From a virus, in IMG/VR virus record IMGVR_UViG_3300010885_002447, positions 1 through 36,657 of that record: DNA of 36,657 nucleotides; one strand, written 5' to 3'. Below, piece by piece: positions 1 to 36,657 of the stretch. Within the stretch, counting starts at the first letter, position 1; each line of letters begins with the position of its first letter. The notes below the pieces were generated by a model, which was not told the origin of the DNA, ran no database searches, and saw only the letters and a list, made by a program, of their open reading frames with translations. A program made the position numbers and the translations under genes.

Positions 1-64
1 CTGAATTTCTTACGAAAGAAGATGGGGGTAGGGGGGGTGTTTAAATGTATGCTAGACTACTATT
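1..64 (+). other. G-rich left end and leader of the terminase operon
   Basis: This non-coding edge holds two G-runs (24-28 and 31-37) and an ACGAAAGA element near position 12 that resembles the early-gene ribosome binding sites. A seven-codon open frame starts at 45 and ends at 68, overlapping the terminase start (ATG at 65); it could be a coupled leader peptide, MYARLLL. If the molecule is circular, the region sits between the HNH gene and the small terminase gene, where HK97-like phages often carry the packaging (cos) site. Neither the cos role nor the leader peptide is shown by the sequence alone. Confidence 0.25.
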
Positions 65-535
65 ATGAATAATAAAAAACCGCCTGAACTTCACATCATT
101 GATGGGACTAAAGGAGTCAATCAAGGACAACTCCTTCCTGAAAAAATTAAGCAGAGAATCCCTAAAGCAGATTGGCTAGACAATCCTGAGTCATGGGACA
201 TGGATGTTTTTGTAAAAGAAACTTCTGAGTTTTTGTATGAGGTTTACGGCATAGGATGCGATCAGGACAAACACTCGCTTGCATTACTAGCAGACACAAT
301 TGATATGTATGTTACCTGCAAGAAAAAAATTAAAGAATCGTCAATGGTATTAGTTACTAATGGTGGCAAGACTGCTATGCCTAATCCTTATGTAAGTATT
401 CTGCAGAAATGCTTACGAGATATATTTATGATTATGAATGAACTAGGGCTTACCGCTAGAAGCAGGCTAAACTCAAATAAAGTAGAGGCTGAATCTCCAG
501 TAGCCAAATTTCTTAAAGGACCATTTGCCCATTAA
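65..535 (+). CDS. terS: Terminase small subunit (P27-like)
   Basis: A 156-residue protein at the position expected for the DNA-recognition subunit of the packaging motor, three bases upstream of the large subunit. The N-terminus carries LHIIDGTKG, like the 'L..LxGT' start of P27-family small terminases. The second half has a helical segment with NPYVSILQKCLRDIFMIM followed by ELGLTARSRL, matching the typical 'NP....LN...R.L......LGLTP.SR.R' ending of that family. The start lacks a strong ribosome binding site; translation may be coupled to a tiny upstream frame at 45-68. The protein would bind the packaging site and direct the large subunit to cut concatemeric DNA. Family call fairly firm from motif and context. 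Confidence 0.85.
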   Translation: MNNKKPPELHIIDGTKGVNQGQLLPEKIKQRIPKADWLDNPESWDMDVFVKETSEFLYEVYGIGCDQDKHSLALLADTIDMYVTCKKKIKESSMVLVTNGGKTAMPNPYVSILQKCLRDIFMIMNELGLTARSRLNSNKVEAESPVAKFLKGPFAH

Positions 536-537
536 TT

Positions 538-2208
538 ATGAATAACTGGGAAGATGGAGTTTACTATGCACATGAGGTAGTTAAAGGCAACATTAATGTA
601 TGCCAAGATGTAAGGCTTGCTTGCCAACGCTTTATTAATCAAATAGAAAATAAAGAATGGGAATGGGTTTTTGACCACAGACCGCCACAACACATTCTTA
701 ATTTTGCATCTACACTTAAACACACAAAAGGTCCGCAGGCAGGCGAGCCTATAGTATTAGAGCCATTCCAAATTTTATTTCTATGTGCCGTATATGGCTT
801 TAGAAGTAAGAAAGATTTAGAGAAAAGAATGGTAACAGATGTAATACTATTCATTCCTCGCAAAGCAGGCAAATCTACTCTAACTGCAATCATAGCTTTG
901 TATGAAATATTATTTGGCGAGGCAGGACCTGAAGTATTTACGCTTGCTACAAATAGAGAGCAGGCAACTATAGTCTTTGATGCATCTAGAGGATTTATAG
1001 AAAATATGCCTACAGAATTATCAAACTTATATGTCTTAAATAAGTATGAGATAAAAAAGGTAGGCGATAGTCAATCAATATTTAAAGCTCTTTCTAGAGA
1101 TACTAAAAAAACAGGTGATGGTAAAAATCCATCATGTGTCATAGTAGATGAAGCCTCACAAATCTTAGACCGCAATGCAATAGAAGTATTACATTCAGGT
1201 ATGGTAGCTAGACAAAACCCATTGCGTATATATATTACAACCGCAAGCTTTACTAAAGAAACTAAGTTCCATGAGGATATGTCGCTATATCAAGCCATGT
1301 TACATGGCGAGGCTACAGACAATCCTAGGTGGTTTGGACTGTTATATGGGCTAGACCCTCAAGATGATTGGCGAGATCCTGCAACATGGGCTAAAGCCAA
1401 CCCAATGCATGGTATATCTGTATTTGAATCCGCTATTGTAGAAAGAGCGGAAATGGCTAAACACAAGCCTGCAAGCCTTAATGAATTTTTGTGCAAAACA
1501 TTAAATATATTTGTTAGTGCTAATAGTGCATGGTTAGACCGATCACATTGGGATGATCCGCAAACTATTATTACAGAAACAAGAGAACCTGAAGCCGTAT
1601 TTATGGGATTTGACTTAGCATCTACTCGTGACTTAAACGCAGTAGTAACTCTAAAGCGATATGGCGAAGATGACTATGAGGCAGAATTTAAATTCTTTTT
1701 GCCTGAAGAAGGGTTATCCCTAATACCTAAACATTACTCTGATATTTTTAGAACTGCCGTAAATAGCAAAATTTTAAAAATTACAGAAGGCAATGTAATG
1801 GACTATAACGAAGTGGCAGACTATATATTAGGGCAATATAAGATATATCCTAATTTAAAAGAGGTAGGATATGATGCCTACAATGCATCACTATTAGTTA
1901 GCCGTTTACATGAAGCAGGCTTGCCAGTAAAAAAAGTCGGTCAGGGTATGTCCGTATTAAACAATCCTAGCAAATACGCTGAAAGACTAATACTTCAAAA
2001 AAGTATTAAGCATGATGGCAATCCTTTTGTCGGTTGGCAACTAGGAAACTGCGAAGTGTATGAGGATGTAAACGGAAACATTAAAGTTCGTAAAAATGAA
2101 GCTGACAAATCTGCAAAAGTAGATGGTATTATTGCTTTAATTATTGCTTTGCATTGCTCTTTAGACAATCCTTTTGTATCATCAAGTTTTGGTTTTAGAA
2201 GTTTTTAG
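538..2208 (+). CDS. terL: Terminase large subunit
   Basis: A 556-residue ATPase-nuclease that pumps DNA into the prohead and cuts it. The N-terminal ATPase has a Walker A-like motif PRKAGKST (residues 107-114), a Walker B motif VIVDEA (201-206) and a coupling motif ITTAS (233-237). The C-terminal RNase H-like nuclease begins with MGFDLAST, with the first acidic residue at D359, and ends with a conserved acidic residue in KVDGIIALIIALH near residue 536. Length is normal for the Terminase_1/HK97 group. It lies directly behind terS and ahead of the portal gene, the usual order. Confidence 0.96.
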   Translation: MNNWEDGVYYAHEVVKGNINVCQDVRLACQRFINQIENKEWEWVFDHRPPQHILNFASTLKHTKGPQAGEPIVLEPFQILFLCAVYGFRSKKDLEKRMVTDVILFIPRKAGKSTLTAIIALYEILFGEAGPEVFTLATNREQATIVFDASRGFIENMPTELSNLYVLNKYEIKKVGDSQSIFKALSRDTKKTGDGKNPSCVIVDEASQILDRNAIEVLHSGMVARQNPLRIYITTASFTKETKFHEDMSLYQAMLHGEATDNPRWFGLLYGLDPQDDWRDPATWAKANPMHGISVFESAIVERAEMAKHKPASLNEFLCKTLNIFVSANSAWLDRSHWDDPQTIITETREPEAVFMGFDLASTRDLNAVVTLKRYGEDDYEAEFKFFLPEEGLSLIPKHYSDIFRTAVNSKILKITEGNVMDYNEVADYILGQYKIYPNLKEVGYDAYNASLLVSRLHEAGLPVKKVGQGMSVLNNPSKYAERLILQKSIKHDGNPFVGWQLGNCEVYEDVNGNIKVRKNEADKSAKVDGIIALIIALHCSLDNPFVSSSFGFRSF

Positions 2209-2238
2209 TATAAAATTTGTAAAAAGTAAGGAGTAATT

Positions 2239-3639
2239 ATGGGTATTTTAGATATTTTTAGAGGCAAAAAATCTCTACAAAAAGAGTCAAATACCCTATT
2301 TGGGCAGACACAACTTGGTAATAATGTTCTTTATCAAGGTCCACAAGGTCGCCAAACAGTATCACAACAACTATTATATGTAACAACTGGTAGCACAACA
2401 CAGGCAGGCAGACCTGTAGATATGACTGTGCTATCAAGGAATAGTACAGTTATTTCATGCGTAAACGCTAAAGCTAGGGCATTAGCTCAATTACCTAAAG
2501 AAGTAATGTATAAGTCTGATGATGGTACTTTTGTAAATGCTTTAGAAGCAACAGGCATAAACGCAAGAGATAAAGCAAAAGCTAAACAAGTATTAAATTT
2601 GCTATATCAGCCTAATAATTTTCAATCTAGCTATGAGTTTTGGTATCAATGGTCAATGTGGCAAGACTTAGCAGGAGAGTGTTTTACCTTATTTTGGAGA
2701 GCTAAACAAGATGATCCTACGCAAACCCCTATTGAGATGTATAACCTTGATGCCACTCTTATTACTGTTCAGCTTACTCCTACTCGTTATCCTTCCTATC
2801 GTCTTACTACTCCTACTTATGGATTTAATAAAGATGAGCCTCTCTCAGCCCATCAGGTCATGCACATCTCAGAATCAGCATGGCAAGGTAGTGCGGGATG
2901 GAACAAAGGCATATTGGCAACGGAACTCGTTGCACTAGATCAGGATATTGATTTATACGCTAACTATGTCATGCAAAATGGTGCTAAACCTAGTGGCTTA
3001 TTTAGGACTGAGCAAGTAATACCTGATGCTAAATATAAAGAAATTGCAGGCAGGCTAAAAGAAGCTTGGTCAAATATGACTAATTCTCGCAATAGCGACT
3101 ATAGCAAGCCCGGTCAAGGAATGCTATTAGATCAGGGCATGACCTTTGAAACTGTAGATATGCTAACTCTGCAAGACGCAGATTGTGCTAATTTAAAGCT
3201 ACAGACTATGAAGCGTATATGCGGATTGTTTGGTGTACCGCCTGCAATGATTGGCATTTCTGAGGGTAAATATAATAATACTCAAACAATGCTAGATGAG
3301 TTCTATAAAACAACTATGTATCCTACAGTTATTAACATAGAACAAAAGCTAAATCAGTCTTTATTTAAAGGATACCCAAATTTATGTATTAGATTTGATA
3401 CTAAGGAATTTTTAAAAGGAGCTCCGTTAGATCAAATGAATTTTGTAACTGCAGGAGTATCTAATGGCATACTTACGCAAAATGAGGCTAGAGAATATTT
3501 AAATATTCCTAAAATGTCAGGTGCAGATACTTTGCAGAGTAGCAGTAAACCACAAAATAATATTAGCGGAACATCACCTCAAGATACTGGGGGCGGTGGC
3601 GGTAATCAAACTAGAAGAATGAACATAGGGAGTACATAA
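2239..3639 (+). CDS. Portal protein (HK97 family)
   Basis: A 466-residue protein preceded by AAGGAG at good spacing. The family is recognisable from TVISCVNAKARALAQLP near the N-terminus, the WQDLAGECFTLFWR segment, the central helix-rich region and the QTMKRICGLFGVPPAMIGI motif around residues 325-345, followed by a helical ILTQNEAREYLNIP segment. The last 40 residues are low-complexity and polar (Ser, Asn, Gln, Gly), typical of portal tails. It would form the dodecameric ring at one capsid vertex through which DNA passes and to which the connector proteins bind. The stop codon overlaps the next start (TAATG). Confidence 0.95.
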   Translation: MGILDIFRGKKSLQKESNTLFGQTQLGNNVLYQGPQGRQTVSQQLLYVTTGSTTQAGRPVDMTVLSRNSTVISCVNAKARALAQLPKEVMYKSDDGTFVNALEATGINARDKAKAKQVLNLLYQPNNFQSSYEFWYQWSMWQDLAGECFTLFWRAKQDDPTQTPIEMYNLDATLITVQLTPTRYPSYRLTTPTYGFNKDEPLSAHQVMHISESAWQGSAGWNKGILATELVALDQDIDLYANYVMQNGAKPSGLFRTEQVIPDAKYKEIAGRLKEAWSNMTNSRNSDYSKPGQGMLLDQGMTFETVDMLTLQDADCANLKLQTMKRICGLFGVPPAMIGISEGKYNNTQTMLDEFYKTTMYPTVINIEQKLNQSLFKGYPNLCIRFDTKEFLKGAPLDQMNFVTAGVSNGILTQNEAREYLNIPKMSGADTLQSSSKPQNNISGTSPQDTGGGGGNQTRRMNIGST

Positions 3640-3842
3640 TGTTTTTAAAAGATTTAATAAACAAATGGACTTCCCAAATTAATACTTCTAGTGTTAAACT
3701 GCCTAAAAATGCTATAGAATCCCCTAAAATACAAGATAATAATCAAGCTATTTCTAACGGGGCAATAAATGAAAAATCTAATTCTAGTTTGCGAAGCGGA
3801 AGTAAAACTCGGTCAGTCAGCAGACGAAGCAAAAAATCCTAG
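3639..3842 (+). CDS. Small protein overlapping the protease start, unknown
   Basis: A 67-residue frame whose ATG overlaps the portal stop codon (TAATG) and which has AGGGAG upstream, so it is well placed for translation. Its product is polar and low in complexity, rich in Asn, Ser, Lys and, at the end, Arg; no domain is recognisable. The last 74 bases overlap the prohead protease gene in another frame. It may be a genuine small virion or assembly protein, or may serve mainly to carry ribosomes to the protease start, whose own ribosome binding site is weak. Confidence 0.45.
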   Translation: MFLKDLINKWTSQINTSSVKLPKNAIESPKIQDNNQAISNGAINEKSNSSLRSGSKTRSVSRRSKKS

Positions 3843-4557
3843 CGGAATGATTGAAGCCCGAGCAACAACTTGGGGTGCTAGAGAGGGTTCAGATGGTAGA
3901 AAATTTAACTATCAGCCCGAGGGTTTCTATGACTGGGCAGACGAATTTTCTAAAATGGGCAAGCCTATGCCTATGTTCCTAAACCATAATGATATGGGTA
4001 TGCCTATTGGCGAGTGGAGCGAAGTTATGTTTGATGAAGATGGCATGACTGCAAAAGGTCGTCTTTATCTTAATACTGTAAGCGGATCAGATGTTTACTC
4101 AATTTTAAAAGAATCTCCTAATATGTTTGGTGGAGTTTCTGTAGGTGCTTATGCAGATGAAGCACAAATGGTTGATGAAAATGGTGAGCCTTGTGATGAC
4201 GATAAAGAAGGTTATTTTCAAATTACTAAAGGCGGTTTGCGTGAAATATCTGTAGTTATGTATCCTAATAATCCTGAAGCTAATATTCAAAAATTAGAAT
4301 ATTTTGATGCAGAAGGACACGCTAATCCCCGATTAATCGAAAAAGTCTTGCGTGAAGCAGGGCTTTCCCGAAAAGATGCGACCACCGCATCTTCAGTCCT
4401 CAAGAAAATTTTAGAACAGCGTGATGCTGATAAGATTATTACTGAGGTAGCCCCTATTCAGAGTGAGCCTGAAGCGGTGGTCAATGAAGCTGATGCAATT
4501 CTTAAAGCGTTAGAAGAAAGAGAATTGTTAAAAGCATTATCTAAACGCATCAAATAA
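3769..4557 (+). CDS. Prohead protease (HK97 family, U35-type)
   Basis: A 262-residue serine protease that matures the capsid by removing the scaffold-like delta domain of the capsid protein. Catalytic residues are visible: His73 in FLNHND and Ser124 in GGVSVGA, with Glu159 in GLREISVVMYPNNPEA as the likely third member. The C-terminal part (about 188-262) carries PRLIEKVLREAGLSRKDA, a motif often seen at the end of phage proteases, then an acidic helical tail that may be a self-cleaved scaffold portion. The start at 3769 lies inside the preceding small gene. It sits immediately upstream of the capsid genes. Confidence 0.93.
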   Translation: MKNLILVCEAEVKLGQSADEAKNPSGMIEARATTWGAREGSDGRKFNYQPEGFYDWADEFSKMGKPMPMFLNHNDMGMPIGEWSEVMFDEDGMTAKGRLYLNTVSGSDVYSILKESPNMFGGVSVGAYADEAQMVDENGEPCDDDKEGYFQITKGGLREISVVMYPNNPEANIQKLEYFDAEGHANPRLIEKVLREAGLSRKDATTASSVLKKILEQRDADKIITEVAPIQSEPEAVVNEADAILKALEERELLKALSKRIK

Positions 4558-4567
4558 GGAGCATGAA

Positions 4568-5920
4568 ATGAAAGAAATTATTGAAAAATTAGACACAATT
4601 GAAGCACAGCAAGTTGCTAAGATTGACGAAGTAAAAGCAGAAGTTGCTACTTCCCTTGAGGCAGTAAAGGCAGAAATGTCTGAAAAAGTTGCTACTTTAG
4701 AAGCCAAAATTTCTGAAGTGCAAGCACCTGCCGTTATTAAGACTTACAAGTCTTTAACTCAAGAACTAAATCGTTCTGTAAAAGAGCAGTTGCGTGACTT
4801 TGTTAAAAACGATAGTCGTGTAGAAAAAGAAGTCAAAGTATTTGAATCAGTAGATCAATACGATGCCTACATGAAAGAAGCATCTGACCTTGGAAATCCT
4901 GCAGGTTATGGCTCTGGCTACAATGTCGGTGGTCGTACTGGTTACGATCCTGTGTTTGTTTCTTTGCGTCAAACCAACCCTTTGCGTGGTGTAAGCCGTT
5001 CTGTTGCTACTGATGGTTCTGCTTATCAATTCCGTGCAAAAACAGGTAACGCAGGTGCAATGTGGGGTTATGCAATTAATAACAACACTTCTAGCGGTCC
5101 AAACCCAACAACCCAAAACACAAACATTTGGCAGTTGGTTTTAAAAGACTTAAATACGCAATTCCCTGTTCGTACTGCAACCCTTGATGACATTGATGGT
5201 TTGGAAGGCAACATTGTTTCAGACATGATGGCTGAATTTGGTCAAGCAGAAGGTCAGTCAATGATTCTTAACGATGACCAAACTAATAGTCCAAATACCT
5301 ATGGTGGAACTAATGGTTTGCGTGGCTTAAACCAATATGGCTTTAAAGGTGCTTTTACTAATGGCGGTGTAACTCCTGCTTTATATGGTACAAGCGGTGT
5401 TGCAACAACTGATGGTCTGTCAAGAATTACAACCTATGACCAAATTACAAGCAATGGCACAAGCACAACTAACAATCAAATTACATATAAAGATGTAATT
5501 AACTTTATTTATGCTTTGCCTAACCAATACTGGACTGAGTCTGCTAAGTTCATGATTAATCCTATTCAGTTACAAGCAATTCGTGGATTAACAGATGATC
5601 AAAAGCGACCAATTTATGTTGATGGTTTGGCTCGCAACGATGGCATTGTAGGTCAGTTACTTGGCTTTGATGTTGTTGTTAATAAGTATGTTGATGGTCC
5701 TCTTGACATTGGTACATCTCCAAAAGAAGATTTGTTCCCAATGTTCTTTGGTGATTTCCAAAAAGGTCATTGCATTGTTGATCGTTTAAATATGATTTTG
5801 CGTAGATACGATCAAACGCAACCTGGATTCATCACTTTCTATGGTGAAAAGCGTTTAGCATCTTCTGTAGTTGATCCTTTTGCTTTAGTAGCTTATCGTT
5901 CTACTACTACTGCAGACTAA
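4568..5920 (+). CDS. Major capsid protein 1 (HK97 fold)
   Basis: A 450-residue protein with a strong ribosome binding site (AAGGAGC). Residues 1 to about 55 form a charged coiled coil, and the charged region to about 110 is the likely delta (scaffolding) domain removed by the protease. The mature part begins near GSGYNVGGRTGYDPVF and carries typical HK97-fold features: PVRTATLDDIDGLEGNIV (E-loop/spine region), NDDQTNSPNTYGGTNGLRGL, ALPNQYWTES, and the P-loop/A-domain end IVDRLNMILRRYDQTQPG. A strong terminator lies just after the stop codon, consistent with a high-level transcript ending here. A paralogue follows. Confidence 0.95.
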   Translation: MKEIIEKLDTIEAQQVAKIDEVKAEVATSLEAVKAEMSEKVATLEAKISEVQAPAVIKTYKSLTQELNRSVKEQLRDFVKNDSRVEKEVKVFESVDQYDAYMKEASDLGNPAGYGSGYNVGGRTGYDPVFVSLRQTNPLRGVSRSVATDGSAYQFRAKTGNAGAMWGYAINNNTSSGPNPTTQNTNIWQLVLKDLNTQFPVRTATLDDIDGLEGNIVSDMMAEFGQAEGQSMILNDDQTNSPNTYGGTNGLRGLNQYGFKGAFTNGGVTPALYGTSGVATTDGLSRITTYDQITSNGTSTTNNQITYKDVINFIYALPNQYWTESAKFMINPIQLQAIRGLTDDQKRPIYVDGLARNDGIVGQLLGFDVVVNKYVDGPLDIGTSPKEDLFPMFFGDFQKGHCIVDRLNMILRRYDQTQPGFITFYGEKRLASSVVDPFALVAYRSTTTAD

Positions 5921-5950
5921 AGGTTAGGGGCGAAAGCCCCTGCCTTTTTT
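5919..5950 (+). terminator. Rho-independent terminator between the two capsid genes
   Basis: An inner stem AGGGGC/GCCCCT (5926-5931 with 5936-5941) is closed by a GAAA tetraloop. It is extended by an outer pairing AAAGG/CCTTT (5919-5923 with 5943-5947) and leads straight into a run of six T (5945-5950). This is a textbook intrinsic terminator, overlapping the stop codon of the first capsid gene. Read-through would set the ratio of downstream to upstream transcripts. Confidence 0.88.
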
Positions 5951-5961
5951 AAAGGATATAT

Positions 5962-7287
5962 ATGCCAAAACCAACACAAGGAATGAAAGAAGAAGCCCGA
6001 AAAGGATTAGAGTGGCGAAAAGAATTTCGTAGGGGTGGAACTGAAGTAGGTGTTGCAAGGGCAAGAGATATTATTAATGGTTCAGATTTTGGCAGAGATA
6101 CTATCGGCAGAATGGTTAGTTACTTTGCAAGACATGAAGTAGATAAAAAAGCAGAAGGATTTAAACAGGGTGAAGATGGCTTTCCAAGTGCAGGTCGGAT
6201 AGCTTGGGCTTTATGGGGCGGTGATGCAGGTAAATCTTGGGCGGAAAAGGAATTAGCAAAGATGGAAAATACAATTATTTTAAATGCTATTAAAGAAGCA
6301 TTGCAAAATGGTGAGGCTACTGTAAACCTAAGAGAAGCATCAGCTTTAACAGGTTCAGGTTATGATATTGGTGGTCGCACTATTTATGACGAAGCTTTTG
6401 CATCATTGCGTTTAGGAAATCCTATTCGTAAATATGCAAGACAAATTTCAACTATAGGATCAGCAGAGGCGTTTGTAGCTAAAACTGGTAATGCGACTAA
6501 TCCTACAAATCCTTGGGGCTACACTTTTACTGCTAATGTGGGAACACCGCCTTTAAATACTTGCTATTGGCAAATTCCTACAAAGGTCATTACTGCACAA
6601 ATTCCTGTAAGAACTGCAGTATTAGATGATATTAATAATCTTGATGGCTCTATTGTTATGGACTTGGCTCTTGAGTTTGCACAACAAGAATCATTATCTA
6701 TGATGTTTAATGACGATCAAGCAGGATCAACCACTACAACTACTGGTGGGACATTTGGATTGCGTGGTTTAAATTATTATCCAAGTGGTGCATCTGCATC
6801 TTTTGGTAATAATGGCTCTGCTTTAACTGATGGTTTACATACTATATTGACAGTAGATCAAGTAGGTGCATCTATAGATTACAACGACATTACTGCTTTA
6901 GCATCTGCATTGCCTGCTCAATATTGGAACTATGATACAACTTGTTGGATGATGCATCCAAGCACTATTGAATCGTTGCGTGAATTAACTGCTACTGGTG
7001 GTATGCCTGTATTCCTTGAAGTTGGCAACGCTAATGGTTCTGCCGTAGGCAATATATTTGGTCATGAAGTTATTCCTAATCCATACATGGATGAAGTAGG
7101 ATCAGGAAAGTTTCCAGTTTATCTTGCTGATTGGTCAAGATTTGTAACTATTGCCGATAGAGAAGAATTTACTGTTAAAAGATTTGAGCAAACACAAGCA
7201 GGATTTGTAACTCTTTTTGCTGAAAAAAGGGTAGTAAGCACAGTTTGGGATGTGTTTGCAGGAGTTCGCTTAACTTACAATCCATAA
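5962..7287 (+). CDS. Second HK97-fold capsid protein with an unusual N-terminal domain
   Basis: A 441-residue paralogue of the preceding capsid protein. From about residue 130 it aligns throughout: GSGYDIGGRTIYDEAF, PVRTAVLDDINNLDGSIV, NDDQAGS..., FGLRGLNYY, SALPAQYW, KRFEQTQAGFVTLFAEKRVVS. The N-terminus differs: residues 1-100 hold GLEWRKEFRRGGTEVGVARARD, RMVSYFARHEVDKK and PSAGRIAWALWGGDAGKSWA, a conserved module I recognise from various phage head-region proteins but whose function I do not know. Only about 30 residues lie between it and the capsid fold, so the long delta domain is missing. AAAGG lies six bases before the ATG. It is separated from gene 1 by a terminator, suggesting lower expression and a minor capsid role (inference). 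Confidence 0.85.
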   Translation: MPKPTQGMKEEARKGLEWRKEFRRGGTEVGVARARDIINGSDFGRDTIGRMVSYFARHEVDKKAEGFKQGEDGFPSAGRIAWALWGGDAGKSWAEKELAKMENTIILNAIKEALQNGEATVNLREASALTGSGYDIGGRTIYDEAFASLRLGNPIRKYARQISTIGSAEAFVAKTGNATNPTNPWGYTFTANVGTPPLNTCYWQIPTKVITAQIPVRTAVLDDINNLDGSIVMDLALEFAQQESLSMMFNDDQAGSTTTTTGGTFGLRGLNYYPSGASASFGNNGSALTDGLHTILTVDQVGASIDYNDITALASALPAQYWNYDTTCWMMHPSTIESLRELTATGGMPVFLEVGNANGSAVGNIFGHEVIPNPYMDEVGSGKFPVYLADWSRFVTIADREEFTVKRFEQTQAGFVTLFAEKRVVSTVWDVFAGVRLTYNP

Positions 7288-7296
7288 AGGTTTTGT

Positions 7297-7962
7297 ATGC
7301 CAAGTCAAATGACAAGTGGTTCTTTTTATGGGATGCCAAGGAATCCGTTTAGTTATGAAAAGGTAGAGCAGATAAGCCGAGATATAACATCATCTTGGCT
7401 TACTCTTGAAGAAATAACTCAGCAATTAAATTTGTTTCAAGACGAAAGTCAGGATACTTATTTATCAGGGCTTGAATTAGCGACCCGTATGGCGATTGAG
7501 GACTATTTGGGTATGTCTATATTCCCAATTACCTATAAGGCTTACTATGGGGCTACAAACAACGCTATGGGTATGCAGACTGCCTATGATTTACCTGAAG
7601 TATCACAGGGATTTAGGGGGCAATGCGGAAATGTAATAAATTTCGTAGCCTATTACAATGCAGACAATCCGCCTACTTTAACTACTGTTAGCTCTACTGA
7701 ATACTATTATGATCCTAGTGCTAATCGTGTAATAGTTAATTCATTTCCTAACGATATAAGCACAACTATTGCAAATCCTATAGTTATTACATGGCAGACT
7801 AGGGTTAATCCTTTATCTGCTTATCCAGTAATTAAACAAGCAGGATTATTGCTTTTAACGCATTTATATAACAATCGTAGCAATACAACTGATGGCATTA
7901 AACATGACATACCTTTTGGTGTTGCTCAACTTTTAAGACCTTACAAACCATTGGTGATGTAA
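7297..7962 (+). CDS. Head-tail connector (gp6-like adaptor)
   Basis: A 221-residue protein right after the capsid genes. It contains WLTLEEITQQLNLFQDESQ and TYLSGLELATRMAIEDYLG, resembling the 'sleeevK..l.i......D.ll..li..A...ie...gr' pattern of HK97 gp6-type connectors. The following beta-rich part and the C-terminal helical segment (YPVIKQAGLLLLTHLYNNRS) also fit. It would form the ring attached below the portal. AAAGG precedes the start. Assigned from motif and gene order. Confidence 0.75.
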   Translation: MPSQMTSGSFYGMPRNPFSYEKVEQISRDITSSWLTLEEITQQLNLFQDESQDTYLSGLELATRMAIEDYLGMSIFPITYKAYYGATNNAMGMQTAYDLPEVSQGFRGQCGNVINFVAYYNADNPPTLTTVSSTEYYYDPSANRVIVNSFPNDISTTIANPIVITWQTRVNPLSAYPVIKQAGLLLLTHLYNNRSNTTDGIKHDIPFGVAQLLRPYKPLVM

Positions 7963-8307
7963 ATGTCTATTGCTCGTTATGAAAATATAATAGTTAATAA
8001 TGTTACTAATGGCATTGACGATTTAGGTCAATATACGACTACTATTACAGAATGGTTTAAGACAAGAGCAGTAGTATCAGATGTAACCAATAGTTTAAGA
8101 ATTTCAGAACGCTATAGGGTTTATCAGGATCTTGTTAATCTAAAATTAAACTATACCCCTTGGGTAAAGCAGATGGTAGACAATCAAGAGTTATTTAGTA
8201 TTACATGGCGAGAGCAGGAATGGCGAATTACAGACTGTCGTGAAGCTAATGACCGCATGAGTGTTACATTCCTTTGCTATTACAACCAACCTAATACTCC
8301 TGTATGA
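7963..8307 (+). CDS. Head closure protein (gp16/HK97 gp7-like)
   Basis: A 114-residue, mostly beta protein starting directly after the connector stop codon. Its pattern of an N-terminal strand, a DDLGQYTTTITEWFKTRAVV segment and a C-terminal FSITWREQEWRITDCREAND region resembles head-tail joining proteins of the Phage_H_T_join type. Size and position, between connector and tail terminator, support the role of sealing the head after packaging. It overlaps the next gene by four bases (ATGA). Confidence 0.65.
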   Translation: MSIARYENIIVNNVTNGIDDLGQYTTTITEWFKTRAVVSDVTNSLRISERYRVYQDLVNLKLNYTPWVKQMVDNQELFSITWREQEWRITDCREANDRMSVTFLCYYNQPNTPV

Positions 8308-8726
8308 CAACTCAATTAAATCCTGTAGATTATGCACAAAGCATTCAATACCAATTAGCAGGTATTGTTAATCCTGTGCCTGTCTATGCTTTGTTTAATA
8401 GAAACTATGCTAACCAAGAAAAGTTTTTGACATGGCAATTAAGGGATGTTCATCAACCTGTCTATACAGGACAAACACAAAGCAATAAGGGTATAGACAC
8501 TCCAATATTTCAAGTATCTGTGTTTGCTCAAGATATGTCTGACTCTTTTAATCTGAGTAATGATATATTACAATCACTTCATGGTTATTCAGGAATGTTT
8601 GGTAATCCAAGCACTTCTGGGTTTTGGGTATCAAAAATAGATGCCTATTGGTTATACAATAGTTATGATAATGAATTAGGATTGCATCAAGTATTTATGG
8701 ATTGCACTCTGTATGTTCCTGCATAA
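8304..8726 (+). CDS. Tail terminator-like protein (DUF3168-type position)
   Basis: A 140-residue protein overlapping the head closure gene by four bases. PVYALFNRNYANQEKFLTWQLRD at the N-terminal half, PIFQVSVFAQDMSDSFNLSNDIL in the middle and a strand-rich end fit the alternating helix-strand layout of tail terminators such as lambda gpU and DUF3168 proteins. It lies just before the tail tube gene, as expected for a protein capping the tube. The similarity is by pattern and context only. Confidence 0.6.
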   Translation: MTTQLNPVDYAQSIQYQLAGIVNPVPVYALFNRNYANQEKFLTWQLRDVHQPVYTGQTQSNKGIDTPIFQVSVFAQDMSDSFNLSNDILQSLHGYSGMFGNPSTSGFWVSKIDAYWLYNSYDNELGLHQVFMDCTLYVPA

Positions 8727-8746
8727 GATAAGATTTATTAACTTAC

Positions 8747-8763
8747 TTTAAACGAGGTTTAAA
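8747..8763 (+). promoter_or_regulatory. Perfect inverted repeat enclosing the ribosome binding site of the tail tube gene
   Basis: TTTAAAC (8747-8753) and GTTTAAA (8757-8763) are exact complements separated only by GAG. The GAGG ribosome binding site overlaps the loop, and the ATG follows at 8764. In RNA this would be a small AU-rich stem-loop; as DNA it is a near-perfect dyad. It could tune initiation of an abundant virion protein or be fortuitous in AT-rich DNA. Confidence 0.4.
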
Positions 8764-9282
8764 ATGGCTCTAATTAATAAAGTTCTTCCGGGTTATGTAG
8801 CAACACTATGGACTCAATCTGCATCAAATCCTGCTACTTTGTCTGTTGCTGAATTAAGCACATGGGCTGATGTAGAGGCAATTATTGGGACATCCGCAGG
8901 TGGCACAGGCACATACGGAATTCAAGTTCCTGTAGAAGCAGTTCCATCTTTTGGTGCTGATGACGCTTTTGCCGCTTATTCAATTGCTGGTCAAAGAACT
9001 GGTGCTAAGATCACAACTCAAAATCAAGTTACTAGTCTTACTGTAACTGCACCTTGGAATCCTGCTGATCCTGCACAGTTGCTAATTCGTGATGATGGCT
9101 ATAACGGCACTACTATTCGTACTTATGTTATTGCCGTATATGATGGCACAGACACAGTAGCGTATGCGTTTAATGCTCGTATTGGTGGTATGCAATGGGA
9201 CATGGCTCCTGATGCAGAAGGTAAATTTATCTTCACAATTCATCCAGTAGGTAGCAACGAGTATGGATGGTCTAATTCCTAA
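8764..9282 (+). CDS. Major tail (tube) protein
   Basis: A 172-residue beta-rich protein between the tail terminator and the tail assembly chaperone, the standard place for the tube subunit. Starting with MALINKVLPGYVATLWTQ, it has a compact core with TSLTVTAPWNPADPAQLLIRDD and a C-terminal strand region ending KFIFTIHPVGSNEYGW, consistent with the tube fold shared by siphovirus major tail proteins. No Ig-like C-terminal domain is attached. The call rests on size, predicted beta content and gene order. Confidence 0.7.
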   Translation: MALINKVLPGYVATLWTQSASNPATLSVAELSTWADVEAIIGTSAGGTGTYGIQVPVEAVPSFGADDAFAAYSIAGQRTGAKITTQNQVTSLTVTAPWNPADPAQLLIRDDGYNGTTIRTYVIAVYDGTDTVAYAFNARIGGMQWDMAPDAEGKFIFTIHPVGSNEYGWSNS

Positions 9283-9290
9283 TACATAAC

Positions 9291-9512
9291 ATGACAATAC
9301 AAAATAATTCACAAGATTTATTAAACTATCTATTAAGCCAAGCCAATTCAGGATCAAAGGATTGGTTTGGTTTTAAACAACAAAAAATTGCAGGAATTAA
9401 TCTTGCCTATCGCATAGCTGAATACCATGCAGATAAACTATCGCCTGAAGAAGTGGTAGATTATGTAAATAAACTTAACAACGCTATATTTAACAAGCTT
9501 ATAAAAGGTTAG
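9291..9512 (+). CDS. Small helical protein in the tail operon, unknown
   Basis: A 73-residue protein in the gap between the tail tube gene and the gp10-like gene. It looks fully alpha-helical and polar (for example AYRIAEYHADKLSPEEVVDYVNKLNNAIFNKL), with no membrane segment. I do not recognise a family. The tight spacing on both sides (8 and 2 bases) supports it being translated as part of the late operon. Confidence 0.6.
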   Translation: MTIQNNSQDLLNYLLSQANSGSKDWFGFKQQKIAGINLAYRIAEYHADKLSPEEVVDYVNKLNNAIFNKLIKG

Positions 9513-9514
9513 AT

Positions 9515-10027
9515 ATGAGTGCAATTAAAGTTCAATACACAGGCTTTGGTGAATTAGCTAATGTTTTCAAAGAGATGCAGAATGATTTTAATGAAAAAGA
9601 TCAAAAGAAAATATTAACAAATGCAGTAAGAAAATCTATGCAACCTGTATTAAGAAAAGCACAAGCTTTAGCACCTGCTGATACTGGGGCTTTGCGAGCA
9701 TCATTACAAGTAGAAGCAAGAAAACCTAGCCGTAAAGACAGAAAATCTATTTATGTAAATCCTAATGATGTAGTTATAAGTGCAGTTACAACGGCATCAG
9801 GAAACAAATTAGCAAAACGATCTTTTATAAATCTTAGGTCAGGCAAAAAAGAAACTGGTATTGCTAGTGATGCAAGGGCAATAGCCAATGAATTTGGAAC
9901 TGCAAATATGGGGGCAAAACCATTTTTGCGACCTGCATTAGAAAGCTCTACAGGTGTTGTAGTAGATGATTTATCAGTATCACTAAGAATGGCATTAGAA
10001 AAATACAAATCAAAACAAAACAAATAA
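9515..10027 (+). CDS. HK97 gp10-like neck/tail protein
   Basis: A 170-residue protein with the typical signature of the HK97-gp10 family: an N-terminal 'VQYTGFGELANVFKEM' strand-helix, the central ALAPADTGALRASL motif (compare 'aPvdTGaLr.Si') and the C-terminal AIANEFGTANMGAKPFLRPALE motif (compare 'EfGT..m.A.PFlrPA'). The family is a head-tail connection component usually encoded near the tail terminator; here it is displaced to after the tail tube gene. AAAGG precedes the start. Confidence 0.85.
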   Translation: MSAIKVQYTGFGELANVFKEMQNDFNEKDQKKILTNAVRKSMQPVLRKAQALAPADTGALRASLQVEARKPSRKDRKSIYVNPNDVVISAVTTASGNKLAKRSFINLRSGKKETGIASDARAIANEFGTANMGAKPFLRPALESSTGVVVDDLSVSLRMALEKYKSKQNK

Positions 10028-10037
10028 GGAGCAATAC

Positions 10038-10520
10038 ATGAGTAACTTATCTTCTGCATTTGGCAAGAAGTTTAATAAAGATATTATTCGTACACGATCA
10101 TTTGACTTTAATGGTCATACATTTAAAGTGCGAGTTCCGTTATCGGCAGAATACGAAGCCATTTTAAAAGAAACTCAAGAAATAGATGAGGCTAAAGTAG
10201 ATAAGTATTACAACGAATTATCTAAAGAGTTTATTGAAAAAAAAGACACAATTAAACCTGAAGATAATGTAGTTTTTAGTGATACAGATATTGTGGTTCA
10301 AGGCAGATCATTAAAAGAAACTGCTAAAAATAAAATTCTTACAGATAACAGAATTCTAGCCATGATTAAATTGCTAGTTCCTGAAGAAAAAGATTTTGAC
10401 ATGACTACTATTACATACGAAATGGTAGATGAGTTATTTCCATTTAGTGTGCAATTAGAACTACTAGAACGCATTGGCGATGTAATCTCTCCTAGCTATA
10501 GCACTACAAAGGGAAAGTAG
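10038..10520 (+). CDS. Tail assembly chaperone, short form (lambda gpG analogue)
   Basis: A 160-residue acidic and helical protein directly upstream of the tape measure region, with a strong ribosome binding site (AAGGAGC). It opens with beta strands (FDFNGHTFKVRVPLSAEY) followed by charged helices. Such chaperones coat the tape measure protein during tail assembly and are absent from the virion. The last sense codons contain a G GGA AAG slippery heptamer just before the stop, producing a longer product by frameshifting. Confidence 0.85.
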   Translation: MSNLSSAFGKKFNKDIIRTRSFDFNGHTFKVRVPLSAEYEAILKETQEIDEAKVDKYYNELSKEFIEKKDTIKPEDNVVFSDTDIVVQGRSLKETAKNKILTDNRILAMIKLLVPEEKDFDMTTITYEMVDELFPFSVQLELLERIGDVISPSYSTTKGK

Positions 10521-10867
10521 TTAGGTCTGTTCGTAGGCAGGTTAAAGCTTATTTAACCGCACATGGAACAGACCCTGATGCCGTAGATGAAGAAACGCTA
10601 AATGATATATGTATTATGTATCATGATGGCTTAATTGGTAATCTAGGAATTATTCAAATACTAGCAAGCCACACAACTGGCTTCTTTAATTCTATGTTGC
10701 CTAAAGGCAAACAACCATATAAACTAAAGGATATTATTCCTAGTCAATATGACTATTTGTATCCACCTCTATCAGAACAAGACAAGAAAGATAAGACAAA
10801 TAAAGATTTAATTAATTTTATAAAAAGCAAACCAAAAGCTCCACAAGAATTGTTTAAGGATAAGTAG
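10038..10867 (+). CDS. Tail assembly chaperone, frameshifted long form (lambda gpGT analogue)
   Basis: A -1 slip at 10511-10517 joins the 160 codons of the short form to a downstream frame of 116 residues, giving about 276 residues. The extension contains VKAYLTAHGTDPDAVDEE, a helical IQILASHTTGFFNSML segment and a basic, Lys-rich end. The extension has no good independent start: its first ATG in frame is at 10616, with upstream sense codons open back to the slip site. In lambda the T portion recruits the tail tube subunit to the tape measure-chaperone complex. The frame stops directly before the tape measure ATG. Confidence 0.88.
10511..10517 (+). promoter_or_regulatory. Programmed -1 frameshift site GGGAAAG
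   Basis: The heptamer G GGA AAG lies in the correct phase (GGA at 10512-10514, AAG at 10515-10517), immediately before the TAG stop of the short chaperone. It is identical to the slippery sequence of lambda genes G/T. A slip back by one base gives GTA GTT AGG and an open frame continuing without interruption to 10867. Confidence 0.93.
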
Positions 10868-12811
10868 ATGGCACAAAATATAGCAAGACTTGGAGTAGTA
10901 TTAGGACTCTCAACGGCAGAGTTTACTAAAGGTCTAGGCAATGCAACTGTTGCTCTATCTCAATTTATAGAAAAAAGTAAAACGCAGATTGCTATAGGAA
11001 CTGCAGGCATGACCGCATTAATTGCTAAGACTGTAGCGTATGCGGATAAAGTAACTGATCTAGCAGAAGCTAATGATATGAGCATTAGTTCTGTTATGGC
11101 TTTGGGTTCTGCATTATCTGTATCAGGTGGCAGAGCAGATAACGCAGGAAAACTATTAGCAGGACTAACTAAAAAAATTGATGATGTAACGCAAGGTGTT
11201 GAATCAGCACAAGAACCTTTTGAAAGATTAGGTATTACCCTTAAAGAAATAGCGTCATCATCTAATGAAGAGTTGCTAAAACGAGTAGTAGGTGCTTTAG
11301 CAAAAATAGAAGATCCAGTTAAGCGTAATGCTATAGCTATGGATTTATTTAGCAAGGCAGGAAAAAATATATCTTGGGCTTCTTTTAGTGCTGAGTTAGA
11401 AACTGCAACTACACGATTTAAAGACTCAGAGGCAGGTATTAAAGCTATGGCAGAAACTGCCGATATGCTAAATATTATTTGGACTACTCTAATGGCTAAC
11501 ATTGCTAAAAGCGTAGGCACAGAACTTAAAGCTACTGTTGAATATCTTAGCAAAATACAAGATCAAATAGGCTTAGTAGGCACAGTATTTAAAACAGTCT
11601 TTCAGGTAATAGCCGTATTAGGATCAGATTTATTATTTATATTTGAAAGATTTGTTGCCGTATTTGGCAGATTTGAAATTGGTTTATTTGCATCTAAAGA
11701 GGCAGTAGCTAGTTTTTGGGAAAAATATAACAAACAATCTGAAGAAGCAAGAAAAAATCTTGATTTATTCCAAGCCAAAATATTAGGATTAAATAAAAGC
11801 AGAGATGCCGAAGGTCAAGAAGGGTATGGCACAGGTAAACAAAATGATTTAGAAAGATTAATGAAGCTCTCTAAAGAGCAAGAACGAATGTTAGCTATGG
11901 CAAAGCTAATATCTGTTGAATATGAAAGACAACAACAATTTGCATTGCAACAATTACAAACTAGAAATGCAATGGCAGGCATGACTGAAAATGAAAGAAG
12001 AATTCAGGAATCTGTTAATAAAGTATTAGAAGAAACAAGCAAAAAAATAGATGACATAACTAAACGCAGAGAAGAAGCAGTACAAAGAAACGCAGGTGAT
12101 GCGGTTATTGCTGAGTATGATAGGCAGATTTTAAAAATACAAGAAATTGGCAATAGATTTGCAGAGTTAACACGCAATCAAGAAACTGAAGCTATACAAG
12201 CACAAAGAACCTTTGAGTTTGGATGGAATAAAGCCTTTGCTCAATTTGCAGAAGATGCTTATAACTATGGCAAATTAGGCGAAGATATGTTTAAGTCATT
12301 TACAGGAAATATGACATCTGCAATAGATAAATTTGTAGAAACAGGAAAGTTTTCATTTAGTGATTTTGCATCTAGTGTAATTAAAGACCTTATTAAGATT
12401 CAACTGCGTATGCAAATGATGCAGATGTTATCAGGTGGTTTAGGTGGAATCTTTGGGGCAATTTTTGGTGGTGGCACAGGTTTTGGAACTGAAACTATGT
12501 CAGGATCTGCGGTTCTTGCAGGCAGAACTATGACTCCATTAGCAGGTGGTGGCATGGCAGAAGCAGGCTTTCCACATTTAGTAGGCGAGAATGGACCTGA
12601 ATTATTTATTCCGCAACGAAGTGGAACAGTCATACCTAATCAACAAATGGGTAGTATACAAAATGGTGGTAACACATATGTTACTAATAACTATATTGAT
12701 GCAATAGATACAAAGTCTTTTGAAGATAGATTGTATGGAAGCAGTAAAGCAGTTTGGGCGGCAAATCAATATGGCAACAAGAACATTTCTACATCAAGGA
12801 TGAGAACATGA
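10868..12811 (+). CDS. Tape measure protein
   Basis: A 647-residue, mostly helical protein that sets tail length and is ejected with the DNA. The N-terminus (LGVVLGLSTAEFTKGLGNATVALSQF) is typical for tape measures. Hydrophobic segments occur near residue 40 and around 240 (VFQVIAVLGSDLLFIFERFV), a long charged coiled coil spans about 290-470, and a Gly-rich C-terminal region is followed by AEAGFPHLVGENGPELFIP, a motif common at the end of lambda H-like proteins. At roughly 0.15 nm per residue the tail would be near 95-100 nm (inference). It starts one base after the chaperone stop and overlaps the next gene by four bases. Confidence 0.93.
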   Translation: MAQNIARLGVVLGLSTAEFTKGLGNATVALSQFIEKSKTQIAIGTAGMTALIAKTVAYADKVTDLAEANDMSISSVMALGSALSVSGGRADNAGKLLAGLTKKIDDVTQGVESAQEPFERLGITLKEIASSSNEELLKRVVGALAKIEDPVKRNAIAMDLFSKAGKNISWASFSAELETATTRFKDSEAGIKAMAETADMLNIIWTTLMANIAKSVGTELKATVEYLSKIQDQIGLVGTVFKTVFQVIAVLGSDLLFIFERFVAVFGRFEIGLFASKEAVASFWEKYNKQSEEARKNLDLFQAKILGLNKSRDAEGQEGYGTGKQNDLERLMKLSKEQERMLAMAKLISVEYERQQQFALQQLQTRNAMAGMTENERRIQESVNKVLEETSKKIDDITKRREEAVQRNAGDAVIAEYDRQILKIQEIGNRFAELTRNQETEAIQAQRTFEFGWNKAFAQFAEDAYNYGKLGEDMFKSFTGNMTSAIDKFVETGKFSFSDFASSVIKDLIKIQLRMQMMQMLSGGLGGIFGAIFGGGTGFGTETMSGSAVLAGRTMTPLAGGGMAEAGFPHLVGENGPELFIPQRSGTVIPNQQMGSIQNGGNTYVTNNYIDAIDTKSFEDRLYGSSKAVWAANQYGNKNISTSRMRT

Positions 12812-13407
12812 GTTTTCAAACCATAATTGATATAAGTCAAAATATTGAAGTAAATAATCGCAGAACTATTGGTCAGCAATATAGTCGATCAGGTCAAGTG
12901 CGTGTTGCTCAATACCTTACTGCAGTACCTTGGGTTTTTACTGTAAAGCCACATAACTTTTTATATTACCCACAAGTGCGTAATGTAATACAAGCCATTG
13001 ACAACGCAGACAGACAAATTCCTGAATTAATTAATTTTAGTAGCACAAACCTAGATTGGTTTACTGAGATGCAGGGAACTGCTACTACTGCTACATTGGC
13101 TACAACACCAACTGCTAATACACAAGTATTAACTTTAAGTTCTAATGGCACATTTAAAGCAGGCGATTTTATCAAGTTAGCAGGTTATGTTTATAAAGTA
13201 ACTGCTGATTCTGCAGGTACAACTGTTTATATAAATAGACCTTTAATTGGTTTGCCTACATCGGGTACTGCATTAACTTTAGGCAAAAATGTATCGTGGA
13301 ATGTAGTGGCAGAAAAATGCCCTACTTATATTTTAAATCCTGCACCTAATGGTGCGTTTGTAGAATGGTCAGACGATTTTATTTTTAGAGAATATATTAC
13401 ACAATGA
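12808..13407 (+). CDS. Distal tail protein-like
   Basis: A 199-residue protein starting at the ATG that overlaps the tape measure stop (ATGA at 12808), with AAGGATGA upstream; an in-frame extension to 12754 is unlikely. Predominantly beta, with VPWVFTVKPHNFLYYPQVRNVI near the N-terminus and an inserted module around residues 90-150 (FKAGDFIKLAGYVYKVTADS) that looks like a small beta-barrel. Being the first gene after the tape measure, it probably belongs to the tail tip ring. Exact family not recognised. Confidence 0.6.
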   Translation: MSFQTIIDISQNIEVNNRRTIGQQYSRSGQVRVAQYLTAVPWVFTVKPHNFLYYPQVRNVIQAIDNADRQIPELINFSSTNLDWFTEMQGTATTATLATTPTANTQVLTLSSNGTFKAGDFIKLAGYVYKVTADSAGTTVYINRPLIGLPTSGTALTLGKNVSWNVVAEKCPTYILNPAPNGAFVEWSDDFIFREYITQ

Positions 13408-14057
13408 GTACAACAATATCTGCTCTTAGTTCAAGTTCAATTAATTTTGCTGAATTTGTAAGGCTTACACTACCATCTGAAACATTAACTTTTTGCAATG
13501 CATCTGCACCTATTACTGTAGATGGAATTACATTTGAAGGTCTTAGCACCTTATTGCAAATTGGCGAAATACAAAAAAATGTTAAAGCCAATAGTGCAGA
13601 CTTACAGTTATCTTTGACAGGTATTGATCCAAGTACAGTAGCCTTAGTTTTAGGTGCTGAAATTAAAGGAAGCCAAGTAGAGATTTGGCGAGGATTCTTG
13701 GATTCTAATAACCAAATTATTACTACACCAACTTTACAATTTTTTAAACGCTATCAAGGCATTGTTAATAATGTTGCTATTAATGAAGATTTTAACGATG
13801 AAATTAGACAACGAGTAGCAACTTGTGTTGTAACCTCTGCTTCTATGCGAACAGTATTAGAAAACAGAAGTGCAGGAATGAAAACAAATGAACAGGCTTG
13901 GAAAGTTTTTTATCCTAATGACACAAGTATGGATCGTGTAGCAATTATTGCTTCTACTTATTTTGATTTTGGTAAACGACCCATAGGTGGTGGACAAAAT
14001 GAAGTAACTGATACAACACAAGTTGAAGTAAACAATAATACAGGTAGTGGTGGATAA
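13404..14057 (+). CDS. Tail tip (baseplate hub-like) protein
   Basis: A 217-residue protein overlapping the previous gene by four bases. It contains NFAEFVRLTLPSETLTFCNA, VTSASMRTVLENRSAGMKT and QAWKVFYPNDTSMDRVAIIA. The layout of beta-strands with a region describing a 'measured' physical element (SQVEIWRGFLDSNNQII) resembles lambda gpL/DUF2163-type minor tail proteins, which connect the tail ring to the tip. The C-terminus is a polar, flexible Asn/Thr/Gly tail. Position between the distal tail gene and the J-like gene supports the role. Confidence 0.6.
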   Translation: MSTTISALSSSSINFAEFVRLTLPSETLTFCNASAPITVDGITFEGLSTLLQIGEIQKNVKANSADLQLSLTGIDPSTVALVLGAEIKGSQVEIWRGFLDSNNQIITTPTLQFFKRYQGIVNNVAINEDFNDEIRQRVATCVVTSASMRTVLENRSAGMKTNEQAWKVFYPNDTSMDRVAIIASTYFDFGKRPIGGGQNEVTDTTQVEVNNNTGSGG

Positions 14058-14492
14058 ATGATAAGACAAGCGACAAAATACGATAAACAACAAATAATAG
14101 AAATGCTAAAAATGTTTCGTAATGAAGCAGAAGTTGATTATGTTAAGCAATTAAAAGACGAAACATATATTAATAGATTGTTAGATACAATTTTCGCAGG
14201 TGCAGGAGTTGTATTTGTAGAAGATAACAAAGGTTTTATTATGGGTTTTATAACGCATACTGCGTGGTGCGATAAGACATATCAAATGTATGAATTGGCA
14301 TGGTATGTAAAACCCGAACACAGAAATACAAGTATTGGTTATAGGCTATTAAAGTCTTATATTGATTATGGTAAGCAACTTAAAGAGCAAGGCAGAATTA
14401 AGTTATTTACGATAGCCAAAATGGTAACAAGCCCTGATATTAAGTATGACAAATTTGGGTTTAAAAAGATGGATGAAACTTGGGTTCAATAA
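14058..14492 (+). CDS. GNAT-family N-acetyltransferase
   Basis: A 144-residue acyltransferase-like protein. The N-terminal MIRQATKYDKQQIIEMLKMF is the standard beta1-alpha1 of GNAT enzymes, and the acetyl-CoA binding motif lies at ELAWYVKPEHRNTSIGYRLLKSYI (about residues 87-110; compare R/Q-x-x-G-x-G/A). The C-terminal YDKFGFKKMDETWVQ is a usual GNAT ending. It is wedged between tail tip genes with no gaps, ending one base into the J-like gene. The substrate is unknown; such genes recur in the tail region of marine and freshwater phages. Confidence 0.82.
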   Translation: MIRQATKYDKQQIIEMLKMFRNEAEVDYVKQLKDETYINRLLDTIFAGAGVVFVEDNKGFIMGFITHTAWCDKTYQMYELAWYVKPEHRNTSIGYRLLKSYIDYGKQLKEQGRIKLFTIAKMVTSPDIKYDKFGFKKMDETWVQ

Positions 14493-17400
14493 TGATTAAT
14501 CAATTAATACTATTTTTTACTCTTTTTGCTATAGTAGATTCTGCTTATGCAATAGGAATGACTATTGCAGTTTCATTAGCATTAAGTTCTACATTTGCAA
14601 CTTATGCAGTAGCAATGGCAATTAATTTTGCTTTGTCATATGTTATATCTCAAGTTCTTGCACCTAATTTAAATCCTAGTCAGCAAGATAATGGTGCAAG
14701 AATACAAGTACCACCTGATACAACCACATCTATTCCTATTGTTTATGGCGATGCTTATTTAGGTGCAAAATTTGTAGATGGTGTTTTGTGTTCTGAAGGA
14801 GAACAAGCAGGTATTGTTATGTATTATGTAATGGCAATATCTTGCATTAGTCCTAATGGAACATTTACTTTTGATACTACCGATATGTATTATGGTGATC
14901 GCAAGATTACCTTTGACAATGTAAATCCAACAAGAGTTGCATCATTAACTGATGGTGCAGGTAATGTAGATACATCTATTAATCCGGGTGCAGGTTTATT
15001 ATTTATAAACTTATATCGATCAGATTATGCAGGTAATATAACTCCTTTAAATGGTGGTCCTTTGCCTTATGCTAGTGGCACTATTTTTAGCATGGGCGAT
15101 GCTTCAGGTATTGATCCTGCACAACAATGGACATCTACTGGCAGAAGAATGAATGGTCTTGCATTTGCCGTTATTAGAATGACATATAGCAGAGAAGCAG
15201 GTACAACTTCATTGCAACCTGTTACTTTTAAATGTAAACAAGTTTTAGATGGTCAATCTGTAGCCAAACCGGGCGATGTTTGGTATGACTACATGAACAA
15301 TGAAATTTATGGTGGTGCAGTTAATTACAATTACATTGACACAAATTCTATTACAACCCTTAATACTTATTCAGATCAATTAATTACATTTGATGATTAC
15401 GATGGCAACCCACAGACACAAGCACGATACAGAATTAATGGAGTCATTGATCCTTCTAAACCATTTTTGGAAAATGTAGATCAAATATTAAATGCTTGTG
15501 ATTCGTGGATGCAATACAAAGCAACAACAGGGCAATGGGCTATTGTTGTTAACAAAGCAGAAAATGCTTCATACGCATTTAATGATAGTAATATTATTGG
15601 ATCTATTACTGTTGGTTCTATAGATATAACGCAAATACCAAACAGAATCCAAGGTAGATTCCCTGATGGTCAAAACAGAGATCAATTTAACTATGTTAAT
15701 TTAGAAACACCTAATGGATTGCTTTATCCAAATGAGCCTGTTAACAAAATAGATGTTAATTATGATTTGGTAAACAATAGCGTACAGGCTTTATATCTTG
15801 CTAATCGAGTATTAGAACAGGCTAGAGAAGATTTACTTGTAACTATTGATACTACTTATGATGGAATACAAGTAGATGCAGGCGATGTAGTATCTTTAAC
15901 TAATAGTGCTTATGGTTGGAATAATAAGTTATTTAGAGCAATGCAAGTCAAAGAAATTGTTAACGAAACAGGCTTGACTGCACAAATTCAGTTAACAGAA
16001 TATAACGCAGATGTATATGACGATAAAGAAATAACAGAATATACACCACCACCTAATAGTAATATTACATCTCCTTTTTATTTTCCTGCTTTATCAGCAC
16101 CAACTATTGTTAATGTGCAAGCATCGGCAACTGTTCCTGAATTTACAGTTCGTGTAGTAATTCCATCGGGTTATCGTGTTCTTGAAGTAGATTTATATTA
16201 TCAAGTAGCCACATCTCCTGCAGGTTTAACAGAAGCAGGATGGATATTAGGACCAACGCAACGCACTATTAATAGCCAAGCATTTGTAGGTGGTACTAAT
16301 GTTGATTTTGTATTAACAGGACTGCCTGCAACACCTGCAGGATACACCTATTATTTTTCATACATTCTTGTTAATGAAGTAAGCCAATCATCAAGGTCTG
16401 CTTATGTAGGATATGTATGGACACCTAACCCAACAGGCACACAAGGAACAAGAAGTGCAACAGGATTTATTTATTACAATACTGCTACTCAAACTGCACC
16501 ATCTGCACCAACTGCAAGTGGATATAACTTTACAACAGGACAATTTAGTTCTTTAACTGCAGGATGGTCAACTACATTTACTGCACCTGATCCTGTAACA
16601 AATCCTATTACACAAAATGGATCAAAATTTTGGGCAGTTCGTTATAGCGTATCAGAAGTAACTTATGGTGGCACACAGACTGTAGATATATCAGCCGTAT
16701 TTAATTGGCAAAATTTAAATGGTTTAGTTACTTTTACTAATACTCAATCTCCATCAGGCACTACATTTATTGATGGGGGCAATATTACTACTGATACTAT
16801 TACAGTAAATAGATTAAAGAGCAATACGCAAGGCACATACAATGGCGGCACATTTCAACTTGGAACAAATGCTTCTGTGTCAGGTATTTTTGGAACGGCA
16901 GTATTTACAGGAACATCAAGTATTTGGGGATTAATTGTTGCTAACAATTCCTCTACTGGTGCTTTAGTAGGAGTTTCAACTTCTACTGCAGGTGGACCGG
17001 GCGGTCTATTTGGTAATGCATACAATTCTTCTTACAACTCATTTAGGACTACAGTTGTAGCGGCAGATAATACTTATGGTTTGGTTGCTTCCGCACCTGT
17101 TTGGGGTGGTTATCAAGGAATTGTTGCTTTAAATGGATATGCTTTTTACGCATCTGTAGGTGGCTATGGTCCATTTACAGGGGTTCACGATGCTTTAATT
17201 CCTAATGGCACAGAATTAATTGTAGGCAATATTGTTGTTGATACAAATGTAATATACAAAAAGAATGTTAGCGACATTATTTCAGTTGTTGAATATAGCA
17301 ATCAACCTAATCAAGCAGGTGTATTAGGAGTTATATCTTCTGCAAATGCAATTAATAATATTCCTGCAACTTTAGCCATACAAGTTACCAATCCTGAAAC

Positions 17401-17683
17401 AGGCATGACTGAAACAATAGTTAATCCTGCTTATGCAGATGTATTAGAAGAAAATCAAGTTATTACAATAAATGCAGTTGGCGAAGGTCAAATTAATGTA
17501 TGTGGCGAAGGTGGCAATATAGCCATTGGCGATCTAATAGTTACTAGTTCTATAACAGGTAAAGGCATGAAACAAGCAGACGATATAGTTAGGTCTTATA
17601 CAGTTGCCAAGGCTAGGGAAAATGTTAACTTTGCTTCTGCAACCGAAATAAAAATGATTGGATGTACTTACATTTCAGGTTAA
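14492..17683 (+). CDS. Tail tip protein J-like (receptor-binding or hub protein)
   Basis: About 1063 residues from the ATG at 14492, which overlaps the acetyltransferase stop; a TTG four codons upstream is less likely. Residues 1-60 are strongly hydrophobic, then NGARIQVPPDTTTSIPIVYGDAY opens a J-like region reaching about residue 530 (SLTNSAYGWNNKLFRAMQVKEI). A fibronectin type III-like domain covers about 536-643. The distal part is beta-rich, rich in Gly/Thr/Ser, and the last 150 residues include GVLGVISSANAINN and GQINVCGEGGNIAIGDLIVTSS, a pattern common at the ends of phage fibre and spike proteins. It likely forms the central tip and host contact. Confidence 0.82.
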   Translation: MINQLILFFTLFAIVDSAYAIGMTIAVSLALSSTFATYAVAMAINFALSYVISQVLAPNLNPSQQDNGARIQVPPDTTTSIPIVYGDAYLGAKFVDGVLCSEGEQAGIVMYYVMAISCISPNGTFTFDTTDMYYGDRKITFDNVNPTRVASLTDGAGNVDTSINPGAGLLFINLYRSDYAGNITPLNGGPLPYASGTIFSMGDASGIDPAQQWTSTGRRMNGLAFAVIRMTYSREAGTTSLQPVTFKCKQVLDGQSVAKPGDVWYDYMNNEIYGGAVNYNYIDTNSITTLNTYSDQLITFDDYDGNPQTQARYRINGVIDPSKPFLENVDQILNACDSWMQYKATTGQWAIVVNKAENASYAFNDSNIIGSITVGSIDITQIPNRIQGRFPDGQNRDQFNYVNLETPNGLLYPNEPVNKIDVNYDLVNNSVQALYLANRVLEQAREDLLVTIDTTYDGIQVDAGDVVSLTNSAYGWNNKLFRAMQVKEIVNETGLTAQIQLTEYNADVYDDKEITEYTPPPNSNITSPFYFPALSAPTIVNVQASATVPEFTVRVVIPSGYRVLEVDLYYQVATSPAGLTEAGWILGPTQRTINSQAFVGGTNVDFVLTGLPATPAGYTYYFSYILVNEVSQSSRSAYVGYVWTPNPTGTQGTRSATGFIYYNTATQTAPSAPTASGYNFTTGQFSSLTAGWSTTFTAPDPVTNPITQNGSKFWAVRYSVSEVTYGGTQTVDISAVFNWQNLNGLVTFTNTQSPSGTTFIDGGNITTDTITVNRLKSNTQGTYNGGTFQLGTNASVSGIFGTAVFTGTSSIWGLIVANNSSTGALVGVSTSTAGGPGGLFGNAYNSSYNSFRTTVVAADNTYGLVASAPVWGGYQGIVALNGYAFYASVGGYGPFTGVHDALIPNGTELIVGNIVVDTNVIYKKNVSDIISVVEYSNQPNQAGVLGVISSANAINNIPATLAIQVTNPETGMTETIVNPAYADVLEENQVITINAVGEGQINVCGEGGNIAIGDLIVTSSITGKGMKQADDIVRSYTVAKARENVNFASATEIKMIGCTYISG

Positions 17684-17713
17684 AATAAATATACAATATA
17701 AAACATGATTCGT

Positions 17714-17736
17714 AGGTCTGTGGTGTGCCATAGCCT
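17714..17736 (+). promoter_or_regulatory. Stem-loop in the leader of the next virion gene
   Basis: In the 76-base gap after the J-like gene, CTGTGG (17718-17723) pairs with CCATAG (17728-17733) around a TGTG loop, with an outer AGG/CCT pairing (17714-17716 with 17734-17736) and one bulged T. No T-run follows, so it is not an ordinary terminator. A possible promoter (TTACAT then TATACA, 16 bases apart) lies just upstream but is weak. Confidence 0.4.
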
Positions 17737-17759
17737 ATTAACCGAGAATTGGAGAAATC

Positions 17760-18269
17760 ATGGCAGTCTTTAACAAAAACACCCTTACGCAAGTATCGGG
17801 GTTTGACAATCAGATTATTGCAGGTGAGTTGGTTTATAACCAAAATACCTATTGGAATGTTACATTGGCAAATAATGTAGATCCATGTGATTGCAACGGA
17901 ACTATTACACCTGTTAATCTTACAGGTGCAACAATTACGGCACAGATTATTCGTAGAACTTTAAGTAATGTTAAAGATTCTCGCTATGGGCTTACTTTTG
18001 ATATTGCAGATGTAAACCCACCACCAAGCCCTGTAAATCTAACTATTACAAATATTAGTCCATTAACAGGCACATTTACTTTAGTTATAGACCAATCTAC
18101 TTGGAATGTAATAGCAGGTGATCCTGAACTAGACATACAAGATATAAACCCTGTGGGCTTTTCAGGTCGTATAAAAGTTAGTTTTCCTGCAACTGGGTCA
18201 ACACCTGCTTATGACATGATTGTCTTTTTATTGTTCCTAATTCGTTCAGATGCAGTAGTTAATAACTAA
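17760..18269 (+). CDS. Virion protein, upper-baseplate-like, unknown
   Basis: A 169-residue beta-rich protein with GGAG ahead of its start. It contains [33 protein letters not shown], reminiscent of N-terminal domains of baseplate upper or fibre-attachment proteins, where 'W.v.l...d..g.pvdLTGat..aqiR' recurs. Two Cys lie close together (DPCDCNG). Located between the tail tip and the collagen-like fibre, it may link fibre to tip. Family assignment is uncertain. Confidence 0.55.
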
Positions 18270-18277
18270 GGCTTGAC

Positions 18278-20380
18278 ATGACTGATATTACTTTAATTAC
18301 TAATCAAGCAAATCAAGTTACTGCAATCGTAGATCAAGGCATTATTGGTCCTACTGGTCCTGCAGGTTCTGCAGGCGGTCCAACTGGTCCTATAGGTGCA
18401 ACTGGTCCAACAGGTAGTTCAGGTCCTACTGGTCCTGCTAGTGGTCCTACAGGTCCAACAGGGGCTATTGGAAACGCAGGTCCGACAGGGGCTACAGGTC
18501 CTACAGGAAGTCAAGGAATACAGGGAAACATTGGACCAACAGGTTCTCAAGGTGTTCAAGGTATCCAAGGTGTTCAAGGAATTGAAGGTCCAACAGGTCC
18601 ACAGGGAAATATTGGACCACAAGGTCCTACAGGCAATGCAGGGGCTACAGGTCCATCAGGAACTGGTCCTACAGGTCCAACTGGCTCAACTGGTGCAACA
18701 GGTTCAGCATCTACTATTGCAGGACCTACTGGTCCGACAGGACAACAGGGCAATCAAGGCGATCATGGTCCAACAGGTCCACAGGGTGTACAAGGAATAC
18801 AGGGTGAGCAGGGAATACAAGGTCCTACAGGGCAACAAGGTATTCAAGGAATACAGGGCAATGTTGGCGATATAGGTCCAACTGGTCCACAAGGTCAACA
18901 AGGTAATTCTATTACTGGTCCTACAGGTGCTACAGGTTCTGCAAGCACAGTTGCAGGTCCTACTGGTCCTACTGGTCAACAAGGAATACAAGGTGCTGAA
19001 GGACCAACAGGACCACAAGGAATTGAAGGACCACAAGGCTTTGTTGGACCAACAGGTGCTCAAGGAAATGCAGGACCTACGGGTAGTGTCGGACCTACTG
19101 GATCACAAGGCATACAAGGACCAACAGGAAGCGTTGGTGCTACAGGTCCAACAGGTGCTCAAGGCAATCCGGGTGCAGGTGGCACGATTGCTCATTGGGG
19201 ATCATTTTGGTCAACACAAAATCAAGTAGCAGGAAATACAACTACTGCTTATGCGATTACATTAAATCAAAGCGATCCTGATAACAATGGAGTAGCGTTA
19301 AGTGCTAACTCACGATTGACTGTAAATCAAACAGGCGTTTATAACATTCAGTTTTCTGCACAAACAGTTAATACTGCAAATGCTATTGTTGAAACATCAT
19401 TTTGGATAAGAAAAAATAATGTTGATATTGCTGACAGTAGAGGTGCAGTAGCAGTTCCGGGCAAAGCAGGTTCAGTAAATGGACAAATTATTGCCGCTTG
19501 GAACTATGTAATGACATTGACTGCAAATGATTACATTGAATTCTATTGGCAAACAGAAAACACAAATGTAAGTTTAGAAGTTTTGCCTGCAGGTACAACC
19601 CCAACAACTCCTGTATCGCCAAGTATGATTGCGACTATTACGCAAGTAACCTATACGCAAAATGGTCCAACAGGTAGCCAAGGTCCAACAGGACCACAAG
19701 GCATTACAGGTGCAACAGGAAACCAAGGAAGCGTTGGACCTACAGGACCTACAGGAACTCAGGGTGAACAAGGTTTTGTTGGACCTACAGGTCCGCAGGG
19801 AATACAAGGTATTCAAGGCGAACAAGGCTTACAAGGAATTCAAGGACCTACAGGTTCGCAGGGCAATACAGGACCGACAGGTGCAACTGGTGCAAACTCA
19901 ACTGTTGCAGGACCAACAGGACCAACAGGAACGCAAGGTATTCAGGGCGATCATGGACCTACTGGACCACAAGGTGTTCAGGGCATTCAAGGCGAACAAG
20001 GAATTGCAGGACCTACTGGACCACAAGGCATACAAGGTATCCAAGGAAACACAGGAGATACAGGTGCTCAAGGACCTACTGGACCGCAAGGAATTCAAGG
20101 TGTTACAGGACCTACTGGTGCTAATTCAACAGTAGCAGGACCAACTGGTCCACAAGGAGTTGCAGGTCCTACAGGAACTCAAGGTGCAGTCGGACCTACA
20201 GGACCACAAGGCATTCAGGGTGTGCAAGGCATTGAAGGACCGACTGGACCGCAAGGTGTGCAGGGTATTCAGGGAATACAGGGTGTTACTGGTCCGACTG
20301 GTGCTACTGGTCCGACAGGGGCTACTGGTGTAGCGGAATCACAAGGATTTGTAGCATTTAGTTCTAATGGTGGATTTTAA
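18278..20380 (+). CDS. Collagen-like tail fibre protein with central C1q/TNF-like domain
   Basis: A 700-residue protein. Residues 1-23 are a short polar head ([20 protein letters not shown]), followed by uninterrupted Gly-X-Y triplets (mostly GPT, GPQ, GIQ) from about 24 to 298. A globular beta domain spans about 299-460: [44 protein letters not shown], a layout like C1q/TNF jelly rolls. A second triplet block covers about 463-686, and the end is [14 protein letters not shown]. Collagen-like stretches trimerise into rods, so this is probably a side fibre. The start follows AAGG. Confidence 0.88.
18347..19174 (+). repeat. Collagen-coding repeat block 1
   Basis: About 275 residues of Gly-X-Y encoded by degenerate 9- and 18-base units such as GGTCCTACAGGTCCA and GGAATACAGGGT variants. 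Codon choice varies between units, yet many 12-18-base segments recur, which would favour recombination or slippage and length variation between related phages. Confidence 0.85.
19664..20332 (+). repeat. Collagen-coding repeat block 2
   Basis: About 223 residues of Gly-X-Y, using the same units as block 1, separated from it by the globular domain. The second block often uses GGACCTACA/GGACCACAA spelling where the first uses GGTCCTACT/GGTCCAACA, so the blocks have diverged rather than being a fresh duplication. Confidence 0.85.
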
Positions 20381-20392
20381 AAGGAAAATATT

Positions 20393-20971
20393 ATGCCACA
20401 AACAATAGCATTACAACGAGGTACGACTACAGTTACTACAGATGGTAGCACACAGGCAACACTATTTACGCAATCAGGTGGAATTGCAACTAGAGTTATT
20501 CCAAATGCAATTGGAGTTTATTTTAATAACCCACAACCAAACACAGGATTTGGAAATTTGCTGTGTGGTATTTATTGCACTATATCAGGTGGACAAACTT
20601 TATTAGTTGGTTATATGAATTTAGGTAGTAGTCAATATAATAGAAGTTTTCAATTTCCTATTGGTGCAATGCCAAATGCAGGGGCATCTAATGGTGTATG
20701 GAATACAAATAACACTATAGTAAGTCCAACTACTCCTACAATTACTAATAATGCTACTTTTGGAATTGGTGATTTATCACTTACAAGTTTAAGTATTAAT
20801 TATCCTTTAGGGAATAACCCTAGAATTGCTATATTACCATCTAGTTTTTATATAGGACCTTCAGACATTATTAGAATAAGAGTTTTTGGTCTTGCACCAA
20901 GTGGAAAATCTTCAACTCCAACAACCGCAGGTGTTACATATTCGTTTACAACAATTACAGAAACTGCTTAA
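20393..20971 (+). CDS. Predicted virion protein downstream of the fibre, unknown
   Basis: A 192-residue beta-rich protein, rich in Thr, Asn, Gly and Pro, with no charged helices (MPQTIALQRGTTTVTTDGS, FPIGAMPNAGASNG, YIGPSDIIRIRVFG). Composition and location immediately behind the collagen-like fibre suggest a fibre tip, capsid decoration or fibre-associated protein. Its leader AAGGAAAATATTATG is identical over 15 bases to that of the next gene. Confidence 0.6.
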   Translation: MPQTIALQRGTTTVTTDGSTQATLFTQSGGIATRVIPNAIGVYFNNPQPNTGFGNLLCGIYCTISGGQTLLVGYMNLGSSQYNRSFQFPIGAMPNAGASNGVWNTNNTIVSPTTPTITNNATFGIGDLSLTSLSINYPLGNNPRIAILPSSFYIGPSDIIRIRVFGLAPSGKSSTPTTAGVTYSFTTITETA

Positions 20972-20982
20972 AGGAAAATATT

Positions 20983-21285
20983 ATGTTTATGTGTATATAT
21001 GAAAAGGCAAATAATGTTGTTGTTGAATTGCGTAATGACACAAGCGTTCCACAAACAACAACTGCTGAACAATATTTAACTTATTTTTGTGATGGTAATA
21101 ATAAAAATATTGCTAATTATAATTATGCAGAAATGCCTTTTCAACAAATTGAACTTAGTGTTGGTCAATATTTGTATGATCAAAATACAAATAGCATAGT
21201 AATTAATCCTGATTGGATTCCACCTGCGACAGTAGAAACATCTTCTATTCCTGTAAGCGATCCTGTTGGTGATTCTAATGCCTAA
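20983..21285 (+). CDS. Small protein of the fibre cluster, unknown
   Basis: A 100-residue acidic protein preceded by the same AAGGAAAATATTATG leader as its upstream neighbour. It begins MFMCIYEKANNVVVELRNDTSV and ends with a Pro/Ser/Val-rich tail (PPATVETSSIPVSDPVG). I recognise no family. The ATG of the cupin-like gene overlaps its end by eight bases, suggesting coupled translation. Confidence 0.55.
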   Translation: MFMCIYEKANNVVVELRNDTSVPQTTTAEQYLTYFCDGNNKNIANYNYAEMPFQQIELSVGQYLYDQNTNSIVINPDWIPPATVETSSIPVSDPVGDSNA

Positions 21286-21655
21286 TCATCCTGAGATTGC
21301 TCTTAGTTGTGTATCGTCTGTATATGTAAGACAGATGCATTTTAAAAACAAAGGTGATATTGAGCAAGGTCATTCGCATCAATTTGACCATCAAACATTG
21401 CTATCTAAGGGTTCTATTAAGATTACTTTAGAAGGTGTAGAAAATACCTATACTGCACCACATATTATTTTTATTCGCAAAGACCATAGACATGAATTAG
21501 AAGCATTAGAAGATGACACTATAGTCTATTGCATCCATGCGTTGCGAGATGGTGACGATGTATGCGACATTATTCCACCCGATGCTATACCAATGGGGGC
21601 AGGTTCAGCCGAAGCGTTTTCTGTTGCTAAAGGATTATTAAACGAAAAATATTAA
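21278..21655 (+). CDS. Cupin-like small metal-binding protein
   Basis: A 125-residue protein started at the ATG at 21278, inside the end of the previous gene; a TTG four codons upstream is in frame but less likely. It carries two cupin-like motifs: GHSHQFDHQTLLSKGSIKI (His32, His34, Asp37, His38, followed by a G-rich turn) and FIRKDHRHELEALEDDTIVY (His70, His72, Glu73), fitting metal coordination in a single-domain beta-barrel. The C-terminus has PPDAIPMGAGSAEAF. It precedes a glycosyltransferase, so a sugar-related or structural role is possible; the substrate is not evident. Confidence 0.6.
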   Translation: MPNHPEIALSCVSSVYVRQMHFKNKGDIEQGHSHQFDHQTLLSKGSIKITLEGVENTYTAPHIIFIRKDHRHELEALEDDTIVYCIHALRDGDDVCDIIPPDAIPMGAGSAEAFSVAKGLLNEKY

Positions 21656-21672
21656 ACATTACAGGACAAAAC

Positions 21673-22716
21673 ATGAAAATAGCAGTATATGCAATATCAA
21701 AAAATGAAGAACAATTTGTAAAACGATTCTGTGAATCTGCTAAAGATGCAGACATGATCTTAATAGCAGACACAGGCTCGACAGATAACACAGTAGAGAT
21801 AGCAAAGGAATGTAATGCAACAGTACATACTATTGGTATCACTCCTTGGCGGTTTGATTTGGCTAGGGATTCTGCTCTTTCTCTTATTCCTGTTGACTAT
21901 GACATCTGCATAAGCCTTGACCTTGATGAAGTATTAGAAGAAGGTTGGCGAGAAGAAATAGAACGAGTATGGAAACCCGAAACAACTCGATTACGCTATA
22001 AGTTTGATTGGGGTCATAACATCTTGTTTTATTACGAGAAGATCCATCATCGTAAGGGTTATCATTGGCATCATCCTGTACATGAGTATCCTAAACCCGA
22101 TCCTAGAACTGTAGAAGTCTATGCACAAACAGATAAATTATTAGTAAGCCACCATCCTGATCCAACCAAATCAAGAGGTCAGTATTTACCCTTATTAGAA
22201 ATGTCAATTAAAGAAGATCCACATTGCCCTAGAAATGCCTTTTACTATGCTAGGGAACTTACCTTTTACTACAAGTGGCTCGATGCCGTAGTAGCCCTAA
22301 ATAAGTATTTAGAAATGCCTAAAGCGACTTGGCAAAATGAACGATGCTATGCCATGCGATTGCTTGGTAAAGCCTATGATGCCCTAAATCAAGATGGCAG
22401 AGAATGGTATAGGAAAGCTTGTAAAGAAGCACCTAATACTCGTGAACCTTGGGTAGAGTTAGCCGAATCATGTTATCTTAAAGGCGAATGGCAAGAATGC
22501 TATAACTCAATACTTAAAGCATTAGAAATTAAAGATAAGGCTTTGGTTTATACTATGAATCCTGAAGTATGGGGTGCAAAGCCACATGACTTAATTGCAA
22601 TTTCAGCGTATCATTTAGGCTTAAAACAAGAATCCATAAGACACGGAACAATAGCAGTCGAAATGGAACCTGCAAATGACAGGCTTATAAACAATCTTGA
22701 GTATTACAAAGCATGA
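21673..22716 (+). CDS. Family 2 glycosyltransferase with helical repeat C-terminus
   Basis: A 347-residue protein. The GT-A core shows VYAISKNEEQFVKRF at the start, DTGSTDNTVEIA (residues 33-44) for nucleotide-sugar binding and the DxD-type SLDLDEVLEEGW (81-92). HWHHPVHEY near residues 131-139 resembles the metal/acceptor region of related enzymes. From about residue 170 the protein becomes TPR-like helices (YARELTFYYKWLDAVVALNKYL; AMRLLGKAYDAL; WVELAESCYLKGEWQECYNSI). Similar GT2-TPR proteins occur in cyanophages. It might glycosylate fibre or virion proteins encoded just upstream, or the host surface. Confidence 0.82.
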   Translation: MKIAVYAISKNEEQFVKRFCESAKDADMILIADTGSTDNTVEIAKECNATVHTIGITPWRFDLARDSALSLIPVDYDICISLDLDEVLEEGWREEIERVWKPETTRLRYKFDWGHNILFYYEKIHHRKGYHWHHPVHEYPKPDPRTVEVYAQTDKLLVSHHPDPTKSRGQYLPLLEMSIKEDPHCPRNAFYYARELTFYYKWLDAVVALNKYLEMPKATWQNERCYAMRLLGKAYDALNQDGREWYRKACKEAPNTREPWVELAESCYLKGEWQECYNSILKALEIKDKALVYTMNPEVWGAKPHDLIAISAYHLGLKQESIRHGTIAVEMEPANDRLINNLEYYKA

Positions 22717-22892
22717 CTGAAACAGAAGCCCGATTAAATTCTCATGAAGCTGTTTGCTTGTTGCGATATGAATCTATTAATGCAAGGCTTAAACGCATTG
22801 AAAAAATATTAATTACATCTGCGTTTGGATTAATTACAACAGGTTTTGCTATGTGCGGTGTTTTGCTTTCTATAGTTCTCAAGTTAAATTAA
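22713..22892 (+). CDS. Small membrane protein of the lysis region
   Basis: A 59-residue protein whose ATG overlaps the glycosyltransferase stop (ATGA). The first 30 residues are polar (MTETEARLNSHEAVCLLRYE, then RLKRIEK), followed by one long hydrophobic helix (ILITSAFGLITTGFAMCGVLLSIVL). The soluble N-terminal helix plus single C-terminal membrane span resembles XhlA-type haemolysin/holin accessory proteins. It opens the lysis gene group. Confidence 0.65.
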   Translation: MTETEARLNSHEAVCLLRYESINARLKRIEKILITSAFGLITTGFAMCGVLLSIVLKLN

Positions 22893-22901
22893 TTATGATA
22901 A

Positions 22902-23357
22902 ATGTCAGATCAATTTGGATTCTTAGAGGGAGCAAAAAGCCTTAGCGGAAGCTTAGATGCAAGCAGGGCAGGTGCTAAAGAGTTATCTAAAAGCATTGAG
23001 AATGTTCAAAAAGAAGCAACAGATGTAGCAATACGCAAAGCACAAGAAAGAAAACGGCAACAACGAGAGGCTGAGTTTCTAAAAGAAAGAGCAATTATAA
23101 AAGCTCTTGACGAATACAGAAAAAGAAAAAAAATATCAGACGAAGAACATCGCCTAAAGGTAGAGTTCATAAAACAATACGGAACAAAAGAGTGGGAATC
23201 AGTTTTAAAAATAAAAACTGAAATAGAAGTATTAGAAAAAAAGAATAAAGAAGAATTTGACCATGACTTAAATGAAGTTAGGCGAGTTCAGTTTTATTGT
23301 TTTTTGATGGCTTTACTTGTAACACTATGGCTTAAATTTGTTTTAGGTGTTATATGA
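22902..23357 (+). CDS. Coiled-coil protein with C-terminal membrane anchor
   Basis: A 151-residue protein. About 120 residues are highly charged helix/coiled coil (KAQERKRQQREAEFLKERA, then EYRKRKKISDEEHRLKVEF), and the final segment FYCFLMALLVTLWLKFVLGVI is a membrane span. It has no signal peptide or lipobox, so a classic spanin is not indicated. It lies among lysis genes and overlaps the next small gene by four bases. Function unknown; an accessory role in lysis or membrane attachment is possible. Confidence 0.65.
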   Translation: MSDQFGFLEGAKSLSGSLDASRAGAKELSKSIENVQKEATDVAIRKAQERKRQQREAEFLKERAIIKALDEYRKRKKISDEEHRLKVEFIKQYGTKEWESVLKIKTEIEVLEKKNKEEFDHDLNEVRRVQFYCFLMALLVTLWLKFVLGVI

Positions 23358-23446
23358 ATGATGATGATTTTGATACCCTAATGTGGGCTTGGGTTGTAGC
23401 GATTGCATGGGTGGCTTTTATAACTTATTATTTATGGAGTGCTTAA
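23354..23446 (+). CDS. 30-residue membrane peptide in the lysis region
   Basis: A very small frame, MNDDDFDTLMWAWVVAIAWV followed by AFITYYLWSA, starting with an ATGA overlap of the preceding stop and ending one base before the holin ATG (TAATATG). An acidic N-terminus is followed by one Trp-rich hydrophobic span. Its tight fit between two genes and membrane character suggest it is translated; the ribosome binding site of the holin (GGAG) lies within it. A holin accessory or antiholin role is a guess. Confidence 0.5.
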   Translation: MNDDDFDTLMWAWVVAIAWVAFITYYLWSA

Positions 23447-23447
23447 T

Positions 23448-23930
23448 ATGTTAACTCTTATATCTACTGCACTATCATTTTTAATGGGCGGTTTGCCTAA
23501 ACTATTAGATTTTTTTCAAGATAAAGGAGATAAAAAACATGAATTGGAACTTGCTCGTATGCAAATGGAACGAGAGTTACAAATGGCTGAAAGAGGCTAT
23601 CAAGCACAAGCTCGGATTGAAGAAATAAAAACCGAACAAGTAGCAATGGAAACTCAGGTTCAAGAACGATCTGCTATGTATGCACATGATATAGAGATTG
23701 GTAAAGGTGCTAGTCAATGGGTTATAAACCTTAGAGCATCTGTACGACCAATGGTAACTTATCTATTTGTATTACTTTTAATTATTGTAGATATAGCCTC
23801 TATTTGGTGGGCTTGGTCTACAGGTGCATCGTTTGCAGAATCTATTATCTTAATATTTGATAGTGATGAAATGCAAATTCTTGCATCAATCATAGCTTTT
23901 TGGTTTGGAACTCAAGCGTTTAAAAAATGA
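23448..23930 (+). CDS. Holin (3TM family-like)
   Basis: A 160-residue protein from the ATG at 23448, with GGAG eight bases upstream; a GTG nine bases earlier is less likely. It has an amphipathic N-terminus (MLTLISTALSFLMGGLPKLL), a charged helical stretch (about 25-85), then two clear membrane spans beginning at ASVRPMVTYLFVLLLIIVDI and near ILASIIAFWFGTQAF. The 'RPmvTY' motif before a membrane helix is typical of the Holin_3TMs family found also in gene transfer agents. It would permeabilise the inner membrane to release the endolysin encoded immediately after (4-base overlap). Confidence 0.78.
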   Translation: MLTLISTALSFLMGGLPKLLDFFQDKGDKKHELELARMQMERELQMAERGYQAQARIEEIKTEQVAMETQVQERSAMYAHDIEIGKGASQWVINLRASVRPMVTYLFVLLLIIVDIASIWWAWSTGASFAESIILIFDSDEMQILASIIAFWFGTQAFKK

Positions 23931-24403
23931 AAGTATCTGACAAAGCAGTATCTATGATTAAGCATCATGAAGGTGTTAGGCAGAAACCTTATAGGTGTCC
24001 TGCAAATTTGCACACAATCGGTGTTGGTCATGTACTATATCCCGAACAAGCTAGGTTAAAAATGGAAGATAGATTGCTAGTCCCATTACGACCTGAAGAT
24101 AACAGAACATTCACAATGGAAGAAGTAGATGCAATACTTAAATCAGATTTGGCTAGGTTTGAACGAGGTGTCGAGCAATACTGTCCTGTTGTTCTTACAC
24201 AAGGTCAGTTTGATGCTCTTGTTAGCTTTGCTTTTAATGTTGGTTTGGGAACATTACAGAGAAGCACACTTCGTCAAAAGGTTAATCGCCAAGATTTTGA
24301 AGGTGCTTCATCTGAATTCTTAAAATATATTATGGCAGGTGGCAAAATCCTTAAAGGTTTGCAAAATCGCAGAAATGATGAACGAGCCTTGTTTAACTCT
24401 TAA
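23927..24403 (+). CDS. Endolysin, GH24 lysozyme
   Basis: A 158-residue muramidase. The catalytic triad pattern E-8-D/C-5-T is present as Glu15 (in IKHHEGVR), Cys24 (YRCPANLH) and Thr30 (HTIGVGH), the Cys variant seen in several phage lysozymes. Further family features are LTQGQFDALVSFAFNVG, STLRQKVNR and the ending GGKILKGLQNRRNDERALF (compare 'l.GLvrRR..E..l'). There is no signal-anchor sequence, so export depends on the holin. Its last 11 bases overlap a minus-strand gene. Confidence 0.93.
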   Translation: MKVSDKAVSMIKHHEGVRQKPYRCPANLHTIGVGHVLYPEQARLKMEDRLLVPLRPEDNRTFTMEEVDAILKSDLARFERGVEQYCPVVLTQGQFDALVSFAFNVGLGTLQRSTLRQKVNRQDFEGASSEFLKYIMAGGKILKGLQNRRNDERALFNS

Positions 24404-24596
24404 GAAATATTATTAACACTACAAACAAACTAAGTATTAATAAAATTTTTTCAGTCCAATATCTGCGATTAAGAATTCTAGGATCGTATATTAAATACGA
24501 TTGTATTTCTAACATATCAGCATCCTGTTCAATGTATTTAGGCGGTTGGTAATACTTGCCAATGCTTATTTTTCCATTGTTATAAGGTACATTCAT
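24393..24596 (-). CDS. Small membrane protein at the end of the leftward operon
   Basis: A 67-residue protein with a strong ribosome binding site (AAGGAG on the minus strand) and a start overlapping the stop of the upstream gene (TAATG). The N-terminal part is polar and Tyr/Pro-rich (GKYYQPPKYIEQDADML), and residues 49-66 (EKILLILSLFVVLIIFLK) form a membrane span. No family recognised. Its 3' end overlaps the endolysin gene on the other strand by 11 bases, with no terminator visible between the converging operons. Confidence 0.6.
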   Translation of the reverse strand: MNVPYNNGKISIGKYYQPPKYIEQDADMLEIQSYLIYDPRILNRRYWTEKILLILSLFVVLIIFLKS

Positions 24597-24760
24597 TATT
24601 TATTCTCCTTGTAATATTTTTGCATCTGTCTTACAACTTTTTCTAAATTAGTAATGTGCATTAGTAATACATTCATATTTACATTGCCTGCACAAGCAAT
24701 GGTTTCTTTTATTTTTTTTACTTCTGATTGTGCAACTATTGTCATCTCAGATATATCCAT
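24596..24760 (-). CDS. Small helical protein, unknown
   Basis: A 54-residue protein beginning MDISEMTIVAQSEVKKIKET. An AAGGGGG ribosome binding site lies six bases before this ATG, and the start overlaps the end of the HNH gene by 14 bases. The same frame is open much further upstream (to 24982), but that part lies under the HNH coding sequence and is probably not used. The protein is a single helical, amphipathic unit with a Lys-rich end. Function unknown. Confidence 0.55.
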   Translation of the reverse strand: MDISEMTIVAQSEVKKIKETIACAGNVNMNVLLMHITNLEKVVRQMQKYYKENK

Positions 24761-25055
24761 TAATTCCCCCTTGTAATTTGATTCCTTTTTTTTCAATGAT
24801 TCCGTTAGTTCTTTCCAACAAATATTCCTCTGTAATGGAATACCGCTTTTCAAAGCTCTTTCTGCCAAGTCCGTGAATGCCTGTATTTCCACGATGGTGC
24901 TCCGTACATAGAGGGATAACAGGGGCATTACTTCTTTTAGAAGTTCTTCTAATGTGATGCAATTCTGCGGGTGTTTCGCCATAACCTAATTCTCTGCAAA
25001 GTGAACAACCAAGATTGGCTATTTCGTTAAACAATTTTTTTTGATCTTTTGTCAT
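24747..25055 (-). CDS. Ref-like HNH nuclease
   Basis: A 102-residue protein with a zinc-binding HNH-type core: CSLCRELGYGETPAELHHIR (Cys17, Cys20, His33, His34), PLCTEHHRGNTGIHGLG (Cys50, His53, His54, His61) and SFEKRYSITEEYLLERT. This matches the recombination enhancement function (Ref) family, first known from phage P1, where the enzyme nicks RecA-coated DNA. Here it lies in a leftward operon with other DNA-metabolism genes. It overlaps its upstream neighbour by four bases. Confidence 0.85.
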   Translation of the reverse strand: MTKDQKKLFNEIANLGCSLCRELGYGETPAELHHIRRTSKRSNAPVIPLCTEHHRGNTGIHGLGRKSFEKRYSITEEYLLERTNGIIEKKGIKLQGGINGYI

Positions 25056-25525
25056 ACTGGTTTTAAGAATGATTGATCTAATACATAGCTAATATGTTCT
25101 TTGCCAAATTGATCTACTGTGTGTTTAACCTCTGCATTAGCAAACAAGTTTTCGCAAGTTATAAAGCCAGTTATTAAACCGCCAAAATCATCTAATACTA
25201 CTTGTATGTATATATCACAAGGATTGTTGCGATGGTATTCATTGACATACATCTTACCTTGAGGATTTCGTGTGGACTTTACATCTACAGTTTTTTTGTT
25301 AATTGTTAAGTCTATAGGGTTTTTAAACGGCTTAATTGTAAAGTCAGGCATTACATTAAATTTTTTAGCAACAATAAACTCTGCCATAAATCCATCTATG
25401 TCTATTTTTTCCGCATCTCTATCTGATACTTTTTGATCAGTATTGTGGATCATTGCATTGGCTCGCCTTTGTTTGCCCATGTAATGACAAATTTGTATCT
25501 CATGCTCAGTAAGCATTATTCTCAT
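25052..25525 (-). CDS. PD-(D/E)XK-like predicted nuclease
   Basis: A 157-residue protein. Glu49 in GFMAEFIVAKKF, Asp72 in NPIDLTINKKT and the pair Asp81/Lys83 in VDVKSTRNPQGKM make a likely PD-(D/E)XK active site (E...D...DxK), followed by strands (PCDIYIQVVLDDFGGLITGFI). The N-terminus carries a helical HEIQICHYMGKQRRANAM. I do not recognise a named family. The arrangement resembles small phage nucleases used in recombination or DNA degradation. Overlaps both neighbours by four bases. Confidence 0.65.
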   Translation of the reverse strand: MRIMLTEHEIQICHYMGKQRRANAMIHNTDQKVSDRDAEKIDIDGFMAEFIVAKKFNVMPDFTIKPFKNPIDLTINKKTVDVKSTRNPQGKMYVNEYHRNNPCDIYIQVVLDDFGGLITGFITCENLFANAEVKHTVDQFGKEHISYVLDQSFLKPV

Positions 25526-25854
25526 TGTGTAGCTTTCCCTTCTGCTCTAGCGGAAGACTCTAATGATCGCCATACTTCTATTCGTGCTTGTGCATCAATC
25601 ATAAGCCATCTTAATCTTACAAATTTTTCTTTAGCCTCAGCTTGTGCTTGAATAACTTGTATGTAATCAGGATGTGAATAAGCATAAGACTCTTTAGCCG
25701 ATTCTGTTTTAGCACTACATTCAATCATTAAAAGTGCTTTTTTGCTTTTTCTAAATTCTGTTAAATATGTTACATTTTTTTCTGCCTCTGCAATAGCATT
25801 AGCGTTATCCCTAATAAAATCTAACGATTCAAATGGGCTTATCTTTTCTGTCAT
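25522..25854 (-). CDS. Conserved small phage protein of unknown role
   Basis: A 110-residue, fully helical protein. The motif EFRKSKKALLMIECSAKTES.. followed by ESYAYSHPDYIQVIQAQAEA, a variable charged stretch, and IDAQARIEVWRSLESSARAE is one I recognise from many siphophages ('fRKskKa.lm......AERe.yA.s...Y.......a......lrw....a..rievWRs..a.nRa'). The function is unknown, though it is repeatedly encoded near recombination and replication genes. Couples to both neighbours by ATGA overlaps. Confidence 0.7.
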   Translation of the reverse strand: MTEKISPFESLDFIRDNANAIAEAEKNVTYLTEFRKSKKALLMIECSAKTESAKESYAYSHPDYIQVIQAQAEAKEKFVRLRWLMIDAQARIEVWRSLESSARAEGKATQ

Positions 25855-26612
25855 AGTCCTCTGCTCCTTATTGTTTCTGTTATCTTGTTAATAATTTCAA
25901 AGCGTTGTAGCCCTACTGTATGCAGTCCTAATTCATTAGCTTTAGCCATCATTAGCGTGTCATTAGTTCGCCACTCTTGGCTACTGGTTTTCTTTTCTTC
26001 TGTTATCCATTCAGCTTTAAAACCGCCCCATCCTCTTTCGCAACAAATAGCTAATACTTCTTCTAATGGCTTACCTGCTCGTTCTGCCTCTCTTGTGATG
26101 CCTCTAAGTGCAGTAAGCGTTACCGCCATCTTTTTAGTCTTGCGTAGAGTAAGAAAATCATTCCATACTGATTCACTTACTCCTATAGGTATAGCGACTT
26201 TAGGAGCAATCCTATTTGTTTTTATATGGGTAGTGGGTATTGGTTCTTGGTTATTGGTTAGCATTGGGGGTTCAATAGGGGGGCTATCGCTACCCTTTCT
26301 CTTTCCCCATCTAGCCTCTGCACCTTTCTTTCCACCATCAGCCATTGCATGATACTTAGCAATTTCTTGATCGCATCGTTTGTGAGTCCATGCTTTATCT
26401 TCTAAGACAAAAAACTCCTGCAATATATTATTTGCAAGATCGTGATCCACTATCCTGCATCGCCTAAATACCATGCCCCTAGAATCATCTAAAATAGGGC
26501 TCTCAGTATCGTAGTAGTAGTTGACTAGCCTGTGGTATATCGCCTCTTCTTCAAGGCTTAGATGGGCGGTATGTAAAGCCCAATCCTTAATGTTAAATTG
26601 ATAGTAGTGCAT
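25851..26612 (-). CDS. DUF1376 (YdaU-like) replication-associated protein
   Basis: A 253-residue protein. Residues 1 to about 105 form the DUF1376 domain: HYYQFNIKDWALHTAHLSLEEEAIYHRLVNYYY, RRCRIVDHDL and WTHKRCDQEIAKY. The linker is Pro/Thr-rich, and the C-terminal part (about 145-253) contains WNDFLTLRKTKKMAVT and LAICCERGWGGFKAEWI, a helical region seen in replication O-like proteins. DUF1376 proteins usually take the place of the replication initiator in small siphophages. A stem-loop with the ribosome binding site in its loop overlaps the start, and a promoter lies just upstream. Confidence 0.82.
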   Translation of the reverse strand: MHYYQFNIKDWALHTAHLSLEEEAIYHRLVNYYYDTESPILDDSRGMVFRRCRIVDHDLANNILQEFFVLEDKAWTHKRCDQEIAKYHAMADGGKKGAEARWGKRKGSDSPPIEPPMLTNNQEPIPTTHIKTNRIAPKVAIPIGVSESVWNDFLTLRKTKKMAVTLTALRGITREAERAGKPLEEVLAICCERGWGGFKAEWITEEKKTSSQEWRTNDTLMMAKANELGLHTVGLQRFEIINKITETIRSRGL

Positions 26613-26635
26613 AGACTCCTTTCGTAAAGTCTATG
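26610..26635 (-). promoter_or_regulatory. Hairpin presenting the ribosome binding site and enclosing the start codon of the DUF1376 gene
   Basis: Reading the minus strand, CATAGACT (26635-26628) and AGTCTATG (26617-26610) form an exact 8-base inverted repeat. The 10-base loop TTACGAAAGG contains the Shine-Dalgarno sequence, and the ATG lies in the 3' arm. It could control initiation or bind a regulator as DNA, because the expected transcription start falls within the 5' arm. Confidence 0.6.
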
Positions 26636-26636
26636 T

Positions 26637-26665
26637 ATGATAGCGGTATGTATTAGATACTGCAA
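26637..26665 (-). promoter_or_regulatory. Sigma70-like promoter for the leftward operon
   Basis: On the minus strand a TTGCAG -35 box (26665-26660) is followed after 17 bases by a TATCAT -10 box (26642-26637) and then ACATA. The 11-base string TATCATACATA occurs again at two plus-strand early promoters (27054 and 29246). It lies across the end of the RusA gene and drives the DUF1376 operon. Confidence 0.65.
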
Positions 26666-27024
26666 GTTCCGTAATACTCAGATAGCACCTTTATTTTAAT
26701 TTCGGCTTTGCCACCTTTAACTACTGGTCCACGATTTATAAGTAATACATCTATTTGGGAATCATCTACAAAAGCATTAGCTTGGACTAGGGCATCAAAT
26801 GTGCTTTTGACTACATTATCAATATCCCTTACCCGTTTATCAGGCGGATAAAGTGTAATACATATTTCTAGCCTATCAAGACCAAAATTTATTTTGTTGT
26901 GGCTCACCTCTTGAGCTACCTCAGTTTTAAACTGTTTTGCCTTGGGAGTGAGAAATCGCCTATGTCCTTTAAAGCCCCAATAAGTATTGACACTAGGCGG
27001 ATAGGGGATTGTAAGTATTTTCAT
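26653..27024 (-). CDS. rusA: RusA-family Holliday junction resolvase
   Basis: A 123-residue protein from the ATG at 27024 (MKILTIPYPPSVNTYWGFKG). The frame is open for 27 more codons upstream, but those overlap the divergent promoters. RusA hallmarks are the N-terminal 'PSVNtYW' strand, PPDKRVRDIDNVVKSTFDAL with Asp67, Asp69 and Lys73, and VDDSQIDVL with Asp87/Asp88. The enzyme resolves four-way junctions made during recombination and replication. No strong ribosome binding site is visible. It is the first gene of the leftward strand. Confidence 0.9.
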   Translation of the reverse strand: MKILTIPYPPSVNTYWGFKGHRRFLTPKAKQFKTEVAQEVSHNKINFGLDRLEICITLYPPDKRVRDIDNVVKSTFDALVQANAFVDDSQIDVLLINRGPVVKGGKAEIKIKVLSEYYGTCSI

Positions 27025-27031
27025 ATAGGAT

Positions 27032-27059
27032 TTGACAGTAGTATTATTTTCTGTATCAT
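27032..27059 (+). promoter_or_regulatory. Early rightward promoter
   Basis: Consensus TTGACA (27032-27037), a 16-base spacer and TATCAT (27054-27059) followed by ACATA. A weak stem TAGGC/GCCTA (27065-27069 with 27084-27088) falls at the expected transcript 5' end, then comes the extended ribosome binding site ACGAAAGGAAA (27092-27102) and the ATG at 27107. Confidence 0.75.
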
Positions 27060-27083
27060 ACATATAGGCAAGCAATAACGCAA
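27055..27083 (-). promoter_or_regulatory. Candidate leftward promoter for rusA, overlapping the rightward one
   Basis: On the minus strand TTGCGT (27083-27078), a 17-base spacer and TATGAT (27060-27055) predict a start near 27048, leaving a 24-base leader before the rusA ATG at 27024. The two -10 boxes occupy the same bases on opposite strands, so the promoters would compete face to face. Confidence 0.45.
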
Positions 27084-27106
27084 GCCTAAATACGAAAGGA
27101 AACAAA

Positions 27107-27409
27107 ATGTCTAAGTATGATAGTTGGTTAGAATCAGGTGCTCATGAAAACGAAGATGAGCAAGAACAATTAGATGTAAGAGTAGCTGAATTGCTAAAGG
27201 GTGAATATTACCCATACTCGGCAGACAATATTCAAGAAGCATTAAGTGAGCATTGTCTAGAAAAATCTATGGATACTATTATTACTGCTTGCGAAAACAA
27301 TGACAAAGCAACAATAGGATTGTTAGTTAAATCTTCCATATATACATACTGGGAAATCATGGCTAACAATCGGGCATCAAACGAATACAACCAAGGTTTA
27401 CTTGATTAA
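27107..27409 (+). CDS. Small acidic early protein, unknown
   Basis: A 100-residue acidic protein, the first gene of the rightward early operon, with a strong extended ribosome binding site. The start is MSKYDSWLESGAHENEDEQE, followed by helices (ADNIQEALSEHCLEKSMDTI). No family recognised. Being first behind a consensus promoter, it may be among the earliest proteins made, for which host take-over or anti-host roles are common, but nothing in the sequence proves that. Confidence 0.7.
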   Translation: MSKYDSWLESGAHENEDEQEQLDVRVAELLKGEYYPYSADNIQEALSEHCLEKSMDTIITACENNDKATIGLLVKSSIYTYWEIMANNRASNEYNQGLLD

Positions 27410-27423
27410 CACGAAAGGCAAAT

Positions 27424-28002
27424 ATGAAAACCTCAGATAGCATTAAAAGTATTGCACCTGCTTTATTACAAGCACAAAAGTCTATTACCTTTGCAGGTAA
27501 GAACGCTAGGAATCCGCATTTTAAAAACACCTATGCAGATTTGTCTGCCGTAATAGATGCCCTAAAGCCTGCACTTAACAATGTAGGAATTGTATTTATG
27601 CAAACACCTAGTCCTAGTGATGCAGGAACACTAGCTTTGACTACAAGGCTAATTCATGCAGAATCAGGTGAGTTTATGGAAGACACAGGCATCTGCCCTT
27701 TACCAAAATCTGATCCGCAGGGGTATGGTTCGGCTATGACTTATATGCGTAGGTATTCCCTCGCCAGTATTTGCGGTCTATATCAAGACGATGACGATGG
27801 CGAGGGTGCTAGACCTGCACCAATAAATCAGCAAGCATTAGAAAAAGCAATTACAGATATATATGCTTGTAGCGATCTAAGTAAATTAAAAGTATTATGG
27901 GAACAAGCAATTGTGTTTTGTGGTGCAGACTACACATCTAAAAAACGAGTTAATGAAGTAGTCCGCAAACGCAAAGAAGAACTTGATTCTGTGGAGGCAT
28001 GA
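27424..28002 (+). CDS. erf: ERF-family single-strand annealing protein
   Basis: A 192-residue recombinase. The ERF signature is clear: FAGKNARNPHFKNTYADLSAVIDALKPALNNVGI, LALTTRLIHAESGEFMED, and PQGYGSAMTYMRRYSLASICGL followed by the acidic DDDDGEGARP. The C-terminal region is helical and basic. It anneals single strands and works with the exonuclease encoded downstream. The ribosome binding site is ACGAAAGGC. It ends in a TGATG overlap with a 22-codon frame. Confidence 0.93.
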   Translation: MKTSDSIKSIAPALLQAQKSITFAGKNARNPHFKNTYADLSAVIDALKPALNNVGIVFMQTPSPSDAGTLALTTRLIHAESGEFMEDTGICPLPKSDPQGYGSAMTYMRRYSLASICGLYQDDDDGEGARPAPINQQALEKAITDIYACSDLSKLKVLWEQAIVFCGADYTSKKRVNEVVRKRKEELDSVEA

Positions 28003-28070
28003 TGGAAGTCATTAAATCAGAGTTTTGGCATATATTACAAAAGCACATTCAGTTAAGGAAAACTAAATGA
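28002..28070 (+). CDS. 22-residue frame between ERF and YqaJ genes
   Basis: A tiny frame, MEVIKSEFWHILQKHIQLRK plus TK, linked at both ends: its ATG overlaps the ERF stop (TGATG) with GGAGG upstream, and its stop overlaps the exonuclease start (ATGA). The product could be one amphipathic basic helix. It could be a real micropeptide or exist to couple translation of the exonuclease to ERF. Confidence 0.4.
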   Translation: MEVIKSEFWHILQKHIQLRKTK

Positions 28071-28759
28071 CTACATTTACAACAGAAGATAGGGTAAATT
28101 CAGAGCCAATTCCGTTTGCAGGCATTGTTAATTTAGAGCCTGCACCACAAGGAACGCTTGAGTGGAAATTAGAAAAGCTTGGTTATGTGTCCGCAGGTAG
28201 CGTATCGGATATTTTGGCAACCACCAAAAGTGGCGAATCTAAAATGCGAGATAACTATAAGTGGCGAATAATTACAGAACGCATTACTGGGCAAGTGCAA
28301 GAAAGCTATGTCAATGATGCAATGATTTGGGGTATTGAAACCGAAGAACAGGCACGAATTGCTTATGAAATTACTTATGGTGTCAAAGTAACGCAAACAG
28401 GCTTTCTTAAACATCCGACAATGCAATGGGTTGGTGCTAGTCCTGATGGGTTAGTAGGCGATGCAGGGGGCATAGAAATTAAATGTCCTAATACTACTAC
28501 TCATTTACAAACATTAAAGGCTAAGAAAGCACCAAGCAAGTACATACCTCAAATGCAGATGGGTATGTGGGTTACTGGTCGTGATTGGTGGGATTTTATA
28601 AGTTATGACCCAAGACTTCCACAAACTATGCAATTCTTTTGTGTTCGTGTTAATCGTGATGAGGAATACATAGACAATATGGAATCACAAATAATTAAAT
28701 TTTTAATTGAAGTAGAGAAAGAAATCCAAGACCTAACAGGGGGGAAACATGGCAATTAA
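28067..28759 (+). CDS. YqaJ-family (lambda Exo-like) exonuclease
   Basis: A 230-residue nuclease of the PD-(D/E)XK fold. Active-site features are AMIWGIETEEQARIAYE (Glu91 region), VGASPDGLVGD (Asp127) and GIEIKCPNTTTH (Glu137, Lys139), followed by YIPQMQMGMWVTGRDWWDF, the typical 'y..Q...gl.vtg..w.dfv' helix. It digests 5' ends to give single strands for the ERF annealase. The start is coupled to the preceding micro-frame and has AAGG upstream. It overlaps the next gene by 11 bases. Confidence 0.92.
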   Translation: MTTFTTEDRVNSEPIPFAGIVNLEPAPQGTLEWKLEKLGYVSAGSVSDILATTKSGESKMRDNYKWRIITERITGQVQESYVNDAMIWGIETEEQARIAYEITYGVKVTQTGFLKHPTMQWVGASPDGLVGDAGGIEIKCPNTTTHLQTLKAKKAPSKYIPQMQMGMWVTGRDWWDFISYDPRLPQTMQFFCVRVNRDEEYIDNMESQIIKFLIEVEKEIQDLTGGKHGN

Positions 28760-29033
28760 GTATGATGTAATAGCAAAAAACGGAACATACAAGACTCATG
28801 ATGGAGTTGAAAAAACTCGATGGTTAAAAATGGGTGCTTGTTTTGAAACCAGTAATGGGCTATCAGTTAAGATTGACTCAATGCCTATTAATTGGGATGG
28901 TTGGATGACTTTGGCACAACCAAAGGAAAAAAGTAACTTCCATGAGGCAGGTGCATCCGACTATGTTGCAAGGTCAGCTAAGAGTTATGCTGATAAGACT
29001 TTAGACACAATTGAATCAGACACACCTTTCTAA
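28749..29033 (+). CDS. SSB-like protein
   Basis: A 94-residue protein directly after the annealase-exonuclease pair. The N-terminal two thirds is beta-rich (KYDVIAKNGTYKTHDGVEKT, LKMGACFETSNGLSVKID), compatible with an OB fold. The C-terminus ends TIESDTPF, which resembles the acidic -DDDIPF tip of bacterial SSB that recruits partner proteins. Together these suggest a short single-strand DNA binding protein of the recombination module. The ribosome binding site is a GGGGGG run. Family not certain. Confidence 0.6.
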   Translation: MAIKYDVIAKNGTYKTHDGVEKTRWLKMGACFETSNGLSVKIDSMPINWDGWMTLAQPKEKSNFHEAGASDYVARSAKSYADKTLDTIESDTPF

Positions 29034-29042
29034 GTAAAATTT

Positions 29043-29106
29043 GGGGCTAGTAGGCAGGTGCTACATCACCTAATAATCTGTAATCCTTTCGTGGTCTATT
29101 AGCCCC
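29043..29106 (+). ncRNA. Candidate structured RNA downstream of the recombination genes
   Basis: An 11-base-pair stem (29043-29053 with 29096-29106; GGGGCTAGTAG against CTATTAGCCCC, with one G-U pair) encloses an inner hairpin AGGTG/CACCT (29056-29060 with 29067-29071, loop CTACAT) and a 24-base single-stranded arm containing CCTTTCGTGG. No T-run follows. The fold is too elaborate for a plain terminator and matches no RNA I recognise. Confidence 0.45.
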
Positions 29107-29130
29107 ATTCCTACCCAAAAACCCTCTCTT

Positions 29131-29168
29131 AGCCCCTATTTCTAGGGGTTTGTGGCAAAAATACCACA
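29131..29168 (+). terminator. Tandem hairpins, possible terminator
   Basis: The stem CCCCTA/TAGGGG (29133-29138 with 29143-29148, loop TTTC), extended by two outer pairs, is followed by TTTGTGG, and then by a second small stem TGTGG/CCACA (29151-29155 with 29164-29168). The T-run is short, so termination efficiency is doubtful. The remaining 266-base gap holds the structured RNA upstream and the next promoter downstream. Confidence 0.45.
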
Positions 29169-29223
29169 CTTTACCCTTCGTAAGTCATTGATTTTTAAGA
29201 CAAAAATATATTTGTTATGGATA

Positions 29224-29278
29224 TTGCATAAGTATTATATTCAGGTATCATACATATATCGGGGCTACACAATGCCCC
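29224..29278 (+). promoter_or_regulatory. Promoter and 5' stem-loop of the amidoligase operon
   Basis: TTGCAT (29224-29229), 16 bases, TATCAT (29246-29251) followed by ACATATA. A hairpin GGGGC/GCCCC (29261-29265 with 29274-29278) sits at or just after the expected start of the RNA, followed by ACGAAAGGAAA (29284-29294) and the ATG. Same organisation as the promoter at 27032. Confidence 0.7.
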
Positions 29279-29299
29279 TAAACACGAAAGGAAAGCAAA

Positions 29300-30112
29300 A
29301 TGATGAACGGCAAATTCGGAGTGGAGTTAGAGTGTTTCAATGTAGAGCGATCAGTAGTAGTTGGTGCTTTAAATATGGCAGGTTTTCGTGCAACACAATC
29401 AGAATACAGAGGCGACAATTATTCAGTATGGCAAATTAAACAAGATGGCTCAATTCAAGGTCGCAATGCTTTTGAAGTAGTTAGCCCAATTCTGCAAGGT
29501 GAAGATGGCATTCAAGAAGTTCGCAAAGTTTGCGAGATCCTGACTGCCCTCGGTGCAGAAGTTAATACATCAACAGGATTCCATGTTCATCACGATGCAA
29601 GCAATTGGGGTGTCAAAGAGTTCCGCAACTTAATGAAACGCTTTGTAAAATTTGAATCAGGCATGGATGCTATCCAACCTGCAAGCCGTAGAAATAGCAA
29701 CAATCGTTATATTGGTAGCTTATATTCGGGCTACTCAAATACAGACATCAACCGCCAAAAGCAATTATTCGGTGCGATTGACGAGTGCCGTTCAGTTCGC
29801 CAACTAGCACAGTTATTCGGATCACGCTACTACAAGCTCAATATGCAATGTTTCTTCAGAACTAATACTGTTGAGTTTCGCCATCATAGTGGCACAGTAG
29901 ATGCAGTCAAAGTAGAGAACTACATACGCTTGACATACGCAATGGTTCAAGATGCTCAAGATCATACCGCAGTCAAAGCATTTTCCGAGCAGTTTACTGC
30001 TAAGGAAGCTTTAGATACGATGTTAGCAGGTCTAGTTCGCAGAGCAAGACTTACTCAAGATGTAGCTAAGTTCTACAAAGCCCGATCAGTTCAATTACAA
30101 GGAGTTCAATAA
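29300..30112 (+). CDS. Amidoligase (COOH-NH2 ligase, Amidoligase_2 family)
   Basis: A 270-residue glutamine synthetase-like ligase. Conserved elements appear in order: GVELE (residues 7-11), VWQIKQDGSI (43-52), FEVVSPIL (58-65), GFHVHHDAS (93-101) and NTVEFRHHSGT (189-199), which supply the ATP-metal site of the family. These ligases join a free amino group to a carboxylate, making amide or isopeptide bonds on peptides, proteins or metabolites. It starts an operon with three small genes and a gamma-glutamylcyclotransferase-like gene, the partner known for related ligases. The substrate in this phage is unknown. A second ATG three bases later is possible. Confidence 0.88.
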   Translation: MMNGKFGVELECFNVERSVVVGALNMAGFRATQSEYRGDNYSVWQIKQDGSIQGRNAFEVVSPILQGEDGIQEVRKVCEILTALGAEVNTSTGFHVHHDASNWGVKEFRNLMKRFVKFESGMDAIQPASRRNSNNRYIGSLYSGYSNTDINRQKQLFGAIDECRSVRQLAQLFGSRYYKLNMQCFFRTNTVEFRHHSGTVDAVKVENYIRLTYAMVQDAQDHTAVKAFSEQFTAKEALDTMLAGLVRRARLTQDVAKFYKARSVQLQGVQ

Positions 30113-30354
30113 TGGCGAAGTATATGTACATATTCCAAGGGGGCGGGTATGTAACCGCCTCTACATCGGAAGAATTTGTAACCAATATGCGTAACAGTAG
30201 CAGATCATCCGAGGCTAGCTTACACGAGTATATGGTAGCCGTATCGGATAGATGTATGGTAGATAGTCGCAAGTATGTCCGTACTACAAGCTATGACGAC
30301 TTCCTGCAAGACCTGATTACCTTTGAATATGTAGTACAAATAAATACCAATTAA
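30112..30354 (+). CDS. Small protein coupled to the amidoligase, unknown
   Basis: An 80-residue protein whose ATG overlaps the amidoligase stop (TAATG). It begins MAKYMYIFQGGGYVTASTSE and ends FEYVVQINTN, with a Ser/Arg-rich middle. No family recognised. Because it is co-translated with the ligase it is a candidate substrate or partner of the modification, but this is only an inference from position. Confidence 0.6.
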   Translation: MAKYMYIFQGGGYVTASTSEEFVTNMRNSSRSSEASLHEYMVAVSDRCMVDSRKYVRTTSYDDFLQDLITFEYVVQINTN

Positions 30355-30365
30355 TGTAATACTTA

Positions 30366-30374
30366 TGTTATAAT
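30366..30374 (+). promoter_or_regulatory. Extended -10 promoter
   Basis: TGT TATAAT (30366-30374) is a perfect TGn-TATAAT extended -10 element in the short gap after the 80-residue gene; no good -35 is visible. ACGAAAGGAAA (30387-30397) and the ATG at 30402 follow. It would give separate transcription of the 53-residue gene and the cyclotransferase. Confidence 0.55.
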
Positions 30375-30401
30375 ACTTATACACACACGAAAGGAAACAT
30401 C

Positions 30402-30563
30402 ATGGAATTAGACCTAGTAACTGCAAACAAACAAATGACCGAAATTCTTGAATTGTTTAAAAATTCAAATACAGGCGATTTTGTAATGCATGAACAATTT
30501 TACAGAGGTATGACTGACAAAGCTTTGCAAATTGTAGAACTATATAAAAGGAAAGGACAATAA
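30402..30563 (+). CDS. 53-residue helical protein, unknown
   Basis: A small protein with a strong extended ribosome binding site and its own promoter candidate. The sequence MELDLVTANKQMTEILELFK, then DFVMHEQFYRGMTDKALQIV, predicts two helices. It ends in a TAATG overlap with the cyclotransferase, so the two are co-translated. It could be a substrate carrier or regulator for the cassette; no family recognised. Confidence 0.65.
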   Translation: MELDLVTANKQMTEILELFKNSNTGDFVMHEQFYRGMTDKALQIVELYKRKGQ

Positions 30564-31009
30564 TGTATTACGCATCATACGGCAGTAACCTTAACCACGA
30601 GCAGATGTCTAGGCGATGCCCAAAAGCTAAGTTTATTGGCATAGGGCAACTACTAAACTACAGGCTTGTTTTTAGAGGTGTAGCAGACATTGAATTTAGC
30701 AAGGGTAGCGTAGTACCCATCGGCTTGTGGAAGATCACTAAGGAGTGCTTACAAGCCTTAGATATGTATGAGGGCTATCCCCATCATTACGGCAGAGGTA
30801 TTACAGAAATCAAGATGAAGCATAAATATAAGAAAGCATTTATATATTTTATGAACTATGACGGATATTCTGCCCCTACTAAAAGCTACTATGATGCAAT
30901 CCACCAAGGGTATCTAGACTGCAAACTAAATACCTTATTTTTGGAAGAAGCATGGAAATTTACTAGAGATAATCTTGACGAAAGGAAATGTGATGAAGCT
31001 CTTTTTTGA
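30563..31009 (+). CDS. Gamma-glutamylcyclotransferase (AIG2-like)
   Basis: A 148-residue protein. The family's substrate loop YASYGSNL is at residues 3-10, and the catalytic glutamate is probably Glu70 in ALDMYEGYPHHYGR (compare 'LD..EG....Y.R'). These enzymes release gamma-glutamyl or related groups as cyclic 5-oxoproline. In the butirosin pathway an amidoligase (BtrJ) adds gamma-glutamate to a carrier and a cyclotransferase (BtrG) removes it, and the same pairing is encoded here within one kilobase. It overlaps the next gene by 17 bases. Confidence 0.88.
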   Translation: MYYASYGSNLNHEQMSRRCPKAKFIGIGQLLNYRLVFRGVADIEFSKGSVVPIGLWKITKECLQALDMYEGYPHHYGRGITEIKMKHKYKKAFIYFMNYDGYSAPTKSYYDAIHQGYLDCKLNTLFLEEAWKFTRDNLDERKCDEALF

Positions 31010-31127
31010 TGAAACCAAAATCCCTAAGTGGGCAGAATGGTTAGCAGTAGTTGTAGCAGGTGTGTTGTTTGGATTAGCAGTAGGTTTAATTATGTTGGGC
31101 TATAACCTAGCCGACTGGATAAGATAA
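30993..31127 (+). CDS. 44-residue membrane protein
   Basis: A small frame overlapping the cyclotransferase end, with GACGAAAGGAAA eight bases upstream of its ATG. The start MKLFFDETKIPKWAEW is polar, and residues 16-36 (WLAVVVAGVLFGLAVGLIML) form one membrane span. No family recognised. The strong ribosome binding site argues that it is expressed. Confidence 0.6.
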   Translation: MKLFFDETKIPKWAEWLAVVVAGVLFGLAVGLIMLGYNLADWIR

Positions 31128-31140
31128 GAAAGGAAATATT

Positions 31141-32121
31141 ATGTCCGCAGATTTAACAGTAAGAGAAGATGGCTTTGTAGAATTAGCTTTTGTAGGCGAA
31201 ACTCCTTGGCATGGTAGCGGTCAGAAGCTTGACGAAAACTCTAGCATTGAAGATTGGCAGAAGTCCGCAGGCTTAGATTGGGTAATAGAATCAACACCTA
31301 TTCAGTATCAAGCATTGCATGAATCAGGTTATGGTAATGAAACCCATTCCTTTGCAGGACAAAATGTTCTGTATCGTAGTGATACCAAAGCACCTTTGTC
31401 GGTAGTATCAGACCGCTATAAGGCAGTCCAACCAAAAGAAGTATTAGAGTTCTTCCGTGATTTAGTAGCAGAGAACGGCTTTAAGATACATACCGCAGGC
31501 ACACTTAGAGGGGGCAAGCGGATGTGGGCTTTAGCTCAGACAGGTAAGTATGCCGAAGTAGTAAAAGATGATGGAGTGGGCGGTTTTCTTTTGCTATCTA
31601 CATCATGCGATAGGTCATTAGCGACAACCGCAAGGTTTACTTCTGTAAGAGTGGTTTGCAATAATACATTAACCATTGCAACTAATAGAGATCAAAACAT
31701 GGTTTCATTCTCACACATTAAGAAGTTTAACCATGAAGAAGTTAAGCGTAAATTAGGTTGTGCCGTAACTAGCTTTGGTTCATTTATTGACATGGCTAAA
31801 GTATTACAACGGCAGAAGTTAAATTCTGAACAGGCAAGCTTATTTGTTAAAAACCTAATTGCACCTTTAAGTCAGATAAAGCGAGATGAATATGATTTGC
31901 AAAACAATCGTGCATATCAAAAAATCATGTCGCTATTTGATGGGGGGGCTAAAGGCTCGGCATTAGTAGGGCATACAAAATGGGGAATGCTTAATGCAGT
32001 AACAGAGTATTACGACCATCACAAGCCTACTCATAGTGCAGATGCCCGATTAAATTCCGCATGGTTTGGGAATGGTGATCGCATGAAAACACAAGCGACA
32101 AATATGTTATTGACTGCTTGA
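31141..32121 (+). CDS. DUF932 phage/plasmid-type protein
   Basis: A 326-residue protein of the DUF932 (TIGR03299-like) family: ETPWHGSGQKLDENSSIEDWQKSAGL at the N-terminus, LYRSDTKAPLSVVSDRYKAVQPKEVLEFF, GGKRMWALAQTG and CDRSLATTARFTSVRVVCNNTL in the centre. Such proteins are frequent on plasmids and phages and have no firmly established activity. The ribosome binding site is AGAAAGGAAA. Confidence 0.88.
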   Translation: MSADLTVREDGFVELAFVGETPWHGSGQKLDENSSIEDWQKSAGLDWVIESTPIQYQALHESGYGNETHSFAGQNVLYRSDTKAPLSVVSDRYKAVQPKEVLEFFRDLVAENGFKIHTAGTLRGGKRMWALAQTGKYAEVVKDDGVGGFLLLSTSCDRSLATTARFTSVRVVCNNTLTIATNRDQNMVSFSHIKKFNHEEVKRKLGCAVTSFGSFIDMAKVLQRQKLNSEQASLFVKNLIAPLSQIKRDEYDLQNNRAYQKIMSLFDGGAKGSALVGHTKWGMLNAVTEYYDHHKPTHSADARLNSAWFGNGDRMKTQATNMLLTA

Positions 32122-32145
32122 CATATATTAGAAGAAGTGTATGAT
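32118..32145 (+). promoter_or_regulatory. Promoter of the ParB/Bug/IbrAB operon
   Basis: Consensus TTGACA (32118-32123) overlaps the DUF932 stop, followed after 16 bases by TATGAT (32140-32145). Spacing equals that of the early promoters at 27032 and 29224. A long inverted repeat begins within the -10 box. Confidence 0.72.
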
Positions 32146-32173
32146 GCCTCTATGTATTATTACATGGGGGCAT
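32144..32173 (+). promoter_or_regulatory. 13-base-pair inverted repeat at the start of the winged-helix gene
   Basis: Bases 32144-32156 can pair with 32161-32173 over 13 consecutive positions (two as G-U), loop TTAT. The 3' arm contains the G-run that serves as ribosome binding site, and the start codon at 32175 follows. Depending on the true transcription start it is either an RNA lid on the ribosome site or a DNA operator over the promoter; the adjacent gene encodes a DNA-binding protein. Confidence 0.6.
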
Positions 32174-32174
32174 T

Positions 32175-32435
32175 ATGTCTAAAGCAGTAACTAAAATTCA
32201 AGCATTTTTTAAAAGCAATCCAAGTCCTTTTACTCTTAAATCAATTAAAGAAGCACATCCTGAATTAAAGCCTAGCGAAATATCAATGGCTCTTTGTTAC
32301 CTAAAAAAACAAAGGTATGTGTCAAGGCAACCTGTTGCAAGCAATACAATAAAAGGTCGCAAGCAAGTATGGTCTTATACTTATTATTCTGAAAAATTGC
32401 CAAAAGAGAATGCAGATGAAAATAGAACAGATTGA
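32175..32435 (+). CDS. Small winged-helix DNA-binding protein
   Basis: An 86-residue basic protein. A helix-turn-helix is suggested by PFTLKSIKEAHPELKPSEIS and MALCYLKKQRYVSRQPVASN, with a wing following (KGRKQVWSYTY). It is the first gene after a promoter with a large dyad, the arrangement expected for an autoregulating repressor, and heads the operon that carries ParB, Bug and IbrA/B. It overlaps the ParB-like gene by about 20 bases. Confidence 0.65.
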   Translation: MSKAVTKIQAFFKSNPSPFTLKSIKEAHPELKPSEISMALCYLKKQRYVSRQPVASNTIKGRKQVWSYTYYSEKLPKENADENRTD

Positions 32436-33036
32436 TATTGACAAGTTAATTCCTTATGCAAACAACGCAAGGGAACATAGCGACAAACAGATAGCTGAGA
32501 TAGCAGGAAGCATTAGAGCATTTGGCTTTAACAACCCTATCTTGATTGATAAAAATAATACTGTTATAGCAGGACATGGCAGATTGTTTGCAGGCATGAA
32601 ACTAGAACTAAAGAAAGTTCCATGTATTAGGCTAGAACATTTATCTGAAACTGAAAAGCAAGCATACATACTGGCAGACAATAAGATTGCCCTTAATTCT
32701 ACTTGGAATTTAAATATGCTAGATTTTGAATTAAAGTCTTTGCAGGAAAAAGAAGTAGATTTGGCACTATTAGGATTTAGTGCAGAAGATTTATCAAGGC
32801 TTGCAGATGATAAAGATCAGCAACGATTAGATAATATGGTGGCTGATGCAGGCATAGACGATGATGTAGATACATCAGACAGACCTGATACAGAAATGTT
32901 TCCCCTATCTATTATGCTAGAGCATGAACAAAGGGATACTGTGTTTAAAGCAATCCGTAAAGCTAAAGAAGAAAACGATCTTGAAAATAGCGGTCAGGCA
33001 ATTTGGTTAATTTGTAAGGAGTATTTAGATGCTTAA
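32416..33036 (+). CDS. ParB-like nuclease-domain protein
   Basis: A protein of 206 residues if begun at the ATG at 32416 (or 208 from 32410). The ParB N-terminal domain is evident: QIDIDKLIPYANNAREHSDK, IAEIAGSIRAFGFNNPILID and TVIAGHGRLFAGMKL with the GHGR motif at 53-56, then LSETEKQAYILADNKIA. In many phages this domain precedes a DNA methyltransferase, but here the C-terminal half (about 105-206) is an acidic helical region without methyltransferase motifs. ParB-type domains use CTP or act as nucleases. Overlaps the Bug gene by eight bases. Confidence 0.85.
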   Translation: MKIEQIDIDKLIPYANNAREHSDKQIAEIAGSIRAFGFNNPILIDKNNTVIAGHGRLFAGMKLELKKVPCIRLEHLSETEKQAYILADNKIALNSTWNLNMLDFELKSLQEKEVDLALLGFSAEDLSRLADDKDQQRLDNMVADAGIDDDVDTSDRPDTEMFPLSIMLEHEQRDTVFKAIRKAKEENDLENSGQAIWLICKEYLDA

Positions 33037-33871
33037 ATTTTTATCTGCACTTGTATTATGTTTTACTGTTAATGCACAAGCACAACCAATAAAGTTAGTA
33101 GTTCCATATCCTGTAGGCGGTGGAACAGATATTCTTACTCGTTACTTTGAGGCTAAGTTAAAAGATAAAGTATATATAGAGAATAAAGGTGGTGCATCAG
33201 GAATGATTGGTACAGACCTTGTAGTAAAGGCAAAGCCTGATGGCAAGACATTGTTAATGGGTCATGTAACACCTAACGGCATTGATCCTGCACACTTTAT
33301 GACTCCGCAATCTAATAGCAACAGAGATTTAGAACCCATTGTATTAGTTGCAACTGCTAGAGCATTATTAGTAACCAATAAAGAATTTCCTGTTAATACA
33401 TTAGATGAATTTAAAGCTTATGCAAAAAAGAATGTAGTCATTTACGCATCTGATGGTATTGGCTCTGTAGCTGATTTAAAGATGGCTAGAACATTAAAAG
33501 GATTTGAAACTATACATAGCCCATACAAAGGTGGAGCACCTGCACTACAGTCTTTGCTTACAAAAGAAACACAGATTCTTTATTCTCCTGAACCTGTAGC
33601 TATGTCATGGATTAAAGGCGACAAAATTAAAGTAATACCAACACCTAGCGAAGATGATTTATGGTGGGGATTGTTTGCACCTATAGGCACAGATCCTAAA
33701 GTATTAGATTACTGGCATAAAGAGTTTACTAATATTCTTAATGAGCCTAGCACTAAAGAATGGATGGCTAATCAAGGCTATAACATAAGGTTTATGAGCA
33801 GAGATCAGTTTGCTATCTTTGTCAAAAAAGAACAAGACAAATACAGGAGATTTGATGGGAAGAATCCTTAA
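33029..33871 (+). CDS. Bug-family (TctC-like) periplasmic solute-binding protein
   Basis: A 280-residue precursor. The signal peptide MLKFLSALVLCFTVNAQA ends at an AQA site (cleavage after residue 18). The mature protein starts QPIKLVVPYPVGGGTDILTR, the classic Bug start, and carries ENKGGASGMIGTDLVVKAKPDG, HSPYKGGAPALQSL and APIGTDPKVLDYWHKEF. These proteins capture carboxylates for tripartite tricarboxylate transporters and are very numerous in Burkholderiales. It is slightly shorter than most (about 300-325) but seems intact. AAGGAG precedes it, and it overlaps its neighbours, so it is part of the phage operon. A host-derived metabolic gene is likely. Confidence 0.9.
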   Translation: MLKFLSALVLCFTVNAQAQPIKLVVPYPVGGGTDILTRYFEAKLKDKVYIENKGGASGMIGTDLVVKAKPDGKTLLMGHVTPNGIDPAHFMTPQSNSNRDLEPIVLVATARALLVTNKEFPVNTLDEFKAYAKKNVVIYASDGIGSVADLKMARTLKGFETIHSPYKGGAPALQSLLTKETQILYSPEPVAMSWIKGDKIKVIPTPSEDDLWWGLFAPIGTDPKVLDYWHKEFTNILNEPSTKEWMANQGYNIRFMSRDQFAIFVKKEQDKYRRFDGKNP

Positions 33872-35042
33872 AAAAGAAGTTGTTGAAGATGTAAATGTCT
33901 ATGACGCATCAATAAAAAGGTTTAGATATTTATTTGACAACTTTGACAAAGTAGTTGTGTCATTTAGTGGTGGCAAAGACTCAACAGTTTGTCTAAACCT
34001 TGCATTAGAAGTAGCAAGAGAAAAAAATAAATTACCGCTTGATGTTTACTTTTGGGATGAGGAAGCAATACATCCTGAAACCATTGACTATGTAGAAAGA
34101 GTCAGGGTAAACCCTGAAGTAAGGCTTAAATGGTTGTGCATACCAATCAGGCATAGAAACGCTTGTAGCAGAAAAGAGCCTTACTGGCAATGTTGGGATC
34201 CTGCAAAAAAAGATGTTTGGGTTAGGGATATGCCTGACAATCCTAATGTTGTTACTGAGTTAAAAGAGTTTAAGTGGGGCGATAGCGTTCCTGATATTGC
34301 TCACTATGTGTATGGTCCTGAACATGGCACAGTAGCCGATGTAAGGGGCATCAGGGCAGATGAATCGCTTAGGCGGTATCGTAGCGTAGCCCAAAAAACA
34401 AAAGATAATTGGATAGGTGGACCTCGCAATGGTCATAATTACCCAGTAAGCCCTATTTATGATTGGACTACATTTGATGTATGGACTGCACCTAGATTGT
34501 TTGGATGGGATTACAACACAAGCTATGACATTATGAGTATGATGGGCGTGTCGCCTAGTTCACAACGAGTATGTCCGCCTTATGGTGAAGAACCGCTAGG
34601 TGGCTTATGGATTTATGCACAAGGTTGGCCTCAGATGTGGCACAAAATGATTGGTCGTGTGCATGGGGCATCTACTGCAGGCAGATATGCAAATACTGAA
34701 TTATACGGATTTGGTAAGCTACAACTGCCACAAGGTATGACATGGCGAGATTGGACTTATGCGTTATTAGAGCTTTATCCTAAAGACCTAAAAGCTAAGG
34801 TAGCACAGAATATTGTTGCGTTAATTAATCAACACAAATCTAAGACTAACAGACCTATACATGAAACAGAGCCTGATTTAATGACAGGGCTTAGTTGGAA
34901 ATTCTTAGCTATGATTGCTAATCGTGGCGATTTAAAAGAAAGAAGAAAAGGGCAGGTCAATGCTAATGCAAATTTAGCTAGACAAAAATTAGGTTTAGAA
35001 ATGGCAGATATAGAGGAAGCGGACTATGGCTCAAGATACTAA
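33855..35042 (+). CDS. PAPS reductase-like protein (IbrA-like)
   Basis: About 395 residues from the ATG at 33855, which has AGGAGA upstream; the frame is open 15 codons further back, inside the Bug gene. The PP-loop SFSGGKDSTVCLNLA (motif 38-43) marks an adenylate/PAPS-type ATP pyrophosphatase, followed by DVYFWDEEAIHPETIDYV, a Cys-containing segment (WLCIPIRHRNACSRKEPYWQ), and GIRADESLRRYRSV. The 'CPPYGEEPLGGLW' and 'GRVHGASTAGRY' motifs agree with IbrA/DUF3440 proteins. Such genes lie beside a ParB-like gene (IbrB), as here. In E. coli this pair affects expression of immunoglobulin-binding proteins; the phage function is unknown. Confidence 0.88.
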   Translation: MGRILKKEVVEDVNVYDASIKRFRYLFDNFDKVVVSFSGGKDSTVCLNLALEVAREKNKLPLDVYFWDEEAIHPETIDYVERVRVNPEVRLKWLCIPIRHRNACSRKEPYWQCWDPAKKDVWVRDMPDNPNVVTELKEFKWGDSVPDIAHYVYGPEHGTVADVRGIRADESLRRYRSVAQKTKDNWIGGPRNGHNYPVSPIYDWTTFDVWTAPRLFGWDYNTSYDIMSMMGVSPSSQRVCPPYGEEPLGGLWIYAQGWPQMWHKMIGRVHGASTAGRYANTELYGFGKLQLPQGMTWRDWTYALLELYPKDLKAKVAQNIVALINQHKSKTNRPIHETEPDLMTGLSWKFLAMIANRGDLKERRKGQVNANANLARQKLGLEMADIEEADYGSRY

Positions 35043-35538
35043 AAAACAACCAATCAGTAATGTAGTATGGAAAAATAGGGCAGAATTAAAGCCTAATGAT
35101 TACAACCCTAACAAAGTCGCTCCTCCTGAACTGGAATTATTAGTTACTTCTATTATTGAGGATGGGTGGACTCAACCTATTGTCATACTTCCCGACAATA
35201 CTATTGTTGATGGTTTTCATCGATATACAGTCAGCGGACAGAAAAAATTAATGGAACGATTTAATGGCATGGTTCCGACTGTTACTGTTGATATTGATCC
35301 TATACATAGACAAATGTCTACTATTCGACACAATAGAGCAAGAGGCACTCATGGCATATTGCCTATGGCATCTATTGTTCGTAATATTGTTAATGATGGT
35401 GTATCTAAAGAAGAAATTCAATCACGGCTAGGCATGGAAGATGAAGAAATTGACCGCCTAATAGATCGTGCAGGTATGCCTGAGCAAGCAGGAAGAAAAC
35501 AAGCAGAATTTGGTAGTTCTTGGAAACCTAAAGGTTAA
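35026..35538 (+). CDS. ParB-like protein (IbrB-like)
   Basis: A 170-residue protein overlapping the PAPS reductase-like gene by 17 bases. The ParB N-terminal domain is seen in ELKPNDYNPNKVAPPELELL, SIIEDGWTQPIVIL and TIVDGFHRYTV (the DGFHR motif at 62-66, variant of GHGR). Next come RHNRARGTHGILPMASIVRN, ending with a helical part and QAEFGSSWKPKG. This matches the IbrB partner of IbrA-type proteins. It is distinct from the other ParB-like gene 2.6 kb upstream. Confidence 0.85.
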   Translation: MAQDTKKQPISNVVWKNRAELKPNDYNPNKVAPPELELLVTSIIEDGWTQPIVILPDNTIVDGFHRYTVSGQKKLMERFNGMVPTVTVDIDPIHRQMSTIRHNRARGTHGILPMASIVRNIVNDGVSKEEIQSRLGMEDEEIDRLIDRAGMPEQAGRKQAEFGSSWKPKG

Positions 35539-35554
35539 GTAGTAGAATAACCTT

Positions 35555-36055
35555 ATGCCTATCAGACACACAGACAAAGGATGGTATTGGGGATCAAAAG
35601 GTCCGTTTCCTAGTAAAGATAAAGCTTTACAGGTAGCTCGGTCCGCCTATGCATCTGGCTATAAGGAGAATGAAGAAATGGATAAAAATTGTTGTGGTGA
35701 ATTTATTGGCACATTATTGCATTCAGCAACCATTACTCATTTTATGCACTTACAGGCTACAGGCGAGGGTTCTTTTGCTAAACACTCTGCACTAAACACT
35801 TACTATGATGAAATAGTAGGGTTAACAGATAGCCTAGCAGAAGCAATACAAGGATGTTATGGTGAGATTATTACTAATTACCCTAATATGTTTGCTAATG
35901 TAACTGGCGAGGCACTAGACTATATGCGTATGCTTAAAGACTATGTAGCTACTAACAGGGCTAATATGCCACAGGATAGTAACATACAGAATGAGATTGA
36001 TACTATAGCAACCCTAATAGATAGCACCTTATATAAATTAACATTCCTAAGATAA
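35555..36055 (+). CDS. DUF5856 protein with an N-terminal 'WGSKGPF' module
   Basis: A 166-residue protein. Residues 1-38 (MPIRHTDKGWYWGSKGPFPS, then KALQVARSAYASGYKE) are a short module often found alone or appended to phage proteins. From about residue 42 lies a ferritin/Dps-like helical region, GEFIGTLLHSATITHFMHLQ, KHSALNTYYDEIVGLTDSLAEAIQG, known as DUF5856. AAGGAG sits at good distance before an internal ATG at 35678 (Met42), whereas the 35555 start lacks a clear site, so a 125-residue form may be made as well. Function unknown; the His/Glu pattern suggests metal binding. Confidence 0.75.
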   Translation: MPIRHTDKGWYWGSKGPFPSKDKALQVARSAYASGYKENEEMDKNCCGEFIGTLLHSATITHFMHLQATGEGSFAKHSALNTYYDEIVGLTDSLAEAIQGCYGEIITNYPNMFANVTGEALDYMRMLKDYVATNRANMPQDSNIQNEIDTIATLIDSTLYKLTFLR

Positions 36056-36105
36056 GATAGGTAGTGATTGGGAAATAGTGGTAGTAGCCTTGTAGATGTG
36101 AACAC

Positions 36106-36139
36106 TATTAGCCTTACTAATACTTTGTTCGGTATTAGT
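36106..36139 (+). promoter_or_regulatory. Overlapping stem-loops ahead of the HNH gene
   Basis: ACTAATAC (36116-36123) pairs perfectly with GTATTAGT (36132-36139) around an eight-base loop. Part of the 5' arm (CTAATA, 36117-36122) can instead pair with TATTAG at 36106-36111, so two exclusive folds exist. No U-run follows. The rest of this 124-base gap shows no gene. Confidence 0.4.
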
Positions 36140-36179
36140 TCCTTTCAAGTCTAGGGGCAGACTAATCTACATATACCCT

Positions 36180-36626
36180 ATGCCATCTACTCCTAAGAAT
36201 ACTAAGTGCTCGCATCTTGGATGTACTAATACTAAGAGCCCATACAATAGTTACTGCATGACACATGGTGGTCGTAATACTTATGCAGATACTAAAGAAC
36301 GCAGGAATTCTAATGCCATGTATCAGACTAAACAATGGCGAAGTATGAGGAAAATACAACTTAGCAAGCATCCATTGTGTCTAGCTTGCCTAAGCAACGG
36401 AAGAATAACACCTGCATGGCACATAGACCATGTATTCCCTTGGCATCTAATCAGTAAAGAAGCATTCTATGTAAACCTATTCCAATCCCTATGCCACAAC
36501 TGCCATAGCTATAAGACAGGGCTAGAACGGAAGGGCATATACAGGCACTACACAATACCAAATAAAGACTATGCAGTAGATGACTATGCGTATGTAATAA
36601 GGACTAAGGTAGTGGGGGAAGGCTAG
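36180..36626 (+). CDS. HNH endonuclease beside the packaging genes
   Basis: A 148-residue protein. The zinc-stabilised HNH core is CLACLSNGRITPAWHIDHVF, PWHLISKEAFYVNLFQSLCHNCHSYKTG: Cys67, Cys70, His81 and His84 region, Asn99, Cys104, Cys107. The N-terminus holds a further Cys/His cluster (CSHLGCTNTKSPYNSYCMTH). Many phages with HK97-type terminases encode such an HNH protein next to terS, where it helps the terminase cut DNA. This gene is the last in the window and, in a circular molecule, is immediately upstream of terS, which supports that role. Near the end lies TTTTTT (36634-36639), possibly part of a terminator. Confidence 0.88.
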   Translation: MPSTPKNTKCSHLGCTNTKSPYNSYCMTHGGRNTYADTKERRNSNAMYQTKQWRSMRKIQLSKHPLCLACLSNGRITPAWHIDHVFPWHLISKEAFYVNLFQSLCHNCHSYKTGLERKGIYRHYTIPNKDYAVDDYAYVIRTKVVGEG

Positions 36627-36657
36627 AAACTTATTTTTTCCCCTAATGGATATACAG

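Follow-up and report, generated by a model that had tools for sequence, protein, structure and literature searches.

A Bug/TctC-type solute-binding protein gene in the variable slot of a phage ParB-X-IbrA-ParB cassette

The closest described relatives of the gene reported here are those of the TTT solute-binding proteins—TphC/TBP, BugD, BugE, AdpC and MatC—which its product resembles in the PF03401 domain, the two-domain fold, a probable leader, and the P-x-x-x-G-G-x-x-D and PYKGG loops. The proximal carboxylate loop of these proteins has the motif P-F/Y-x-x-G-G-x-x-D, and TphC residues T155, S156, N197 and T242, or their counterparts in related proteins, contribute to holding the distal carboxylate or the water molecules associated with it (PMC8556258); bacterial Bug genes lie mostly apart from tctAB (PMC5812351). 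The neighboring genes resemble IbrA/IbrB, a PAPS-reductase-like and a ParB-like protein described as a 'co-activator of prophage gene expression', in sharing PF01507, DUF3440 and the ParB-like partner. The Escherichia coli pair ybdNM combines these domains too, PAPS-reductase/DUF3440 plus ParB-like, and its position by citrate genes under CitR (PMC9068703) hints weakly at a connection with carboxylates. On the viral side, phage-encoded Bug folds are represented by uncultured Caudovirales entries named 'PBP2_Bug_TTT' or 'Bordetella uptake protein' (BFVD A0A6J5T9X7 and others), and a TTT component is represented by a tctA domain match on a SUP05-phage contig (PMC4164917). No report of a phage TctC was found in the literature searched; a glacier-ice paper (PMC8290583) was set aside as such a report, the match being a primer sequence.

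We analyzed a stretch of 36,657 nucleotides (the window; IMG/VR virus record IMGVR_UViG_3300010885_002447) from a freshwater virus of bacteria, which contains a four-gene cassette in the order ParBa-Bug-IbrA-ParBb. The main new point is that Bug fills the variable slot, X, of a ParB-X-IbrA-ParB cassette. Unlike the TTT solute-binding proteins, the phage Bug lacks a segment of about 20 aa (R..PdvPT..E.G), has the distal contacts of TphC replaced, and is encoded in a ParB/IbrA cassette rather than beside tctAB or catabolic genes. The cassette differs from IbrA/IbrB in adding ParBa and a variable small-molecule protein, and the best IbrA matches among named phages share only about 31-36% identity with the window IbrA. 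The Caudovirales entries are 12-18% identical to the window Bug, whereas the SUP05-phage tctA is a membrane subunit, marine, recognized by a protein-domain match only and without a binding protein.

The Bug open reading frame spans exactly 33029-33871 on the plus strand, with an ATG start, 280 codons and no internal stops. Its product matches Pfam PF03401 TctC at 2.9e-38 (132.4 bits, against a curated cut-off of 27), and PDB sequence matches are to TBP/TphC (terephthalate-binding protein), BugD, BugE, AdpC and MatC. An AlphaFold2 model made with 56 related sequences (pLDDT 90.7, pTM 0.86) has the two-domain fold of the TTT solute-binding proteins as judged by Foldseek, with a TM score of 0.86 and an rmsd of 2.0 Å to the closed, terephthalate-bound TBP (8hka), and TM scores of 0.85 to BugE, 0.85 to AdpC, 0.83 to BugD and 0.82 to MatC. 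None of the PHROG families matches Bug, which is thus not among the phage families described there. The first 18 aa (33029..33082, plus strand) are a probable Sec signal peptide: the leader, MLKFLSALVLCFTVNAQA followed by Q, was read by eye from the sequence and is hydrophobic with an AQA end. A hydrophobic leader is also found in the phage relatives, in most cases with an AxA or VxA end, and Bug is probably secreted. Comparison with the Bug of contig L002 gives dN 0.012 and dS 0.29; the dN/dS of about 0.04 (NG86, relied on for this close pair only) is that of purifying selection.

The genes on either side overlap Bug. ParBa, the first cassette gene, is a ParB-like gene at 32410..33036 (plus strand; start perhaps 32416; Pfam ParB_N 3.5e-6; PHROG 620 ParB-like 1.5e-51) whose stop overlaps the Bug start by 8 nt. 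The sequence AAGGAG at 33016..33021, on the same strand and within parBa, is the likely ribosome-binding site of Bug, and the remaining Bug cassettes, like the majority of freshwater cassettes with a bicupin instead, have a similar AAGGA at equal spacing. IbrA (33855..35042, plus strand), a PAPS-reductase-like PP-loop protein with DUF3440 (Pfam PF01507 5.5e-14, DUF3440 3.6e-17; PHROG 2302 1.1e-86), has its ATG 17 nt inside the Bug gene and in turn overlaps by 17 nt the last cassette gene, ParBb (35026..35538, plus strand; PHROG 2159 4.7e-61), an IbrB-like ParB. The window thus has the composition of an IbrA/IbrB pair, a PAPS-reductase-like protein with DUF3440 and then a ParB-like protein. An earlier note on this DNA had described an intact, secreted Bug in a phage operon, overlapping ParB upstream and IbrA downstream; the reading frame, Pfam match, fold, leader as read by eye and gene overlaps bear this out, with secretion probable, and the leader was not lost in related phages.

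The same ParBa-Bug-IbrA-ParBb order was found in six further IMG/VR contigs, which are independent assemblies and make five lineages with the window. L001 and L002 are near-identical; the other four—L091 (= L008, 38 kb), L093 (= L009, 39 kb), and L092 and L094 (39 kb, with another backbone)—were found using alignments as query, and their Bugs are 60-64% identical to that of the window. Each of the six cassettes measured has the 8-nt parBa/Bug joint. The neighborhood search proposed in the earlier note therefore succeeded, and it extends to a more distant, 4.7-kb contig, L277, which has the order ParB-ParBa-Bug-IbrA-ParBb-HNH and identities to the window of 43% for Bug, 47% for IbrA and 61% for ParBb. 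A 67-kb contig, L298, encodes a Bug 47% identical to that of the window and with the same pocket residues; here (L298:287-6384) Bug overlaps by 14 nt a gene for a 374-aa protein with a PP-loop motif (SGGVDST), in which Pfam found no match, and radical-SAM genes flank the two, which suggests that this Bug type also belongs to a second, different biosynthetic cassette. The presence of Bug beside IbrA in L277 and beside the SGGVDST protein in L298 indicates that this type of Bug has long travelled with PP-loop proteins.

A search of IMG/VR with IbrA provided 56 IbrA contigs, which were classified by Pfam Cupin_2, SSF and TctC for what stands between ParBa and IbrA. There are 36 with a bicupin, nine with a sodium:solute symporter (SSF), six with Bug, two with none of these, and three that are truncated, although the sample was seeded with these classes and includes some near-copies, so that the counts are not frequencies. 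No two of these three occupants of X occur together in any of the 56 contigs; a bicupin is missing from the seven Bug-cassette records, and TctC from 40 records whose IbrA cassette is of another kind. The bicupins, mostly 225-271 aa, show no leader in their sequence, and in freshwater cassettes they share with Bug an identical 8-nt start joint after parBa. A bicupin model (pLDDT 92) resembles in fold the oxalate decarboxylase and ureidoglycine-aminohydrolase-like (DR1152) bicupins; a single reaction could not be taken from the fold search, whose matches are to bicupins in general. In L263 the gene order differs: the symporter still accompanies IbrA and the ParBs but stands before ParBa. IbrA-IbrB pairs with no X occur in other phages. 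The symporters of L195-L203, L246-L253 and L263 are full-length members of their phage IbrA cassettes. Since the slot also holds a bicupin or a symporter, the function of Bug is to be sought in the cassette, and the earlier note's reading of the gene by itself is no longer sufficient.

Identity of the phage Bug to its nearest bacterial counterparts, most of which are Burkholderiales proteins, does not exceed 37%. In the tree the phage Bugs form one clade (support 100/100) whose stem measures 1.72 changes per site and for which no bacterial sister was resolved or supported; the L277 Bug joins this clade at 100/100, and the L298 Bug, outside the tree sampling, is grouped with it in the clade alignment. 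A profile of the phage clade scores 405-507 bits on its own members, which it contains. With six candidates scored in each of 399 Burkholderiales genomes, it reaches no more than 244 bits there, and the best-scoring bacterial candidates are without the phage pocket residues. At 33638..33661 (plus strand) the alignment shows a clade-specific loss of about 20 aa: the R..lPdvPT..E.G segment has 8 residues in the freshwater phage Bugs versus 28-30 in all 49 bacterial Bugs aligned, its R, T and E are invariant in a 17-row bacterial alignment, and it is retained in L277 and L298. With its own clade, no resolved bacterial sister and this loss in the freshwater members, the gene reads by sequence as a long-kept part of a viral cassette and not as a recent host capture. 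The tree does not put it inside or next to one host lineage, where a recently acquired host gene or strict auxiliary metabolic gene would fall, so the phylogeny that was to locate the host lineage named none, and 'host-derived' does not apply in a recent sense.

The TphC contacts reported in PMC8556258 were mapped onto Bug by alignment. The proximal loop is present as PYPVGGGTD, with P28, G31 and D34 invariant across the phage clade, and the PYKGG loop is also kept, but T155, S156, N197 and T242 of TphC correspond to V147, A148, P187 and L211. Ligand-contact residues, whose loss had been named as grounds for doubt, are thus kept at the proximal end and replaced at the distal one. The ligand is consequently probably atypical, in that one carboxylate would be bound in the customary way while the opposite end differs, and an ordinary di- or tricarboxylate is unlikely. 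Judged from the alignment, the pocket is near-invariant in the phage clade and distinct from the bacterial one: 19 of the 23 pocket positions mapped are invariant versus 48 of the 231 other mature positions (p = 4e-9; seven-row clade alignment, with the distant L277 and L298 included). Some of this conservation extends to Bugs in general, with D142, H79, S186-P187 and LWW as exceptions; D142, L211 and W213 occur in none of 49 bacterial Bugs, and H79 and P187 in one each.

No end repeats were found in the window. By terminase, the nearest named phage is Methylophilaceae phage P19250A (69%), in which no TctC was found. At least 599 IMG/VR stretches have a related terminase; among 50 such records searched, many of them fragments, TctC is present in two, both times in the ParB/IbrA cassette. 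Bug is therefore dispensable for, and not a general trait of, this phage group. RuMP methylotrophs are the host kind of P19250A and may not be the host of this phage; TctA and TctC are both absent from all eight RuMP-pathway genomes among 300 Burkholderiales, whereas TctA is present in all nine Bug-rich Burkholderiales genomes, and the genomes examined from Polynucleobacter and Limnohabitans encode 35-67 Bugs as well as TctA. A search for the host through prophage copies of IbrA gave one, uninformative, match in the 300 Burkholderiales genomes. The host may thus lack TctAB, and loss of the 20-aa segment could abolish docking to the permease. Raised carboxylate uptake by the host, as put forward in the earlier note, requires host TctAB, and the eight methylotroph genomes without TctA and TctC make such a simple boost the weaker proposition.

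We propose that Bug is the small-molecule-supply member of the phage cassette ParBa-X-IbrA-ParBb, a reading to which we assign a probability of roughly 0.42; we infer that X supplies or handles a small molecule for the IbrA/ParB machinery. Bug would be exported beyond the inner membrane, bind a metabolite with a carboxylate group by means of its proximal loops, YPVGGGTD and PYKGG, together with the re-made distal pocket (H79, D142, S186-P187, LWW), and hand it to a host TctAB permease. The IbrA family includes ATP-pyrophosphatase-type enzymes, and cytoplasmic IbrA, with a PP loop of this type, would activate or use the metabolite, while the two ParB-like proteins would act with IbrA on DNA, for modification, for counter-defence or to control genes. 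Where the host differs, a symporter would import the molecule, or a bicupin bind or convert it in the cell. This supply model draws on the collinear cassette with its end overlaps, the mutually exclusive X, the conserved pocket, the Bug-IbrA link kept over deep divergence in L277, the Bug/PP-loop overlap in L298, the symporter with IbrA in L263, and the TctA of all nine Bug-bearing Burkholderiales; against it stand a host possibly without TctAB, the 48 of 50 terminase relatives without Bug, and the IbrA-IbrB pairs without X. A broader version, which we hold as speculative and would not expect to survive whole, is that the cassette is a small-molecule-dependent phage system with interchangeable supply modules suited to the host—a binding protein that borrows a host permease, the phage's own symporter, or an intracellular bicupin—in which IbrA carries out a DNA- or nucleotide-directed reaction guided by the ParB-like proteins.

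Other explanations read parts of the same evidence differently. Bug could be a plain auxiliary metabolic gene, surplus protein raising host uptake of carboxylates as a carbon or nitrogen source through the host's own TctAB, with IbrA and the ParBs unrelated. The kept fold, leader and proximal loop agree with this, as do the Bug genes (35-67) and TctA of freshwater Burkholderiales and the Bugs that other large freshwater phages carry outside such a cassette; we nevertheless find it rather doubtful, because the place of Bug in the ParB/IbrA cassette is fixed over deep divergence and exchanged with a cytoplasmic-looking bicupin, one extra Bug among dozens would bring small gain, and the RuMP methylotrophs have neither TctA nor TctC. 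If instead the parBa-ibrA gap merely tolerates insertion of unrelated accessory genes, three unrelated families in one slot and the many terminase relatives without Bug would be explained. Such a cargo hotspot seems unlikely, given that the families number only three, all handle small molecules and have conserved start and stop joints, that in L298 Bug overlaps a further gene with a PP-loop motif, and that the L263 symporter stays with IbrA in a different order.

A role outside the inner membrane other than transport—as a periplasmic decoy, as a signal to a Bug-responsive sensor, or in superinfection exclusion of other phages' entry—would fit probable secretion, loss of a segment that is conserved in bacterial Bugs and perhaps faces the permease, and the signaling suspected for Bug proteins (PMC5812351). 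The strongly conserved pocket, which suggests that ligand binding matters, and the absence of a leader from the bicupin replacements make it a long shot. Contamination or a chimeric assembly deserved consideration, as Bug genes abound in co-occurring bacteria and GenBank MT836965 (L006, 'Bacteriophage sp.'), a candidate second phage Bug, reads as a bacterial fragment with a tctCBA-like operon and Rnf-like and sugar-kinase-like genes, in which no phage genes were seen. Independent contigs in one gene order (seven with the window, at 60-99% identity), plus L277, rule it out for all practical purposes; the earlier note had judged simple host contamination excluded from the overlaps.

Phage 'PAPS reductase' genes are often viewed as sulfur-metabolism auxiliary genes; that a phage IbrA sits with two ParB-like genes and one exchangeable partner, whether binding protein, transporter or bicupin, suggests use of a small molecule. 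The Bug pocket can be assayed directly and offers a route to the identity of that molecule. If the supply reading is true, the virus would itself make just the soluble component for uptake and rely on its host for the remainder of the system.

Other Bug genes were observed on large phage contigs (L275, L276, L282 and L285-L290; IMG/VR, 47-345 kb). These keep an R..PT-like segment, and those included in the tree do not group with the window clade; L276 has tandem Bugs, and in L282, L285, L287 and L290 Bug adjoins a protein family of about 390 aa ('FYxVG'). In some IbrA contigs a second PAPS-reductase-like gene with an SGGKD motif precedes ibrA (L245:2718-3488, L259:7-612, L261:2205-2993), and L199 and L200 have an additional SGGKDG gene 3' of ParBb. 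Upstream of the window cassette are an Amidoligase_2 gene (29300-30112) and a gamma-glutamyl cyclotransferase-like gene (30563-31009), both kept in Bug phages L091-L093; the chemistry of these two gene products also concerns carboxylates. Among the tail genes, positions 18278-20380 encode a long protein with collagen-like GPTGPQG repeats.
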